From Selenomonadaceae bacterium (GTDB lineage Bacteria; Bacillota; Negativicutes; Selenomonadales; Selenomonadaceae), in NCBI GenBank assembly GCA_017484005.1, contig JAFUTY010000046.1:1-64000 (forward strand): a DNA stretch of 64,000 nucleotides, in the 5' to 3' direction. The notes under the pieces were generated by a model, which worked only from the letters and a program-made list of their open reading frames with translations, searched no databases and was not told the origin of the DNA. Position numbers and translations under genes: made by a program. Below, in pieces: positions 1 to 64,000 of this stretch. Every line of letters starts with the position of its first letter. Position 1 is the stretch's first letter.

Positions 1-1
1 T

Positions 2-445
2 CCATACATCGATCAAATCAAACAAATCAAAAATCCAAAACCAAAAAACGAATCTATCGATGTGAAAGATCTCCTCGCGCAATTTGATCTCGATGCAATT
101 GGAAAATCGGCGATCAAATATTATCAAGCGATTATCGATCTGTCTGAAAAAATCTTCGATCATCTGCAAAAACTCGAGAACATTTCTCCAGACAATGAAT
201 CGATGCAAAAATTGAAACTCACTCCGGAGGATATTCGCGGACAAATTAAAGATATGCAAAATCAAATCGAGAGTCTCAAATCGCAAGCCGATCAATTTTT
301 CATCCAGCTCGATGAAGTCAATAATTCGCCAAATTCGATTCAAAAACTTGCGGAACTTGAATCGATGCCACGTCCAAGTTTTGAATTCATCATTGAAAAT
401 TTCGCGAACATCATAAACAAACTGTCGATTCATAATCTGAAATAA
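2..445 (+). CDS. Partial hypothetical protein (5' end outside window)
   Basis: The reading frame is open from base 2 to the TAA at 443-445, so the gene begins before the window. A GTG at 62 is an in-frame internal candidate but has no Shine-Dalgarno sequence upstream, so I do not take it as the start. The visible part (about 147 residues) is polar and helical, with a stretch rich in Gln, Lys, Glu and Asp around the segment IKDMQNQIESLKSQADQF that looks like a short coiled coil. I recognise no family. A strong terminator follows directly, so this is the last gene of its transcript. Confidence 0.6.
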   Translation, partial: PYIDQIKQIKNPKPKNESIDVKDLLAQFDLDAIGKSAIKYYQAIIDLSEKIFDHLQKLENISPDNESMQKLKLTPEDIRGQIKDMQNQIESLKSQADQFFIQLDEVNNSPNSIQKLAELESMPRPSFEFIIENFANIINKLSIHNLK

Positions 446-449
446 AAAG

Positions 450-488
450 ATCCCCGATTGATCTAATAGATCTGTCGGGGATTTTTAA
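450..488 (+). terminator. Rho-independent terminator
   Basis: The arms at 450-464 and 468-482 pair over 15 positions with one mismatch around an AAT loop. The stem contains ATCCCCGA and TCGGGGAT, followed by a T-rich tract. It belongs to a recurrent family of GATC-containing terminators in this window (also at 4712, 6365, 19842, 26556 and 37591). Confidence 0.85.
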
Positions 489-608
489 TTTTCCGTGAAG
501 GATTCAATATCGCAACGAAGAAATAATTCTGAAAACTTGATCAAAAATTTTGAATTGGATTTGAAACTTGAATTTGAAATTTGGATTTAAAATTGGAAGT
601 GAATTTTC

Positions 609-2819
609 ATGAATGATAAACATCTTCCGCCCGTGACAATCGATTCGATTCTCGAGACGGTCAAGGATTATCAACCGAAGGCAGATCTAAACTTCATCGA
701 GCGAGCCTATCTCGTCGCAAAAGAGGGACATGAGGGTCAAACAAGATCGAGTGGTGAGCCATACATCATTCATCCTCTCAATGTCGCCAATATTCTCGCA
801 GATTTGCACATGGATGATATCACAATCGCGGCGGCACTTCTTCATGATGTCGTTGAGGATACACTCTTCACGCTCGACGAAATTCAAGATATGTTTGGAG
901 ATGAAATCGCGTTGTTGATTGACGGCGTGACAAAACTCGGACAGATCGAATTCAAATCGAAAGAGGAGCAGCAACTCGAGACGTATCGAAAAATGTTTAT
1001 CGCAATGGCAAAAGATATTCGTGTCATAATGATAAAACTGGCGGATCGGCTGCATAACATGCGCACGCTGAAATTTGTTCCTCCGGAAAAGCAAAAACGA
1101 ATCGCTAGAGAAACGATCGAAGTCTATGCACCGCTGGCAAATCGACTCGGAATCTCATCGATCAAATGGGAACTCGAGGATCTTTCACTTCGATATCTTG
1201 AGCCGGAGATTTATTATGATCTCGTTGAAAATGTTAAGCAGAAACGCCGCGCTCGTCAAAATTTTATTTCAGAAGCTGTTCGAGAGATCGAGGCGGCTCT
1301 CGATGATTCAACAATTCATGCGGAGATATCTGGACGTGCAAAACATTTTTATTCGATTTACAAAAAAATGATGCGCGAGAAAAAAGATATCGGCGAAATT
1401 TATGATCTATCAGCGGTGCGAGTACTAGTTGACACCGTGAAAGATTGTTATGGAGTTCTCGGAATCATTCATGCAAAATGGAAACCGATCCCGGGGCGAT
1501 TCAAGGATTATATCGCGATGCCAAAGTCGAATGGATATCAATCGCTGCATACAACAGTCATGGCGCAGGGATATCCGCTCGAGATTCAAATTCGAACGTT
1601 CGCAATGCATCGAGTGTCAGAATATGGAGTCGCGGCGCATTGGAAATATAAAGAGCTCGGGCGATCGGCTCAAGCGACTTCGACGATGGATCAAAAGCTG
1701 TCTTGGCTGCGGCAGATGGTGAATCTCCAGCAGGAAATTCCAGATCCGCGCGAATATTTCGAAGCGTTGAAAGTCGATATTTTCAGCGACGAAGTTTTCT
1801 GTTTCACACCGCGAGGCGACGTGATAGATCTTCCGAACGGTTCGAATCCTATCGATTTTGCATATAGAATTCACACGCAGATCGGTCATCATTGCATCGG
1901 CGCAAAAGTTAATGGAAAGATCGTTCCGCTCGAATATAAATTGCAGAATGGCGATCTTGTCGATATCATTGTGAATCGCTCAAATCCTGGACCATCGCGC
2001 GATTGGCTGTCAATTGTTGCATCGAGCGAGACGCGTTCAAAAATCAGATCATTTTTCAAAAAAGCAGCTCGCGAGGAGAATATCGAAGTCGGGCGGAATC
2101 AAATCGAAAAGGAATTGAAACATCTCGGCTACATTCCAAAGGAAGTTTTGAAGGGCGATCGATTGACACTGGTGGCTCAACGGCTCAACATTTTATCGGA
2201 AGATGATTTGCTGGCGGCGTTAGGATATGGCGGCGTGGCAATTCATGGAATTGTGACAAAACTGATCGAGCTGCATAAAAAAGATCTTCAAAAAAGTCAT
2301 CCTAAAGAAGTATCGGAATTGTTGAATGAACTTCGACCGACAAATGGAAAGCCTTCTGCAGATTCGCATGGAGTTTTGGTCGAGGGCGAATCGGGATTGC
2401 TCGTGAGACTCGCGAAATGCTGCAATCCAATTCCTGGTGACGCGATAACTGGATTCATCACGCGCGGGCGAGGAATCACAGTTCATCGTTCCGATTGTCC
2501 CAATTTAATCGGCGGCGAGGAGACAATATCGCGAATGATTGAAGTCAGCTGGGATGTTGGAATTGAGGAGCTGTATCTTTTCGAAATCGAGATTGTCTGT
2601 GTTGATAAAAGTGGAGTTTTGGCGGATTTATTAGCGCTGCCGTCAGAAATGAAATTGAACATTCGATCAGTCAACGCGACTCCCAATCGAAACAACAAAA
2701 CTTCGACGGTGCGAATCGGTGTCGATGTGAAAAATGCAGATCAAGCAAGCGCGCTGATGACTCGAATGCGTCGAATCAAAAATGTTTTCAGCGTTTCCAG
2801 AGCTGTGAAAAGTAGGTGA
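609..2819 (+). CDS. relA: Bifunctional (p)ppGpp synthetase/hydrolase (RelA/SpoT, Rel)
   Basis: Cytosolic stringent-response enzyme that makes (p)ppGpp from ATP and GTP/GDP and hydrolyses it. The 736 residues match the long RSH family. The HD hydrolase domain has His55 and the pair His79-Asp80 in LLHDVVEDT, plus KLADRLHNMRT. The synthetase domain carries RFKDYIAMPKSNGYQSLHT near residues 297-315; the RFKD form is typical of bifunctional Rel enzymes. A TGS domain follows at about 395-455 and an ACT domain at about 660-735. ATG 609 has GGAAGTG seven bases upstream. The 120-base leader is AT-rich with TTGAAA-like repeats; I could not fix a promoter in it. The HAD gene starts four bases after the stop. 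Confidence 0.97.
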   Translation: MNDKHLPPVTIDSILETVKDYQPKADLNFIERAYLVAKEGHEGQTRSSGEPYIIHPLNVANILADLHMDDITIAAALLHDVVEDTLFTLDEIQDMFGDEIALLIDGVTKLGQIEFKSKEEQQLETYRKMFIAMAKDIRVIMIKLADRLHNMRTLKFVPPEKQKRIARETIEVYAPLANRLGISSIKWELEDLSLRYLEPEIYYDLVENVKQKRRARQNFISEAVREIEAALDDSTIHAEISGRAKHFYSIYKKMMREKKDIGEIYDLSAVRVLVDTVKDCYGVLGIIHAKWKPIPGRFKDYIAMPKSNGYQSLHTTVMAQGYPLEIQIRTFAMHRVSEYGVAAHWKYKELGRSAQATSTMDQKLSWLRQMVNLQQEIPDPREYFEALKVDIFSDEVFCFTPRGDVIDLPNGSNPIDFAYRIHTQIGHHCIGAKVNGKIVPLEYKLQNGDLVDIIVNRSNPGPSRDWLSIVASSETRSKIRSFFKKAAREENIEVGRNQIEKELKHLGYIPKEVLKGDRLTLVAQRLNILSEDDLLAALGYGGVAIHGIVTKLIELHKKDLQKSHPKEVSELLNELRPTNGKPSADSHGVLVEGESGLLVRLAKCCNPIPGDAITGFITRGRGITVHRSDCPNLIGGEETISRMIEVSWDVGIEELYLFEIEIVCVDKSGVLADLLALPSEMKLNIRSVNATPNRNNKTSTVRIGVDVKNADQASALMTRMRRIKNVFSVSRAVKSR

Positions 2820-2823
2820 CAGA

Positions 2824-3645
2824 ATGTACAAACTTTTAACTTTAGATTTGGATGGAACGACTCTCGATTCTCAGAAAAAAATTCCACCTGAAACAATCGA
2901 GGCGTTGAAAAAACTTCGATCGATGAAGGTTGAAGCTGCAATTGCGAGCGGTCGAGGAGTTGCAGAGCTTATCGATTATCGCGAAATGACAGATGAAATT
3001 CGATTCGCGATTCTATTGAGCGGTGCACTTGTCTATAATTGTCAAGAATTGAAGCCGGTTGCGTATCGAGCGATCGATCCAAAATTGCAGCGTGAGATCA
3101 TTCAAGCCGGAATCGATGAAAATGCAATGGTGCAACTGTTGACAACTGGAAAATCGATCTGCCGGCAGATTGATATTGATCATATGGATGATTTTGCGAT
3201 GGGGATTTATCATTCGATGTATGAAAGAGTTTGCGAGCGTTGCGAGAATTTTTTCGATGTGGTTGACAAATATTCGGATGAAATTTGCAAAATCAACATT
3301 TATCATCGGTCGATAAAATCTTGCGATGTGACGCAGGCGCGATTGAAAAAATTTCCATTGGAAGTTGTTCGGGCGGAAGAATTGGGGCTCGAGATGAATT
3401 CGCTCGGAATTTCAAAGGCAGTTGGACTTCGAGATCTTTGCGAGCATTTGAAAATCGATCTATCGGAAGTCATTTCAATCGGCGATGCATATAACGATCT
3501 TGAACTGTTAAAAATCGTCGGAAGATCTGTCGCGATGGGAAATGCTGAGGATCAAGTCAAAAAAATTGCAGATGAAATCACATTGACAAATGATGAAAAT
3601 GGAGTTCTTGCAACGATTCGAAAGTATTTTGGAGGAGATTTGTAA
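2824..3645 (+). CDS. Cof-type HAD-IIB family phosphatase
   Basis: 273-residue soluble HAD hydrolase, probably acting on a small phosphorylated metabolite. Motif I is LDLDGTTLD at residues 6-14, with the nucleophile and acid/base Asp. Motif III/IV is SIGDAYNDLELL near 220, followed by AMGNA, typical of the Cof/YidA group. The cap lies between them. It sits four bases after relA, and its stop overlaps the next start, so relA, this gene and rfaE1 look like one transcript. The substrate cannot be read from sequence. A paralogue of the same class lies at 21781-22602. Confidence 0.9.
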   Translation: MYKLLTLDLDGTTLDSQKKIPPETIEALKKLRSMKVEAAIASGRGVAELIDYREMTDEIRFAILLSGALVYNCQELKPVAYRAIDPKLQREIIQAGIDENAMVQLLTTGKSICRQIDIDHMDDFAMGIYHSMYERVCERCENFFDVVDKYSDEICKINIYHRSIKSCDVTQARLKKFPLEVVRAEELGLEMNSLGISKAVGLRDLCEHLKIDLSEVISIGDAYNDLELLKIVGRSVAMGNAEDQVKKIADEITLTNDENGVLATIRKYFGGDL

Positions 3646-4622
3646 TGAGAGAACTCCGCGAATTTTTGATGAATCGAGCGAAAAATAGTCGAGTTTTAGT
3701 TGTCGGCGATGTAATGCTCGATAGATATTATTTTGGAAAGGTGACTCGATTTTCCAGCGAAGCACCGATTCCAGTCGCTCGAGTCGTTGGAACTCGATTG
3801 TCACTCGGCGGCGCGGCGAATGTTGCAGATAACTTGGCGCTTCTCGGCTGTCAAACTTCAATAGCTGGATATGTTGGCAACGATCAAAATTGCGAATCGC
3901 TTCAAGAACTTTTCACGAAGCGGGGAATCGATTGGTCAGGATTGGTTTTCACAGACAATCCAACGACGACGAAAGTTCGAATAATGAGCGGGCATCATCA
4001 AATGTTTCGAGTCGATTTCGAAGATACATCGCCGCGTCCAGATGCAGACGTCGAAAAATTATTGAGTTATATACATCGACGGCTGAATGAATCGCTCGAC
4101 GCAATTGTGGTATCAGATAACGAAAAGGGAGTTGTCACTGAATTTTTCTGTCAGCGGTTGATTCGTGACGCGCATGAACATGGAGTTCCGGTGATTGTAA
4201 ATCCATATGGCGAGAATTGGATAAAATATTCCGGCGCAGATTTTTTGACACCGAACATCGCGCGATTGAATCGAGTTTTGCTAGAACCTATCGCAGTTGG
4301 AGATGACGAGGCAACTGAACGCGCTGCGAAATATGTAATGAGAAAATTCAATATCGCGAATGTTTTGGCGACTCGATCCGGCGATGGAGTAACGATGGTG
4401 ACTGAAGAAAATAAGACAACTCACATTCGAACAATCGAGCAGGAAGTTTTTGATCCAGCTGGCGCAGGCGATACAATTTTGGCGGTTTTTGGAATGACTT
4501 TGGCGGGCGGAAGAGCTCCGGAGGATGGAGCGTATTTAGCGAATTTGGCAGCCTCGATTGTCGTTTCGAAAGCTGGAACTTATGCAGTCAGTCAAGAGGA
4601 GCTTGTCAAAATGTTAGCTTGA
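3645..4622 (+). CDS. rfaE1: D-glycero-beta-D-manno-heptose-7-phosphate kinase (RfaE1-type, PfkB family)
   Basis: PfkB-family sugar kinase of 325 residues. The N-terminal VVGDVMLDRYYFGKVTRFSS and following EAPIPV are the hallmark of the RfaE/HldE kinase domain, which phosphorylates heptose-7-phosphate at C1 for LPS inner core. DPAGAGDT near residue 275 is the PfkB anion-hole and catalytic Asp signature. The adenylyltransferase domain of fused HldE is absent, so this is the single-domain form. Start and previous stop overlap as TAATG. It is the best single indicator in the window of an LPS-bearing outer membrane. The partner genes (gmhA, gmhB, rfaE2) are not here. Confidence 0.92.
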   Translation: MRELREFLMNRAKNSRVLVVGDVMLDRYYFGKVTRFSSEAPIPVARVVGTRLSLGGAANVADNLALLGCQTSIAGYVGNDQNCESLQELFTKRGIDWSGLVFTDNPTTTKVRIMSGHHQMFRVDFEDTSPRPDADVEKLLSYIHRRLNESLDAIVVSDNEKGVVTEFFCQRLIRDAHEHGVPVIVNPYGENWIKYSGADFLTPNIARLNRVLLEPIAVGDDEATERAAKYVMRKFNIANVLATRSGDGVTMVTEENKTTHIRTIEQEVFDPAGAGDTILAVFGMTLAGGRAPEDGAYLANLAASIVVSKAGTYAVSQEELVKMLA

Positions 4623-4635
4623 TCCGAATGAAAAA

Positions 4636-4660
4636 GATCCACCGACAAGCGTGACGCTTG
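4636..4660 (+). repeat. Degenerate terminator-like remnant
   Basis: A-rich AAAAAGATCCACCGAC resembles the left half of the next terminator (4705-4724). It is followed by a small perfect hairpin CAAGCG-TGA-CGCTTG (4646-4660) but no T tract. It may be a decayed copy of the GATC terminator unit. Confidence 0.4.
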
Positions 4661-4711
4661 ACCCAATTTGTGGCAACGTTTCTCACCGATTGCTACTTGT
4701 CTCGCAAAAAA

Positions 4712-4750
4712 AGATCCATCGATCAAAGTTGATCGGTGGATCTCTTTTTT
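4712..4750. terminator. Bidirectional terminator
   Basis: Arms 4712-4724 and 4731-4743 form a 13-bp stem with one G-T pair. An A run precedes it and a T run follows, so it can serve both rfaE1 (plus) and the convergent TPR gene (minus). Confidence 0.88.
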
Positions 4751-4763
4751 TGTGTGATCGAGC

Positions 4764-5723
4764 TTATCCCATGCGTCTATCGCCAAAAGTCACATATCGA
4801 GAGCCGTTTTTGAATGTTCCAGCGGGATCGATCGCTATCCATTTTTGATGATCCGATTCCGCAAGATCCTTCCTGCCCATTGCGTTGTATGTTGACTGGC
4901 GCAGACAATAAGCCATTGCGAAATTTGGTTTCAACTCGATTGCTTTTGTGAAATCAGCCGCGGCAAGATCATATTTTTTGAGCTGGTGATAGACTATCGC
5001 GCGATTGTAAAATGCTTCCGCGAATTTTGGATTGAGCGCAATTGCCTTTGAATAATTCTCGATCGCCTCGTCATATTTCCCCGCGATAAGTGATCTATTT
5101 CTGATGTAATTTCCCGTCGTGAGAAATTTGTTTCCATTCTCTAAAAACTGCATCGCCGCGAAATAATTGTCATTTTTCTGTGCCTCGTCACGAATTTTCT
5201 GACGCTCAATTTCACTCGATGCAGATTCAATCTGAAGTTTTAAAGAATCGAGTTCAGAATTTAATCGATCGCGTTCCTTCTCGACTTCCTTCAATTGACG
5301 AGTTGCTTCATTGAGTTCGCCGCGATCTCGTCCGAGCTGTTCAGAAATATTATCATCGTCAACGAGCACTTTCACATGACATCGAAAGCAAATCGATTTT
5401 CCATCGCTCGAAGTCTGCATGTTGATAATCGGCTCGCCTTTGAGTTGCAAAACATTCGCGGAAATCATTTCGATAACATCTTCTTCAAGAACATGATCTA
5501 CCGTTTTCGATACAGCTTTGACGTAGACGCTCGCCATTTGACTTGCATTTCGCATCGCTTCGATTCGCGCTTTATCTCTTGCGATTGAAAAATTTTCATC
5601 GAGATCGATGCTCGCGTTATATTCTCCATCTGCTTCAATGATTCTTTGCGCCGCATCAGCATTTGGAAGAAGTATCAGCGACAGAATCGTGACTCCCATG
5701 AAAAATTTTTTCGACAGATTCAT
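4764..5723 (-). CDS. Secreted protein: LPP20/FlgT-like N-terminal domain, coiled coil and TPR repeats
   Basis: 319 residues. A signal peptide (MNLSKKFFMGVTILSLILLP, cleavage near ADA-AQ) predicts export. Residues 25-125 form an alpha-beta domain with the pattern ARIEAMRNASQMA and then ICFRCHVKVLVDDD, reminiscent of LPP20/FlgT-N domains. The same domain stands alone in the protein at 63605-64000. A heptad-rich coiled coil covers about 130-175 (RQLKEVEKERDRLNSELDSL). Two to three TPR motifs follow (YNRAIVYHQLKKYDLAAADF). The SD AAGGCTGG precedes the ATG. The role is probably envelope protein-protein interaction, but no function can be assigned. It relates to the TPR pair at the right end. Confidence 0.8.
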   Translation of the reverse strand: MNLSKKFFMGVTILSLILLPNADAAQRIIEADGEYNASIDLDENFSIARDKARIEAMRNASQMASVYVKAVSKTVDHVLEEDVIEMISANVLQLKGEPIINMQTSSDGKSICFRCHVKVLVDDDNISEQLGRDRGELNEATRQLKEVEKERDRLNSELDSLKLQIESASSEIERQKIRDEAQKNDNYFAAMQFLENGNKFLTTGNYIRNRSLIAGKYDEAIENYSKAIALNPKFAEAFYNRAIVYHQLKKYDLAAADFTKAIELKPNFAMAYCLRQSTYNAMGRKDLAESDHQKWIAIDPAGTFKNGSRYVTFGDRRMG

Positions 5724-5804
5724 TTCAACCAGCCTTTACAACTTTTTATGAAATTTTATCATTGAAACAAATTCAATTCGAGAAATTTCTAATTTGATTT
5801 CAAT

Positions 5805-5833
5805 TTGACGCTGCAGATTTCTACTTTTAAAAT
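5805..5833 (+). promoter_or_regulatory. Sigma-70 type promoter for the lectin-fold gene
   Basis: TTGACG (5805-5810), a 17-base spacer and TAAAAT (5828-5833), 30 bases before the GTG start at 5864, in the divergent spacer between two secreted-protein genes. Confidence 0.65.
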
Positions 5834-5863
5834 TAAGTCAAATTTCAAGCGGGAGGAATTTTT

Positions 5864-6340
5864 GTGAATCTGAAACAAATTTTATGTTCAACTGCACTCA
5901 TCTCGACTTTGATGATCTCGAGCGCGCAGGCAAATGTTCTCGATGGAGCGACTGAACACAATTGGCATTATTACAAGGCGTTCGAATTTGGATTGAATTG
6001 GAAAGATGCTGAAGCGTTTTGTGAATCGATGGGCGGACATCTTGCGACGGCTGAGAATTCTGACGAGAATGCAGTGATTCAGCAGGTTATCGATGCGGGC
6101 GGAAAAGATGAATATTTCATCGGTGGTTTCAGAGATGATCGCGGAATTTGGAGATGGATTTCATCAGGAATTATAACGGATCAAAATTGGAAATCTGGAT
6201 ATCCTAATTCTTCACCGCTAATGACCATGAAAAAGAAACATGAAGCGCGTTGGACTACATCATATTCTTGGGGAGATGCAAAATATCCTTTCATTTGTGA
6301 GTGGGATGATGAATCCAAAGCTCACGATTCAAATTGGTAA
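5864..6340 (+). CDS. Secreted C-type-lectin-fold protein
   Basis: 158 residues with a clear signal peptide (residues 1-23, ending SSAQA). The rest is one C-type lectin-like domain: HWHYYKAF-like opening strand, WKDAEAFCESMGGHLATAEN, FIGGFRDDRGIWRWISSG, NWKSGYPN and a closing FICEW. Only the outer Cys pair (in AFCES and FICEW) is visible; the inner pair and the EPN/WND calcium-sugar motifs are not intact, so carbohydrate binding is uncertain. The GTG start has GGGAGG at 5851-5856. It is monocistronic between its own promoter and a bidirectional terminator. Such domains in bacteria also occur in formylglycine-like and adhesin contexts. Confidence 0.8.
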   Translation: MNLKQILCSTALISTLMISSAQANVLDGATEHNWHYYKAFEFGLNWKDAEAFCESMGGHLATAENSDENAVIQQVIDAGGKDEYFIGGFRDDRGIWRWISSGIITDQNWKSGYPNSSPLMTMKKKHEARWTTSYSWGDAKYPFICEWDDESKAHDSNW

Positions 6341-6364
6341 AAATTTCAAATCCGAACAAAAAAA

Positions 6365-6406
6365 GAGATCCATCGATCGAAAAATGATCGGTGGATCTCT
6401 TTTTTA
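6365..6406. terminator. Bidirectional terminator
   Basis: Arms AGAGATCCATCGATC (6365-6379) and GATCGGTGGATCTCT (6387-6401) form a 15-bp stem flanked by A7 and T6. It separates the lectin-fold gene from the convergent restriction-modification gene, whose stop codon (6404-6406) lies in the T tract. Confidence 0.9.
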
Positions 6407-9010
6407 TTTTGTGAGATCTTGATACATTTCAAACAGTCTAGAAACGATTTCAGATTCCGAAATATTTTTTGAGAATCCATATGCATCGATAACCGCTCGA
6501 TCATTTTCTTCATGAGCCTTCCGAAGATCTTGAGGCATGAGATTTGGATCATATAATTCAGCGAGACTTGAATTTGAATGATTTGATCTTGCATCGAGGA
6601 TTTTTTGAGCTGTAACTTCGATCTTTGAATTGTGATTCGGAAATGGAAAATTATTATAAACGATCTTTGCAGAGTATCGATATCCATTTCCTAATCTTCC
6701 ACAGACAACTCGAGTCCATGCCATGTGAATTTTCGATGTTAAAATTCCAAAAAGCTCAAGAGTTCCATCGGGAATTATCAAGACTGCATTCGTCGGAATT
6801 GAATTCGAATCGAGAAAATCGATCGGAATATATTTTCGATTGCTCGTTGTAGTGGCTGGGACGAGTATATATCGATCTGGATTGATTTGCTCGCGAAACA
6901 GCCATGGAGTCTCAGCGAGTTTTTGACGATCTGGCGCACCTTTCAATCGATCCGATCGACATTTTTCAACTCGATCATAAACATTTTTCATGGATTTGAT
7001 CTCGGAAGGTTCAGCATCGACAAGCCATAAACAATATCGCGGCGAATTTTGAACGAATTCATCTGCACCGACGAGCCGCTTGATAAATTTTTTAGCTCGC
7101 GGATCTCTTTTCAAAAATTCATCGAGATCCTCCGACTCGATAATCAGATTTCCACCATCTGCCGGACGATTTCCAGTGATCATTTTTGGAACATCTTCGA
7201 TAGATTTTGTCCTCGATTCGACACAAACATTCGGCGCGTCGCGAAGATATCCATTGAGATTTTTCACACGCTTTTCATCGAGCAATTTAATCTCCCGATC
7301 GAATCGCGCAAATCCAACAATTACGCAGAAAACTTGAGCCATCGAATCCCTGTCCGTCGATTCATTTTCCCATCTGAAACTCGACCGCGCAAAATTGATC
7401 TTGACTCCATCAGCGAACATATCTTTCCATAAATATCCAACCTGCTCGCCTTGAGAAATTGAACTTGTCGCAACGAATCCAACTTCAACTTTCGAATCGC
7501 GGATATATTCGGAAGCTTTTTTGAACCATGCACATACATAATCCATTTTTCCAGCCGCTTTATTATTGTCAAAAAACGATTTCATCTCTGATTTTTGATT
7601 CGCGTTTTGCATTGAATATCCGAGATAAGGTGGATTTCCCATGATGTAATCGGCATCTGGAACGACTGATTTCCAATCGATCTCGAGCGAGTTTCCTTCA
7701 ATTATATTGGCATTTCGATTCAGCGAGAGAAAATTCGATCCTCCATTCATCTGATGTTCCGAGATCCAAATTGCTAATTTTGCAACTTGAACCGCCCAAT
7801 CATTGATCTCGATTCCGTAGAAATTCTCGATCGATACGCGAATCGATCCACCAATCTTTTTAATGATTTGATCTTCCAATTTCCGAAGTGAGATGAATGT
7901 TTCAGTTAAAAAATTTCCAGAGCCACATGCAGGATCAAAAAATTTCAGATTTGCAATTTTGTCATGCAATTCATCGAGATTCTCTCCACTTTCAAATTCA
8001 GATTTAAGATCATCGAGGAACAATGGATCAATGATCTTGTGAATATTCTCGATCGATGTGTAATGAATTCCGCCCGCATGTTTTGTCTCTGGATTCATGA
8101 TCGACTCGAAAATTGATCCGAAGATCGTCGGCGAGATTTTTGACCAATTGAAATTCGCTGATGCATTGATCAAATTCCGCAAAATTTCATCGAGATTTGA
8201 ATCATTCGCAACTCTATCGATAATCTCGAGTGTTGAATCTTTGAACAGCTCGCCGTCAACATATGGAAACGCCGCGAGAATATCATCGATCAATTCCGGA
8301 AGATCTTTCATGTCAAAACGCTTGAACAATCTTTCGAATGATCGTCTGAATTCCGCCGGCAAATATTTATATTTCAGTGACGCGAGATAATCGAGAAATT
8401 GACGCTTTTTGAACAGTCCAGAGTCTTCAGCATACAAACAAAATACGAGTTGAATGCAGAATCGATTCAATAAAAACATTTCTGAATCTGAAAGTTTGAT
8501 CGTGAGAAATAGATCTCTGAAATTTTGAATGAGAGATCCAGCCGCGCTCGAGATCAATTCTTCCGAATAAATTTCAGCACGATGTGGATTCGTCAAAAAT
8601 CTCAAATCAAACTCTGCAAGATCTTTCACAGCGACTTTGACAACATTTTTCTCTGGACGTTCAAATTTTAAATTGTAGATCCAAATTTCATCGAAGTTCG
8701 AAGTGATAATCCAATTCGCTTTTTGATCGACAGCTCGAGCATTGTCATATCTTTTCGCTTGCTCGAATGGCGTCAAAATTGATCCATCGGATTGTTTTTC
8801 TGGAGCATCGAGTTTTCTGCCGCGAGATTTCTGCTCGATCAAAATTTTTGTCGTCGAAATCCAAACATCGATATATCCAATCGAATCTCCCAATTGAACT
8901 TGAACCTCAAAATCCAAAACTTCATCGGGATTTGCAATTCCACAATGCTCGCGAATCAGCCATGTCCAATATGGATAGCAATCCTGTTTCTCTCGAAAAA
9001 ATTCCTGCAT
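6404..9010 (-). CDS. Type IIG (MmeI-like) restriction endonuclease-methyltransferase
   Basis: 868-residue single-chain enzyme. The N-terminal PD-(D/E)XK nuclease reads D48 then E59-Q-K61 within YIDVWISTTKILIEQKSRG, close to the D-X9-10-EXK layout of MmeI-type enzymes. A helical linker follows. The N6-adenine methyltransferase has motif I FFDPACGSGNF near 355-365 and motif IV NPPY near 456-459. The C-terminal third (about 600-780) is in the place of a target-recognition domain. A SAM-dependent enzyme of this kind protects and cuts DNA at its own asymmetric site; the site cannot be predicted. GGGAGG precedes the ATG. It lies directly downstream of a tRNA gene, a common insertion position. Alternatives are an orphan or BREX-like methylase, made less likely by the intact nuclease motif. 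Confidence 0.88.
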   Translation of the reverse strand: MQEFFREKQDCYPYWTWLIREHCGIANPDEVLDFEVQVQLGDSIGYIDVWISTTKILIEQKSRGRKLDAPEKQSDGSILTPFEQAKRYDNARAVDQKANWIITSNFDEIWIYNLKFERPEKNVVKVAVKDLAEFDLRFLTNPHRAEIYSEELISSAAGSLIQNFRDLFLTIKLSDSEMFLLNRFCIQLVFCLYAEDSGLFKKRQFLDYLASLKYKYLPAEFRRSFERLFKRFDMKDLPELIDDILAAFPYVDGELFKDSTLEIIDRVANDSNLDEILRNLINASANFNWSKISPTIFGSIFESIMNPETKHAGGIHYTSIENIHKIIDPLFLDDLKSEFESGENLDELHDKIANLKFFDPACGSGNFLTETFISLRKLEDQIIKKIGGSIRVSIENFYGIEINDWAVQVAKLAIWISEHQMNGGSNFLSLNRNANIIEGNSLEIDWKSVVPDADYIMGNPPYLGYSMQNANQKSEMKSFFDNNKAAGKMDYVCAWFKKASEYIRDSKVEVGFVATSSISQGEQVGYLWKDMFADGVKINFARSSFRWENESTDRDSMAQVFCVIVGFARFDREIKLLDEKRVKNLNGYLRDAPNVCVESRTKSIEDVPKMITGNRPADGGNLIIESEDLDEFLKRDPRAKKFIKRLVGADEFVQNSPRYCLWLVDAEPSEIKSMKNVYDRVEKCRSDRLKGAPDRQKLAETPWLFREQINPDRYILVPATTTSNRKYIPIDFLDSNSIPTNAVLIIPDGTLELFGILTSKIHMAWTRVVCGRLGNGYRYSAKIVYNNFPFPNHNSKIEVTAQKILDARSNHSNSSLAELYDPNLMPQDLRKAHEENDRAVIDAYGFSKNISESEIVSRLFEMYQDLTK

Positions 9011-9028
9011 CGAATCGCCTCCCGAATC

Positions 9029-9053
9029 AAAAAAGACGATCGATTTCTCGACC
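9029..9053 (-). terminator. Weak terminator between tRNA-Gly and the restriction-modification gene
   Basis: On the minus strand GGTCGA-GAAA-TCGATC (9053-9038) forms a 6-bp stem with one G-T pair. GTC and six T residues follow. It could end the tRNA transcript before the methylase gene. Confidence 0.4.
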
Positions 9054-9072
9054 GCCTTTGATTTTCAAAATT

Positions 9073-9146
9073 TGGAGCGGGCAATGGGAATCGAACCCAC
9101 CTCTCAAGCTTGGGAAGCTCGAATTCTACCGATGAACTATGCCCGC
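9073..9146 (-). tRNA. tRNA-Gly(CCC)
   Basis: On the minus strand the acceptor stem GCGGGCA pairs with TGCCCGC. The D arm is GTTC-GAAT, the anticodon stem is CGAGC-GCTTG with loop TTCCCAA (anticodon CCC), and the T arm is GTGGG-TTCGATT-CCCAT. The discriminator T and CCA are encoded (CCA at 9073-9075). All four arms close, and the pattern matches known Gly CCC tRNAs. Confidence 0.95.
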
Positions 9147-9158
9147 AAACCTCGACGA

Positions 9159-9186
9159 ATTCTATCACTCCAAAAATTTTTTGCAA
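9159..9186 (-). promoter_or_regulatory. Promoter for tRNA-Gly
   Basis: On the minus strand TTGCAA (9186-9181), a 16-base spacer and TAGAAT (9164-9159) end 12 bases before the tRNA 5' end. Confidence 0.6.
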
Positions 9187-9220
9187 ACAGTTTTTGAATC
9201 GAAACAGGCTTGCGAATTCC

Positions 9221-9249
9221 TTGACAATGGATTATCCCGCGACTAAACT
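9221..9249 (+). promoter_or_regulatory. Sigma-70 type promoter for dapA
   Basis: Consensus TTGACA (9221-9226), a 17-base spacer and TAAACT (9244-9249), 37 bases upstream of the dapA ATG. Confidence 0.75.
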
Positions 9250-9286
9250 TCGTCTAGTTTTGTGACAGAAATGGAGGAAAATTTTT

Positions 9287-10171
9287 ATGAAGCCCACAAT
9301 ATTCCGCGGGGCAGGAGTTGCAATTGCGACACCATTCTCAGACGGCGGAATCAATTTCAGCGAGCTCGGCAGACTCATTGATTTCCAAATCGATAATGGA
9401 ACTGACGCGATTATTATCACTGGCACGACGGGAGAATCTGCAACGATGTCTGACGAGGAACATCGCGCCGCGATTAAATTTGCCGTCGATCATGTTAAGA
9501 AAAAAATTCCAGTTATCGCCGGCACTGGATCGAATGAAACTGCATATGCGATTTCACTTTCCAAATTCGCAGCGGAAGTCGGTGCAGATGCGCTGTTATG
9601 TGTGACTCCGTACTATAACAAATGCACTCAAAAGGGACTCGTCAAACATTTCGAGGCAATCGCCGATTCGACAGATCTTCCAGTGATTCTTTACAACGTT
9701 CCGTCGAGAACTGGAGTCAACATTTCAATCGATGCTTATCGCGAACTTTCAAAACATCCGCGAATCAATGCGACGAAGGAAGCAAATGGAGATCTAACTT
9801 CAGTTTTGAGAACTCGATATGCCTGCGGTGATGATCTCAACATCTATTCGGGGAATGACGATCAAACGCTCGCAATTCTATCGCTCGGCGGTTTGGGAGT
9901 TATATCTGTGCTGTCGAATATCATGCCGCGACAAACTCACGAGCTCTGCAAAAATTTCTTCGATGGAGATCTCGATGGTGCTCAGCGACTTCAAATCAAA
10001 CTTTGCGATTTAATCGACGCGCTGTTTTGTGAAGTCAATCCGATTCCAGTGAAAACCGCGCTGCGATTGATTGGTTTTGAAATGGGAGAACTTCGAATGC
10101 CGCTTTCTGAAATGGAAGAAAAAAATCTCGAGCGGCTCAAATCAGCTCTCAAAAATCATGGATTAATTTAA
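9287..10171 (+). CDS. dapA: 4-hydroxy-tetrahydrodipicolinate synthase
   Basis: Class I aldolase-like TIM barrel of 294 residues. It condenses pyruvate with aspartate semialdehyde, the first committed step of lysine and meso-diaminopimelate synthesis. TGTTGESATMSDEEH is the family signature near residue 45. YNVPSRTG carries the catalytic Tyr, and ATKEANGD carries the Schiff-base Lys near 163. GGAGG precedes ATG 9287. It is followed at once by an unrelated exported protein whose SD overlaps the dapA stop, so the two are translationally close. The other dap genes are not in the window. Confidence 0.97.
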   Translation: MKPTIFRGAGVAIATPFSDGGINFSELGRLIDFQIDNGTDAIIITGTTGESATMSDEEHRAAIKFAVDHVKKKIPVIAGTGSNETAYAISLSKFAAEVGADALLCVTPYYNKCTQKGLVKHFEAIADSTDLPVILYNVPSRTGVNISIDAYRELSKHPRINATKEANGDLTSVLRTRYACGDDLNIYSGNDDQTLAILSLGGLGVISVLSNIMPRQTHELCKNFFDGDLDGAQRLQIKLCDLIDALFCEVNPIPVKTALRLIGFEMGELRMPLSEMEEKNLERLKSALKNHGLI

Positions 10172-10183
10172 GGAGATGATCAT

Positions 10184-10735
10184 TTGAAGAAAATTTTTCA
10201 ACTCACAATTTTCGTTTTGATGCTGGCAGTCACATCGATGGCTTCCGCGGCGTCTGAAAAATCTACAATCGAAGAGGGCGCAGATCTTTCCAACATTCAC
10301 AAACTTGCAATTGGCACGACGAATTATTATCAAACCGATTCAAACGCGCCAACTCACGATGAATTCGTTGATATCATTTACGAGGCGAGCAAAGTCGGTC
10401 GAACTCAAGTGATTTCGAATGATGATTATCGTGCCGCCGCTAAAAAGATTTCCAAATTCAAAATCGAGCTTTTCGAGCCGAACATCGCTCAAAAAATGTC
10501 GAATCAAGGAATTTCTGATCTCGCCGATGCATATTTAGTCACGACGATTGCAAATCCAAATCGTCCAAATTTCTTCTTCGAAGTTTACGATGCAAAAACA
10601 AATCAACTTCTCTACACTTATCAAACAGTTCTCGCCAAAACTTCTCGGAAGAATGCCAAGAATTTCCAAGAAATCTGTGAAACTTTCTTCAAAAAATTCG
10701 ATCAAGTCGCAGTAAAACAAGCTAAGAAAAGATAA
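10184..10735 (+). CDS. Exported protein of unknown function
   Basis: 183 residues from a TTG start with AGGAG at 10171-10175. The signal peptide is MKKIFQLTIFVLMLAVTSM followed by ASA-AS. The mature part has a mixed alpha-beta pattern (NIHKLAIGTTNYYQTD, then DAYLVTTIANPN, then FFFEVYDAKTNQLLYTYQ) resembling small periplasmic proteins that assess a component and return a stress-type signal, but I recognise no named family. No lipobox Cys is present. It is cotranscribed with dapA and closed by a strong terminator. Confidence 0.75.
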   Translation: MKKIFQLTIFVLMLAVTSMASAASEKSTIEEGADLSNIHKLAIGTTNYYQTDSNAPTHDEFVDIIYEASKVGRTQVISNDDYRAAAKKISKFKIELFEPNIAQKMSNQGISDLADAYLVTTIANPNRPNFFFEVYDAKTNQLLYTYQTVLAKTSRKNAKNFQEICETFFKKFDQVAVKQAKKR

Positions 10736-10748
10736 TCCAGACGAATCG

Positions 10749-10783
10749 AGAGAGGAGAATTCAACAATCTCCTCTCTTTTTTA
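10749..10783 (+). terminator. Terminator after the dapA unit
   Basis: Perfect 10-bp stem AGAGAGGAGA (10749-10758) and TCTCCTCTCT (10768-10777), 9-base loop, then T6. Confidence 0.92.
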
Positions 10784-10805
10784 ACGTCTAGAGATTCAAT
10801 TAATT

Positions 10806-11690
10806 TCAATAATCGTCGTATCGATCATCTTCCGCCAGATAAATCGTCGAAAGCTGTGCCTTATCAGATTGAGTCGGTGTGATATATCCCGCCCGCTCCA
10901 TTGATTCGAGCACGACCAATTGACGCTTTTTCGCGAGCATGAAATTCACATACGGCGAATAGACTGATGGCGCATTTGGAATTCCTGCGAGCATTGCAGA
11001 TTCCGCGAGATTCAATTCCGATGGCGCAATTCCAAAATATCCAATCGACGCGTCATAGATTCCATAAAATCCTGAACCGAAGTAGATCGTGTTGAGATAG
11101 AGCTCAAGAATTTCGTCCTTCGAATAATTCATCTCGAGATCAATTGCGAGGATCAATTCTTCCGCTTTCCTTCCGAATGATTTTGATCGCGTCAGAAAAA
11201 TGTTTTTGATCAACTGCTGCGAAATTGTCGAGCCGCCCTCTTCGAGCTCACCTTCTTCGATATCAACGACGATGGCTCGCCCAATTCCGCGAATGTCGAA
11301 TCCATGATGCGAATAGAATCTTGAATCTTCCACCGCGACAATTGCTTCTTTCATCCTTGCAGACACTTTTTCAAGCGGGACAAAATGTTTCATCGATGTT
11401 TTCTCCGCGATTTCCTGTTTCAAAAACAAAATTCGATGAATTCTTCCGCTCAAACTCAGCGATTCTTCCTCGGAATTCTCCGGCGTCGATTCTTTCGGAA
11501 ACATTTTTTCGAGAGAATTGGAATGCAGAATTCGCGAGCCGGCTGAAATTGAAAATGAAATTGTAAATGTTAGAATCAAAATGACTGGAAGTCTTGCAAG
11601 AATCATGACTTTTTTCAAAAAATCCGCGAGCGAGAAATTTTTCAGATTTCGAATTCGCTCGACAAACTTTTCCCAATACCGCTTCAGCAA
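10806..11690 (-). CDS. GT51 peptidoglycan glycosyltransferase (monofunctional)
   Basis: 294 residues with an N-terminal membrane anchor (about 27-47). A GT51 domain then has VAVEDSRFYSHHGFD (catalytic Glu), EGGSTISQQLIKN, and the helical ELYLNTIYFGSG and AESAMLAGIPNAPS motifs. It polymerises lipid II glycans at the outer face of the inner membrane. No transpeptidase domain follows, so it is MtgA-like, or a PBP1 reduced to its first domain. Start TTG at 11690-11688 has GGAGG seven bases upstream. It diverges from argC over only 50 bases. MtgA in proteobacteria is typically about 240 residues, so this one is somewhat longer. Confidence 0.9.
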   Translation of the reverse strand: MLKRYWEKFVERIRNLKNFSLADFLKKVMILARLPVILILTFTISFSISAGSRILHSNSLEKMFPKESTPENSEEESLSLSGRIHRILFLKQEIAEKTSMKHFVPLEKVSARMKEAIVAVEDSRFYSHHGFDIRGIGRAIVVDIEEGELEEGGSTISQQLIKNIFLTRSKSFGRKAEELILAIDLEMNYSKDEILELYLNTIYFGSGFYGIYDASIGYFGIAPSELNLAESAMLAGIPNAPSVYSPYVNFMLAKKRQLVVLESMERAGYITPTQSDKAQLSTIYLAEDDRYDDY

Positions 11691-11740
11691 TCACTCACCT
11701 CCAAAAATTTTGGGGATTATAACATAGAGGGGGAAAAATT

Positions 11741-12775
11741 TTGAAGGTATCAATCATCGGTGCGACGGGATATGGAGGAGCTGAACTTTTGAGAATCCTT
11801 CATCATCATCCGCAAGCCGAAATTGTACACATCACATCGGAATCTCACACCGGCAAGAAAATTTCCGAACTCTATCCACATTTTCGCGGAATTTATGACT
11901 TGGAGCTCGAAAGTTTCAAAGACATCGATAGAATCGGTGACGACAGCGATTTCATTTTTATCGCGCTGCCTGCGGGACATGCAATGAAAATCGGTTTAGC
12001 ATTGGAATCGAAGAAAACTCGAATCATTGATTTCGGTGCAGATTATCGATTTTCAGATGTCAAAGTTTATGAGGAATGGTATGGAATTCCTCACGAACAT
12101 CGAAACGCGTCTCGAATTTATGGATTGGCAGAACTCTATCGCGACGAGATTCGATCCGCAAAAATTATCGCGAACGCTGGATGTTATACAACCGCATCGA
12201 TTCTAGCATTAGCTCCGCTTGTCAAACATCATTTGATCGAGTCTGATTCGATAATCGTCGATGCATGTTCTGGAATTTCCGGCGCGGGAAGATCTCCAAA
12301 TCTCGGGAATCATTTTCCGGAGATGTATGATAATTTCAAAGCGTATAAAGTCGCAAGTCACAGACATACTCCAGAAATCGAGCAGGCATTGGAAGATCTT
12401 TCCGGCGAAAAAATCACGATCAATTTCACGCCGCATCTATTGCCGATGTCTCGAGGAATTTTGGCAACATGCTACGCGAATCTCAAGCCTGATGTTTCGA
12501 AGGAAGTTATCAATGCTGCATTTGTAAAAATGTATGGCGATGAAAAATTCATTCGATTATTGGGACGCGGAGGATATCCAGAGACAAAATTCGTCCGCGG
12601 AACAAATTTCTGTGATATCGCATGGCATCATGATTTGAGAACAAATCGAATCATCGTTTTGTCGGCGATAGATAATCTAGTCAAAGGCGCAGCAGGTCAA
12701 GCAGTTCAAAATTTCAATATCGCCTGCGGATTCGATGAAAATACTGGACTCGATTCAATCGCGGTTTATCCATGA
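11741..12775 (+). CDS. argC: N-acetyl-gamma-glutamyl-phosphate reductase
   Basis: 344 residues, cytosolic, third step of arginine synthesis (NADPH reduction of acetylglutamyl phosphate). The N-terminal GATGYGGAELLR is the Rossmann motif. The catalytic Cys is in NAGCYTTAS near residue 147. HRHTPEIEQAL carries the catalytic His. The start is TTG with a G-rich SD (GAGGGGG). A TATAAC at 11718-11723 could be a -10 box, but no good -35 is seen, and I see no clear ARG box in the 50-base spacer. First gene of a complete argCJBDFGH cluster. Confidence 0.97.
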   Translation: MKVSIIGATGYGGAELLRILHHHPQAEIVHITSESHTGKKISELYPHFRGIYDLELESFKDIDRIGDDSDFIFIALPAGHAMKIGLALESKKTRIIDFGADYRFSDVKVYEEWYGIPHEHRNASRIYGLAELYRDEIRSAKIIANAGCYTTASILALAPLVKHHLIESDSIIVDACSGISGAGRSPNLGNHFPEMYDNFKAYKVASHRHTPEIEQALEDLSGEKITINFTPHLLPMSRGILATCYANLKPDVSKEVINAAFVKMYGDEKFIRLLGRGGYPETKFVRGTNFCDIAWHHDLRTNRIIVLSAIDNLVKGAAGQAVQNFNIACGFDENTGLDSIAVYP

Positions 12776-12827
12776 AAATTTGTGAAAATCGATAGAAGTT
12801 CCATGAAATTTTTTGAGGAGTGATTTC

Positions 12828-14054
12828 ATGAATTCCCAAGACATGTTCACTGAAAAATTTTCGCGCGCTGGAGTTTGTTATCCACAAGGATTTTCTGCCG
12901 CGGGAGTTAGAGCTGGAATCAAAAAAAGCGGAAATCTCGATCTCGCACTGATTTATTCCGAAAATCCCGCAGATGTCGCTGGAGTTTTCACGACGAATCA
13001 AGTCGCCGCTGCTCCAGTCTACGTTTCGAAGAAAGTTGTATCGGGCGGAAAGGCTCAAGCAGTCTGTGCAAATGCTGGATGTGCGAATGCATGTACTGGT
13101 GACGAGGGAGATCGCAACGCTCGATTGATGCAGGAATTCACCGCGAAAAATCTCAACTGCAATCCTGACGAAGTTATCATCGGTTCGACTGGAATCATTG
13201 GAGTCAATTTGCCGATGGGAAAAGTTGAACGCGGAATCGAGCAGGCAGCAATCAATCTTTCGCGCGATGGATCTGCAGACGCTGGAAATGCTATCGTCAC
13301 GACTGATACATATTCGAAAGCATGTGCATTTGAATTCGATCTCGATGGCAAAACGATCAAACTCGGTGCGATCGCTAAAGGATCGGGAATGATTCAACCA
13401 AATCTCGCGACGATGTTATGCTTTATCACGACTGATATCTCGATCGATCAAAAACTTTTGCAAGAAACTCTCTCCGATATCACGAATGTCACGTTCAATA
13501 TGATTTCGATTGACGGCGATATGAGCACGAATGATATGGTTGTCGTGATGGCGAATGGCGCGGCTGGAAATGATCGAATCACTGAAAAAAATTCTGCTTA
13601 TGAAAAATTTTATTCCGCGCTCCTCGATATCTGCACTGAAATTTCGAAACGAATCGCGTCAGATGGTGAAGGTGCGACGAAATTTTTAACGATCGATGTC
13701 GTCAACGCTCGATCTTTCGATGAAGCTAAACAGGTCGGAATGAGTGTCGCAAAATCTCCTCTCGTCAAAACTGCATTCTTTGGAGAAGATCCGAACTGGG
13801 GACGAGTTGTCTGCGCTGTTGGATATTCTGGAATCGAAATCGATCCCAACAAAGTCACGGTGAAATTTGGAAGTCTGCCGGTTTATACAAATGGATTGGG
13901 AGTTGCATTCGATACTGACGCGATGAAAGATATCATGAGCGAGCATGACATTCTTATCGAAATCGATCTCGGCTCGGGAGAATCTTCCGCGACAGTTTGG
14001 ACTTGCGATTTTTCATACGGCTATGTGAAAATCAATGGTGAATATCATACTTGA
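12828..14054 (+). CDS. argJ: Glutamate N-acetyltransferase / ornithine acetyltransferase
   Basis: 408 residues from ATG 12828, which has GAGGAG seven bases upstream. A TTG at 12813 in the same frame overlaps that SD and is rejected. The enzyme recycles the acetyl group from acetylornithine to glutamate. AKGSGMIQPNLATML contains the self-cleavage Ala-Thr bond; the Thr becomes the nucleophile of the beta subunit. GEDPNWGR near residue 325 is conserved. A cyclic arginine pathway is implied, so a separate argE is not needed. Whether it also uses acetyl-CoA cannot be read from sequence. Confidence 0.96.
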   Translation: MNSQDMFTEKFSRAGVCYPQGFSAAGVRAGIKKSGNLDLALIYSENPADVAGVFTTNQVAAAPVYVSKKVVSGGKAQAVCANAGCANACTGDEGDRNARLMQEFTAKNLNCNPDEVIIGSTGIIGVNLPMGKVERGIEQAAINLSRDGSADAGNAIVTTDTYSKACAFEFDLDGKTIKLGAIAKGSGMIQPNLATMLCFITTDISIDQKLLQETLSDITNVTFNMISIDGDMSTNDMVVVMANGAAGNDRITEKNSAYEKFYSALLDICTEISKRIASDGEGATKFLTIDVVNARSFDEAKQVGMSVAKSPLVKTAFFGEDPNWGRVVCAVGYSGIEIDPNKVTVKFGSLPVYTNGLGVAFDTDAMKDIMSEHDILIEIDLGSGESSATVWTCDFSYGYVKINGEYHT

Positions 14055-14057
14055 GGA

Positions 14058-14954
14058 GTGATCAAAATTTTCTCTGCAGAAGATAAAGCATCGATCCTCG
14101 TCGAAGCTCTTCCATACATCCGCGAATTTTATGGAAAAACTGTCGTTATAAAATATGGCGGCAATGCGATGGTCAGCGAGGATCTCAAAGAAAAAATCAT
14201 GCAGGATATCTCGCTGATGAAATACGTCGGAATTCGTCCAGTCATGATTCACGGCGGAGGTTCAGGAATCACAGGATTTTTGAATCGACTCGGCAAACAG
14301 TCTGAATTCATTTCTGGACTTCGCGTCACAGACGAGGAGACTGTTGATATTGTCGAAATGGTTTTGGCTGGAAAAATTAATTCTGAACTTGTAACTCGAT
14401 TGAATCAACTCGGAATTCGAGCTGTCGGATTAAGTGGAAAAGATGCAAATCTCGTTCGAGCTCAGAAAAAATTCGCGACGGTTTATCAAAATCACAGCGA
14501 GGAGAAAGTCGATGTTGGATTTGTCGGCGAAGTTGTAGAAGTCAATTCAAAAATCATCGAGGATCTGTTGAATCAAAACTATGTTCCGATAATTGCACCG
14601 ATTGGAGTCGATTCCGAAGGAAAAAGCTACAATATAAATGCAGACGATTTCGCATCGGCAATCGCTGGAGCTCTTCACGCCGAAAAATTTTTGCTGCTCA
14701 CAGATACCGAGGGCGTCTATAAAAATTTTGAAGACAAAACGTCATTCATTTCGACTCTCACAGTCAGCGAAGCAAAAAGCTACATTAAAAAAGGGATAAT
14801 CTCGGGAGGCATGATTCCAAAAATCGAAGCATGTCTACACGCGATTGATTCCGGCACGAATAAAACTCACATCATCGATGGGCGCGTTCCACATTCAATT
14901 ATCCTCGAAATGTTTACATCGCAAGGAATTGGAACTCAAGTCGTCAAAGATTGA
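14058..14954 (+). CDS. argB: Acetylglutamate kinase
   Basis: About 295 residues; phosphorylates N-acetylglutamate with ATP. VVIKYGGNAM is the phosphate-binding Lys-Gly-Gly motif. HGGGSGITGFLNRLG and GLSGKDANLVRA are family motifs. The start is unclear. GTG 14058 is the only standard in-frame start, but it lies inside the only SD (GAGGAG 14053-14058). An ATT at 14067 sits eight bases after that SD and would give a protein starting (M)FSAEDKA, a usual family N-terminus as I remember it. I keep 14058 as the outer limit. The argJ stop lies three bases upstream. Confidence 0.95.
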   Translation: MIKIFSAEDKASILVEALPYIREFYGKTVVIKYGGNAMVSEDLKEKIMQDISLMKYVGIRPVMIHGGGSGITGFLNRLGKQSEFISGLRVTDEETVDIVEMVLAGKINSELVTRLNQLGIRAVGLSGKDANLVRAQKKFATVYQNHSEEKVDVGFVGEVVEVNSKIIEDLLNQNYVPIIAPIGVDSEGKSYNINADDFASAIAGALHAEKFLLLTDTEGVYKNFEDKTSFISTLTVSEAKSYIKKGIISGGMIPKIEACLHAIDSGTNKTHIIDGRVPHSIILEMFTSQGIGTQVVKD

Positions 14955-14965
14955 GAGGTGACACG

Positions 14966-16174
14966 ATGGAAGAATCGACTCAGGAAATCATCGGCAAGGA
15001 CAATTCGAATTATTTGCCAGTGTTTTCGCGATATCAAATCGTCTTGGATCGCGGCGAAGGAGTTTATCTTTTCGACACGGAAGGCAACATGTATTTGGAT
15101 TTTCTTGCAGGAATTGCAGTCAATGTGTTGGGATATGATTTCAAACCGCTCGTCGCAACGATTTCTGAACAGGCAAAGTTATTGATTCATTGTTCGAATC
15201 TCTATTACACTCGTCCGCAAGCTGAAGCCGCTCGAAAATTGGTTGAACTTTCGGGATTGGATCGAGCATTTTTTGGAAATTCTGGCGCGGAAGCGAATGA
15301 AGGCGCAATCAAAGTCGCTCGAAAATTTGCTCATTCAATCGACAAAAACAAATCGAAAATCATAACCGCGCTCGACAGTTTTCATGGAAGAACGCTTGCA
15401 ACTCTCACGGCGACAGGTCAACCTCACTATCATGAGGGATATGAACCTCTGCCGGGTGGATTTGAATATGTGAAATTCAATGACATCGACGCGCTGGAAA
15501 AATTGGTTGACGATCAGACTTGCGCCGTGATGCTCGAGACAATTCAAGGCGAGGGAGGAGTTCATCCTCCAAATCCAGATTATTTCCGAAAAGTTCGAGA
15601 GCTTTGCGATAAACATCGAGCACTGTTGATTCTCGACGAAATTCAATGTGGAATGGGACGAACTGGAAAATTCTTCGCATATGAAAATTATGGAATCAAG
15701 CCGGATGTTGTAACTCTCGCGAAGGGATTGGCGGGAGGAGTTCCAATCGGAGCATTCATCTGCACAGATGAAGTTGCGAATTCGATGAAACCTGGAGATC
15801 ATGGAACGACATTCGGCGGAAATCCTTTAGCATGTGCCGCGGCGAATGTTGTCCTCGATACAATTTCTCAAAAAAGCTTCCTTGATCATGTCGCGGAAGT
15901 TGGAAAATATTTCAAAGAGAAACTCGTCGAGCTTCAACAAAAATTTCCAGATCTGATTCGAGATGTTCGCGGCGAGGGATTATTGCTCGGTGCAGAGTTA
16001 TCAAAACCAGGGCGTCGAGTTGTCGAATTATGCATGAAACGCGGCGCGATAATCAATTGCACCGTCGGAAATGTTTTGCGATTCGTTCCGCCGTTGATTG
16101 TTGAAAAAGATCAAATCGATGAGCTTGTCGAAATCCTATTCATGTCACTCAACGATTTTTCTGAGGAGGGCTGA
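14966..16174 (+). CDS. argD: Acetylornithine aminotransferase
   Basis: 402-residue class III PLP aminotransferase from ATG 14966, preceded by GAGAGGTG. A TTG at 14951 in the same frame overlaps the argB stop and lacks spacing. Key features are FFGNSGAEANEGAIK (PLP phosphate contact), ILDEIQCGMGRTGKF (Asp to the pyridine N) and LAKGLAGGVPIGA (Schiff-base Lys). It converts acetylglutamate semialdehyde to acetylornithine, and family members may also serve the diaminopimelate pathway, which fits the dapA gene nearby. Confidence 0.96.
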   Translation: MEESTQEIIGKDNSNYLPVFSRYQIVLDRGEGVYLFDTEGNMYLDFLAGIAVNVLGYDFKPLVATISEQAKLLIHCSNLYYTRPQAEAARKLVELSGLDRAFFGNSGAEANEGAIKVARKFAHSIDKNKSKIITALDSFHGRTLATLTATGQPHYHEGYEPLPGGFEYVKFNDIDALEKLVDDQTCAVMLETIQGEGGVHPPNPDYFRKVRELCDKHRALLILDEIQCGMGRTGKFFAYENYGIKPDVVTLAKGLAGGVPIGAFICTDEVANSMKPGDHGTTFGGNPLACAAANVVLDTISQKSFLDHVAEVGKYFKEKLVELQQKFPDLIRDVRGEGLLLGAELSKPGRRVVELCMKRGAIINCTVGNVLRFVPPLIVEKDQIDELVEILFMSLNDFSEEG

Positions 16175-16176
16175 TT

Positions 16177-17115
16177 TTGTACAATCCACTAAAAGGCAGA
16201 GATCTGTTATCGATTCATGAATTGTCGGTCGAGGAAGTCGAATTGATTCTGGATCTTGCGGCGAAATTGAAATCGATGCAGAAATCTGGAATCCCGCATC
16301 GCTGGCTCGAGGGAAAAACTCTCGGAATGATTTTTGAAAAATCTTCAACGAGAACTCGAGTTTCATTCGAAGTTGGAATGTCGCAGCTCGGCGGAAGTGC
16401 ATTATTTTTATCGAATCGAGATTTGCAATTAGGTCGCGGCGAACCAATCAAAGACACCGCTCGAGTCTTATCGCGATATCTCGATGGAATCATGATTCGA
16501 ACATTTGGACATGATCGAATCGAAGAATTTGCGGAATATGCCGAAATTCCAATCATCAACGGCTTGACGGATCTACTTCATCCATGCCAAGTTTTGACGG
16601 ATCTATTGACAATTCGCGAGCATAAGGGTAAAGATCTTCGCGGCTTGAGAATGGCTTACGTCGGCGATGGAAATAACATGGCGAATTCATATTGCTCCGG
16701 CGCGGCAAAAGTCGGAATATATTTGACGCTTGCAACTCCAGCAACTCACAAGCCAGATCAAAAAATTTTCGATTATGCAGTCGAAGATTCAATCGCGACG
16801 GGAGGATCTGTCAAATGGACTGAAGATCCGATCGAGGCGGTTAAAAATGCAGATGTCGTCGTGACTGATACTTGGGCGAGCATGGGGCAGGAATCTGAAC
16901 ATGACGAGCGGAAGAAGATCTTTGCGCCGTATCAAATCAATTCTGAATTGATGGAGCATGCAAGTCCTCGCGCGATTGTCATGCATTGTTTGCCGGCGTA
17001 TCGAGGCGAGGAAATCACTGAGGAAGTTTTTGAACAAAATGCCGATGTGATTTTTGATGAGGCGGAGAATCGTCTGCATACTCAAAAAGCGATCTTGGCT
17101 CTCACGATGGGCTGA
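16177..17115 (+). CDS. argF: Ornithine carbamoyltransferase
   Basis: 312 residues from TTG 16177, with GAGGAGG a few bases upstream and two bases after the argD stop. [12 protein letters not shown] binds carbamoyl phosphate, LLHPCQ is the second carbamoyl-phosphate loop, and [12 protein letters not shown] carries the His-Cys-Leu-Pro ornithine motif. It makes citrulline. Anabolic rather than catabolic use is inferred from the cluster. Confidence 0.97.
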
Positions 17116-17141
17116 AAATTTTTCGAAAGGAAGTTTTTAAT

Positions 17142-18350
17142 TTGGCAAAAGCAAACAAAGTCGTTCTAGCATATTCAGGCGGACTTGATACATCGGTTAT
17201 CATTCCATGGCTCAAAGAGAATTATGGATGCGAAGTCATTGCTGTCTGCGCTGATGTCGGTCAAGGCGATGAACTTTCCGTCGTTCACGATAAAGCGTTG
17301 AAATCTGGCGCGTCGAAAGTTTACATCGAGGATTTGACTCAAGATTTCATCGAGAATTATGTTTTCCCAACTCTCAAAGCTGGAGCAGTTTATGAGGGAA
17401 AATATCTTCTTGGAACTTCATTCGCACGCCCAATCATTGCGAAAAAATTGGTCGAAATCGCTCGGAAAGAAAATGCCGATGCTGTCGCGCATGGAGCAAC
17501 TGGAAAGGGAAATGATCAAGTCAGATTCGAATTGACGGTTAAAGCTCTCGCGCCGGATTTGAAAATCATTGCGCCGTGGAGAGAATGGGATCTCGATTCG
17601 CGCGAATCTGAAATCGAATATGCAAAGGCGCACGATATTCCAATCGCAACGGAAAACAAAAAATATTCGATGGATCGCAACATTTGGCATTTGTCGCATG
17701 AAGGTTCAGATTTGGAAGATCCATGGAACGCGCCGCAGAATTCGATGTTCATGATTTCCAAAGCACCGGAAGATGCTCCAGATCGTCCGGAAGAAATTTC
17801 GATCGATTTCGTCGAAGGAATTCCAGTCGCAGTCAATGGCGAGAAGCTCGATGCAGTTAAACTTTTGACGAAACTCAATGAAATCGGTGCGGCAAATGGA
17901 ATCGGAATCGCGGATATCTGTGAAAATCGACTCGTCGGAATGAAATCGCGCGGAGTTTATGAAAATCCAGGCGGAGCGATTCTATATTACGCACATCGCG
18001 AGCTTGAATATTTGACACTTGATCGAGCAACTTTCCATTTCAAAGAGGGAGTTGCGATTCGATATGCAGAGCTCGTCTACGATGGAATGTGGTTCTCGCA
18101 ATTGAGAGAGGCTCTGGCGGCGTTCGTCGATGAAACTCAAAAAACTGTCACTGGCACGGTGAAATTGAAACTCTACAAGGGCAACATCATCAGTGCCGGC
18201 GCGAAATCTGATTTCAGTTTGTATTCGCAGGAATTTGTCACATTCGAGCACGACGATGTTTACAATCAGGCCGATGCTACTGGATTTATCAATTTGTTCG
18301 GACTTCCATTAAAAGTTCGTGCGATGATGCAACAGAAGACTCAAAAATAA
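17142..18350 (+). CDS. argG: Argininosuccinate synthase
   Basis: 402 residues from a TTG with GAAAGGAAG upstream. [10 protein letters not shown] is the PP-loop ATP site near residue 10, and [14 protein letters not shown] and [13 protein letters not shown] are substrate motifs. It joins citrulline and aspartate at the cost of ATP. The gene is followed by a 67-base spacer with two mutually exclusive hairpins before argH, suggesting separate control of argH. Confidence 0.97.
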
Positions 18351-18365
18351 TTATCAAAAAAATAT

Positions 18366-18414
18366 TTCGGAGGAGATAAAAAAAATCTCCTCCAATTTTT
18401 CGTTCGGAGGAGAT
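18366..18414 (+). promoter_or_regulatory. Candidate attenuator/SD-masking switch between argG and argH
   Basis: The 12-base word TTCGGAGGAGAT occurs twice (18366-18377 and 18403-18414). Between the copies ATCTCCTCC (18385-18393) can pair with either. Pairing with the first gives a 9-bp hairpin followed by AATTTTT, a terminator. Pairing with the second covers the argH Shine-Dalgarno sequence. The two folds exclude each other. This may be a plain terminator with a fortuitously repeated SD; the exact 12-base match favours design. Confidence 0.55.
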
Positions 18415-18417
18415 TCA

Positions 18418-19827
18418 ATGTCAAAAAAATTATGGGGCGGTCGATTTGAAAAGTCTACCGATGAAACGATCAATGAATTTCAAGCGTCGATTCAATTTGA
18501 TCAAAGACTCTATCGCGAGGATATTCGTGGAAGTATCGCCCATGCAAATATGCTCGCCGCGCAAAAAATCATCTCGGAAGAAGATCGTCAAAAAATTGTT
18601 GAAGGATTGAACGAGATTCTTGAAGAGATCGAAGCTGGCAAATTCGATTTCTCAATTGATCTCGAGGATATCCATATGAATATCGAATCGAGACTCACGG
18701 AGAAAATTGGTGATTCTGGACGTCGATTACATTCCGCCCGATCTCGAAATGATCAAGTTGCGCTCGACATGCATTTGTATATGCGTCGAATCTCAGTCGA
18801 AGTTTTGAATCTGTTAATCGATCTTCAAAGAGCACTCGTCGAAACTGCGGAGAAAAATCGCGACGTCATTATGCCAGGCTATACACATCTTCAGCGCGCG
18901 CAGCCGATTCTGTTTTCGCATCACCTACTAGCATATTTTTCAATGTTGAAACGCGATTTCGATAGAATGCTCGGCGTGTTTGATCGATCAGATATCATGC
19001 CGCTTGGAGCTGGAGCACTCGCTGGAACGACTCTGCCGATCGATCGAAAAAAAGTCGCCGATGAATTGAAATTTTCCGAGATATATTCAAATTCGCTCGA
19101 TGCAGTAAGCGACCGCGATTATCTCCTCGAATTTTTATCAGCCGCATCAATCACAATGATTCATCTATCGCGACTCAGTGAAGAAATAATTTTATGGTGC
19201 TCGAGAGAATTTTCGTTCATCGAATTGGATGACGCACATTGCACAGGTTCAAGCATGATGCCGCAGAAAAAAAATCCAGATGTGCCAGAACTCGTTCGTG
19301 GAAAATCGGGGCGAGTGATTGGACATCTGATGGCACTCCTCACGACAGTCAAATCGCTTCCGCTGGCGTATAATAAGGATTTGCAGGAAGATAAAGAGGG
19401 GCTGTTCGATGCAATTGATACGCTGAAATTTTCGCTGGCAGTTTATGAGCAAATCATTCGCGGGATGAAAATTCGAAAGGACAACATGCGTCGAGCAGTT
19501 GACGAAGATTTTTCAAATGCAACGGATCTTGCCGATTATCTCGTCAAGAAGGGAATTCCATTCCGTGACGCGCATGAAATTTCTGGCAAGCTCGTTCATG
19601 AATGTATATCGCGCGGGATATATTTGAAGGATCTGTCGCTCGAGGATTTCAAAAAATTTTCCGCGGCGATCGATCAAGATATTTTCGAGGCAATTGATCC
19701 AGTGACTTGCGTTGAGAGTCGAAATTCTCTCGGTGGAACATCTTCGATTCAAGTTCAAATTCAAATTGATAACGCTAAAAAAATTATCGAGTCTGAAAAG
19801 GATTCTATTGCTCAGAAAAATTTCTAA
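18418..19827 (+). CDS. argH: Argininosuccinate lyase
   Basis: 469-residue fumarase/aspartase superfamily enzyme that releases arginine and fumarate. [12 protein letters not shown] near residue 280 is the superfamily signature loop with the catalytic Ser. [10 protein letters not shown] and [13 protein letters not shown] are family motifs. ATG 18418 has GGAGGAG four bases away, the same SD that can be masked by the upstream hairpin. Last gene of the arginine cluster. Confidence 0.97.
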
Positions 19828-19841
19828 TCACAAATGAAAAA

Positions 19842-19884
19842 AGATCCCCGACAGATCAATTGATCTATCGAGGATCTCTTTTTT
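19842..19884. terminator. Bidirectional terminator after argH
   Basis: Arms 19842-19859 and 19860-19877 pair with two mismatches, centred on AATT. T6 follows at 19879-19884 and A6 precedes. It serves argH and the convergent SDR gene. Confidence 0.85.
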
Positions 19885-19885
19885 A

Positions 19886-20707
19886 TTATTTAGAATCTGT
19901 CTGGACGCTGAATGATTTCCATTGACGAATCTCGTTCAATCGATTTTCGCAATATCTTTCACCGATTTCAACAGCATCCGAGCCGAGCAACAATCGAGCC
20001 GGAATCTCTTTTTGATTCAAAACTTCCGATATAACTTTCGCCGCGAGAGCTGGATCTCCTAATCTCCATTCCGTGTGAGGATCGTTGCGGAATTTTCGCT
20101 TGCCAGATGTCTCGTTATAATCCGAAATGTTTTTCTCGGAAATCGCCAAGGATCGCCCCGCGAAATCTGTCTTGAATGGTCCAGGCTCGACAATCATCAC
20201 TCGAATTCCGAGCGGTGCAGTTTCTTTTCGAAGAGCGTCAGAAATCGATTCCAATGCAGCTTTTGTCGCGCCGTAATATCCAGATCCTGCCGCAGTTTCA
20301 AATGCCGCAATCGATGTGATGTTGACAATCGTTCCAGATCGATTTTCTCTCATGCTCGGCAAAACTTTTTGAATCATATGCACCGCGCCGAAAAAATTCG
20401 TCTGCCAAATTCTATCGATTTCGGAATCATTCGCCTCTTCAACAGCACCGCGAAATCCAAATCCCGCGTTGTTGATTAGCACGTCGATTTTTCCAAATTT
20501 CTCGAGAGCCTTTGAAATCGCTTGATCGATCGTCTCGATTTTTGTCACATCGAGCGGAAGAATCAGAGCATTTTTTTCATTTGCAAATTGCTCGAGAGAT
20601 TCAACTTTCCGCGCAGTTGCAACGACTTGATCTCCCTGCTCCAAAAAATATTTCGCCATGCCGCTTCCCAAACCGCTTGAGCATCCAGTGATAAACCAAG
20701 TTTTCAA
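19886..20707 (-). CDS. SDR family oxidoreductase
   Basis: 273-residue classical short-chain dehydrogenase/reductase. TGCSSGLGSG is the NAD(P) glycine motif at 8-17, NNAGFG is near residue 88, and YYGATKAAL has the catalytic Tyr and Lys near 155, with the Ser upstream in NITSIA. The substrate is unknown. The start is TTG at 20707-20705, with GGAGG ten bases upstream. It stands alone between a shared terminator and its own promoter. Confidence 0.9.
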   Translation of the reverse strand: MKTWFITGCSSGLGSGMAKYFLEQGDQVVATARKVESLEQFANEKNALILPLDVTKIETIDQAISKALEKFGKIDVLINNAGFGFRGAVEEANDSEIDRIWQTNFFGAVHMIQKVLPSMRENRSGTIVNITSIAAFETAAGSGYYGATKAALESISDALRKETAPLGIRVMIVEPGPFKTDFAGRSLAISEKNISDYNETSGKRKFRNDPHTEWRLGDPALAAKVISEVLNQKEIPARLLLGSDAVEIGERYCENRLNEIRQWKSFSVQTDSK

Positions 20708-20737
20708 ATCGAATCCACCTCCGCAAAAATTTTCTAA

Positions 20738-20767
20738 AAATTAGAATTTGAACTAACTCGAAGTCAA
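20738..20767 (-). promoter_or_regulatory. Promoter for the SDR gene
   Basis: On the minus strand TTGACT (20767-20762) and TAATTT (20743-20738), 18-base spacer; CTAATT with 17 also fits. Confidence 0.55.
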
Positions 20768-20793
20768 TCAAAATCTTCGTCAAAAGAGGTTTT

Positions 20794-20826
20794 AGATCCG
20801 TGAGTTGCAAGTCATGGATCTTTTTT
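20794..20826 (+). terminator. Terminator-like hairpin in a leader
   Basis: AGATCC (20794-20799) pairs with GGATCT (20816-20821) across a long loop. T6 follows and the next plus-strand gene starts at 20871. No plus-strand gene ends upstream, so it may act as a leader attenuator. Confidence 0.4.
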
Positions 20827-20870
20827 CACTTCCGCGATGAATCGAAAAATTTGTTGAGGAGATGATAAAA

Positions 20871-21467
20871 ATGATCGCACCGATTCAGTTTGAAAATTCG
20901 ACGCGTCAAATTCAATTTCAACGATCAATTTCGAATCGATCATATTCCGAGATTCTCGCCGAGGAGATCGATTCGAGTTTCGAGGATCAATGGCGTCAAA
21001 GATTTTCGGGATTCTATCATGTAATGGAGACAAGCTCGATTTCGAAATGGAATCAGCGGCTCGATTTTCCATTCGAGAAATTTTTCACGGATCAAGTTGA
21101 CGAATCGATTTTGAATTGGCAGCCGACTTCAACAAATCCCTCGATGCTCGATTCAAAAGTTCAATCTCGACTCAATTCGACTCTCAGCAAACATGTTTTG
21201 ATTGTGCCGCCCAGTCTCGATGAAAAATTGAAATCAGATCCAAAACTCGCGGCGAAAGTCATGGAAAAAATTGATCGAGCGTTTGAATTCAATCGAACTC
21301 CAATCGGAAAACTTCAAGGATCAATTATCATGCTCGACGAAAATGGTGAGATCTCATATGGAAGATTTAATTCTGGAGGAAGAATCACTCGATCTTCGGA
21401 ACGAAAAAATTTCATGGAAGAATTTTGGGATCGATTTCTGAATTTCAATTTTCAATTTATGGATTGA
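20871..21467 (+). CDS. Hypothetical protein
   Basis: 198 residues from ATG 20871, nine bases after GAGGAG. An ATG at 20862 overlaps the SD and is rejected. There is no signal peptide or membrane segment. The N-terminal half is polar with many Ser, Gln and aromatic residues; the middle has LIVPPSLDEKLKSDPKLAAK and a basic helix with VMEKIDRAFEFN; then comes SIIMLDENGEISYGRF, an apparent beta hairpin. I do not recognise a family. It is a monocistronic unit with a terminator-like leader hairpin and a terminator behind it. Confidence 0.65.
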   Translation: MIAPIQFENSTRQIQFQRSISNRSYSEILAEEIDSSFEDQWRQRFSGFYHVMETSSISKWNQRLDFPFEKFFTDQVDESILNWQPTSTNPSMLDSKVQSRLNSTLSKHVLIVPPSLDEKLKSDPKLAAKVMEKIDRAFEFNRTPIGKLQGSIIMLDENGEISYGRFNSGGRITRSSERKNFMEEFWDRFLNFNFQFMD

Positions 21468-21503
21468 ATTTCATGTTTGTGAAAAAAAGTTGAAAAAAAT
21501 TTT

Positions 21504-21532
21504 AGCTCTCGAAGGCTCGAGGGCTTTTTTTT
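21504..21532 (+). terminator. Terminator
   Basis: Stem AGCTCTCGA (21504-21512) and TCGAGGGCT (21517-21525) with one G-T pair and a four-base loop, then T7. Confidence 0.88.
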
Positions 21533-21598
21533 ATTCGGAACGTGCGCTATTATACACATACAGATTTTTTTCAGAGACTTTCAGAAAGGAGATCGGAA

Positions 21599-21784
21599 AT
21601 GGAATATTCCAAGAAACAAAAAATGCTCGACGCAATGATCGTCGGCGTCGCAATTTTTGTCCTCGGCACTCTCGATTATGACAACCTCCGCACAATGGAT
21701 TATATATATCTCGTCTCATTTGGATTCTGGATCGTGACGTTCGTGATTCGACTTTATCTGATGTACAAGAGGGGGATGTTATGA
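21599..21784 (+). CDS. Small two-helix membrane protein
   Basis: 61 residues from ATG 21599, with AAGGAGAT at good distance. The frame is open further upstream to 21542, but that part has no start signal. Two hydrophobic helices are predicted (MIVGVAIFVLGTL and YIYLVSFGFWIVTFVIRLYL) with a basic C-terminus. The function is unknown. Its end overlaps the ATG of the HAD gene by four bases, so the two are coupled. Confidence 0.7.
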   Translation: MEYSKKQKMLDAMIVGVAIFVLGTLDYDNLRTMDYIYLVSFGFWIVTFVIRLYLMYKRGML

Positions 21785-22602
21785 AGGCAGTTTTTTTCGA
21801 CATCGATGGCACATTAATCGCGATGAATAAAGGAATTCCGGACATCAATCCTCCAGTTATCGAGACACTCAAAAATCTTCAGCGCGCTGGTCATAAAATT
21901 TTTATCGCGACAGGTCGTCCATTTGGATTTCTCGATGCAAAATTTACAAATCTCAATTTCGATGGATATGTGACATGCAACGGCGCGGCAGTTTTATTCG
22001 AAGGAAAATTGATCGTGAGTCGTCCAATCGATCCAAAAATCGTTCTTGAATCTGTGAAAAAACTTCAATCTCACAATATCGATTTTGTCCTCGAAAGCTG
22101 TCCAGAGATTTATTTTTCAAAATCGGCGTCGATAATGGAAGATTTTTTGTTCAACAGAGTTGGAATTCCTCAAAATCAAAATGTGATTCGCAAATTTGAT
22201 CTGGAAAGAATCGCGCGGGATCGAGTCTACAAAATCGAAGCGATTTCAAACAATCCAGAGGATGAAAAAATTTATATCGATATGATTGAAAATACTCCTG
22301 GAATGACTGGAGTGCTTGATCCATTTCATCATCGAAATCTCGAATTCTATTCTGCAGCGGTGACAAAGGGATCTGGAATTCTTGCAGTGTTGAAACATCT
22401 CGGAATCGAAGTCTCGGAGAGTTATGCATTTGGAGACGGTTTGAACGATCTCGAAATGATGCAGACGGCTGGACATGCGTTTGTGATGGGCAATGCAGTT
22501 GATGAATTGAAACCATTCGCGGAAAAAATTCTGCCGAGCGTTTTCGATGACGGCGTCGCGTTTGGAATCAATGAGTACATCTTGAAGGAGGATTCAAAAT
22601 GA
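21781..22602 (+). CDS. Cof-type HAD-IIB family phosphatase
   Basis: 273 residues. FFDIDGTLIAM at 4-14 holds motif I, ATGRP is motif II, and FGDGLNDLEMM near 218 with FVMGNA is motif IV. It is a soluble phosphatase of sugar or nucleotide phosphates with unknown substrate. It is a diverged paralogue of 2824-3645. It overlaps the genes on both sides (ATGA junctions), indicating a tight small operon 21599-24051 or longer. Confidence 0.9.
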   Translation: MKAVFFDIDGTLIAMNKGIPDINPPVIETLKNLQRAGHKIFIATGRPFGFLDAKFTNLNFDGYVTCNGAAVLFEGKLIVSRPIDPKIVLESVKKLQSHNIDFVLESCPEIYFSKSASIMEDFLFNRVGIPQNQNVIRKFDLERIARDRVYKIEAISNNPEDEKIYIDMIENTPGMTGVLDPFHHRNLEFYSAAVTKGSGILAVLKHLGIEVSESYAFGDGLNDLEMMQTAGHAFVMGNAVDELKPFAEKILPSVFDDGVAFGINEYILKEDSK

Positions 22603-22739
22603 GCATTTTTGACAGAATCAAATCTTTCGTGACAGGCGATCAATCCTCGATGGAAAAATATATCGCGCGCGAAATCGATAGAATCAATCGTGAAAAACAA
22701 ATTCCGCCCGCAAAAATCAAGAGGGGGAAATCAGCATGA
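22599..22739 (+). CDS. Small basic hypothetical protein, 46 aa
   Basis: ATG 22599 overlaps the HAD stop (ATGA), with AAGGAGG upstream. The TGA overlaps the next ATG (22736) as ATGA. The sequence opens MSIFDRIKSFVTGDQSS and ends with a basic PPAKIKRGKSA tail. An amphipathic helix is likely in the middle. It is too short for family recognition. Coupled junctions on both sides and a good SD are the evidence for coding. Confidence 0.6.
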   Translation: MSIFDRIKSFVTGDQSSMEKYIAREIDRINREKQIPPAKIKRGKSA

Positions 22740-23794
22740 AAATGGAAACTCGAAAGCTCTTCACGCTTGCATTTTCAACTCTAATCATAATGATGATGGC
22801 GATTCTTCCAGGCTGCGGCGGTGGAAATTCGAATCAAAAATCCGGAGATCAAGTTTCCGCATCGAAAGTTTCGGAAAATGCATCTTCAAAACGAAATTCG
22901 AAATCTGAACCTGTCGAGCCGAATGGAACTCTCACTGTCAAAATGCTCAACGTCGGGCAGGGCGATGCGATTCTGATTCAAACTGGTGAGCAAAATATCT
23001 TGATTGATACGAGCGATGTTGATGAGCGTGACAAGCTGGAATCTGAACTTCAGAAAGCAAAAGTCAAAACGATCGATCAATTGATCCTTACACATCCTCA
23101 CGCGGATCACATCGGCGGCGCGGAAATTCTACTCGATGGCAAACATGGATTCACGGTTCACAAGGTTTTGGATAATGGAATGCCCTCGACTTCAGCCTTC
23201 TACGTCAACAAAAAAGGCACTGGATATATGAATTTGATCGAGAAAAACAATATCGACTATGAATCGCTCGATACATCTCATTCGCCGCTGGATTTTGGAA
23301 ACGGCGCGCAATTCGAGATTTTCTATCCAACGCCGGAGCTCGTCGCGGAAGGTGGTGAAAAGGGATATAAACATGATCCGAACAATGAATCGATTGTTGG
23401 TCGATTAACATTCGGCGGCTTTTCGATGATGTTTACTGGCGATGCGGAATCCAAAGTTGAAAAAGCAATCGTCGCGATGAATTCAGATTTGAAATCGAAT
23501 GTTTTGAAAGCTGGACATCATGGAAGTAAAAGTTCATCGAGCAAGGAATTTTTGCAGGCATTGAAATCTGAAGCTGTAGTGATTTCAGCCGGCGAACCTG
23601 GAGTCGAGCGAGCTAATACTTATGGACATCCACATCCGCAAGCGATAAATCGATATTTGCAGAACGGAATCTCAAAGGATCGAATCTATTGGACGTGGGA
23701 AAATGGAACAATCACAATCACGAGCGACGGCAGATCCTACACGATTCGTTCAGAACATAAAGCCGATTGGGTTGACGATCAATTGAACAAATGA
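22736..23794 (+). CDS. Lipoprotein with ComEC/Rec2-like metallo-beta-lactamase domain
   Basis: 352 residues. A signal helix ends in the lipobox LPGC (Cys about 23), followed by a Gly/Ser/Asn/Lys linker of about 40 residues. The MBL domain has LNVGQGDAILI, then THPHADHIGG (HxHxDH metal site), FTGDAESKVE, and KAGHHGSKSSSS, the pattern of the ComEC C-terminal nuclease-like domain. It is probably an extracytoplasmic hydrolase, perhaps on nucleic acid; no substrate is proven. GAGGGGG lies eight bases before the ATG. It is paired with a DUF3006 gene, as is common for such stand-alone domains. Confidence 0.88.
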   Translation: MKMETRKLFTLAFSTLIIMMMAILPGCGGGNSNQKSGDQVSASKVSENASSKRNSKSEPVEPNGTLTVKMLNVGQGDAILIQTGEQNILIDTSDVDERDKLESELQKAKVKTIDQLILTHPHADHIGGAEILLDGKHGFTVHKVLDNGMPSTSAFYVNKKGTGYMNLIEKNNIDYESLDTSHSPLDFGNGAQFEIFYPTPELVAEGGEKGYKHDPNNESIVGRLTFGGFSMMFTGDAESKVEKAIVAMNSDLKSNVLKAGHHGSKSSSSKEFLQALKSEAVVISAGEPGVERANTYGHPHPQAINRYLQNGISKDRIYWTWENGTITITSDGRSYTIRSEHKADWVDDQLNK

Positions 23795-23808
23795 GAGGAG
23801 ATTTTTGA

Positions 23809-24051
23809 ATGGAAATTGGAGTGTTTCTCGATAGATTCGAGGAGGATCAAGCGATTCTGTATCTTGGCGACGACACATCGAGCATGAAAAAGATCATCCT
23901 CCCGCGCGAAATGATTCCGGAAAATGTATCGGATGGCGATCATTTAACAATCAAAATTGACGTCGATCAAGAGGCGACAATGGATGCGGAGGATGAAGCG
24001 ATCTCAATTTTGCAGCGGCTGAAGAATCGAAAGCGAGATGATAAGTCATGA
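23809..24051 (+). CDS. DUF3006 domain protein
   Basis: 80 residues. It opens with GVFLDRFEEDQAIL and has LPREMIPENVSDGDHL, the usual DUF3006 layout of a small beta-rich domain, followed by an acidic helix and a basic tail. The function is unknown; these genes often follow stand-alone ComEC-type MBL genes, as here. Its end overlaps the amidase start by four bases. Confidence 0.85.
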   Translation: MEIGVFLDRFEEDQAILYLGDDTSSMKKIILPREMIPENVSDGDHLTIKIDVDQEATMDAEDEAISILQRLKNRKRDDKS

Positions 24052-25139
24052 ATTCGCGGCTCAAGATTTTTTTGACCTCGATTCTCTTTGCAACATTTTT
24101 GACGCTGATTTTCACAATCGCAACGGCAACAGCAAAATCTCGTCCCAATGAAATTGAATCATTTCGCGTTCATGATCTCTCGGTTGCAGGAATCGAATGC
24201 GCTCGAATCGAAATAGAATTTGACGAAGACAAGCTCGACTTCAAGTATGAAATCGATCCCGAATCGCCGACGGATCTTTTACTTAATTTCGATGAAACGA
24301 TCCCTGGAAGTCTGCATCATGAAACGAATTTGAGAAATTTTGCGGGAGGATTCACTCAAAAAGTCACAGCATCGGAAGTTGAAAAGAATCAGACTCAATT
24401 GCGAATCACATTCTCGGAAGATTTAACGACTCATTCCTATCGAGTTTACACACTTCCAAAAAATAAAAAGGAAGGTAAAAAATTCCGAGTTGTTATCGAT
24501 GCAGCAAAATTCGCGGGAGAATTCGAATTAGCTCCTCCAGAACCTTCGGAAATTTATTTGGCAGGCTCGCGAACAATCGTTATAGATCCGGGACATGGAG
24601 GATCTGATAACGGCGCGATTGGATTCTCTGGAACTCGCGAAAAAGATATCACGCTGGCAGTTGCATTAAAAACGAGAAAAATCTTGCAAGATCTCGGCGA
24701 AAAAGTGATAATGACTCGGGAGGCAGATACTGAAGTCGCTCTTCCCACTTCAACAGCTGGTGAGGAACTTCAAGCGCGCGTTGATACTGCATATCTCGAT
24801 CCAAATTCCAAAATCTTCGTCTCGATTCATTGCAATGCATTCGTCAATCCAAAATCGAATGGAACTGAAACTTTCTTCCATGAAAATGCTGAAAGTCAGC
24901 GGCTCGCAACGATTATCAATGAGGAATTGATTTCTGCGGGCGGACTTAGAAATCGCGGCGTCAAGTCTGCAAATTTCTACGTTTTGACTCATTCACAAAT
25001 CCCCGCAACTCTCCTCGAATTAGCATTTCTAACGAATCCAGATGAAGAAGAGCTCCTCACGGATGAAAAATTCCAGGATGAAATCGCTCGAGCAATTGCT
25101 CGGGGAATTCAAAAATTTTTTGGGAGTGATCTTAATTGA
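24048..25139 (+). CDS. N-acetylmuramoyl-L-alanine amidase (Amidase_3)
   Basis: 363 residues. Signal peptide or anchor at 1-26, an AMIN-like beta-rich domain at about 35-165, and a zinc amidase at about 180-360. VIDPGHGGSDNGA (first Zn His), REKDITLAVALKTRK (Zn Glu), SIHCNAF (second Zn His) and LLELAFLTNPDEE (catalytic Glu) are all present. It cleaves the bond between MurNAc and the stem peptide during cell separation. The AMIN-like domain would direct it to the septal wall. It is coupled to the GerMN lipoprotein gene downstream. Confidence 0.93.
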   Translation: MNSRLKIFLTSILFATFLTLIFTIATATAKSRPNEIESFRVHDLSVAGIECARIEIEFDEDKLDFKYEIDPESPTDLLLNFDETIPGSLHHETNLRNFAGGFTQKVTASEVEKNQTQLRITFSEDLTTHSYRVYTLPKNKKEGKKFRVVIDAAKFAGEFELAPPEPSEIYLAGSRTIVIDPGHGGSDNGAIGFSGTREKDITLAVALKTRKILQDLGEKVIMTREADTEVALPTSTAGEELQARVDTAYLDPNSKIFVSIHCNAFVNPKSNGTETFFHENAESQRLATIINEELISAGGLRNRGVKSANFYVLTHSQIPATLLELAFLTNPDEEELLTDEKFQDEIARAIARGIQKFFGSDLN

Positions 25140-25774
25140 AACTACTCAAGGCTATTGCATCGGTTTTCACAATCGGAGTTCTTCTGACTTCAGCCGGTTG
25201 CGGTGAGAAAAAAGAAGATCCAAAACCGCCTGCTCAAGGTCAGGAGGGACAACTTCCTCCAGCTGACGGCAAAAATCCTCCTCCAAAACCAGATGGGCAG
25301 AATCCTCCTCCAAATGAAACTGGTCAAAAACCTGGCGATTCTCAAGTTCAAACTCGCAAGCAATTGACTCTCAAAGTTTATTATCCAGATGAAGCGGCAA
25401 CTCATCTCGTAGCAGTCGATCGCGCAGTTGACGTTGAGGATGGAAAGGATAAATACACCGCGGCAGTTGAAACAGTCATTCAAGAGCCGACCGAATCGAA
25501 TCTCGTCGCGATTTTCCCAAAAGCTACTCAAGTTCGCAGCGTGAAAGTTGAAGGCGATCTTGCAACTGTCGATTTCGATGGTAGCATTCAGCGCACATTC
25601 AGCGGCGGAAGCACTGGCGAAGAACTGCTCGTTGGATCTCTCGTTGATACTCTCACCGATTTCCCAGAGATCAATCGCGTTCAAATTCTTGTCGATGGAA
25701 ATGCTGTTGAATCGCTCGCAGGACACATGGATATTTCCAAGCCGTTCGAGAGAATGAACAATCTCCTTCAGTAA
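25136..25774 (+). CDS. GerMN domain lipoprotein
   Basis: 212 residues from TTG 25136, overlapping the amidase stop. Lipobox TSAGC with Cys near 22. A Pro/Gly/Asn/Gln-rich linker covers about 25-72. The GerMN (sporulation/spore germination-type) domain follows: LTLKVYYPDEAATHLV, then AVETVIQEP, and GEELLVGSLVDTLTDFPEIN. GerM-type proteins are linked to wall remodelling with amidases, which fits the neighbour. No spore genes are visible, so the role here is inferred to be general envelope maintenance. Confidence 0.88.
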   Translation: MKLLKAIASVFTIGVLLTSAGCGEKKEDPKPPAQGQEGQLPPADGKNPPPKPDGQNPPPNETGQKPGDSQVQTRKQLTLKVYYPDEAATHLVAVDRAVDVEDGKDKYTAAVETVIQEPTESNLVAIFPKATQVRSVKVEGDLATVDFDGSIQRTFSGGSTGEELLVGSLVDTLTDFPEINRVQILVDGNAVESLAGHMDISKPFERMNNLLQ

Positions 25775-25803
25775 TTCTAAAATCCCAAATTCAAAAATGA
25801 CAA

Positions 25804-25837
25804 ACGAGGGTGGAAAATTTTTCACTCTCGTTTTTTT
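25804..25837 (+). terminator. Terminator
   Basis: ACGAGGGTG (25804-25812) and CACTCTCGT (25823-25831), 9 bp with one G-T pair, followed by a T tract. Confidence 0.87.
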
Positions 25838-25858
25838 CGTTCAGATAGGAGTGATTCG

Positions 25859-26551
25859 ATGGATTCAATACATATAGATTTTGATTTCAACAAAAATCCT
25901 CTCGTTGGATTCGATGAAATGAAACGCGATAAATGGGTTCGCAAAGAAAAATCTGTCGATGATTTGTATGTCAGACTTGCATTGATTATTGACGTCGTGA
26001 TTTGGAATTTCATTCTTGTCAACGGGCATCAAACGCATCCATACAGCGCGAAAATTTCTGCATTGACATTTCTGAATAGTGGAAAACTCAAAGACGATGA
26101 TCAAATTCTGATAACTTTCGACGAAGAAAATTTCAGACGTGCATATCAGCATGAAATCGAAAGTTCAGACGCAAATCGATACATTCCAACAGAGACGCTC
26201 ATTGATTTTTCCAAAAAGCTCCTCGATGCATTCACAAAAATTTTTCCAGAACGTTGGAAAGAGATTCAGCGCGAGCATGATGAAGAAATCGCGCATCCGA
26301 TTTCACTTCGCAACATCGCGACGGGAGAAATTTGCAGTAATGAATATCCCTCGTCGAATGATGGATTTCACAAGCTCGCCGAGGAACTCAAACAAAAATT
26401 TTTCGATAGCAATGCGCTCTATCAAAATGAAAAGGAAAGTCTATTCAGTAATTTCTGCATTTACAAATATCTTCACGGCGGCGATAGAGATTCAATTGCG
26501 AAGAAACTCAAGACGCTCGGTTTGGAATTAGTTTATCAATCTCCGAACTAA
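25859..26551 (+). CDS. Hypothetical protein
   Basis: 230 residues from an ATG preceded by AGGAGTGATTCG. There is no signal peptide. A hydrophobic stretch near residues 38-53 (YVRLALIIDVVIWNFILV) could be a buried helix or one membrane segment. The remainder is mostly helical and acidic, with PERWKEIQREHDEEIAHP and a C-terminal SIAKKLKTLGLELVYQS. I recognise no family. It sits alone between two strong terminators, without a recognisable promoter in the 21-base gap, so read-through from the GerMN unit may be needed. Confidence 0.65.
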   Translation: MDSIHIDFDFNKNPLVGFDEMKRDKWVRKEKSVDDLYVRLALIIDVVIWNFILVNGHQTHPYSAKISALTFLNSGKLKDDDQILITFDEENFRRAYQHEIESSDANRYIPTETLIDFSKKLLDAFTKIFPERWKEIQREHDEEIAHPISLRNIATGEICSNEYPSSNDGFHKLAEELKQKFFDSNALYQNEKESLFSNFCIYKYLHGGDRDSIAKKLKTLGLELVYQSPN

Positions 26552-26555
26552 AAAG

Positions 26556-26601
26556 AGATCCCCGATAGATCGTAAATTGATCTGTCGGGGATCTTTTTTT
26601 G
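26556..26601. terminator. Bidirectional terminator
   Basis: 16-bp stem AGATCCCCGATAGATC (26556-26571) with GATCTGTCGGGGATCT (26579-26594), then a T run; A run on the other side. It serves the 25859 gene and the convergent cheB. Confidence 0.92.
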
Positions 26602-26619
26602 TTGAGAAAATTTTTTAAG

Positions 26620-27798
26620 TTATCCACGAGCGATTTTTGTAATTTCAGCGGCAATCGCATTCAATGGAAGTTGTTTATCGATAACTCCCGCTTCGAATGC
26701 AGATTTAGGCATGCCATAGACGATCGAAGTTTTTTCATCCTGTCCAATTGTTGGAGAACCGCGGCGTTTCATTTTTATCAAGCCGTCAGTTCCATCGTGT
26801 CCGATTCCCGTCAAAATTACTCCGAGAGCCGCATCACCTACATATTGCGCGACAGATTCGAATAAGAGATCGACAGCAGGACAGCATCCATGAACTTTCG
26901 CGCCTGGCTGACAATGAAGAATCATCTTGCCATTTTCTTTGGTGAGAGTCATATGCTTTCCGCCTTGAGCGATGTATGCAGTGTTCGGCTTGACAACATC
27001 ACCATCTTCCGCTTCCTTGACGATAATCGAGCATTCGCTATCAAGCCGCGCGGCAAATAGTTTTGAAAACATCGGCGGAATATGCTGAACGATTACAATT
27101 CCAGGGAGAGGAGGTTTGAGATCTTTCAAAAGTTTTCCGAGAGCTTCAGTTCCTCCAGTGGAAGATCCAATCGCGATCAATTGAATTTTTGCATTGGCGA
27201 GAGGCTGAGGCAGATGTTCCTTTCCCTTCCGCGGTGCAAATGACATATTCGCAAGCTGTTTTTCGAGAGTTTCAGCGGCGGCAGATTTTCTTCGAGGCGC
27301 ATCGAATCCTGCAGGAGCTCTCGAAGATACAAATCCCGCTCGCGGATTTTGATTCACATTTGAAACAGATCCCGCGACAGGTCTAGATGCTCGCTGCATT
27401 GCTTTGACTTCATCGAGCATCATGATTTTCAACGCGAATGCTTTGTAATATGACTGAGATCGCTCGCCAGTTGATGATGCACTGACACAATCTCTCGCGC
27501 CGTCTGATATCAATGCAAGCCGTTTATCGAGAGGCACGCTGTATACAAGAATCGGAAGTTTTGTCGCTTGACTCAAAATTTTCAAATTCGAATCAGTGTT
27601 GACCATTCGAATTGCGAGATCGTATGTCATTGCGAGGAGATGCGGCTGGAATCTCACACACATCGCTTGCGCGGCGTATGAATCTCCAACGCTCTCGATT
27701 CGACTTCCGGACGGCAAATATGATCTCAGTCCCTCTGTCAGCGAATGCCGAAAAGAAACCGAGCCGTCGATCAAGAGCACTCTGACAGGTTGTTGCAT
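26620..27798 (-). CDS. cheB: CheB-type protein-glutamate methylesterase with degenerate receiver
   Basis: 392 residues. The C-terminal CheB domain is intact: LIAIGSSTGGTEAL (catalytic Ser), VQHIPPMFSKLFAARL (His) and LTGIGHDGTDGL (Asp). It removes methyl groups from, or deamidates, chemoreceptors. The N-terminal receiver has lost its phosphorylation site: the usual DD pair is DG in RVLLIDGSVS, the position of the acceptor Asp six residues after the Pro (PHLLAMTYDL) is Thr, and the usual KP is replaced. The linker at about 135-195 is long. Phosphorylation by CheA therefore seems unlikely. It stands alone; cheR is 22 kb away. The SD is AAGGAAG. Confidence 0.92.
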   Translation of the reverse strand: MQQPVRVLLIDGSVSFRHSLTEGLRSYLPSGSRIESVGDSYAAQAMCVRFQPHLLAMTYDLAIRMVNTDSNLKILSQATKLPILVYSVPLDKRLALISDGARDCVSASSTGERSQSYYKAFALKIMMLDEVKAMQRASRPVAGSVSNVNQNPRAGFVSSRAPAGFDAPRRKSAAAETLEKQLANMSFAPRKGKEHLPQPLANAKIQLIAIGSSTGGTEALGKLLKDLKPPLPGIVIVQHIPPMFSKLFAARLDSECSIIVKEAEDGDVVKPNTAYIAQGGKHMTLTKENGKMILHCQPGAKVHGCCPAVDLLFESVAQYVGDAALGVILTGIGHDGTDGLIKMKRRGSPTIGQDEKTSIVYGMPKSAFEAGVIDKQLPLNAIAAEITKIARG

Positions 27799-27882
27799 AA
27801 ACTCTCGCTTCCTTCTTCAATGGCAAACGTCTCAGCGGCAAAAAGATCGCGCAAAATTTTTTCGCATGTTATACTAGCGAGC

Positions 27883-27911
27883 ATTGTAGCAAGAAAGAAT
27901 TTTTTTATCAA
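27883..27911 (-). promoter_or_regulatory. Promoter for cheB
   Basis: On the minus strand TTGATA (27911-27906), a 17-base spacer and TACAAT (27888-27883), 85 bases before the cheB ATG. Confidence 0.7.
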
Positions 27912-28116
27912 GCTCGCGACGGGAGTCAACTGTTCCACGACCAATCGGGAACTTGTGGCTAGATAACTCCGCCACGTTCGGCTGATTGACTGCAGCCCTG
28001 CAAACTTTCAGCTGCAGCATTGATCTTTCGAAATCGAGTGCCTTCGCATAAATGCTAACCGTTTTCTCGAACGTTGATTTTTACAGCAGAACGCTTTTAC
28101 TGCCAATGCGCGATAC
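27912..28116. ncRNA. Candidate structured non-coding RNA
   Basis: The 423 bases between cheB and the carboxypeptidase gene hold no convincing gene, and their wording differs from the GATC-rich neighbours. Nested and serial stems can be drawn: GTCAA (27925-27929) with TTGAC (27986-27990) encloses GTTCC-GGAAC (27932-27936, 27948-27952) and GTGGC-GCCAC (27955-27959, 27971-27975). Then come GCAGC-GCTGC (27992-27996, 28011-28015), GCAT-ATGC (28046-28055) and GCAG-CTGC (28086-28103). A promoter at 28123-28150 points into it on the minus strand, which favours that strand, but the stems work either way and no terminator is clear. I cannot match it to a known class. Confidence 0.5.
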
Positions 28117-28122
28117 CGTTTC

Positions 28123-28150
28123 ATTCTAGCATTAAATTTTCAATACGCAA
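28123..28150 (-). promoter_or_regulatory. Promoter reading into the structured RNA region
   Basis: On the minus strand TTGCGT (28150-28145), a 16-base spacer and TAGAAT (28128-28123). Transcription would begin near 28116 and run towards cheB. Confidence 0.5.
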
Positions 28151-28221
28151 GAAAGGATATATGTGCCTTGTATTCCTAAGAGTAAGTTCATGGAATTATC
28201 GGATTATTGAGGTGACAAATT

Positions 28222-29493
28222 TTGAAATTCAAATCGAAATGCATTTTGACCGTTGCGATTCTAACTCTAAACTTGCAAATCTCAATAACAAATGCAGAGT
28301 CTTTTGATCAAATTCCGAATCAAAATCCAATTCAAAATCAAACTCAAATCCCGAATCAGATCCCGAATCAATTTCCTGAATTGATCGCTGATTCTGCAAT
28401 TCTAATCGAAACTCAAAGCGGTCGAGTTATTTTCGAAAAAGATGCAGATACTCCTCGAATGCCTGCATCGACAACAAAAACTTTGACCTGCATAATCGGA
28501 CTCGAGCAGCTTTTTCCCGAAGAATTAGTTCCGATTTCTGAAAACGCCGCATATACTGAAGACACGACTTTTCCATGGAATCCAGGCGATCAAATTCAAG
28601 CGCAGAAATTGGTTCTCGGAACGATGTTAGTTTCAGATAACGGCGGAGCTGTTGCAATCGCTGAAAAAATCGGCGGCAATGTTTCAAATTTCTCGCGAAT
28701 CATGAATGAAAAAGCTATCTCGCTCGATTGTACTCGATCGAATTTTGTGAATCCAAACGGACTTCCAGATCCGAATCATTATACAACCGCGCGGGATATG
28801 TCAAAGATTTCTGCTTACGCGATGAAAAATCCAGTTTTCAGATCGATTGTCTCGACTCAGCTCGCGAATGTCGATTGGCTCACATGGCAGAATAATCAGC
28901 TCGTTCCAACGACTCTCGAATGTTACAATACTAACGCGATGCTCGAGACTTATCCAGGCTGCAACGGCGTCAAAACTGGATGGACTTCAGCGGCGGGAGG
29001 ATGTCTGGTTGCATCGGCAAAACGCGGTGAATTGGAATTGCTAGCCGTCGTGTTGCATTCAGAAAATGGCGAGACTCGATTTCAAGACGCAACAAAACTT
29101 TTAGATTATGGATTCAATACAGTTCATATTTTCCACGCGCTGGATCATAATCGAGTTGAGCGCAAAGTTTCAGTGAAAGATGGCTCAAAATCGAAAATCA
29201 GAGTTGGGCTTGAGCGCGATGTTGATTATGTTTTGATTGCCGGCGAGACTGTCAACGATTATGAATTCATCTACGATCTTCCAAAACAGATCGATGCTCC
29301 AGTTTCAATCGGAGATCATGTCGGAGATTTGATCGTCAAACTTCATGGAATTGAAATCGATCGAATTCCATTCCGCTCGCTTGAATCAGTTGAGCAGGAA
29401 CTTTCATGGACTTCACGATTAATCAGTTTCATCTCGTCACTTCTTCCGAGTGGATTGAATGCTCTCGCCGCAAATTTACATGATCCAATTTAA
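28222..29493 (+). CDS. D-alanyl-D-alanine carboxypeptidase (S11, PBP5-like)
   Basis: 423 residues from a TTG with GAGGTG upstream. Signal peptide 1-25. A short Asn/Pro/Gln/Ile repeat linker (about 35-53) precedes the S11 domain. MPASTTKTLTC holds the SxxK Ser and Lys, VSDNGGAVA the SxN motif, and GVKTGWTSAAGG the KTG motif. A C-terminal beta-rich PBP5_C-like domain (about 305-395) is followed by an amphipathic tail (SRLISFISSLLPSGLNA) that may bind the membrane. It trims the terminal D-Ala from peptidoglycan stems in the periplasm. DacA versus DacF cannot be decided. Confidence 0.95.
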   Translation: MKFKSKCILTVAILTLNLQISITNAESFDQIPNQNPIQNQTQIPNQIPNQFPELIADSAILIETQSGRVIFEKDADTPRMPASTTKTLTCIIGLEQLFPEELVPISENAAYTEDTTFPWNPGDQIQAQKLVLGTMLVSDNGGAVAIAEKIGGNVSNFSRIMNEKAISLDCTRSNFVNPNGLPDPNHYTTARDMSKISAYAMKNPVFRSIVSTQLANVDWLTWQNNQLVPTTLECYNTNAMLETYPGCNGVKTGWTSAAGGCLVASAKRGELELLAVVLHSENGETRFQDATKLLDYGFNTVHIFHALDHNRVERKVSVKDGSKSKIRVGLERDVDYVLIAGETVNDYEFIYDLPKQIDAPVSIGDHVGDLIVKLHGIEIDRIPFRSLESVEQELSWTSRLISFISSLLPSGLNALAANLHDPI

Positions 29494-29553
29494 CCTCCGT
29501 GCGCGAAAATTTCCAACCATACCGCAATCGATGAGATGGATCGTGTTTTTTTA

Positions 29554-29583
29554 TTGACACTACAGATCTAAAATCAGTAAAAT
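29554..29583 (+). promoter_or_regulatory. Promoter of the tnpB element
   Basis: TTGACA (29554-29559), an 18-base spacer and TAAAAT (29578-29583), 20 bases before the original GTG start of tnpB. Confidence 0.6.
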
Positions 29584-29602
29584 TTCTTCGGGAGGTGAGA
29601 CT

Positions 29603-30702
29603 GTGAATAAAGCATACAAATTCCGCTTGTATCCAAATAAAGATCAATCAATCATGTTCGCTAAAATTTCGGCTGTGTCAGATTCATTTACAACAAAATG
29701 CTCGCTGATAGAATCTCTCACTATAAATCTACCAGCGAACGTTTGAACAATACTCCAGCTCAATATAAAGAGGAATTTGAATGGCTTAAGGAAGTTGATA
29801 GTCTCGCTCTTGCCAATGCTCAACTTCATTTGAACGACGCATATAAGAATTTTTGGAGCAATAAGAAAAATGGATTTCCAAAATTCAAGTCTAAAAAACG
29901 CAACAAAAATTCTTATTCGACGAACAATCAAAAAGGATCAGTGAGAATTGAAGGCAATAAAATCAAACTCCCCAAAATTGGTTTAGTTAAATTGGAAATG
30001 CATCGTCAAATTGAAGGGAAAATCAAAACTGTCACGATAAGCAAAGCTCCAAGCGGGAAATACTACATCAGCATTCTTGTGGAGTATGAAAACCAAATAC
30101 TTCCGATAGTGCCGAGAAAGTTTTTAGGTTTGGATTATGCAATGAATGGATTGTATGTCTCATCTGATGGAGAATGTGCAAATTATCCAAAATACTTTCG
30201 ACTTGCGCAGAAGAAACTCGCGAGAATTCAGCGGAAGTTTTCAAGAAGTAAAAAGTTGAGTAAAAATCATGAAAAACTTCGAATTCGTTTGAGCAGGATT
30301 CATGAGAAAATTGCAAATCGCCGGAGAGATTTTCTGCATAAACTGTCTGCAAAGCTGGTTTCAGAATATGATTTGATAGCGATAGAAGATTTGAATATGC
30401 AAGCGATGTCGAAGAAAAAACATGGAAGAAGATTCAGTTTTGGAAAATCGATTTTGGATAATGGATGGGGCATGTTTACTCAGATTTTGGAATACAAATC
30501 GCACTGGATGGGAAAGAATCTAGTGAGAGTTGATCGGTTTTATCCATCATCGCAACTCTGTTCATGCTGTGGATATCAGAATTCCGAGACGAAAGATCTA
30601 TCAGTGAGAGAATGGAAATGTCCGGAGTGTGGATCGCAACATGATAGAGATATCAATGCTGCGATAAATATAAGAAATGAAGGCATGAGGATATTTGCCT
30701 AG
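29603..30702 (+). pseudogene. tnpB: TnpB RNA-guided nuclease gene with one-base frameshift
   Basis: GTG 29603 with GGGAGGTGAG starts MNKAYKFRLYPNKDQSIMF, the usual TnpB beginning, but this frame stops after about 47 codons. The rest reads on in another frame from 29665 as NFGCVRFIYNKMLADRI. One extra A in the A4 run at 29663-29666 would restore a continuous protein of about 366 residues. Downstream all catalytic parts remain: RuvC Asp in FLGLDYAMN, Glu in AIEDLNM, zinc finger CSCCGYQN and CPECGSQHDRD, and the last Asp in DRDINAAINI. It could be an inactive copy, a slippage-dependent gene, or a sequencing indel. Confidence 0.85.
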
Positions 30703-30810
30703 AAATGAGTACCGTAGGAACTACGGAAATTGAAGTCTGTATGAGAAGAAGTAAGACGCAACATCGGTGCATTCTTCGTTGATTCAGAAAACTCCACTGT
30801 GAGTAGTTCA
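30703..30810 (+). ncRNA. Probable omega RNA (TnpB guide scaffold)
   Basis: Directly downstream of tnpB. A perfect hairpin CCGTAG-GAA-CTACGG (30712-30726) is followed by an AGAAGAAGTAAGACG segment, CTCCACTG, and an end at GAGTAGTTCA. In this family the scaffold runs from the 3' part of tnpB to the right end, and the guide follows (here from 30811). Assignment by resemblance only. Confidence 0.55.
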
Positions 30811-30862
30811 CTTCAGACATCAATGGTAGGATTTCAAAGATTTTTTCATAGGAGTTGATCAA

Positions 30863-31108
30863 ATGGTAAGCGATGAAACAATGACCTTCCGCGTCTCTCC
30901 AGAAAAGCATGCCGAGGAAATCATTCTGAAGGCTTGCGCTGCGATGGAGGAGAAAGGTTATAGCCCTGTCAATCAGCTCGTCGGCTATCTGCTATCGGGA
31001 GATCCGGCATACATCACCAGCCACAAAGACGCTCGCAGGCAGATTCGCACACTTGAACGCGATGAACTCCTCGAGGAACTTGTCCGTTCATATTTGAGCA
31101 AGCGATGA
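30863..31108 (+). CDS. ireB: IreB family regulatory phosphoprotein (UPF0297)
   Basis: 81 residues. TMTFRV at the start, [20 protein letters not shown], and the end [13 protein letters not shown] are typical. In enterococci IreB is phosphorylated near its N-terminus by the PASTA kinase IreK and affects cephalosporin tolerance; the N-terminal Thr residues fit. The position just ahead of ruvX and the DUF1292 gene is the usual Firmicute order. Start ATG with AGGAG upstream; stop overlaps the ruvX start. Confidence 0.93.
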
Positions 31109-31533
31109 AAAGATATCTCGCGCTCGATGTTGGAACAAAGACAATCGGCGTCGCTGTGAGTGATGAATTGGGATTGACTGCTCAAGGAGTCACGACGATT
31201 CAGCGGAAAAATTTTCGATCTGCATTCGCGGAATTGACTGAAATCATGAATCGATTTGAAACTCGATCGCTGATTGTTGGACTGCCGAAAAATATGAATG
31301 GAACGGAAGGATCTCAATGCCAGTCGGTGAGAGATTTTATCCGTGAAGTTCAATCGCGAATCGCGGATCTCGAAATTCAATTTTGGGATGAAAGACTCTC
31401 AACTGTTGAAGCGACTCGATCTCTTCTCGAAGCAGATCTAAGCCGCCGCAAGAGAAAGCAGGTTATCGATAAGCAGGCTGCAGTGATAATTCTCCAAAAC
31501 TTTCTCGACAGTTTGAGATTGAGATCCGAATGA
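31105..31533 (+). CDS. ruvX: RuvX/YqgF RNase H-like nuclease
   Basis: 142 residues. [16 protein letters not shown] holds the first acidic residue, [16 protein letters not shown] is the middle motif, and [11 protein letters not shown] has the Asp-Glu-Arg-Leu-Ser-Thr signature. The family is a putative Holliday junction resolvase and, in E. coli, takes part in 16S rRNA 5' end maturation. Four-base overlap with ireB. Confidence 0.94.
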
Positions 31534-31535
31534 AT

Positions 31536-31565
31536 TTGACATGCAAAAATTTTTTGATCTAGACT
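31536..31565 (+). promoter_or_regulatory. Internal promoter before the DUF1292-mltG pair
   Basis: TTGACA (31536-31541), an 18-base spacer and TAGACT (31560-31565), 31 bases ahead of the DUF1292 ATG. Confidence 0.6.
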
Positions 31566-31596
31566 ATCGAATCCCAATCAGAGAGGAGATTTTTTA

Positions 31597-31989
31597 ATGA
31601 CTGAAAAAGAAATCAAAGATCCAATCGAGGAGCTCGAAGAGGATGAAGAGGAAGCCATCGTTGTTGAAATGACTGATGAAGATGGAAATACAACTTATTA
31701 CGAGGAAGAAATGATCATTCCAATCGGGGAAGATCGATTCGCGCTGCTCATTGGAATCAATCCGGAGGAGCATCATCACCATCACGGCTGCGACTGCGGA
31801 CATGATCACGAGTGCGAGCATCATCACGAGCATGACGATGAAGAGGGCGATGCGGAAGTTCTAATCGCAAAAATCAAACTCACTGAGGACGGCGATGAAG
31901 AATATATCGAGCCGACCGATGAGGAGTTTGAAGCAGTTCTCGCAAAATATGAGGAGATCATGCACGACGAAGAATCCGACGAAAAATGA
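31597..31989 (+). CDS. DUF1292 protein with His/Cys-rich insertion
   Basis: 130 residues. The usual DUF1292 core (EEAIVVEMTDEDGN, then FALLIGIN, then VLIAKIKLTEDGDEEY) is interrupted near residues 65-90 by a run of five His and a GCDCGHDHECEHHHEHDDE segment. This could bind zinc, nickel or copper. The function of DUF1292 is unknown; it is conserved beside ireB-ruvX in Firmicutes. It is very acidic overall. The start of mltG overlaps its stop. Confidence 0.88.
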   Translation: MTEKEIKDPIEELEEDEEEAIVVEMTDEDGNTTYYEEEMIIPIGEDRFALLIGINPEEHHHHHGCDCGHDHECEHHHEHDDEEGDAEVLIAKIKLTEDGDEEYIEPTDEEFEAVLAKYEEIMHDEESDEK

Positions 31990-32996
31990 ACAGCCTCGTT
32001 CGGAATTTCATTCCAATATTTCTCGCGACGCTGATTATGACTCTCGTAATATCCGGCGCAATGTTTATTCGAGCTGACGATAGAGATCCCAATGCCAATC
32101 CAGAAAATAAAATCTACGTTCGAATCGAATCTGGAATGGATGCCCGCTCAATCGCTGAAATGGTCGCGCGGCATGGAATCATTCGAAGCAAAGTGAAATT
32201 CATCGCGCTGGCAAAAATCAATCGATACGAGGATAAATTTCGCGTTGGAGTTTATGATCTCTATCCTGGAATGAGCACTCAAGAAGTTTTGGATCGATTG
32301 ACATCCGGCGAGACTTTGACTCTCAAATTCACGATTCCGGAAGGATTCACAGTCAAAGACATCGCCAAGCGTCTTGATAAAATGGAAATTGCTCGCGAGG
32401 ATGAATTTCTCAAAGCCGCCAAAGATTTCGCGCCATATAATTACATCGAAAAAAAGCCCGATGTAATTTTTCGCGCGGAAGGATTTCTGTTTCCAGATAC
32501 TTATGAAGTCGAATCAACTGCCAGCGTCGAAAAAATTCTCGATATGATGGCGGTTGATTTTGATTCGAGACTCACGAAGGAAATTCGAAAGAAAGCTAAA
32601 GATCAAAATCTTTCCATATATGATTTGATCACGCTCGCAAGTCTCGTCGAAAAAGAAGCTCGATTCGATGAAGATCGTCCAATCATTGCTCAAGTTTTCT
32701 TCGAGCGTCTCAAAATCGGAATGCCTTTGCAGACTGATGCAAGCCTTCAATATTTACTCGACGCGCCGAAGGAAGATGTTGCAATCAGCGACACAGAAAT
32801 CGAATCGCCATATAATACATATTTGCATGGAGGACTTCCGCCTGGACCAATCGCGAATCCTGGAATCGAATCGATTTTGGCAGTTTTGAATCCCTCGGAC
32901 ACCGATTATCTGTATTTTGTCGCGGATAGGGATGGGCATAATCATTATTCGCACACATATGAGGAGCATTTGACGCTGGTGAATCAATACAGATGA
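31986..32996 (+). CDS. mltG: Endolytic murein transglycosylase MltG
   Basis: 336 residues. A single membrane segment at about 8-27, a LysM-like domain (about 45-125), and the YceG domain with LASLVEKEAR (catalytic Glu), PLQTDASLQYLL and SPYNTYLHGGLPPGPIANPG near the end. It cuts nascent glycan strands at the membrane and sets their length. Overlaps both neighbours by four bases. Confidence 0.95.
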   Translation: MNSLVRNFIPIFLATLIMTLVISGAMFIRADDRDPNANPENKIYVRIESGMDARSIAEMVARHGIIRSKVKFIALAKINRYEDKFRVGVYDLYPGMSTQEVLDRLTSGETLTLKFTIPEGFTVKDIAKRLDKMEIAREDEFLKAAKDFAPYNYIEKKPDVIFRAEGFLFPDTYEVESTASVEKILDMMAVDFDSRLTKEIRKKAKDQNLSIYDLITLASLVEKEARFDEDRPIIAQVFFERLKIGMPLQTDASLQYLLDAPKEDVAISDTEIESPYNTYLHGGLPPGPIANPGIESILAVLNPSDTDYLYFVADRDGHNHYSHTYEEHLTLVNQYR

Positions 32997-34198
32997 AACG
33001 AATCGAACTTTTATCTCCGGCAGGAAATTTCGAGAAAATGCAATTCGCACTGGAATTTGGAGCAGATGCAGTTTATCTCGGCGGAAAAAATTTTGGACTT
33101 CGAGCATTCAGCGGCAATTTCACTGACGAGGAGATCTCTCGAGCAGTTGAGTATGCTCATTCAAAATCGAAATCGGTTTATGTGACAGTCAACATCTTTC
33201 CTCACGAATCAGATTTAAAAACTCTTCCGGATTTTTTGAAACATCTCGATCGCGCGGGAGTCGATGGATTACTTGTCGCGGATCTCGGAATATTTTCCAT
33301 GGCGCGAGAGATCGTTCCGAATTTAAAACTCCATGTCAGTACTCAAGCGAACATCACAAATTCAAAATCTGCTAGAGCTTGGCAGAATCTCGGAGCGACT
33401 CGATTAGTTTTAGCTCGCGAATTGTCACTCGATGAAATCAAAAAAATTCGCGACGCTGTTGATTGCGAAATCGAAGTCTTTGTTCATGGAGCGATGTGCC
33501 TGTCATATTCCGGCAGATGTTATCTTTCAGCTTACATGACAAATCGCGACGCCAATCGAGGATCTTGCACTCAGCCCTGTCGATGGAAATATTCTTTAGT
33601 CGAAGAAAAGCGTCCAAATGAATTTTTTCCAATTGACGAGGATGAACGCGGGACTTTCATTTTGAATTCGAAAGATCTATGTTTGCTGCCGAGACTCAAA
33701 GATCTGTTGGATGTCGGAATTGATTCTCTGAAAATCGAAGGACGAATGAAAAGTGTGAATTATGTCGCCGGCGTCACGAAAATTTATCGGCAGGCGATCG
33801 ATTCCTACATTAGTGATGCGCAAAATTTTTCGATCGATCCGGAATGGATTCATGAATTAGGAAAAATTTCACATCGTCCATATACAACTGGATTTACATT
33901 CGACGACGGTGAATCGATGCAGGTTTATGATTCATCTTCCTACGTTCGAGACACAGATTTTCTTGGAATCGTTCGAAGTTATGAAAATGGAATCGCGACG
34001 ATTGAACATCGAAATCGATTTGAGCGTGGAGAAACGATCGAATTTTTCCAGCCGAATCGAAAATCGTTCAATCAACGAATCGATGAAATTTTTGACGAAG
34101 ATGGAAATCGAATCGAAGTTGCGAATCGAGTTCAACAGATTCTAAAAATTCCGATCGAAAATCCAGTTGATGAATTCACGATCCTCCGCAGAATTTAG
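32993..34198 (+). CDS. U32 family peptidase-like protein (TrhP/RlhA group)
   Basis: 401 residues. ELLSPAGNFEKMQFALEFGA opens the TIM-barrel-like domain. HGAMCLSYSGRCYLSAYM and RGSCTQPCRW supply the four Cys of the family signature, which in characterised members bind Fe-S. Members act in tRNA U34 or rRNA C hydroxylation; the position after mltG and the first-domain sequence suggest the tRNA hydroxylation group, but this is inference. A terminator hairpin overlaps its stop. Confidence 0.88.
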   Translation: MKRIELLSPAGNFEKMQFALEFGADAVYLGGKNFGLRAFSGNFTDEEISRAVEYAHSKSKSVYVTVNIFPHESDLKTLPDFLKHLDRAGVDGLLVADLGIFSMAREIVPNLKLHVSTQANITNSKSARAWQNLGATRLVLARELSLDEIKKIRDAVDCEIEVFVHGAMCLSYSGRCYLSAYMTNRDANRGSCTQPCRWKYSLVEEKRPNEFFPIDEDERGTFILNSKDLCLLPRLKDLLDVGIDSLKIEGRMKSVNYVAGVTKIYRQAIDSYISDAQNFSIDPEWIHELGKISHRPYTTGFTFDDGESMQVYDSSSYVRDTDFLGIVRSYENGIATIEHRNRFERGETIEFFQPNRKSFNQRIDEIFDEDGNRIEVANRVQQILKIPIENPVDEFTILRRI

Positions 34199-34213
34199 CG
34201 GAGATTTTTTTTT
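34184..34213 (+). terminator. Terminator overlapping the U32 gene end
   Basis: CTCCGC (34184-34189) and GCGGAG (34198-34203), 8-base loop, then A and T9. The U32 stop TAG is at the base of the loop. Confidence 0.75.
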
Positions 34214-34227
34214 GAGGGGGCGATTCG

Positions 34228-34509
34228 ATGGATCTGGTTAGATATTTTGGTCGCGCGACAGGTCAAGTTCAAGGAGTGGGATTTCGATTCTTCGTTCAAG
34301 GATTGGCAACGGAACGAGGAGTTGTCGGCTGGGTCAAAAATATGAGCGATGGATCTGTCACGATGGAACTTCAAGGCTCGAAGGAACAGCTCGCGGATCT
34401 GATTACGGAAATCAAAAAAGGAAATGGATTCTGCAAAGTCAAAAATCTTGAGCTTGAAAAACGCGTGTCAATCGAAGAAAATGATACAGATTTCAAAGTT
34501 CGCTGGTGA
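34228..34509 (+). CDS. Acylphosphatase
   Basis: 93 residues. GQVQGVGFRFF contains the phosphate loop and catalytic Arg, and GWVKNMSDGSV contains the catalytic Asn. It hydrolyses acyl phosphates such as carbamoyl or 1,3-bisphosphoglycerate. Cytosolic. A GAGGGGG SD precedes the ATG. Nine bases separate it from aroQ, whose SD follows the stop. Confidence 0.93.
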   Translation: MDLVRYFGRATGQVQGVGFRFFVQGLATERGVVGWVKNMSDGSVTMELQGSKEQLADLITEIKKGNGFCKVKNLELEKRVSIEENDTDFKVRW

Positions 34510-34518
34510 GGTGATAGC

Positions 34519-34965
34519 TTGAGTTTGAAAAAAATTCTCGTATTGAATGGTCCAAATCTGAATTTGCTCGGAACGCGTGAACCTGAAATCTATGGCTCAA
34601 CGACGTTCGAAGATATTTACGCGATTCTCAAAACTCGTGCGGAAGAAAATGGATTCGAAATTGAATTCGTTCAATCAAACATCGAGGGAGTTTTGGTCAA
34701 CGAGATTCAAAATGCTCGCGGAAATTTTGGATTCATACTGCTCAACGCCGCGGCCTTCACTCATTACTCAATCGCGATTCGAGATGCAATTTCAGCCGTC
34801 GAAATTCCAACGATCGAGATTCATATTTCGAACGTCCATGCTCGCGAGGAGTTCAGACATCATTCAGTCATCGCGCCAGTTGTCATGGGGCAAATCGCTG
34901 GATTTGGAATTGACAGTTACATCGCGGCTCTGGATATCGCAATGCGGAGGCTCGATAATGATTAA
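34519..34965 (+). CDS. aroQ: Type II 3-dehydroquinate dehydratase
   Basis: 148 residues from TTG 34519. LNGPNLNLLGTREPEIYG is the N-terminal signature, with the catalytic Tyr in the IYG segment and the Arg in GTRE. LLNAAAFTHYS and EIHISNVHAREEFRHHS complete the active site. It makes 3-dehydroshikimate in aromatic amino-acid synthesis. No other shikimate genes lie nearby. It overlaps the following peptidase start by eight bases. Confidence 0.95.
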   Translation: MSLKKILVLNGPNLNLLGTREPEIYGSTTFEDIYAILKTRAEENGFEIEFVQSNIEGVLVNEIQNARGNFGFILLNAAAFTHYSIAIRDAISAVEIPTIEIHISNVHAREEFRHHSVIAPVVMGQIAGFGIDSYIAALDIAMRRLDND

Positions 34966-36034
34966 ATCGATGATTGAATCTCGATTAAAACGTCTCGAAA
35001 ATTTGCTCGATGAAAAATTTTGCGATGCGATGCTCGTGACAAAAATTCCGAACGTTAGATATTTTTCCAACTTCCGCGGCGATGATTCAATTTTGATCGT
35101 GACTCCAAATCGAAAAATTCTCGTGACAGATTTCAGATATCTCGAGCAGGCAAAATCTCAAACTGATTTTGAAATTGCGCGGCAAGATTCTGGAATTTGG
35201 TCGAGAGTCATTGAAGTTTTGAAAGATCTCAAGCTCGATAAAAAATCGATCGGGATCGAAGGAAAAAATCTCGTCACATATGATTTTCAGCGACTTCAAA
35301 AAAATCTTCCGGAGATGAAACTCGAATCGATATCGCTCGATTCACTTCGATCGATCAAGGATTCCGCGGAAATCGAATTGATTCAGCGAGCATGTGATAT
35401 CGCAGATCGAGCATTCGAGAAAATTTTGGATCATATAAAACCTGGAGTCAGTGAGAATGAAATCGCGGCGAAACTCGAGAACTTCATGCGGCTCGATGGA
35501 TCTGAAAAACTGTCATTTCAAACAATCGTTGCATCTGGAACTCGATCTTCACTTCCGCATGGAATCGCGACTGAAAAATTGATCGAGACTGGCGATTTTG
35601 TCACAATGGATTTTGGCGCGACATTCGATGGATATTGTTCAGATATCACGAGAACAATCGTTGTAGGTCGAGCCAGCGATCGTCAAAAAGAAATTTACAA
35701 ATTGGTTCTCGATGCTCAAACTCAAGCTTTGGAAAAAATTCGAGAGGGAGCATCGGGCAAAGATCCAGATCTATTCGTGCGTCAGATGTTTGGAGATCTT
35801 TCCGAAAATTTTGGGCATGGATTGGGGCATGGAGTTGGGCTTGAGATTCATGAAGAGCCGAGACTTTCAAAACTCAGCCGATGTGCAAAACTCGAGCAAA
35901 ATATGATTGTCACAGATGAGCCGGGGATCTACATCGAAGGATTCGGCGGCGTTCGAATCGAAGATACCACTCGAATCGGAAAAAATTCCGCTGAACCTCT
36001 CACACATTCCCCGAAAAATTTATTGGAAATTTAG
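34958..36034 (+). CDS. Xaa-Pro aminopeptidase (M24 family)
   Basis: 358 residues from ATG 34958, seven bases after GGAGG. The longer open frame upstream only shadows aroQ. A creatinase-like N-domain (1-125) is followed by the pita-bread domain: [17 protein letters not shown] (two metal Asp), [17 protein letters not shown] (metal His), [11 protein letters not shown] and GVRIED (metal Glu). It removes N-terminal residues next to Pro in the cytosol. Its placement just before efp, a factor for polyproline translation, is the common Firmicute order. Confidence 0.94.
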
Positions 36035-36045
36035 GAGGAAATTTT

Positions 36046-36603
36046 ATGATTTCAAGTACAGATTTTCGCACAGGACTCACAATCGAAATCGACGGCGGAG
36101 CTTGGCAGGTTGTCGAATTCCAGCATGTCAAACCTGGAAAAGGTGCTGCATTCGTTCGCACGAAGATCAAAAATGTCGAGACTGGTGCGGTTGTCGAGCG
36201 CACATTCAATCCGAATGAAAAAATGCCGCCAGCTCGTCTTGATAACCGCAAAATGCAGTATCTCTACGAGTCAGACGGCATGTATGCTTTCATGGACAAC
36301 GAAACTTATGAGCAAATGGAGCTCACGAAGGAGCAGCTCGGCGACGCGCTGAATTATTTGAAGGAAAATATGGAAGTCAGTCTGCAGACTTTCAAAGATC
36401 GAATCATTGGTGTCTCACTTCCGAATGCTGTTGAGCTCAAAGTCACTGAATGTGAGCCGAGCGTTCGCGGCAATACTGCTACTGGTGCGACGAAATTGGC
36501 AACGCTCGAGACTGGATATGTCGTGAGAGTTCCATTATTTATCAATGAAGGCGAAGTTTTGAGAATCGATACTCGCACCGGAAATTATATTGAGCGCGCA
36601 TAA
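36046..36603 (+). CDS. efp: Translation elongation factor P
   Basis: 185 residues, three OB-like beta domains. The N-terminal KOW-like domain carries the loop [10 protein letters not shown], with Lys32 at the tip, the residue modified in other bacteria. The end [17 protein letters not shown] is typical. It relieves ribosome stalling at polyproline. AGGAGG precedes ATG 36046. Its last 14 bases overlap the start of a GT2 glycosyltransferase gene. Confidence 0.97.
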
Positions 36604-37600
36604 ATCACTCGTCTCGATTCTGATTCCGACGTTCAATCAGCCGGAATTTTTTCGACAGGCGTTAGAATCAGCGTTGAATCAAACTTACAAAAACATCGAG
36701 ATTCTAGTCAGTGACGATTCGACAGATGATCGCGTTGAAAAAATCGCTTCCGAATATAAAGATCGAATTCGATTCTTCAAGCATGCCAATTCATACACTG
36801 ACGAGCCGATTGCGTCTCGAACTGGAATCAATCTCGAATTTTTATTGAAAGAATCTCGCGGCGAATTCATCAACGTTCTATATCATGACGATTTGATTTA
36901 TCCGGAAAAGATTTCAAAGATGATCAAATTTTTCAAGAAAGATCGTCGCGTTGGAGTTGTAGCGAGCATGCGAGATTTCATCGATCGCGACGGAAATATT
37001 ATCGAGGATAACGAGGGAAAATCCTCGGCAGATACTCCAGGGCGATTTGTTTTCATGGATTCTGACGCGGCTGGTCGAGAATTGTTGACAGTCGGCGGAA
37101 ATTTCATCGGCGAACTCACAACAGTTTTGATTCGTCGCGAGGATTTTTTCCACAAGAATCTCAAAAAATTTTCCGCGTCATATTTCCATGGCGTGAAAGA
37201 TCATTGCATGTATGATGTGCCAACTTATCTCGAGATTTTTTCGAGAGGCAAAGGCTTGATTTTCATGTCTGACACATTGAGCGCGTTCAGACGTCATAAA
37301 TCTCAAAATACAAGCGATGGCGAGACTCGATTATTAATGTTGCTCGATTATCTAGCATTCATCGCGAAATCTTATCGAGAGAATCTGTTTTTGCATTCTG
37401 AAACGGATTTATCGAACGCGTTTCGAGGATGGAATCAACTTGCCGCAAAAATTTTATCAGACACCGAATCAGTTCCGCCCGAATCCAAAAATCTGATCGA
37501 GCTATTGATTCGAGCTTTGGATTCAATCACCAAACAAAATTTAAAGTTGACGATTGAAATTGCATTCGAGTGGATCAATTCAAATTCTCCGATCCGTTGA
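36590..37600 (+). CDS. Family 2 glycosyltransferase
   Basis: 336 residues. [20 protein letters not shown] opens the GT-A fold; [10 protein letters not shown] and [11 protein letters not shown] hold the nucleotide-sugar and metal-binding acidic residues. No membrane segments are seen, so it is a soluble transferase, perhaps for protein or surface glycans. The TTG start lies inside efp and has only a weak SD (GGAAA), so translation may depend on efp. The C-terminal 100 residues are helical. Donor and acceptor are unknown. Confidence 0.88.
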
Positions 37601-37629
37601 GATTCAAACTCTCGATGGATCTTTTTTTT
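37591..37629 (+). terminator. Terminator overlapping the GT2 gene end
   Basis: 12-bp stem GATCCGTTGAGA (37591-37602) with TCTCGATGGATC (37610-37621), two G-T pairs, then T8. The GT2 stop (37598-37600) is in the left arm. Confidence 0.88.
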
Positions 37630-37634
37630 GTTCG

Positions 37635-37672
37635 GAAATTTATACTCAAATTCGAGATCGAGTATAAATTTC
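37635..37672. promoter_or_regulatory. 13-bp perfect inverted repeat, possible operator
   Basis: GAAATTTATACTC (37635-37647) and GAGTATAAATTTC (37660-37672) around a 12-base centre. Each arm contains TATACT in opposite orientation. It lies 109 bases before the Asp23 gene in a 180-base spacer. No T tract follows, so it is not a terminator. Confidence 0.5.
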
Positions 37673-37780
37673 GTTCGGAATTAAAAATTCGCAGCGGATC
37701 TTTTTTATTGCAGGAAAAATTTCTCACGCGACGAAATCTCTAGACAAATTCCAAGAAAATTTTTCAGAGGAGGATTTATT

Positions 37781-38182
37781 ATGGATAACGAAAATGCTCT
37801 CGCATCCCAAGAGACTAAACTCGGCTCGATTAAAATTGCAGACGAAGTTGTCTCAATCATCGCTGGACTTGCCGCTATCGAAATCGAAGGAATCGCTGGA
37901 ATGAGCGGCGGAGTTGTCGGCGGAATCGCTGAAATGCTCGGTCGCAAAAATTTCGCTAAAGGTGTCAAAGTCGAAGTCGGCGAACGTGAAGCTGCTGTCG
38001 ATCTTTTCATCATCGTCAAATACGGCGCAAGAATTCCTGATATCGCGCTCGATGCTCAAGAAAATGTCAAGCAGGCTATCGAAAAAATGACTGGACTTTC
38101 TGTCGTCGAAGTCAATGTTCATGTCCAAGGCGTCGGTTTCCCTGACGACGAAGAAAAAGAAGAAGAATCTCGCGTCCATTGA
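37781..38182 (+). CDS. Asp23/Gls24 family envelope stress protein
   Basis: 133 residues. GSIKIADEVVSIIAGLAAIE and VDLFIIVKYGARIPDIALDA are family core strands, and VVEVNVHVQGVGFP closes the domain; the tail is acidic. In Gram-positive bacteria Asp23 is tethered to the membrane by AmaP, and the amaP gene follows here. AGAGGAGG precedes the ATG. It probably heads the unit 37781-39589. No clear promoter was found. Confidence 0.93.
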   Translation: MDNENALASQETKLGSIKIADEVVSIIAGLAAIEIEGIAGMSGGVVGGIAEMLGRKNFAKGVKVEVGEREAAVDLFIIVKYGARIPDIALDAQENVKQAIEKMTGLSVVEVNVHVQGVGFPDDEEKEEESRVH

Positions 38183-38241
38183 TCTATCTTAACTGTTTCA
38201 AAATTTCACAGACAAATTTCGAACGAGAGGGGTGACAAATT

Positions 38242-38808
38242 TTGGGAGTGATGAACCGAATTCTGTTACTCCTCTTTTCGATTATAATCCTCACTGCCGC
38301 AGGAATTTGCACGGCTGTATTTCTCCATGCTTTCCCCGATAAAGTTTGGAACGATCAACTTCAGATGCTCCTTTCGCGAAAAGAAACTCTAGTTGCACTT
38401 CTGATGCTCTGTATCGTTTCGCTTCATATGATCGGCGTTGCACTCTCAACTTCAGACGATGGAACTCAAGCGACTTCGATTCATGAAGAAATGATCGTCG
38501 CAAAAACTCCAACCGGCTCGATTTGCGTTTCGATGGCAGCGATTAAACATCTATCGGAACGCGTTTCGAAAACTATTGCTGGCGTTAGAGATTCAAGAGC
38601 GTCAATCTCTCGAAACGATAAGGATCAGCTCCATATTAAGTTGACTCTGTTTGTCGCGCAGGGAATCGATGCAACTATCGTCAGTCAAAACGTCGCGAAG
38701 GAAATTCAAAGCGCAATTCAAACTTCACTGCAAATCAGAGATATCCCGATTGATGTCTTTATAAAAAATATTTCCAACGAGCGAATCGATGAGCGCCGCG
38801 TTGTTTGA
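38242..38808 (+). CDS. amaP: Alkaline shock response membrane anchor protein AmaP
   Basis: 188 residues from TTG 38242, after GAGAGGGGTG. Two membrane helices at about 5-27 and 45-67 form an N-terminal hairpin, and the rest is an Asp23-like domain (ISVSMAAIKHL-like start, VSQNVAKEIQSAIQ). It anchors Asp23-type protein to the membrane. A second possible start is ATG 38251. Confidence 0.88.
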   Translation: MGVMNRILLLLFSIIILTAAGICTAVFLHAFPDKVWNDQLQMLLSRKETLVALLMLCIVSLHMIGVALSTSDDGTQATSIHEEMIVAKTPTGSICVSMAAIKHLSERVSKTIAGVRDSRASISRNDKDQLHIKLTLFVAQGIDATIVSQNVAKEIQSAIQTSLQIRDIPIDVFIKNISNERIDERRVV

Positions 38809-38828
38809 AATCGAGAGGAGCTGTTTTC

Positions 38829-39080
38829 ATGTTGAATGATGTGACAGGATTTCTCTCCAGCGCGTTTGAAACTCATCGCGGGCGGAAAATTGGATTCATT
38901 GTCGGAGCTCTTTTTGGACTCTCCATTATATTTCTTGGATTTTTTAAAACCATGTTTATTTTGATCTGTGGTGTGTTTGGACTTTTAATCGGCGCGAAAT
39001 TGGATGATCACGATGAATTGGTCGATCATACAATTTCATTCCTCGATAAAATTCTTCCGCGGAAGTTTCAGCGTTGGTGA
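38829..39080 (+). CDS. DUF2273 small membrane protein
   Basis: 83 residues from ATG 38829, preceded by GAGAGGAG; an in-frame upstream TTG at 38805 is rejected. GRKIGFIVGALFGLSIIFLG and a second hydrophobic helix to about 60 form a hairpin. It is a constant companion of Asp23-AmaP operons, with an unknown biochemical role. Confidence 0.87.
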   Translation: MLNDVTGFLSSAFETHRGRKIGFIVGALFGLSIIFLGFFKTMFILICGVFGLLIGAKLDDHDELVDHTISFLDKILPRKFQRW

Positions 39081-39085
39081 CTGCG

Positions 39086-39589
39086 ATGAAAAAAATTGAT
39101 TCACAATTCCTTCGTGATAAAAGTTATGCGCGTCAAATTGCATTTCAAGCATTGTTTCAGCTCGATTTCAATCATGAATCAATCGACGCGGAAGATGATC
39201 CTCAAGCGCGGGCTATCGAAATGGCAATCAATGAATCTGAAAATTTCAATGAGGATTTTCGAGATTACATCGAGCGGACTGTCAGAGGTACAGTGAAATT
39301 TCAAAAAGAAATCGACGAGCAAATCAATAAATTTTCAACCGGCTGGAATATTCGACGAATGACTTCAGTCGATCGCAATTTGATTCGGCTCGCAATTTAT
39401 GAAATGAAATTCGCGGAAAAACCTATCCCGCATGGAGCTGTCATCAATGAAGTTGTAGAGCTCGCCAAAATTTTTGGATCGGATGAATCTCCCAAATTCG
39501 TCAATGGACTTCTAGGAGCTTTCTCTCGAGACGGTCAGCCTCGCGAGAAAAAATCTAAAACTAAATCTGAAAAGCAAAGTCAGACGTGA
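39086..39589 (+). CDS. nusB: Transcription antitermination factor NusB
   Basis: 167 residues from ATG 39086 (GGTG six bases before). RQIAFQALFQLDFN begins the helical domain, and TSVDRNLIRLAIYEM, PHGAVINEVVELAKIFG and FVNGLLGAF end it. It binds boxA RNA with NusE in rRNA antitermination. The basic tail (EKKSKTKSEKQSQ) is longer than usual. The terminator overlaps its stop. Confidence 0.95.
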   Translation: MKKIDSQFLRDKSYARQIAFQALFQLDFNHESIDAEDDPQARAIEMAINESENFNEDFRDYIERTVRGTVKFQKEIDEQINKFSTGWNIRRMTSVDRNLIRLAIYEMKFAEKPIPHGAVINEVVELAKIFGSDESPKFVNGLLGAFSRDGQPREKKSKTKSEKQSQT

Positions 39590-39609
39590 TGGGTCTGGCT
39601 TTCTTTTTT
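39578..39609 (+). terminator. Terminator overlapping the nusB end
   Basis: AGTCAGAC (39578-39585) and GTCTGGCT (39593-39600), 8 bp with one G-T pair, then TTC and T7. The nusB stop is in the loop. Confidence 0.8.
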
Positions 39610-39626
39610 TGAAGGGGCGATCGAGT

Positions 39627-40514
39627 ATGAATGAAAAAATCAAAGCGACAATGGATCGACGCAAAAAGATCGTTGATGACGCAATTCTCGAAATGATCGA
39701 TCGCGAGTCGTCACTGCATAATAAACTCGCTGAATCGATGCGCTATTCGCTGTCAACCGGCGGAAAAAGATTGAGACCGATTCTGTTGATGGCGGCGGCA
39801 GATTCACTCGGAATCGATGGAGAAAAATTTCTGACAACTGCAATAGCAATCGAGATGATTCACACATATTCATTAATCCATGACGATCTCCCCGCTATGG
39901 ATGATGATGATTATAGACGCGGACAGTTGACGAATCATAAGATTTATGGAGATGCATTGGCAATTTTAGCTGGCGATGCACTTCAATCTCTAGCATTCGA
40001 AATTTTAACACGTGAAAAGAATGCAGCTGATTCGCAGAAACTTTCAGTCATCAAAGAAATTTCTCATGCGATTGGAATGTGTGGAATGGTTGGAGGACAG
40101 GCAATCGATCTTGACGCGGAAGGAAAGCACATCGATCTCAAAACGCTAAAAAAAATGCATCTTGGAAAGACTGGAGCATTATTCACGGCGGCAATTCGAT
40201 CTGGAGCAATTTTGGCAAATGCAAATCCAGATCAGCTCGAATCTCTCACGACTTACGCGAAAAATTACGGCTTGGCATTCCAAATCACAGACGACATCCT
40301 CGATATAACTGGCGACGAATCAGAACTCGGCAAACCAATCGGCTCGGATCTTCGAAATTTGAAATCGACTTACGTGACGTTGACATCTCTAAGCGAAGCG
40401 AAAAAATTGGCTAAAGAATCGAGTGACAACGCTATCAAATCGCTCGAAAATTTTGGATCGGAAGCAGATTTTCTTCGTGAACTCGCAATTTTTCAAGTTG
40501 AGAGAAAGAAATGA
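39627..40514 (+). CDS. ispA: Farnesyl diphosphate synthase (polyprenyl synthetase)
   Basis: 295 residues from ATG 39627, nine bases after AAGGGG. GGKRLRPILLM, LIHDDLPAMDDDDYRRG (first Asp-rich motif) and ITDDILDITGDESELGKP (second) are present. The two residues inserted in the first motif are typical of bacterial FPP synthases. It supplies C15 for undecaprenyl and other prenyl lipids. The usual xseA-xseB pair upstream is missing. Four-base overlap with dxs. Confidence 0.95.
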   Translation: MNEKIKATMDRRKKIVDDAILEMIDRESSLHNKLAESMRYSLSTGGKRLRPILLMAAADSLGIDGEKFLTTAIAIEMIHTYSLIHDDLPAMDDDDYRRGQLTNHKIYGDALAILAGDALQSLAFEILTREKNAADSQKLSVIKEISHAIGMCGMVGGQAIDLDAEGKHIDLKTLKKMHLGKTGALFTAAIRSGAILANANPDQLESLTTYAKNYGLAFQITDDILDITGDESELGKPIGSDLRNLKSTYVTLTSLSEAKKLAKESSDNAIKSLENFGSEADFLRELAIFQVERKK

Positions 40515-42403
40515 TGATTCTCGACAAAATTTCCACACCGAACGATCTTCATCAATTGACGCTCGAGCAACTGATTCAATTAGCAACAGAAGTTCGCGAA
40601 TTAATCGTCGAGACAGTTTCAAAAAATGGAGGACATCTTGCATCGAGTCTCGGAACGGTCGAATTGACTCTCGCGCTGTTTTCGATTTTCAATTTCGATC
40701 GACCGAACGATCCCGATCAAATTGTCTGGGATGTTGGACATCAGGCATATGCTCACAAAATTTTAACAGGACGAAGAGATCAATTTCACACGTTGCGGCA
40801 GTTTCATGGAATTTCGGGATTTCCACGGCGGGCGGAATCAACTTACGATGCCTTTGGAGTTGGACATGCAAGCACATCAATCAGCGCGGCGTTGGGATTA
40901 TGTTTAGCGAAGAAGTTGCAGCATAAAATCGGTCGAGTGTTTGCAGTTCTCGGCGATGGAGCATTGACAGGCGGCGAATCTTACGAGGCGTTGAATCATG
41001 CGGGAGATCTTCATGCAAATTTGATCGTGATTTTGAATGATAACGAGATGTCAATCGCCAAAAATGTTGGTGCAGTTTCAGAAACTCTTTCGCGATTCAG
41101 AATCAATCCTCGATATCAGCGTGCGAAAAGAGATCTTGAGCGGCTCGTTCGAAGTGTTCCAGGAATTGGAGATCAGCTTTGGAATACTGCAAACACAATC
41201 AAAGATGGAATGAGACTCGCACTGTTACCTCCAGGCGCGATTTTCGAAATCATTGGATTCAAATACATCGGTCCAATCGATGGCAACGATCTTTCGCAAT
41301 TGATGGAAGTCTTTTCATTAGTCAAAGAGCTCGATGGTCCAATTCTGATTCACGTTCACACCAAAAAAGGTCGAGGATATTCTCCCGCGGAAAAATCTCC
41401 GGAGAATTTTCATGGAGTCGGCAAATTCAATCCTGAAACTGGAGAGATTTTCAAAAAGCCATGCGCCAAGACTTTCACTCAAATTTTCAGCGAAACGATA
41501 ATCGACTGCGCGGGAATGCATGAAGATGTCTGTGCGATAACTGCCGCGATGCCGTCTGGAACTGGATTAACTGATTTCGCCAAAAAATTTCCAGAACGAT
41601 TTTTCGATGTTGGAATCGCGGAAGAACATGCAGTCACGCTCGCCGCAGGATTAGCAGCTGGTGGAATGCATCCAGTTTTAGCGATCTATTCAACATTTTT
41701 GCAGCGCGGATTTGATCAAATTATCCATGACGTCTGTCTTCAAAATTTGCCAGTGATTTTTTGCATCGATCGGGCGGGATTAGTCGGCGAGGATGGTGCA
41801 ACTCACCATGGAACTTTCGATTTGTCATTTCTGCGCGAGATTCCAAATATGAATGTGCTCGCGCCGAAAGATGGTGAGGAATTGCGACGAATGATTTTCG
41901 CGGCAGTCGATAGAAGAGCTCCAGTCGCGATTCGATATCCAAAGGGCTCGAGTGATTTTGGATTTCGAAGTGAAGAGCCGATTCATTGGGGAAAATCGGA
42001 AATCGTTTTTGAATCGGAAGTTGAATCTGAAAATCAAATCGCGATTTTTGCAATTGGTTCAATGGTTAAAAATTCAATCGATGCGGCTCGAATTTTGGAA
42101 TCTGAAGGATTTTCCGCAACAGTTATCAACATGCGATTTTTGAAACCGATCGATCGAGAAATGATTCTTCAACAGGCAAGCTCAATCAAAAAGCTCGTGA
42201 CGGTCGAGGAGAATGTATTGGCGGGAGGATTAGGCTCAGCAGTTGCAGAAATTCTTGACGATGCTAAATTATCTCGAAGAATCTTGCGAATTGGGATTCC
42301 AGATGAATTTGTGACTCACGGATCTCGTGATCAATTGTTGGATTTGGTAGGATTGACGCCGGAAAAGATCGCTCGGAGAATTTTAGATGAAACAGCGAAT
42401 TGA
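40511..42403 (+). CDS. dxs: 1-deoxy-D-xylulose-5-phosphate synthase
   Basis: 630-residue thiamin diphosphate enzyme, first step of the MEP isoprenoid pathway. GHQAYAHKILTGRRDQF, GDGALTGGESYEALNHAG with NDNEMSIAKNVGA (ThDP/Mg) and EEHAVTLAAGLA (catalytic Glu) are clear. KGRGYSPAE and RYPKGSSDF are further markers. Overlaps ispA and tlyA, so ispA-dxs-tlyA-nadK form one unit. Confidence 0.97.
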   Translation: MMILDKISTPNDLHQLTLEQLIQLATEVRELIVETVSKNGGHLASSLGTVELTLALFSIFNFDRPNDPDQIVWDVGHQAYAHKILTGRRDQFHTLRQFHGISGFPRRAESTYDAFGVGHASTSISAALGLCLAKKLQHKIGRVFAVLGDGALTGGESYEALNHAGDLHANLIVILNDNEMSIAKNVGAVSETLSRFRINPRYQRAKRDLERLVRSVPGIGDQLWNTANTIKDGMRLALLPPGAIFEIIGFKYIGPIDGNDLSQLMEVFSLVKELDGPILIHVHTKKGRGYSPAEKSPENFHGVGKFNPETGEIFKKPCAKTFTQIFSETIIDCAGMHEDVCAITAAMPSGTGLTDFAKKFPERFFDVGIAEEHAVTLAAGLAAGGMHPVLAIYSTFLQRGFDQIIHDVCLQNLPVIFCIDRAGLVGEDGATHHGTFDLSFLREIPNMNVLAPKDGEELRRMIFAAVDRRAPVAIRYPKGSSDFGFRSEEPIHWGKSEIVFESEVESENQIAIFAIGSMVKNSIDAARILESEGFSATVINMRFLKPIDREMILQQASSIKKLVTVEENVLAGGLGSAVAEILDDAKLSRRILRIGIPDEFVTHGSRDQLLDLVGLTPEKIARRILDETAN

Positions 42404-43106
42404 TCTTTTATTGAAGGAAATTTGCGGAAGTCGAAGTCGAGCGCAGTTGAGAATTCAAGCCGGAGATGTTTTTGTCGATGGAATTCGAATCGAGAAATCG
42501 AGCGAGCTTGTCGATTCCGAATCGAAAATCGAATTGCGCGGAGAATCTTTGCCATTCGTAAGTCGCGGAGGATTGAAACTTCAGCATGCGATCGAGAAAT
42601 TCCAAATCGATCTCACAGACAGAATCGCGCTCGATATTGGTGCATCGACTGGCGGATTTACCGATTGCATGCTTCAAAATGGAGCTCGAAAAGTTTTTGC
42701 GATCGATGTTGGGACGAATCAACTAGATCCAAAATTGCGAAATGATCCGCGAGTTGAATCGATTGAGAATCAAAATTTCAGATATATCGAGCCGGAGATT
42801 TTTCATGGCGAGCGAATCGATTTCATCGCGATTGATGTCTCATTCATTTCTCTCGAAAAAATCCTTCCGAGAGTTGTCGAGTTTGAATCTGAAATCGTTG
42901 CATTGATCAAGCCGCAGTTTGAAGTTGGCAAAAAATTTCTAAGTAAAAAGGGAATCGTGAAAGATCCGAACGTCAGAAAAAAATCTGTCGAGCATATTGA
43001 AAATTTTGCGAGAGATTTAGGATTTAAAATTCTCGGAACGATAGAATCTCCAATTCTCGGCGGCGATGGAAATCTTGAATTTTTAATTCATATTTGGAGG
43101 CGTTAG
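42387..43106 (+). CDS. tlyA: TlyA family rRNA 2'-O-methyltransferase
   Basis: 239 residues: N-terminal S4 RNA-binding domain (MKQRIDLLLKEICGSRSRAQ), then an FtsJ-like Rossmann domain with LDIGASTGGFTDCML (SAM site) and LIKPQFEVGKKF. It methylates ribose in rRNA; haemolysin annotations are historical. Start lies inside dxs; stop abuts the nadK ATG. Confidence 0.95.
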   Translation: MKQRIDLLLKEICGSRSRAQLRIQAGDVFVDGIRIEKSSELVDSESKIELRGESLPFVSRGGLKLQHAIEKFQIDLTDRIALDIGASTGGFTDCMLQNGARKVFAIDVGTNQLDPKLRNDPRVESIENQNFRYIEPEIFHGERIDFIAIDVSFISLEKILPRVVEFESEIVALIKPQFEVGKKFLSKKGIVKDPNVRKKSVEHIENFARDLGFKILGTIESPILGGDGNLEFLIHIWRR

Positions 43107-43946
43107 ATGATTCGAATCGCAGTTTTTCCAAACAAAGGCAAATCGAAATCGCGCGAAATTCTCGAGCGAATAATAAAATTCTGTTGCGGCAAGAATATTC
43201 AATTGATCTTGACGCGTGAGGATGCAAATTTCTTTCATCATCCGGAACTGTATTGCGAATCGCAGATCGATTTGGCGTTGTCAATCGGCGGCGATGGAAC
43301 TCTTCTGAGCGTGATTCGAACATTCGTCGAGCAGTCAATTCCAGTTTGCGGAATTAATCTCGGAACGCTCGGATTTTTAGCAGACATCGAGACTCACGAA
43401 TTGGAATCTCGGCTCGAAAAAATTTTGAACAGTGATTTTCGAATCGAGAAGCGATTGTTGATTTCAGCTTTTGTCAGACATGAAAAAAATCCCGAAGAGA
43501 AAATTCTCCTCGGGAATGCAATTAATGATATCGTCGTGACAAAAAGCGGCGTCGCTCGAATGTTGAAAATCGATCTTGGAATTGATGGAACTCATCTCGT
43601 CAAATGTCAAGCCGATGGAATCATTGTCTCAACTCCAACTGGCTCGACAGCATATTCACTCAGTGCGGGCGGTCCAATCATGAATTCGAACATTCGAGCA
43701 TTGCTGTTGACTCCGATTTGCGCTCATACATTTCAACTTCGTCCGATGGTTTTGAACGAGCATGACATCGTGAGTATCAAGGTTGAAGCTGGTCCTCGAG
43801 AGATTCTGGTGACTTTTGACGGGCAGCAGAGTTCCGCGATTGAAGTCGGCGATGAATTGATTGTTGAGCGAGCCGAGACAGCTGCAAAAATAATTCGATT
43901 CGAAGATAAAGATTTTTATAGCGTCCTCAAAACAAAACTTTTATGA
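43107..43946 (+). CDS. nadK: NAD kinase
   Basis: 279 residues. SIGGDGTLLSVIRTF is the GGDGT motif with the catalytic Asp, and SAYSLSAGGPIM near residue 180 completes the active site. It makes NADP from NAD and ATP. Starts directly after the tlyA stop. Confidence 0.96.
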   Translation: MIRIAVFPNKGKSKSREILERIIKFCCGKNIQLILTREDANFFHHPELYCESQIDLALSIGGDGTLLSVIRTFVEQSIPVCGINLGTLGFLADIETHELESRLEKILNSDFRIEKRLLISAFVRHEKNPEEKILLGNAINDIVVTKSGVARMLKIDLGIDGTHLVKCQADGIIVSTPTGSTAYSLSAGGPIMNSNIRALLLTPICAHTFQLRPMVLNEHDIVSIKVEAGPREILVTFDGQQSSAIEVGDELIVERAETAAKIIRFEDKDFYSVLKTKLL

Positions 43947-43948
43947 TC

Positions 43949-43983
43949 TCCCGACGGATGAAAAATCTGTCGGGAATTTTTTT
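43949..43983 (+). terminator. Terminator after nadK
   Basis: TCCCGACGGAT (43949-43959) and ATCTGTCGGGA (43965-43975), 11 bp with one G-T pair, then a T run. Confidence 0.87.
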
Positions 43984-44000
43984 GTTTGTGGAGGAATTTC

Positions 44001-45581
44001 ATGTTAAGAAAATTGCGAGTGAAAAATTTTGCGCTGATAGATCAAGTCGAAATTGAATTCTCGGAAGGACTCAATATTTTATCGGGAGAGACTGGTGCAG
44101 GTAAATCGATCTTGATCGACGCGCTTGGAGCTGTTCTCGGCGAAAAAACTTCAATTGAGTCGATTCGCCGCGATTCAGATTTTTTCATGATCGAAGCAGA
44201 ATTCGATGAAATGATTCTCAGTCGAAGATTATCTCGGAGCGGAAGGAATTTGATCAAGATCGATGGAAAGTCTGCAACGCTCGGAGAACTTCGAGAAATC
44301 GGCAAAAATCTCGTCGAAATCCATGGACAGCATGAATCGCTCGAACTGTTAAAATCTCAAACGCCAATGGATCTCCTCGATGCATGGATCGATCGAAAAT
44401 TGTTGACTCGATATCAAAAAATTTTTGACGAGTGGAATTCAAAACGCCGCGAACTCGATGAATCTCGAAAAAATTTTGAGCGTCGCGAATTGCTCGAGTG
44501 GCAGTTGAAGGAAATCGATTCGGCGCAAATTCTTCCGAATGAATTTGAGGATCTCGAGCGGGAGATCAAGAAATTATCTCACGCTGAAAAAATCGCAATG
44601 CTCGCTGAAAATTCTAGACAGCTCCTCGATGGCAATTCAGAATCGGAAGGAATTTTTACAGAAATCGCGCGGCTCAAAAAAAATCTCGAAGATCTATTGC
44701 GATTCGATGATTCACTCGAAAACGCGATGAAAATGCTCGATGACGCAATGACACTCGTTCAAGAATCGTCATACGAGATTCGAAATTACACTGATTCGCT
44801 CGAATTTTCGCCTGAATTGCTCGATGAAAAACAATCGCGGCTCGAGGATCTCGACAAACTTCGGCGCAAATATGGAGATCCGCTCGAGTATCGAGACAAA
44901 ATTTCAAAAGAGCTCGAGCGTGAATCAAACATCGAGGAGCTCGAATCACAACTTCGAGAAATCGAATCTCGCTTGCAAATTTCCGCGGAGGATCTTACAC
45001 TTGCGAGAATCGAGGCATCGAGAGAATTTTCGAGGCGAATCGAGTTGCAGCTTCAATCGCTCGGGATGCTCGATGCAAAATTTCAATTCGAATTCAAATC
45101 TATGGAAAATTTTTCACCGCGCGGCAGAGATTCAATCACGATTTTATTTTCCGCGAATGCCGGCGAGTCTCCCAAAAATTTATCGAAAGTTGCATCAGGC
45201 GGCGAGTTATCGAGAATTTCTTTAGCGATTCAGACGATCCTTCCAAAAAAATCAGCGATCGTTTTTGATGAAATCGATTCTGGACTCGGTGGAAGAACTG
45301 CTCTTCAAGTTGCAGAATTGATTCGAGAAATTTCCAAATCGCGACAGTCGTTATGCGTCACACATCTTCCGCAAATCGCAAGCGTCGCCGATGTTCATAT
45401 ATCAATCGAAAAAATTTCAGTGGGAGATCGAACTGTCACGCGAATCCATCATCTTAATTCGGAAGAAAGAATTCATGAAATTGCGCGAATGTCGAGCGGC
45501 GATGAATCAGTCGAATCGCTGGAAAATGCGCGCGCGATGTTGAGGAGGAATTTTGGTGAAGAATTACGACAAGTATCTTGA
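44001..45581 (+). CDS. recN: DNA repair protein RecN
   Basis: 526 residues from ATG 44001 (GGAGG before it; an in-frame start at 43986 is rejected). Walker A GETGAGKSILIDAL near residue 30, a long coiled coil (about 150-345), ABC signature ASGGELSRISLAIQ and Walker B IVFDEIDSGLGG. An SMC-like protein in double-strand break repair. Slightly short for the family (about 550). No argR or ahrC gene lies upstream, unlike in many Firmicutes. Confidence 0.95.
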   Translation: MLRKLRVKNFALIDQVEIEFSEGLNILSGETGAGKSILIDALGAVLGEKTSIESIRRDSDFFMIEAEFDEMILSRRLSRSGRNLIKIDGKSATLGELREIGKNLVEIHGQHESLELLKSQTPMDLLDAWIDRKLLTRYQKIFDEWNSKRRELDESRKNFERRELLEWQLKEIDSAQILPNEFEDLEREIKKLSHAEKIAMLAENSRQLLDGNSESEGIFTEIARLKKNLEDLLRFDDSLENAMKMLDDAMTLVQESSYEIRNYTDSLEFSPELLDEKQSRLEDLDKLRRKYGDPLEYRDKISKELERESNIEELESQLREIESRLQISAEDLTLARIEASREFSRRIELQLQSLGMLDAKFQFEFKSMENFSPRGRDSITILFSANAGESPKNLSKVASGGELSRISLAIQTILPKKSAIVFDEIDSGLGGRTALQVAELIREISKSRQSLCVTHLPQIASVADVHISIEKISVGDRTVTRIHHLNSEERIHEIARMSSGDESVESLENARAMLRRNFGEELRQVS

Positions 45582-46131
45582 ACTCGATCCCAAACTCGTC
45601 GAATCGAAAATCTCGAGCGAGGCAGTTTTCGATGGGCATCTTGTGCATTTGAAAAAAGACATGGTGCGACTTCCAAACGGACATGAAGCGGTTCGCGAAT
45701 GGATTAAACATCCTGGAGCATCGGCAGTCGTCCCAATTCTTCCGAACGGCGATGTGATTCTCGTTCGTCAATTTCGTTATCCAATTGGAAAAGTGACTCT
45801 CGAAGTTCCCGCGGGCAAGCTCGATAAACCTGGAGAAGATCCAATTCTCTGCGCGGAAAGAGAATTATCCGAGGAGACTGGATACGTCGCGAAGAAAATC
45901 TGGAAACTCACAACAATCGCGACGAGTTTTGGATTCTCTGATGAATGGATTCATCTTTACGCGGCGAAGGATCTCACGAAAGGTCAACAGCATCCGGATG
46001 AAGATGAATTTATCAACGTCGTGAAAATGCCGCTCGATGATGCAGTTGCATTGATTCACGAGGGAAAAATTTATGATTCGAAATCTGTCGTCTCAATTTT
46101 GATGCTCGCGGAACAATTGAAAAATTCATGA
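45556..46131 (+). CDS. NUDIX hydrolase (ADP-ribose pyrophosphatase-like)
   Basis: 191 residues from GTG 45556, seven bases after GGAGG; a TTG three bases earlier is less well spaced. The NUDIX box runs GKLDKPGEDPILCAERELSE followed by ETGY. FRYPIGKVTLEVPAG before it and SFGFSDEWIHLY after it are typical of ADP-sugar pyrophosphatases. It overlaps recN by 26 bases. Confidence 0.92.
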   Translation: MKNYDKYLELDPKLVESKISSEAVFDGHLVHLKKDMVRLPNGHEAVREWIKHPGASAVVPILPNGDVILVRQFRYPIGKVTLEVPAGKLDKPGEDPILCAERELSEETGYVAKKIWKLTTIATSFGFSDEWIHLYAAKDLTKGQQHPDEDEFINVVKMPLDDAVALIHEGKIYDSKSVVSILMLAEQLKNS

Positions 46132-46160
46132 CTCGATGAACTTGAAAGGAGGAGATTCTC

Positions 46161-46778
46161 GTCGATATTCTAGGTTTGATTGCAGGAATTCCAGCGTTGA
46201 TAATCGCGATGGTCTGTCACGAATATGCACACGCTCGAGTTGCTGTTGCACTTGGAGATTTCACGCCGCGACTGATGGGGCGATTGACGCTCAATCCCAT
46301 GGCGCACATCGATCCAATCGGTCTGCTGATGATGTTTCTGGTTCATTTTGGATGGGCAAAGCCGGTCACAGTGAATCCAACAAATTTCAGAAATTACAAG
46401 CGTGACGATATGATTGTCTCATTCGCTGGACCTGCGGCAAATTTTATCATTGCATTCATCGCAATGTTTACAATCGCGCTCCTCGTGAGTCTAGGAATTC
46501 AACTCACAGAAGGCACTCGATTAGTTCTTTGGCTAATCGTTATCTACAACATCAACTTCGGAATCTTTAACTTGATTCCACTGCCGCCGCTCGATGGATC
46601 TCACATATTGATGCATTTGCTTCCATATGAACTCGGGCAGCGATACATGGAATTTAGCCGATACAGTTTTCTGATTTTCCTCGTGATAATCATGACGCCG
46701 ATTGTCGGTTGGATTTTGATTCCGATTCAGCGATTCATTCTTGGATTTTATCAAGTGATTTTGTCGATGATTTTCTAA
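46161..46778 (+). CDS. Site-2 protease family (M50) membrane protein
   Basis: About 205 residues, five to six membrane helices. [16 protein letters not shown] holds HExxH near the N-terminus, [10 protein letters not shown] follows, and [14 protein letters not shown] has the third ligand motif. It is an intramembrane metalloprotease of the short YwhC type. The start is odd: AAGGAGGAG (46146-46154) is ideal, but no ATG, GTG or TTG follows in frame until TTG 46176, too far. GTC at 46161 or ATT at 46167 are the positions the SD points to. I give 46161 as the likely edge. Confidence 0.85.
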
Positions 46779-46801
46779 AAAATTTCGAGAGGAGCGATTC
46801 C

Positions 46802-47641
46802 GTGGATCTTCTTACGGAGCTCGGAAAAACTTTTATCATTGGAGTTGTCGAAGGCTTAACTGAATGGCTTCCAATCAGCAGCACGGGGCACATGATTCTC
46901 GTCGATGAATTCATTCAGCTCGATGTGAGTAAATCGTTCCTCGACATGTTTCTCGTCGTGATTCAGCTCGGCGCGATTCTTGCAGTTGTCGTGTTGAATT
47001 TTGAGCGGCTCAATCCATTTTCAGAGTGGAAAAATGCTCGCGAGAAAAAAGAAACTTTCAGTCTGTGGTGGAAAGTTCTGATTGCATGTATTCCCGCGGC
47101 GATTATCGGTTTGAAATACAATGATTATATGGAAGAACATTTTATGACGGCTCGAGTTGTCGCGGCGATGCTCATAATCTATGGAATCATTTTCATCCTC
47201 GTCGAAAGATATAATCGAAATCGACGTCCGCGAATCGATCGAATCGAGGAGCTCGATTTTGTCACAGCGTTTATCATTGGAATTTTTCAAGTGCTGTCAT
47301 TGATTCCAGGAACATCGAGATCTGGTGCAACAATTCTCGGCGGAATCATATTCGGAACGTCTCGAACTGTTGCCGCTGAATTCACATTTTTTCTAGCGAT
47401 TCCAGTGATGCTCGGTGCGAGTGGATTGAAACTCTTGAAATTCGGCTGGGATTTTTCATTGGAGGAGCTCGCAATTTTAATCGTTGGAATGGTGACAGCA
47501 TTCATCGTTTCAATTCTATCGATTCGATTTCTCATGCATTACATCAAGCGAAATGATTTCACAGCGTTCGGAGTTTATCGAATCATTCTCGGAATCATTG
47601 TGCTGATGTATTTGCTCGGTATTGGAGATCCAATTCAGTAA
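46802..47641 (+). CDS. uppP: Undecaprenyl-diphosphatase
   Basis: 279 residues from GTG 46802, with GAGGAG seven bases upstream; the open frame to 46709 is a shadow. [17 protein letters not shown] and [16 protein letters not shown] are the two BacA/UppP motifs with catalytic Glu, Ser and Arg. About eight membrane helices. It recycles undecaprenyl pyrophosphate for wall and LPS synthesis and can give bacitracin tolerance. Confidence 0.96.
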
Positions 47642-47653
47642 GGGGGAATTTCG

Positions 47654-47959
47654 ATGGAAGTTTCAAAAATTCAAAACGATCTTCCAAACTCAATTCAAAC
47701 TGATCTTCCGAATCAAAATCAAACGATCGTTCAAGAAAAATCTGAAACTCGAATTGAAGAATCAAATGAATCTCCCGCGGCAGAAATTTTGTTTGGAAAT
47801 GCCAAAAATCTCGGAAATGCAATTGAGCGTCTCGAAATGCGTGAGAGAGAATTACTCACTGAGATTCAAAATGAAGTTGAGCCGGATTCAGATAATGGGC
47901 GCGAATTAGTTCATCTTCGTCAAAAAATTCATGAAGAGGAAACAATCGCGCAGGAATAA
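47654..47959 (+). CDS. Hypothetical protein, Gln/Asn-rich N-terminus
   Basis: 101 residues from ATG 47654 with AGGGGG upstream. The first 40 residues are low-complexity (QNDLPNSIQTDLPNQNQT). The second half is a charged helix (IERLEMRERELLTEIQNEVE). No family recognised. It lies between uppP and pth, so it is likely cotranscribed. Confidence 0.6.
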   Translation: MEVSKIQNDLPNSIQTDLPNQNQTIVQEKSETRIEESNESPAAEILFGNAKNLGNAIERLEMRERELLTEIQNEVEPDSDNGRELVHLRQKIHEEETIAQE

Positions 47960-47973
47960 TCGGAGTGATGTAA

Positions 47974-48546
47974 TTGAAAATAGTTGTTGGACTTGGAAAT
48001 CCTGGAAGAGAATATCAGCCGACGCGACATAACGTCGGTTTTTTTTTGCTCGATGCGCTGGCGAAAGATCTCGATGCAGCAGATTGGCGAGAATCACAGC
48101 GCGAATTGATTTCTGAAACGCGAATCGATGGTGAAAAAATTCTATTAGTCAAGCCGCAGACATTCATGAATCTCAGCGGTGAATCAGTTGGAAATCTCGT
48201 CAACTTTTATAAAATTCCGCTCGAGGATTTGATCGTCGCGCATGACGACATGGATCTTCCAGTCGGCAAAATTCGAATTCGTCCAAAAGGCAGCGGCGGT
48301 GGTCATCATGGAATCGAATCGATAATTCAGCACGTCGGCAGTTCAGAATTTCCGAGAGTCAGAATTGGAGTTGGACGTCCGCATGAAAATTTTTCAGTGA
48401 TTTCGCATGTCCTAGCTCCATTTTCATCTGAGGAACGAAATTTGATCGATACAGCGATTGAAGATCTATTGCCGGCAGTTCGATGCATTATCACCGATGG
48501 AATTGATATCGCGATGAATCGATTCAATCCGAGGAGAAAAAAATGA
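47974..48546 (+). CDS. pth: Peptidyl-tRNA hydrolase
   Basis: 190 residues from TTG 47974. VGLGNPGREYQPTRHNVGF holds the catalytic His, and HDDMDLPVGKIRIRPKGSGG holds the catalytic Asp; FMNLSGESV is the third motif. It frees tRNA from stalled peptidyl-tRNA. Four-base overlap with the radical SAM gene. Confidence 0.95.
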   Translation: MKIVVGLGNPGREYQPTRHNVGFFLLDALAKDLDAADWRESQRELISETRIDGEKILLVKPQTFMNLSGESVGNLVNFYKIPLEDLIVAHDDMDLPVGKIRIRPKGSGGGHHGIESIIQHVGSSEFPRVRIGVGRPHENFSVISHVLAPFSSEERNLIDTAIEDLLPAVRCIITDGIDIAMNRFNPRRKK

Positions 48547-49775
48547 TCACAGCATTATTTGCAGATTCTCGAGGAGAAATTTTTGACGCGCCAGGAATTG
48601 AAGCGTTGGCAAGAATCGGAGATCGAATTGTCAAACTCTCGCCGGAAGATTTGATTCCATTGCCGGAGACTGCCGATTTGATGTATCTTCCAAATCGACG
48701 TGCGATCGGTTTGAAAAATGGAAAGCAAATCGAACTCAAAGGGCGAGCAGTTTCAGCGATTTTGCCAGTTGGATTTACAAGAACGCATCTGCCAGCTTTC
48801 AAACGAGAGAAAAATTCCGAGATGCTTCCATTGTTTGGATATACTTCTGTCGTTTTGTATCGAGACGAGTTGCATGTCGCGGCGATTCGAACTGATGAAA
48901 ATCGAAAATGGAATCCAGATTTTTACAACACTCGATCATTGCGAAAATTGATCTCTCGAGTCAAAAAAGATCTGCCTAAAAATCGATTGATCGATCATTT
49001 GGCAAACTGCTCGCTCGAATGGCATTGCTTGACGGCTCAAAATATTTTCTATCGACGCTGGGAATGTGGAATTCCAACATCTCCAAAATGCAATGCGAAT
49101 TGTCTCGGCTGTATATCACTTCAACCAGCGGAATGCTGTCCCTCGCCGCAATCGAGAATTGAATTTAAACCGACTCCAGAAGAAATCGCGGAACTTGGAA
49201 TCTACCATTTATCGACGGCGGAAGATGGAATCGTGAGTTTTGGTCAGGGATGTGAAGGTGAGCCCTCGATCGCGTTCAAAAATATTTCCGCGGGAATAAA
49301 AAAAATCCGAGAGTCAACCTCGCGCGGACAAATCAATATGAATTCCAACGCGGGATTTACTCTCGGAGTTCAAAAAATTATCGATGCGGGACTTGATTCG
49401 ATTCGAGTTTCGATTATCAGTGCTAACGATTCGACTTATCAAAAATATTATCGATCGAATTACTCGCTCGCCAATGTGAAAGATTCGATTCGATACGCGC
49501 TCGACCATGGAGTTTATGTGTCATTGAATCTGCTACATTTTCCAGGATTCAACGATCGTCCGGAGGAGATCGATGCATGGCTGAAATTTTTGGAGGAGCT
49601 TCCGATTCAAATGATTCAGATTCGAAATTTGAATCTCGATCCCGATGTATTTCTCGAGACGATCGGTCATTCAGAAAAATTTCTCGGAACTAAAAAATTC
49701 ATCGAGACTCTTCAAAAAAATTTTCCAAAAATTCAGCTCGGAAATTTCAGTCATTTTACGCGAAATTCGATTTGA
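48543..49775 (+). CDS. Radical SAM protein of unknown function
   Basis: 410 residues. An N-terminal domain of about 150 residues precedes a radical SAM core with CNANCLGC (CxxxCxxC) near 184-191, followed by more Cys in PAECCPSP. FGQGCEGEPS matches the GGE-like SAM motif, and NMNSNAGFTLGV and SIRVSIISANDSTYQKYY continue the barrel. No C-terminal SPASM-like Cys cluster is seen. It could be an activase or RNA/protein-modifying enzyme; coupling to pth (ATGA) hints at translation, but nothing more can be said. Confidence 0.85.
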   Translation: MITALFADSRGEIFDAPGIEALARIGDRIVKLSPEDLIPLPETADLMYLPNRRAIGLKNGKQIELKGRAVSAILPVGFTRTHLPAFKREKNSEMLPLFGYTSVVLYRDELHVAAIRTDENRKWNPDFYNTRSLRKLISRVKKDLPKNRLIDHLANCSLEWHCLTAQNIFYRRWECGIPTSPKCNANCLGCISLQPAECCPSPQSRIEFKPTPEEIAELGIYHLSTAEDGIVSFGQGCEGEPSIAFKNISAGIKKIRESTSRGQINMNSNAGFTLGVQKIIDAGLDSIRVSIISANDSTYQKYYRSNYSLANVKDSIRYALDHGVYVSLNLLHFPGFNDRPEEIDAWLKFLEELPIQMIQIRNLNLDPDVFLETIGHSEKFLGTKKFIETLQKNFPKIQLGNFSHFTRNSI

Positions 49776-49782
49776 TTCTAGA

Positions 49783-49806
49783 AAAAATTTCGCGCGAATT
49801 TTTCTT
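49783..49806 (+). terminator. Weak terminator
   Basis: AAAAATT (49783-49789) and AATTTTT (49797-49803) around TCGCGCG; AT-only stem with a short T run. Confidence 0.4.
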
Positions 49807-49867
49807 TGGAAGGATTTATAATTCGAAAAATTGAATAATCGATTTAAAGGATCGGGGGAATTTTTTC

Positions 49868-50671
49868 ATGGAAGATAAAGATTGGGAAACGTTCAAACAA
49901 AAACTCAAGCAGAAAACCGAAATCGATTTGAATCTGTACAAAGAAGCGCAGATGAAGCGTCGAATCTTGAATCTCGTTCAACGTTCGCCGCATAAAACTT
50001 TCGTCGCGTATTTCGATGCAGTTTCAAAAACCAAAGAGGAATTCGCCGAGTTCATCGAATATCTCACCATCAACGTCAGCGAATTTTTCCGAAACGCCGA
50101 TAAATTTTCAAAATTGGAGACGGAAATCATTCCAAATCTGATGAAAACATCGCCGAGACTTTCGATTTGGAGCGCAGGATGTTCAATCGGTGCAGAGCCA
50201 TATTCGCTCGCGATTATGATGAAGGAACTCACTCCCTCAACTCGTCATCGAATTCTCGCAACGGATCTCGACGTTGAAATCCTCGCTAAAGCTCGCCGTG
50301 GAGTTTATGCAGAAAATGAAATCAAAGCTGTCACTAAGGATCGTCTGCAAAAATATTTCACTCCAGCTCCAGAAGGAAAGTTCGCAATCAAACCGGATAT
50401 CAAATCGATGATCGAATTTCGCCGCCATAATTTATTGAAAGATCGTTTTGAAACTGGATTCGATTTGATCCTCTGCCGAAATGTTGTCATATATTTCACG
50501 GAAGAGGCAAAGACTCAGCTCTATACAAATTTCTTCAATTCTCTCAAGCCGGGCGGAATTCTATTCGTCGGTGCAACGGAAGCAATTTTGAATTATCGAA
50601 AACTCGGTTATGTCAGTTCGCAGCCATTCTTCTATGAAAAACCAAAAACCAATCCAGAAACAAAAAAATGA
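49868..50671 (+). CDS. cheR: CheR chemotaxis protein methyltransferase
   Basis: 267 residues. An N-terminal helical CheR_N domain (about 1-75) is followed by the methyltransferase: NVSEFFRN, IWSAGCSIGAEPYSLAIMM (SAM site) and FDLILCRNVVIYF. It methylates receptor Glu residues, countered by CheB (26620-27798). GGGGG precedes the ATG. The downstream gene is a degenerate adenylate-forming enzyme, not a chemotaxis gene. Confidence 0.95.
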   Translation: MEDKDWETFKQKLKQKTEIDLNLYKEAQMKRRILNLVQRSPHKTFVAYFDAVSKTKEEFAEFIEYLTINVSEFFRNADKFSKLETEIIPNLMKTSPRLSIWSAGCSIGAEPYSLAIMMKELTPSTRHRILATDLDVEILAKARRGVYAENEIKAVTKDRLQKYFTPAPEGKFAIKPDIKSMIEFRRHNLLKDRFETGFDLILCRNVVIYFTEEAKTQLYTNFFNSLKPGGILFVGATEAILNYRKLGYVSSQPFFYEKPKTNPETKK

Positions 50672-50692
50672 TCGATCGAGGAGTGGAAATTC

Positions 50693-51664
50693 ATGTTCGC
50701 AAATCCTCAGGTCGAAACCTGTCCTCGCGATGAATTGCAAAAACTTCAGCTCGCCAGTCTCAAAAAAATTCTCGGCTGGGCAATGGAAAAATCTTTCTAT
50801 TATCAGCAGTCATTCAAGCAGGCGGGAGTCAATCCAAATGCAGTCGAATCGCTGGAGGATATTCGCAAACTTCCATTCACAACGATCGCAACACTGCATT
50901 CAGTCGATTCGCTCGATATGCTGACACTTCCACTCTCAAATATCCTGCGATTTAATCACATCATGACTGAATGCGATGGAGTTACAAAATGCTACACGAA
51001 TGGCGATATCGCTCGAAATGTCGAGATGCTGACTCGAGCTCTCGTTGCGATGGGAATCACTGGAACTTCAATCGTCGGTTTGCAGGGAGATCTTTCTGAT
51101 TCAAGACTTCTCGATATTCAATACGCGCTCGAAGTTCTTGGAGTTACAGTCATTTCTCTCGGAACAAATTACGAGCATTGGCTGCGGCTCATGGAAATTG
51201 TCGGGATGGATACAATCATTTCGACGCCGCGATTAATCATGCAATTGATCATTCAACTGCAGGCGAATGGAAAAAATATCGCTGATTATCCAGTTGAAAA
51301 GATCGTCTGCATAAATCCAAATCACATTCAGAATCAGTTGCAGCGGCATATTCAAGATCGAACTCAAACTCGAGTTTTCAATCTATACGCGCCGCCGGAA
51401 ATTGGATCTGCATCGATGCTTTTTCAGTGCGATTCACGCCGTGGATTTCATATTAATGAGGATTTTTTTCTCACCGAGATAATTGCATTCGACGGCAAAG
51501 ATCCAATTATCGAAGATGGAAGGATGGGCGAATTAGTCATAACAACTCTCAAGGCGGAAGCGATGCCGCTCATTCGATTTAGGACAGGGCAAGCCGTGCG
51601 ATATCTATCTGAGCCGTGCGAATGTCACCGGACGCTCGCGAGAATTGCTAGCGTAAATGGATAA
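50693..51664 (+). CDS. Degenerate phenylacetate-CoA ligase-like protein
   Basis: 323 residues. It resembles the N-terminal domain of PaaK-type adenylate-forming enzymes: CPRDELQKLQLASLKKILGW, the KLPFTT segment, and late LVITTLKAEAMPLIRFRTG. The ATP-binding SSGTTGKP loop is replaced by TECDGVTKCYTNGD, and the C-terminal lid domain of about 100 residues is missing (the protein ends at ARIASVNG). It is therefore probably not a functional CoA ligase as it stands. It follows cheR closely and ends at a terminator. Confidence 0.75.
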   Translation: MFANPQVETCPRDELQKLQLASLKKILGWAMEKSFYYQQSFKQAGVNPNAVESLEDIRKLPFTTIATLHSVDSLDMLTLPLSNILRFNHIMTECDGVTKCYTNGDIARNVEMLTRALVAMGITGTSIVGLQGDLSDSRLLDIQYALEVLGVTVISLGTNYEHWLRLMEIVGMDTIISTPRLIMQLIIQLQANGKNIADYPVEKIVCINPNHIQNQLQRHIQDRTQTRVFNLYAPPEIGSASMLFQCDSRRGFHINEDFFLTEIIAFDGKDPIIEDGRMGELVITTLKAEAMPLIRFRTGQAVRYLSEPCECHRTLARIASVNG

Positions 51665-51675
51665 AAATTATTTCA

Positions 51676-51707
51676 GCCGCTGCAATTTTGTAGCGGTTAT
51701 TTTTTTT
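51676..51707 (+). terminator. Terminator
   Basis: GCCGCTGC (51676-51683) and GTAGCGGT (51690-51697), 8 bp with G-T pairs, then a T run. Confidence 0.82.
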
Positions 51708-51724
51708 GAAAGGGGGAATTCTCG

Positions 51725-52864
51725 ATGAAATTTCTTCATACAGCGGATTGGCATCTCGGAAAAATTTTGAAGGGCGCGTCGCTGATTGACGATCAAAGTT
51801 TTATCCTCGATGAAATTTTGCGAATAGCAGTCTATGAAAAAGTCGATGCAATTGTAATTGCGGGAGATGTTTATGATCGCGCCGTTCCGCCGATTGAAGC
51901 TGTGAATCTGTTCAACGAAATCCTCACCAAAATTCTGTTGGAAAAAAATCTGCCAGTTCTATGCATCTCTGGAAATCATGACAGCAGTGCACGTCTGAAT
52001 TTCGGAACAAAACTGCTCGAGCGATCGAATCTATATCTTCGAGCGAATCTCACGGAAGATCTTGCGCCGATTGAATTGGAAGACTCTCACGGCAAAATTT
52101 ATTTTTCACTGTTTCCTTACATGGATTCTGCAATTATTCGAAACGTCTTTGATCTTCCGGATTCGAATTTCACGGAAGAGTTTCAATTTGTCATTCAACA
52201 GGCGCGCAAAAATATTCCATCGAAAGCAAGATCAATTGCCGTTGCACATGAATTCGTCGCGGGGAATGTTAAGGAAGCTCAGAGATCTGAATCGGAGCGG
52301 ACATTTGTCGGTGGAGAGGCAAACATTCCTCCCAAAATTTTTGAGGGATTCAATTACGTCGCGCTGGGACATCTTCATGCGCCGCAGAAAATGGGAAAGG
52401 AATGGATTCGATACAGCGGCTCGCCACTCAAATATTCATTCGACGAATCTGATCAGCGAAAAGGTGTCGAGATTGTCGAAATCGATGGCGAGGGAAAAAT
52501 CGATCTGAAATTTGTCGATCTCAAACCGATTCGCGATGTTAGAAAGATCGAAGGAAGTTTTCGAGAGATTTTAGAGGATCGCGAAAAATTTCCAAAATCG
52601 GAAGATTATATTCATGTACAATTGACAGATCGATCTCCAGTTCTCAACGTGAGAGAACAATTGCAATCGGTTTTTCCAAATCTCCTCGGAATTGATCGTA
52701 AGAATGCAATGACCAATCTCGAGCGGCAGCATCGAACTCAATCAGAAATCGAAAAAATGTCTGTGACGGATCTCTTCAATGAATTTTATAAATGGTCAAC
52801 CGGTGAATCATTGAATGAGGAGCAGTCAAAGATTGTCACTGACTGCATTGAAAATCCAGTCTAA
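51725..52864 (+). CDS. sbcD: Exonuclease subunit SbcD
   Basis: 379 residues. Mre11-like phosphoesterase: HTADWHLGKILKG, IAGDVYDRAVPP, CISGNHDSSARL, VAHEFVAG and LGHLHAPQ carry the metal ligands. It acts with SbcC on DNA hairpins and blocked ends. AAAGGGGG precedes the ATG. sbcC starts 15 bases later. Confidence 0.96.
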   Translation: MKFLHTADWHLGKILKGASLIDDQSFILDEILRIAVYEKVDAIVIAGDVYDRAVPPIEAVNLFNEILTKILLEKNLPVLCISGNHDSSARLNFGTKLLERSNLYLRANLTEDLAPIELEDSHGKIYFSLFPYMDSAIIRNVFDLPDSNFTEEFQFVIQQARKNIPSKARSIAVAHEFVAGNVKEAQRSESERTFVGGEANIPPKIFEGFNYVALGHLHAPQKMGKEWIRYSGSPLKYSFDESDQRKGVEIVEIDGEGKIDLKFVDLKPIRDVRKIEGSFREILEDREKFPKSEDYIHVQLTDRSPVLNVREQLQSVFPNLLGIDRKNAMTNLERQHRTQSEIEKMSVTDLFNEFYKWSTGESLNEEQSKIVTDCIENPV

Positions 52865-52878
52865 GGAGGTGAGATTTA

Positions 52879-55800
52879 ATGAGACCTTTGATTTTGACAA
52901 TTTCAGCGTTCGGATCTTACGCCAATGAACAGACAATCGATTTCAAATCTGGATTGAACGGACAGAATTTTTTTCTGATTTCCGGCGCAACTGGAGCTGG
53001 CAAAACATCGATTCTCGACGCGATTTGCTTTGCTTTATATGGCGAATCAACTTCCGACGGCAAAACTGGATCGATGCTCAGATCTGAACTTGCAGATTCG
53101 AAGATAAAAACATTCGTCGAATTCACTTTTTCACTCGGCGCGAAAACATATCGAGTCAAACGCTCGCCCACATATTCAACCGATGAAAAAAAATCGATCC
53201 CTTCAACTGCATATCTCTATGAAATCAACGGCAATCAATCAAATTTAATCGCTTCAAAGACTACGATCGTCAGAAAAAAATTGATCGAAATTTTAGGATT
53301 CAATGAAGATCAATTTCGTCAAGTCGTAGTCATGCCGCAGGGAGATTTCAAAAAGTTTTTGACAGCATCCTCGAAAGAGCGCGAGGAACTTCTCAATATC
53401 ATATTCAAGACGGATTTTTATCGCGTCATAGCGGAACGATTGAAGGAAAAATCGGATCAGCTCAACGTCGATCTGCAAAAAAATCAAAAACATCTCGAAG
53501 TATTATTGAGCGGAGTCAGTGCGAAGGATGAATCAGAAATCTCGGTGAAAATCGAGCAATGCAAATCTGAAATCGAATCTGCGGAAAAGAATCTCGAAAA
53601 GCTCGATGCAGAATTGAAATCAGTCCTTGAAAAACTCAATGCTCAAAAAAATCTTGAGAAACTTTTGCAGAATCTCGCAGCATCGATTCACAAATTGGAA
53701 GAGGATCATGACAAATTGCCGAGAGTCAAAGAGTTCAAGCAGAAATTGGAATCGGCAAATCGAGCGGCAGCAGTTCGCGAAAAGGAAACCAATGCGATTC
53801 AAGCGAAAGAGGATCGAGCGGACAAGGAATATTTGGCGAAAAAAGCGGCTGAAGAATTCGAGGATATTCGCGAGCAGTTCGAACGGACGAAAAAAGCTCT
53901 TCAAATCGCGACGGATGATGCGCAAACTCGACAGAAACTCGCAATGGAAATCGAGCAGCTTAGAAGTTATTTCGATTTGGCGGGCGAATGTAAAATTCTG
54001 GAGCAGAAAGCTCGAACAGCGGCGACTAAAGCAGTCAATACGGCGAAAAAATTCAATCAACTCAGCGGAGATTATGATCGCGCGGCGTCAGATATCGAAA
54101 AAATTCTCGCCGAGGAGTATCGACTTCGTCAAATCACCGCGGAAGAAACAAAAATCGTTCAAGTCTTGGCGGAATGGCAGAGACGAAATGCTCTCGAGCA
54201 AAAACTTCGCGATCTCACGGAAGCCAGCGTTTCAGTCGAATATGAAATGAATGCAAAGCGCAAGGAAATCGGAAATGTTCGCGAGACGTTGATAAGTGAA
54301 ACTCGAAATCTCGAGGAAATGCGGAAGATCGAGCGGCAGGAACGAGCTGCAATTCTCGCGGCAGATTTAGAAGATGGCGAGCCATGTCCAGTCTGCGGCG
54401 CGATGCATCATCCATTTCTCGCCGAGCAGCATGACGAAATTCCATCGGAAGAAGAATTCAAGCGCGTCGAAGAGCACATCAAAACGCTCCAGGAAAATTT
54501 GACACATCTCGAGCAGCAGTTCCAGAGTGTCAATGATCATCTCAAAAAGACGCAGTGGGAACTCGATGCAACCAAAGTCGCGCTGGATGATCTTCCACAG
54601 CAGGAAATTTCATTTCAGCAGGCGGCAATCGAGCGGGCAAAAATCGTTCAAGCGGGCGAGGATCTCAAAAAAATCGCCAAAGGACTTCCGATTTTGAGAC
54701 AGCAGCTCGAATCAATCGCCAAGACGCGGGATGCATCTCAAAAAGAGCGCGATGATACAAAGATCGAAGCGGCAAAACTTCAAGCAGAATTCGCGGCGAA
54801 AAAATCTCAAATGCCGGCTCGATATCACGATATTCGCGCAATCCATGAGGATCTCGATCGCAAGGAAGCGGAATTGAAATCAAGCGAAAATGCATTCAAA
54901 GAGGCAAAATCGAATTTCGACGACACACAGCATCAATTCACGATTCTCGACAGCGAGTGTCAAACTACCAAGCGATTATTCGAAGATGCAACGACGAATT
55001 TCGAATCAATGCAGACGGAATTCTTGACAGCGATGCAGAATGCAGGATTCGAGACGCATGATGAATATGTCGCGGCAATCGCTGGAGACTGGGGAAAATC
55101 GAAATATCGCGACGAGGTTCAAGCGCGAATCGATCAATTCGAAATCGACAGCAAACTTCACGAGGCAGAATTTGAACATGCGCGCGCAGTGATTGGTGAA
55201 AATGCACCAATGACACTCGACGGAATCGAATCGATGAAGCCGGATCTCCAAAAAATCGAATCGGAATATCGCGAGGCGGAATCGAATTGGAAACTTAAAG
55301 CGGAATCAATCGCAAAACTCAAATCGAATTTGGAGAATTTGGAAAAGACGCTGAAGGAAATCGCGAAAATCAAATCTGAAACTCGCAGTGCCGATGAAAA
55401 ATATTCAATCGCGTATCAGCTCAGTCAAATTGCCAATGGAAAAGAACCGCCAAAGAAAACATCATTCCAGCGATACATGCTCAACGCGCTGTTTATGGAT
55501 GTGATTGACGCGGCAAATCAGCGGTTGACGTTGATGAGTCAGGGACGATATTTTCTCCGCGACTCAAAAACTACATCCGGCAACAAATCGGGCGGCTTGG
55601 ATCTTGAAGTTTTCGATGAATTCAGCGGAACAGCCCGCCCGACAACAACTTTATCCGGCGGCGAATCATTCCTAGCAGCATTGGCTCTATCGCTCGGAAT
55701 GGCTGACGTCGTTGGAAGTCAAGCAGGCGGAATCAAGCTCGATACAATGTTCATCGACGAGGGATTTGGCTCGCTCGATATGGATACTCTCGATTCAGCT

Positions 55801-55944
55801 ATTAAAACTTTAATGGAATTGCAATCGGGCGGAAGACTTGTCGGAATCATTTCTCACGTTGAAGAATTGAAGAATCGAATTTCGACGCGTCTCGAGATTA
55901 CAAAAACGAATCGCGGATCATTTGCCAAGTGGATCAATGCTTGA
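52879..55944 (+). CDS. sbcC: Exonuclease subunit SbcC
   Basis: 1021 residues. Walker A GATGAGKTSILDAICF near residue 35; two coiled-coil arms (about 190-480 and 530-870) joined at the zinc hook CPVCGAMHH near 503; signature LSGGESFLAALALSLGMAD; Walker B MFIDEGFGSLD. Rad50-like ATPase partner of SbcD. AAGGAGGTGA is a near-perfect SD. An abundance of GAG/GAA-rich coiled-coil codons produces several long shadow frames inside it. Confidence 0.96.
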   Translation: MRPLILTISAFGSYANEQTIDFKSGLNGQNFFLISGATGAGKTSILDAICFALYGESTSDGKTGSMLRSELADSKIKTFVEFTFSLGAKTYRVKRSPTYSTDEKKSIPSTAYLYEINGNQSNLIASKTTIVRKKLIEILGFNEDQFRQVVVMPQGDFKKFLTASSKEREELLNIIFKTDFYRVIAERLKEKSDQLNVDLQKNQKHLEVLLSGVSAKDESEISVKIEQCKSEIESAEKNLEKLDAELKSVLEKLNAQKNLEKLLQNLAASIHKLEEDHDKLPRVKEFKQKLESANRAAAVREKETNAIQAKEDRADKEYLAKKAAEEFEDIREQFERTKKALQIATDDAQTRQKLAMEIEQLRSYFDLAGECKILEQKARTAATKAVNTAKKFNQLSGDYDRAASDIEKILAEEYRLRQITAEETKIVQVLAEWQRRNALEQKLRDLTEASVSVEYEMNAKRKEIGNVRETLISETRNLEEMRKIERQERAAILAADLEDGEPCPVCGAMHHPFLAEQHDEIPSEEEFKRVEEHIKTLQENLTHLEQQFQSVNDHLKKTQWELDATKVALDDLPQQEISFQQAAIERAKIVQAGEDLKKIAKGLPILRQQLESIAKTRDASQKERDDTKIEAAKLQAEFAAKKSQMPARYHDIRAIHEDLDRKEAELKSSENAFKEAKSNFDDTQHQFTILDSECQTTKRLFEDATTNFESMQTEFLTAMQNAGFETHDEYVAAIAGDWGKSKYRDEVQARIDQFEIDSKLHEAEFEHARAVIGENAPMTLDGIESMKPDLQKIESEYREAESNWKLKAESIAKLKSNLENLEKTLKEIAKIKSETRSADEKYSIAYQLSQIANGKEPPKKTSFQRYMLNALFMDVIDAANQRLTLMSQGRYFLRDSKTTSGNKSGGLDLEVFDEFSGTARPTTTLSGGESFLAALALSLGMADVVGSQAGGIKLDTMFIDEGFGSLDMDTLDSAIKTLMELQSGGRLVGIISHVEELKNRISTRLEITKTNRGSFAKWINA

Positions 55945-55956
55945 AAATTTTTCTGA

Positions 55957-55997
55957 AGAAGGTACGATCTCAAAAAAGATCGTGCCTTCTTTTTTTG
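55957..55997 (+). terminator. Terminator after sbcCD
   Basis: 14-bp stem AGAAGGTACGATCT (55957-55970) with AGATCGTGCCTTCT (55977-55990), one G-T pair, then T7. Confidence 0.93.
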
Positions 55998-56002
55998 TTC
56001 GG

Positions 56003-56017
56003 GAAACATGATGTTTC
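56003..56017. promoter_or_regulatory. Palindrome upstream of addB, possible operator
   Basis: GAAACAT-G-ATGTTTC is a perfect 7-bp dyad, 25 bases before the addB ATG. It resembles the GAAC-N4-GTTC form of Firmicute LexA boxes but with one more base per arm; assignment is uncertain. Confidence 0.35.
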
Positions 56018-56041
56018 ATCCAATTTTAGGAGTGATTTTGA

Positions 56042-59000
56042 ATGCTTGAATTAATCATTGGGCGCGCAGGAACTGGAAAAACTTCATATTGCCTGGAAAA
56101 AATTTCGAAATTCAAAACCAATTCACTGTTGATTCTGCCGGAGCATATGACTCATCGAATGGAGCGCGAGTTGTCGAATCGAATGGATGGAGGATTTTTG
56201 CAGGTCGATGTCTGTGGATTTCGCAAGCTGTCGCAAAAAATTTTGAGCGAAATCGGTGGAGTAGCACTGCCTCGAATCACAGAAATCGGTGCGAATCTGA
56301 TGCTTCGAAAAATTCTCGCGGAATTCAATGAATCTGAACTTCGATTTTTCTATCGATCAATCGGTCAGCGTGGATTTTCACAAAAGATGTCGCGAATGCT
56401 CAGTGAGTTTCATTCATACAACTTCACACCGGAAACATTGATAGAATTGTCAGAGCGAATCGGTGATTCATTACTCGCGGATAAACTTCGAGATTTTTCA
56501 ATGATCGCGGCGCGATTTTCGAAAGAATTGGAAGGGCGGGCAGCGACTCAAGGAAAAATTCTCGACGAGGCGATTGAAAAACTTCCAAAATCTCAGGAAC
56601 TTCGAGACGCGGAAATTTTCATCGATGGATTTGTCTTCTTCAATCCGCAGGAGAAAAAAATCATCAGTCAATTGCTTCAAATCGCCAAGAATATTCACAT
56701 CACGCTGACAATGAATCCAGATAAAACATTTTCGCCGGAGAATCACAAGCCCTCTGGAGTTTTCAATCGAAATTACCGAACGTTTATCGAATTGCAAGAT
56801 CTCGCCAAAAATTTAGATATCGATGTTTCAACAATTCGACTCGATAAAAATCTCCGGACACAAAAAAAATCGCTCGCAGCACTGGAACGGAATTTGTATG
56901 ATCAATTTCCGAAACCAATCGATGCGAGCGATGGAGCGATCAAAATTTTTGAATCAACGAATCGGCGGCGTGAAGTTGAATGTGTCGCGGGAGATATTTT
57001 GAGACTTTGTCGGGAGCAAAATTATCGATTCAAAGACATCGGAATTTTGATTCGCGACGAGGATTCATACGGCAGAATCATTTCGCCAGTATTTAAAAAT
57101 TTTGGAATTCCAGTTTTCATAGATTTCAAGCGAGCCGGCGCAAGTCATCCTCTCGCGATGCTGATTCGTTCGACGCTGGAAATTTTTCACGGCTGGAAAT
57201 ATGACTCGATTTTCGCGAGCCTTCGAACATATTTTTTCCCACTGACTTACGGCGAAATCGATCGATTGGAAAATTTTGTCCTCGAAAATGGAATCAAAGG
57301 TGCGCGTCGGTGGAAGGAATCGAAAAATTGGAATGAGCTCGACGAGATTCGGTTGAAATTTATTAATCCAATGCTTGAGCTTGAATCTGGATTGAGACGT
57401 CGCAAAGTCATTGATAAAGTCAAAGCGATTCTCAAATTCTTCGAGACTTTGGAAGTCGAAAAAATTTTGAGCCGCTGGATGGATGAGGACGAATCGAATG
57501 GATTTCTGACAAAATCGCGGGAGCACAATGCGGTTTGGAATCTGATAATGGATTTGTTTGATCAAGTTGTAACAATTCTGGGCGAGGATGAAATTTCACG
57601 CGACGAATTTGAGGAAATTCTGCTCGATGGGCTTGATTCAATGGAAATTTCACTGATTCCGCCCGCGCTTGATGAAGTGACAGTATCGGATCTCGGACAA
57701 AATGCATTGGCGAATCTCAAAGCGATTTATGTGCTCGGCTGTGACGATGAAAATTTTCCGCCGCGATCCAGTGAAAAAAATTTATTATCTGACGCGGATC
57801 GATTGCGAATCAGCGAGGCGGGAATGGAAATCTCACTCGGCGAGCGTGAGCAGGCATTATCGGAAAAATTTTTGGTGTATAGATCATTAATGCAGCCGCG
57901 TGAGTATTTATGGATTTCATATTCCATTGCGAATACAGATGGCAAAGCGATTTCTCAGGCGTCAGTGCTAGATCGAATCAAAAAAATCTTTCCAAAACTT
58001 GAACGAATCAATGAGCGTGAATTACTTTTACCTCGTGCAGAATCTCAACTCGGGACAATTTTCAGACAGCGAATCAATTCCGGAAAATCAGATCCGATTT
58101 GGAATGATGTTTATAATTTCAATCTCGATCACGATCGCAAAAATTTATCGGGATTGTTTTATCGCGCATCGAATGTAAAGTTATCCAAAGATTTATCGAA
58201 AAGACTTTATGCATCGCGCGGAAAATTGCTCGGCAGTGTAACTCGATTCGAGAATTTTCACCGCTGTCCATTTCAGCATTTCGCGAGATTTGGATTGAAT
58301 TTGCAGCCGCGTCGTGAAGGAATTTTTGAGCCGCTCGATCTCGGAACATTTTTGCATGCAATAATGCGGGATTTCGGTAAAGAAGTCAAAAATCGAAATG
58401 AAATGTGGAAGGATCAAGATTCGACAACAATTTTCAAGGAAGTTCAGCGAATCATTGACAAGCTCGCGCCGGATGTTCAAGCAGGAATTCTTCAATCGAG
58501 CGCGCAGATGCAGCATCAGCTCGAGCGAATTCGACAAATTGCGATTTCGAATATCACACGACTCGCGCAGTTCGATTCGAAAAGTAAGTTTCATCCGGAG
58601 GATTACGAAATCGAATTTGGAAAATCCGGAAATGAAAAATCGCCGCTGACTTATGAAATCAACGGCATGAAATTGGAGATTTCGGGGCAAATCGATCGGC
58701 TCGATGTAAGTCAAGATCGTTTCGTGATAATCGATTACAAGACGAGCGATATGAGTTTGGATGCGTCGCGAATTTATTGGGGACTTCAGATGCAATTGTT
58801 GACGTATTTATTAGCAGCGAGAATTTTGACTCAAGAAAAAGCGGCTGGCGCGATATATTGCATTTTGAGACTGCCGAAGATTGGAAGTTTAGATAAAAAG
58901 CTGGACGATTCTCAACTCACGGAAAAAGTTTCTGACGATATGAAAATGCCTGCATGGACGATTCTCGATCAGACTGGAAAAATTGATCCAACTGGAACTT

Positions 59001-59350
59001 TTATCAAAATTACAAAATCAAAAACGAGTCAGAGTGAATTCAATGATGAAGAATTCGATTTGTTATTGAAATTCATTGATTTCAAACTTCGCGAGACTGG
59101 CGATCAAATTTTGAATGGAGAAATCGATGCCAAGCCGTTCAGAATGGGATCTGAAAATGCTTGCGATTATTGCGATTATCACGATCTCTGCCGATTCGAT
59201 CAAAATATTTCAGGATTCAAATTCAATGATATGGACAAATTTGCGATCAGCGATGTTTTTACAAAGATGAAGAATTCGATCTCTCCGCAACGATCCGATC
59301 AATCTCCGCAAACAACTCTGGAACAAGCTGATCCTCCGGAATCTTTTTGA
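56042..59350 (+). CDS. addB: ATP-dependent helicase/nuclease subunit B (AddB)
   Basis: 1102 residues. N-terminal GRAGTGKTSYCLEKI is the Walker A. The C-terminal RecB-like nuclease has LDLGTFLHAIM, then FVIIDYKTSD with the catalytic Asp and Lys. Four Cys of the Fe-S cluster are in place: HRCPFQHFAR near 741 and the C-x2-C-x5-C in CDYCDYHDLC near 1041-1050. It resects DNA ends with AddA. No addA follows: the next gene, ispG, is convergent and overlaps the last 92 bases. Confidence 0.94.
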   Translation: MLELIIGRAGTGKTSYCLEKISKFKTNSLLILPEHMTHRMERELSNRMDGGFLQVDVCGFRKLSQKILSEIGGVALPRITEIGANLMLRKILAEFNESELRFFYRSIGQRGFSQKMSRMLSEFHSYNFTPETLIELSERIGDSLLADKLRDFSMIAARFSKELEGRAATQGKILDEAIEKLPKSQELRDAEIFIDGFVFFNPQEKKIISQLLQIAKNIHITLTMNPDKTFSPENHKPSGVFNRNYRTFIELQDLAKNLDIDVSTIRLDKNLRTQKKSLAALERNLYDQFPKPIDASDGAIKIFESTNRRREVECVAGDILRLCREQNYRFKDIGILIRDEDSYGRIISPVFKNFGIPVFIDFKRAGASHPLAMLIRSTLEIFHGWKYDSIFASLRTYFFPLTYGEIDRLENFVLENGIKGARRWKESKNWNELDEIRLKFINPMLELESGLRRRKVIDKVKAILKFFETLEVEKILSRWMDEDESNGFLTKSREHNAVWNLIMDLFDQVVTILGEDEISRDEFEEILLDGLDSMEISLIPPALDEVTVSDLGQNALANLKAIYVLGCDDENFPPRSSEKNLLSDADRLRISEAGMEISLGEREQALSEKFLVYRSLMQPREYLWISYSIANTDGKAISQASVLDRIKKIFPKLERINERELLLPRAESQLGTIFRQRINSGKSDPIWNDVYNFNLDHDRKNLSGLFYRASNVKLSKDLSKRLYASRGKLLGSVTRFENFHRCPFQHFARFGLNLQPRREGIFEPLDLGTFLHAIMRDFGKEVKNRNEMWKDQDSTTIFKEVQRIIDKLAPDVQAGILQSSAQMQHQLERIRQIAISNITRLAQFDSKSKFHPEDYEIEFGKSGNEKSPLTYEINGMKLEISGQIDRLDVSQDRFVIIDYKTSDMSLDASRIYWGLQMQLLTYLLAARILTQEKAAGAIYCILRLPKIGSLDKKLDDSQLTEKVSDDMKMPAWTILDQTGKIDPTGTFIKITKSKTSQSEFNDEEFDLLLKFIDFKLRETGDQILNGEIDAKPFRMGSENACDYCDYHDLCRFDQNISGFKFNDMDKFAISDVFTKMKNSISPQRSDQSPQTTLEQADPPESF

Positions 59351-60335
59351 TAATCTTGCCGTCTCGAAACAGAATTCCCTCGCCATTTTCTCCAGCGATT
59401 CCAACATCAGCCCCGCGCGATTCTCCCAAGCCGTTGACGATGCATCCCATCACTGCAACTTTAATCGGAATTTTGACTGCCGAGAGTTTATCTTCAACTT
59501 CTCGAGCAATTCTTGGAAGATCGATTCGAGTTCTTCCGCAGGTTGGACATGAAATGAAAGTGATTCCATCGCGAAGTCCCAGCGATTTCAAAATTTCATT
59601 TGCGACTTTGACTTCGACAACTGGATCTCCGGTGAGTGAAACTCGAATCGTGTCGCCGATTCCTTCAGCTAACAATGCACCAATTCCGACTGCAGATTTT
59701 ATCAAGCCGGATCTTTCAGTGCCCGCCTCAGTGATTCCGACGTGCAAAGGATAATCGCAGCGTTCAGACATCAATCGATAAGCTTTGAGTGTCAATGGAA
59801 CGTCGTGAGCCTTGAGCGAGATTTTGATATCGTGAAAATCTTCATCCTCTAAAATTTTGACATGCTCGAGAGCAGATTCGACGAGAGCTTCAGCAGTGAC
59901 TCCGCCGAATCGATCGAGCATTTTTTTGTCGAGAGATCCCGCGTTGACGCCGATTCGAATTGGAACGTTTTTCGATTTTGCTTTATCGACAACAGCTCGG
60001 ACATGCTCATGCGATCCGATGTTTCCAGGATTCAATCGAAGAGCTGCAATTCCTTGATCGATCGCCTCGAGTGCCAATCGATAATCGAAGTGAATATCTG
60101 CAACGAGTGGAATTGAAACTTGATCGATTATAGATTTTAAATTTTTCGCCGCATCCATATCAGGAACAGCCAATCGCACGATATCGCAGCCGGCATCTTG
60201 AAGTTTTTTGATCTGCTCGACTGTCGATTGAGTGTCAGTCGTTTTAGTATTTGTCATCGATTGAATGGAGATTGGACTTCCACCGCCGATTGGAATATTT
60301 CCGATGTGAATTTTGCGAGTCAATTTTCTTTCCAT
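59259..60335 (-). CDS. ispG: 4-hydroxy-3-methylbut-2-enyl-diphosphate synthase (flavodoxin/ferredoxin)
   Basis: 358 residues. GGGSPISIQSMTNTKTTD opens the TIM barrel. ISCPTCGRTRIDL and VMGCIVNGLGESRGADVG supply the three Cys of the 4Fe-4S cluster. It makes HMBPP in the MEP pathway begun by dxs at 40511. AGGAGG precedes the ATG and lies just after the stop of the TPR gene upstream, so it is probably cotranscribed with it. The C-terminal 30 codons overlap addB on the other strand. Confidence 0.96.
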   Translation of the reverse strand: MERKLTRKIHIGNIPIGGGSPISIQSMTNTKTTDTQSTVEQIKKLQDAGCDIVRLAVPDMDAAKNLKSIIDQVSIPLVADIHFDYRLALEAIDQGIAALRLNPGNIGSHEHVRAVVDKAKSKNVPIRIGVNAGSLDKKMLDRFGGVTAEALVESALEHVKILEDEDFHDIKISLKAHDVPLTLKAYRLMSERCDYPLHVGITEAGTERSGLIKSAVGIGALLAEGIGDTIRVSLTGDPVVEVKVANEILKSLGLRDGITFISCPTCGRTRIDLPRIAREVEDKLSAVKIPIKVAVMGCIVNGLGESRGADVGIAGENGEGILFRDGKIIKKIPEDQLVPELFAEIDRIVAERSNSSSL

Positions 60336-60346
60336 GAAAAATCCTC

Positions 60347-61978
60347 CTATTTTTGTTGAAGTCGATTGAGATTATTGCGAGCGTCTTCATCGTTTGGATC
60401 TAATTCGAGAGCTTTTTGATAATCGGCGATTGCTTGAATTATATCTCCTCGTTCGGAGTAAGCATCTCCACGAGCGTTATATCCATTTGGATCGTTCGGC
60501 ATTAATTTTATGTATCGAGCGTAATCTTCAATCGCTTTATTGAGTTTCCCTTGATCAAGATATACTTTTCCACGGTGCAAATATGTTTCGGCAAAATTTT
60601 GATCAAGATCAATTGCTTTAGTGAAGTCAGCGATTGCTTGAACTTGATTGCCTTGACTACTATAAGCAAGTCCTCGATTCATATACAATAATGGTTCTTG
60701 TGGATTGATAGCGATCGCTGTATTACAATCTTTGATCGCTTGATCCAGATTTCCTTGTTCGTAATATGCAAAGCCGCGATTACCATAAGCTTCAACATAT
60801 TTTGGATTGATCTCGATTGCCTCTGTCCAATCAGAAATTGCAAGATTTGGATTTCCTTGTTCATAGTAAACAATTCCTCGATCATAGAAGTGTTCAGGCG
60901 TATTGGGATCGAGTTCAATCGCTTTATTAAAATCCACCATCGCTTGCGTATTATTATCAAGCATGCAATATAATAATCCGCGATTGTAATATGCTGTTGC
61001 TAAATTCGGATCTATAGTAATTGCTTTGTTGTAATCACTCATCGCTTGCGTACTATTTCCCTGCTTTTTGTATGCAAGTCCTCGATTGTTATATGCAGCA
61101 TAGTAATTTGGATTGATCTCAATTGCCTTGTTATAATCTCGAATCGCTTGATCTAGATTTCCTTGATCATCGTATGCGAGTCCTCGATTGTAATATGCAA
61201 CTGCGTTGTTCGGATCGAGTTCAATTGCCTTGTTATAATCAGACATCGCTTGATTCAGATTTCCTTGATCAGAATATGCATTTCCACGATTGTTATATGC
61301 CCAAGAATATTTTGGATTGATTTTCAAAGCTTTTTTATATTCCTCAATTGCTTCATCATACATTTTCGCATAAGCATATCGATTTCCGGACTCGAGATAT
61401 TGTCCCGCAGTGAATTCTGAATCATTTTTCTCGATTTGCTCACGAATTTTTTGACGCTCAACCGGATCTTTTGTTTCGATATATTGTTTCTGAAGTTTGT
61501 CATATTCTTCTTCAGTCAACTTTCGACGTTCTTCAAATCCTTTATTGTTCTGAACTGATTGCTCGAGATGTTTACGATCTTTGAATGCATCAATTACATT
61601 CGAATCATCAACCATCGCTTGTAATTTGCAGGTGATTAAAACTCCCGCACCATTCCCAATTTGATCAACTTTATATTCCGGTTTTCCACTCACTTCAGCT
61701 TTATTCGCAAGAATTGTGGTGATTTCATCTTCCGTTGCGATCAAATCATGAGATTCTGTAACGCTATGGACAAAGATTCTCGCCTTGAGTCTAGCCGATC
61801 GAAGAGCTTTTTCCTTTGCACGTTCATATGCAAGAGTCAAATCGCCTTTGAAATCTTCGCCAACTACCAATTCCCCAGTTCCCTCGAACAGTTGCGATTC
61901 AGTTGACGCCGTTGAAAATAGAAGTGTTGGAATGAGCAATGATCCGAGCATGATTGTTTTCCAGTGTTTCTTAATCAT
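60347..61978 (-). CDS. Secreted TPR-repeat protein (paralogue 2)
   Basis: 543 residues from ATG at 61978-61976, eight bases after AAGGAGG; the frame extends 41 codons further upstream, but without signals. Signal peptide MIKKHWKTIMLGSLLIPTLL, cleaved near STA-ST. Residues about 30-135 are the LPP20/FlgT-like domain (AYERAKEKALRSARLKARIF, then LITCKLQAMVDDSNV). A charged helix with LTEEEYDKLQKQYIETKDP follows, then about ten TPR units with the AYYNRGLAYDDQGN pattern. Likely a periplasmic or outer-membrane-associated scaffold. The first 200 residues are almost identical to the next paralogue. Confidence 0.85.
   Translation of the reverse strand: MIKKHWKTIMLGSLLIPTLLFSTASTESQLFEGTGELVVGEDFKGDLTLAYERAKEKALRSARLKARIFVHSVTESHDLIATEDEITTILANKAEVSGKPEYKVDQIGNGAGVLITCKLQAMVDDSNVIDAFKDRKHLEQSVQNNKGFEERRKLTEEEYDKLQKQYIETKDPVERQKIREQIEKNDSEFTAGQYLESGNRYAYAKMYDEAIEEYKKALKINPKYSWAYNNRGNAYSDQGNLNQAMSDYNKAIELDPNNAVAYYNRGLAYDDQGNLDQAIRDYNKAIEINPNYYAAYNNRGLAYKKQGNSTQAMSDYNKAITIDPNLATAYYNRGLLYCMLDNNTQAMVDFNKAIELDPNTPEHFYDRGIVYYEQGNPNLAISDWTEAIEINPKYVEAYGNRGFAYYEQGNLDQAIKDCNTAIAINPQEPLLYMNRGLAYSSQGNQVQAIADFTKAIDLDQNFAETYLHRGKVYLDQGKLNKAIEDYARYIKLMPNDPNGYNARGDAYSERGDIIQAIADYQKALELDPNDEDARNNLNRLQQK
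61400..61920. repeat. Tandem-duplicated segment, copy A
   Basis: Encodes the N-terminal domain and helix of paralogue 2. It aligns base for base by eye at roughly nine in ten positions with 63010-63525, from the shared CGGATCTTT region to AACAGTTGCGATTCAGTTGACG. Approximate ends. Confidence 0.7.
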
Positions 61979-62005
61979 ATAAACTGCCTCCTTGAATTTT
62001 GAAAG

Positions 62006-62038
62006 AAGATCGACACTGGCGATATCAGTGCCGATCTT
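62006..62038. terminator. Intergenic hairpin between TPR genes
   Basis: AAGATCGACACTG (62006-62018) and CAGTGCCGATCTT (62026-62038), 12 of 13 pairs. The T run is on the plus strand side; on the minus strand, where the genes lie, only CTTTC follows. It may attenuate or protect the transcript. Confidence 0.55.
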
Positions 62039-62057
62039 TTTCGGTTGAGTGAATAAT

Positions 62058-63587
62058 TTATCTTGATCGAAGTCGATTGAGATTTTCGCGAGTTTCTTCA
62101 TCTTTTGGATCTAATTCGAGGACTTTTTTATAATCTGCGATTGCTTCAGATTTTTTGCCGAGTTTTTCATATGCTTTTCCACGATTGTAATATGCATCTG
62201 CGTCATTCGGAGCTATCTCAATCGCTTTTGTCCAATCAGAAATTGCTTGGTCTATATTTCCTTGATTGAAGTATGCAATTCCTCGATTGTAGTACGCTTT
62301 CTTTTTTTGAGGATCGATCTCAATTGCTCTTGTCCAATCAGAAATTGCTTGATTCCAATTATTTTGATACGCATATGCAAGTCCGCGATTATAGTAAACA
62401 GATGCGTCATTGGGATTGATCTCGATCGCTTTGTTATAATTTTTAATCGCTTGATTTAGATTTCCTTGATCTTTGTATAAAACTCCTCGATTGTAATACG
62501 CAGACGCTAAATTCGGATTGATCTTAAGTGCTTTGTTATAATCCTCGATTGCTTGATCTAGATTTCCTTTATCAGAGTATGTAGCTCCGCGATTGCTATA
62601 TGCTTCTGCATCATTTGGATCGAGCTCAATTGCCTTGTTAAAATCCTTGATTGCTTGATCTAGATCTCCTTGTGTCTCGTACAAAATTCCGCGATTATTG
62701 TATGCTAACGCGTTATTCTGATCGAGTTCAATTGCTTTATTGTAATCTCGAATTGCTTGATTTAGATCTCCTTGTTCATCATACACAAGTCCGCGATTGT
62801 TATATGCCATTGAATATTTTGGATTTAACTCAATTGCCCTGTTGAAATCAAGAATTGCTTGATCCAATTTTTCTTGCTTGGAATACGCAATTCCTCGATT
62901 GTTGTAGGTTTCTGCATGTACTTCGAGTTTCAATGACTTATTATATTCCGAAATTGCTTCTTCATACATTTTTGCATAATAGAAACGATTTCCAGATTCG
63001 AAATATTGTTCCGCAGTGAATTCTGAATCGTTCTTCTTGATTTGTTCACGGATTTTTTGACGCTCAACCGGATCTTTCGTTTCGATGTATCTCTTCTGAA
63101 GTTTGTCATATTCTTCTTCAGTCAATTTTCGACGCGATTCGAATTCTTTGTTGCTTTGAACCGATTGCTCGAGATGTTTACGATCCTTGAATGCCTCAAT
63201 AACATTCGAATCATCCACAATCGCTTGCAATTTGCATGTTATTAAAACTCCCGCGCCATTCCCAATTTGATCAACTTTATATTCCGGTTTTCCACTAACT
63301 TCCGCTCTATTCGCAAGAATTGTTGTGATTTCATCTTCCGTAGCGATCAAATCATGAGATTCCGTTACGCTGTGGACAAAGATTCTCGCCTTGAGTCTAG
63401 CCGATCGAAGAGCTTTTTCCTTTGCACGTTCATATGCAAGCGTCAAATCGCCTTTGAAATCCTCGCCAACTACCAATTCCCCAGTTCCCTCAAACAATTG
63501 AGATTCAGTTGACGCGTCCGACATGAAAAATATCGACGGAATCAATGTTGCGCCGATGATCAATGTTTTTAATTTTTTACGATTCAT
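62058..63587 (-). CDS. Secreted TPR-repeat protein (paralogue 1)
   Basis: 509 residues from ATG at 63587-63585, eight bases after AAGGAG. Signal peptide MNRKKLKTLIIGATLIPSIF, cleaved near SDA-ST. The N-terminal domain (SQLFEGTGELVVGEDFKGDL onwards) is nearly identical to paralogue 2. About nine TPR units follow, each near AYYNRGIAYFNQGNIDQAIS. The repeat arrays differ in number and detail between paralogues, whereas the N-terminal domain does not, suggesting recent duplication plus repeat turnover. Function unknown. Confidence 0.85.
   Translation of the reverse strand: MNRKKLKTLIIGATLIPSIFFMSDASTESQLFEGTGELVVGEDFKGDLTLAYERAKEKALRSARLKARIFVHSVTESHDLIATEDEITTILANRAEVSGKPEYKVDQIGNGAGVLITCKLQAIVDDSNVIEAFKDRKHLEQSVQSNKEFESRRKLTEEEYDKLQKRYIETKDPVERQKIREQIKKNDSEFTAEQYFESGNRFYYAKMYEEAISEYNKSLKLEVHAETYNNRGIAYSKQEKLDQAILDFNRAIELNPKYSMAYNNRGLVYDEQGDLNQAIRDYNKAIELDQNNALAYNNRGILYETQGDLDQAIKDFNKAIELDPNDAEAYSNRGATYSDKGNLDQAIEDYNKALKINPNLASAYYNRGVLYKDQGNLNQAIKNYNKAIEINPNDASVYYNRGLAYAYQNNWNQAISDWTRAIEIDPQKKKAYYNRGIAYFNQGNIDQAISDWTKAIEIAPNDADAYYNRGKAYEKLGKKSEAIADYKKVLELDPKDEETRENLNRLRSR
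63010..63525. repeat. Tandem-duplicated segment, copy B
   Basis: Counterpart of 61400-61920, about 1.6 kb away, same orientation. Approximate ends. Confidence 0.7.
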
Positions 63588-63604
63588 GAATTTTTCTCCT
63601 TCCA

Positions 63605-64000
63605 TCATCGATTCGAATTTTCATCATCGTGAGATTTCTCCTCATCGCGAAGACGTTCCTCCACTTCATCAGTATCAATGGAAACTTTCACATGACACTG
63701 ATAGCAGATTTCATCGCCCTCGTATGAAATTGAATATCTTGGTTCTTCGACAAGATGAATCACTTCATTCACGATCATTCGAATTTCGTCCCGTGTTAGC
63801 ATATGATCTCGCGATTCTAATATTCTTTGAATACGAGGACTTGCCATTCTACTCGCCTCGCGCAGTGCCTGCTCCAAAGATTTTTCCTTCGCAATTGAAA
63901 AATCTCCCTCGCCCTCGACGATGAAATAATATCCATCCGCCTCGATGATGATTTCTTCCGCTGATACTTCAGTTGACTGGAAAATCGTCGCCATGAAACA
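63605..64000 (-). CDS. Exported LPP20/FlgT-like domain protein, 5' end cut by window
   Basis: At least 131 residues; the frame is open to the window edge. An ATG at 63994-63992 lies only six bases from the edge, and the part after it (ATIFQSTEVSA) looks like the end of a signal peptide, so the true start is probably outside. The single domain has IIIEADGYYFIVEGEGDFSI, SLEQALREASRMASP and ICYQCHVKVSIDTDEVEERL, matching residues 25-125 of the protein at 4764-5723. It has no TPR units. It is the first visible gene of the minus-strand run. Confidence 0.75.
   Translation of the reverse strand, partial: CFMATIFQSTEVSAEEIIIEADGYYFIVEGEGDFSIAKEKSLEQALREASRMASPRIQRILESRDHMLTRDEIRMIVNEVIHLVEEPRYSISYEGDEICYQCHVKVSIDTDEVEERLRDEEKSHDDENSNR

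Follow-up and report, generated by a model that had tools for sequence, protein, structure and literature searches.

Exported proteins that join an SHS2-fold head to TPR arrays in gut Selenomonadaceae: a lineage-specific expansion and candidate periplasmic scaffold

SHS2-fold proteins (e.g., Lpp20, FlgP, and FlgT) and TPR spokes have mostly been met as distinct components of the flagellum or the envelope, and the envelope biology of diderm Firmicutes in general is poorly known. An SHS2-like fold has been described for FlgP, Lpp20, FlgT, and dodecin (PMC12222027). In the Campylobacter motor, FlgP builds the basal disk and PflA and PflB the spokes, so that the two kinds of module occur as separate proteins, and a beta-hairpin insert between the SHS2 helix and the second strand is the criterion for an FlgP-type ring former (PMC12222027). 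Here we describe a family that, by contrast, carries both modules in one polypeptide; in gut Selenomonadaceae, SHS2 heads and TPRs occur as fusions that have been multiplied and are maintained by recombination specific to the heads. The analysis started from a window of 64,000 bp (bases 1-64000 of the 72,519 bp contig C48) in a Selenomonadaceae genome of 2.44 Mb and 72 contigs (G000). Literature searches retrieved no paper on this head-TPR family in Negativicutes, in agreement with the first-pass annotation, which knew of no assigned function.

Four family genes, all on the minus strand, lie in the window, as judged by open reading frames and TPR counts, with domain limits taken from alignment. 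C48_1 (4764-5723) encodes an exported SHS2-fold (FlgT_N/LPP20-like) domain (5304-5651) followed by a helical spacer and three TPRs. C48_2 (60347-62101), which probably starts at an internal ATG at 61978 (MIKKHW...), combines the domain (61556-61900, inside a tract nearly identical to C48_3) with a helical spacer and ten TPRs (60359-61400, 102-bp period in the DNA), and C48_3 (62058-63608; 516 aa) combines it (63162-63506) with a helical hairpin and nine TPRs (62105-62966, 102/204-bp period). C48_4 (63605-64000), which shares 4 bp with the start of C48_3 and itself starts beyond the window at contig position 64027, encodes a domain-only secreted protein. The last three genes are the promoter-distal end of a nine-gene minus-strand run (contig positions 60347-71962) just before ispG, in which eight of the nine genes carry an exported N-terminal domain of this kind; the cluster is hence larger than the window shows. 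The remaining gene (66838-67701) is LPP20-like, its product being homologous along most of its sequence (33% identity over 221 residues) to an LPP20-like protein of locus C5 whose own match to Pfam LPP20 falls just under the cut-off. Between 66838 and 66767 lies a strong terminator-like hairpin, so that the run probably comprises two transcription units. A further run of exported genes in the same genome (L124, C64:5000-24000) includes several LPP20/FlgT_N-like and CsgG-like proteins and is apparently one large envelope cluster.

The first-pass annotation had proposed that the three tandem genes and the gene at 4764-5723 share one exported N-terminal domain, LPP20-like in character, within a modular family of differing architectures, and each of these proposals was borne out. 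The four domains are homologous (matches to the domain-only protein at E 1.8e-8 to 5.5e-20, the latter for C48_1), have common invariant residues in the alignment, and have one predicted fold. Genome-wide, 23 copies of the domain were found at E <= 1e-6 and 27 at E <= 1e-3, and the family comprises 22 exported proteins on nine contigs, with TPR counts of 18, 10, 9, 9, 8, 8, 8, 7, 6, 6, 6, 5, 5, 3, 3, 3, 2, and 0. Signal peptides were judged by eye, and none of the 22 proteins has a lipobox. The TPR repeats pass the Pfam cut-off (TPR_1, 316-319 bits, 8-10 stretches, 34-residue repeats). The explanation that we favor, with a probability of about 0.5, is that the family forms a Sec-exported, non-lipidated periplasmic scaffold, each protein consisting of an SHS2 head, usually a spacer in the form of a two-helix hairpin, and a TPR superhelix of 0 to 18 repeats; the contacts that it supposes between heads, between heads and LPP20, and between arms and partners are inferred.

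Structure prediction placed the head in the SHS2 fold. In the AlphaFold model of C48_4 (pLDDT 85.6), a strand, a long helix, a short helix, and two strands are followed by a C-terminal helix, and the full-length model of C48_3 (mean pLDDT 92.7) shows the SHS2 head, the hairpin (helices 111-144 and 148-179), and then nine TPRs that form a paired-helix solenoid. Among solved structures, the best fold matches were Lpp20 (Z 8.8), Tip-alpha (7.9-8.2), FlgT (6.0), and dodecins (5.2-5.8), with further matches to HP1454 and a SIMPL-like protein. The match to the Helicobacter pylori Lpp20 structure 5ok8 (Foldseek probability 0.99, rmsd 3.3, 92 residues aligned) supports the LPP20-like designation at the level of fold; the sequences, however, stay below Pfam cut-offs. 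For LPP20 (PF02169), the lipoprotein family of H. pylori Lpp20, only two of 22 members matched at E < 1 (best 0.016), and the gathering score was not reached; the family also differs from Lpp20 by the absent lipobox, and Lpp20 itself has no TPR arm. The nearest Pfam profile is the N-terminal domain of Vibrio FlgT (FlgT_N, PF16548), with weak matches in 16 of 22 members (best E 1.6e-5) and, in two members checked singly, a score of 17 bits (17.2 in C48_1) against a gathering cut-off of 28.8; the middle and C-terminal domains of FlgT are not present, the parts after the head matching TPR families instead. A profile search of the sequences of solved structures retrieved no relative, its best matches being chance ones. 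H. pylori Tip-alpha (HP0596) is likewise a secreted protein of the same fold, but its identity to the family is 11-12%, it has no TPR arm, and there is no evidence of a common activity. Both models have a short helix in place of the FlgP-type beta-hairpin insert, and FlgP-type rings are thus not predicted for this family.

The family is a lineage-specific expansion, as had been suggested from the window. Domain counts range from 0 to 23 in 40 relatives, compared with 27 in this genome; within the genus the range is 0 to 27 (two members at 99% completeness have none), while other Selenomonadaceae genera that carry the family mostly have 1-5 copies (once 10), and other Negativicutes families have 1-2. 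Expansion occurred independently in several species. A branch of the domain tree with support 79 has 16 of this genome's domains on one side, and members such as C5_1 and C56_2/C1_1 group with other species. A search of annotated contigs with a narrow alignment gave six loci, all from Selenomonadaceae or Selenomonadales and five of them from ruminants.

The same distribution bears on the possibility that these proteins are accessories of the flagellar motor, in which SHS2 heads would form disks and TPR arms would be the spokes, like FlgP and PflA/PflB in the Campylobacter motor. While the fold is that of FlgP, FlgT, and Lpp20 (PMC12222027), and FliG is present in 41 of 43 Negativicutes genomes with the family as compared to 60 of 157 without it, this class-wide association is confounded by ancestry and vanishes within Selenomonadaceae (27/29 vs. 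14/18, p 0.18). Moreover, two genomes of one genus (G052 and G074, 99-100% complete) carry 3-4 copies without FliG, which led us to reject a strictly flagellar family; the flagellated G005 (99% complete) has zero copies; and no flagellar operon adjoins the genes examined, the exceptions being chemotaxis-like genes at a few loci and a flagellar hook-like gene beside one of the domain-only genes in G016. Because of the missing association within Selenomonadaceae and the carriers without FliG, we consider a dedicated flagellar role rather unlikely; a part-time role is possible. A CheV-like chemotaxis protein (named by eye) adjoins a family locus in two species (L059:4083-5060 and L125:12667-13635).

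A conserved neighbor is an LPP20 gene. One clade of the domain tree (support 96) holds C5_1 and its counterparts from six further species; every one of them has an LPP20-type gene as its direct neighbor, so that an LPP20 gene lies beside an FlgT_N-TPR orthologue in seven species; an LPP20 gene and a family member are also neighbors in another Negativicutes family (G033). The pair looks like the ancestral two-gene unit. In G014, a same-strand run (L122:4359-10902, contig C23) contains, besides LPP20-like, LPP20, and FlgT_N-TPR genes, those for a predicted CHASE2-type sensor/cyclase, a metallo-hydrolase, and a GAF protein, names other than those of the LPP20 and FlgT_N genes being given by eye only. 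A second arrangement, a domain-only gene directly before a long-array gene, was found at six loci in five species, with spacing from a 4 bp overlap to a gap of about 33 bp. The short domain-only genes of three species are orthologous (56-61% identity). C48_4 was rejected as an orthologue of such genes in other species; its nearest relatives are paralogues in its own genome, and the arrangement of domain-only and long-array genes has therefore arisen at least twice.

Heads and arrays of paralogues differ in how far they have diverged. The first-pass annotation had noted that the N-terminal coding DNA of the pair at 61.4 kb and 63.0 kb is almost unchanged while the arrays differ, and alignment and dN/dS confirmed that this contrast is real: C48_2 and C48_3 are 92-97% identical in DNA over the domain, while the best matches reach 59-87% in the arrays and the signal peptides are 53% identical. 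Synonymous divergence (dS) follows the same pattern, being 0.22-0.38 for codons 30-120, 1.17 for the signal peptide, and mostly between 0.8 and 2 for the arrays; array values carry the caveat that repeats may be out of register, from which the signal peptide is free. The signal peptides and arrays thus are old, and the view that the genes were recently amplified, drawn from the identity of their N-termini, is not supported. Within codons 30-150, 22 synonymous and five non-synonymous changes separate the two genes, indicating strong purifying selection in the heads. Moreover, the nearest paralogue of C48_2 switches along the gene (permutation p at most 5e-5): the signal peptide is nearest to C48_10 (84%, compared with 53% to C48_3), the head to C48_3 (92-97%), the spacer to C48_5 (96%), and the region near the C-terminus again to C48_10 (83% vs. 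69%). C48_2 accordingly is a mosaic of C48_10, C48_3, and C48_5. A similar contrast of similar heads and diverged arrays was found for C23_1 and C69_1, which lie on different contigs, and for a tandem pair in species G013, which is 100% identical in nucleotides over codons 30-150 and then 54-91% over the arrays (about 62% protein identity), although the assembly behind this pair is fragmented into short contigs (here one of 6.6 kb). Because the signal peptides and arrays of the same pair are old and the nearest neighbor switches, the near-identical N-termini are local recombination tracts.

Comparison across species supports old, heritable arms. Arrays of 12 TPRs align almost free of gaps (427-429 positions) and are 53-65% identical, as compared to 64-69% in the head, and one G013 gene has an array marginally more similar to the G001 array (65%) than to the array of its own paralogue (62%). 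In the two orthologous groups tested, with one genome per species, arrays evolve about as fast as the head or somewhat faster. That an array can be nearer to another species than to a paralogue, together with the constant lengths, shows that the arms are old and that the heads have been overwritten by recombination. The proposal of variable arrays consequently holds between paralogues (0-18 TPRs) and fails across species, where both orthologous groups keep their length. No sign of positive selection on the arrays was found, with dN/dS < 1 in nearly all windows, at dS near saturation.

These observations also weigh on the proposal that the proteins, once exported, act on host surfaces or on other cells, their arrays varying so as to fit targets or to escape recognition. 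Export signals, the range of 0 to 18 TPRs, and C-type-lectin-like exported proteins encoded beside members are consistent with such a role; one lectin-like gene (window 5864-6340, plus strand; Lectin_C E 5e-11) is divergent from a family member, and a gene for a protein that looks similar, as judged by sequence, directly follows a family pair in G013 (L148:3405-4412, plus strand). No type-specific secretion signal was seen, however, the arrays hold length and register across species in the two groups tested, positive selection left no sign, and the clustering on one strand points to expression together and not by turns, so that we regard this role as improbable. Across 114 repeats, entropy was highest at canonical TPR positions 5, 9, 12, 13, and 34, closely followed by one position of helix B that faces outward. 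A variability pattern of this kind is generic to TPRs and does not point to diversifying selection. The first five all belong to the concave ligand-binding positions described by Magliery and Regan (PMC1261162), and the pattern fits binding arms.

A further question is whether the family reflects mostly neutral amplification and recombination of paralogues in a genome prone to gene-family expansion. About a dozen full-length MmeI-like restriction-modification genes and additional fragments, as well as the tandem 102-bp repeats in the array DNA, which favor unequal exchange, agree with this possibility, and since MmeI-like and other unrelated genes are also amplified in this genome, expansion alone need not mean adaptation. 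By contrast, purifying selection in the heads is strong, reading frames are intact in nearly all matches listed from this genome and its relatives, several species have expanded the family independently, and the LPP20 neighbor is conserved; neutral amplification as the main explanation is thus unlikely.

Under the periplasmic scaffold that we favor, the head would serve as a common docking or oligomerization module that probably touches the LPP20 partner or the outer membrane, the TPR arms would use their concave faces to recruit different partners, domain-only proteins would dilute or cap the assembly, and homogenization would keep all heads compatible in one structure. We tentatively suggest, as a possibility that goes beyond the scaffold itself, an undescribed combinatorial system for organizing the periplasm, in which some 20 proteins would share a gene-converted docking head, have stable TPR arms of their own, and be interspersed with domain-only spacers. 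If the heads do assemble together, the family would represent a natural plug-and-arm system that organizes a diderm Firmicute envelope, and the pattern of gene conversion predicts that heads are interchangeable and arms are not.

Two features of the surrounding DNA are recorded here. The end of contig C48 (72394-72519) is an exact 126-bp copy of its start (window 1-126), a gene reads through the junction (236 aa), and the contig thus closes on itself at 72.4 kb; it carries core genes (argCJBDFGH, dxs, ispG, recN, and relA/spoT; gene names assigned by eye) but lacks an obvious replication gene, such an end-to-start copy is absent from nine other contigs tested, and the closure may represent a circle, a tandem duplication, or an assembly loop. 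The MmeI-like (type IIG/IIL) gene of the window (6404-9010, minus strand) belongs to a striking expansion for one 2.4 Mb genome, with full-length paralogues at 57-72% identity and about ten partial matches, several of them at contig ends; paralogues lie at about 11 other places, on C64, C69, C52, C40, C39, C6, C22, C42, C33, C61, and others.
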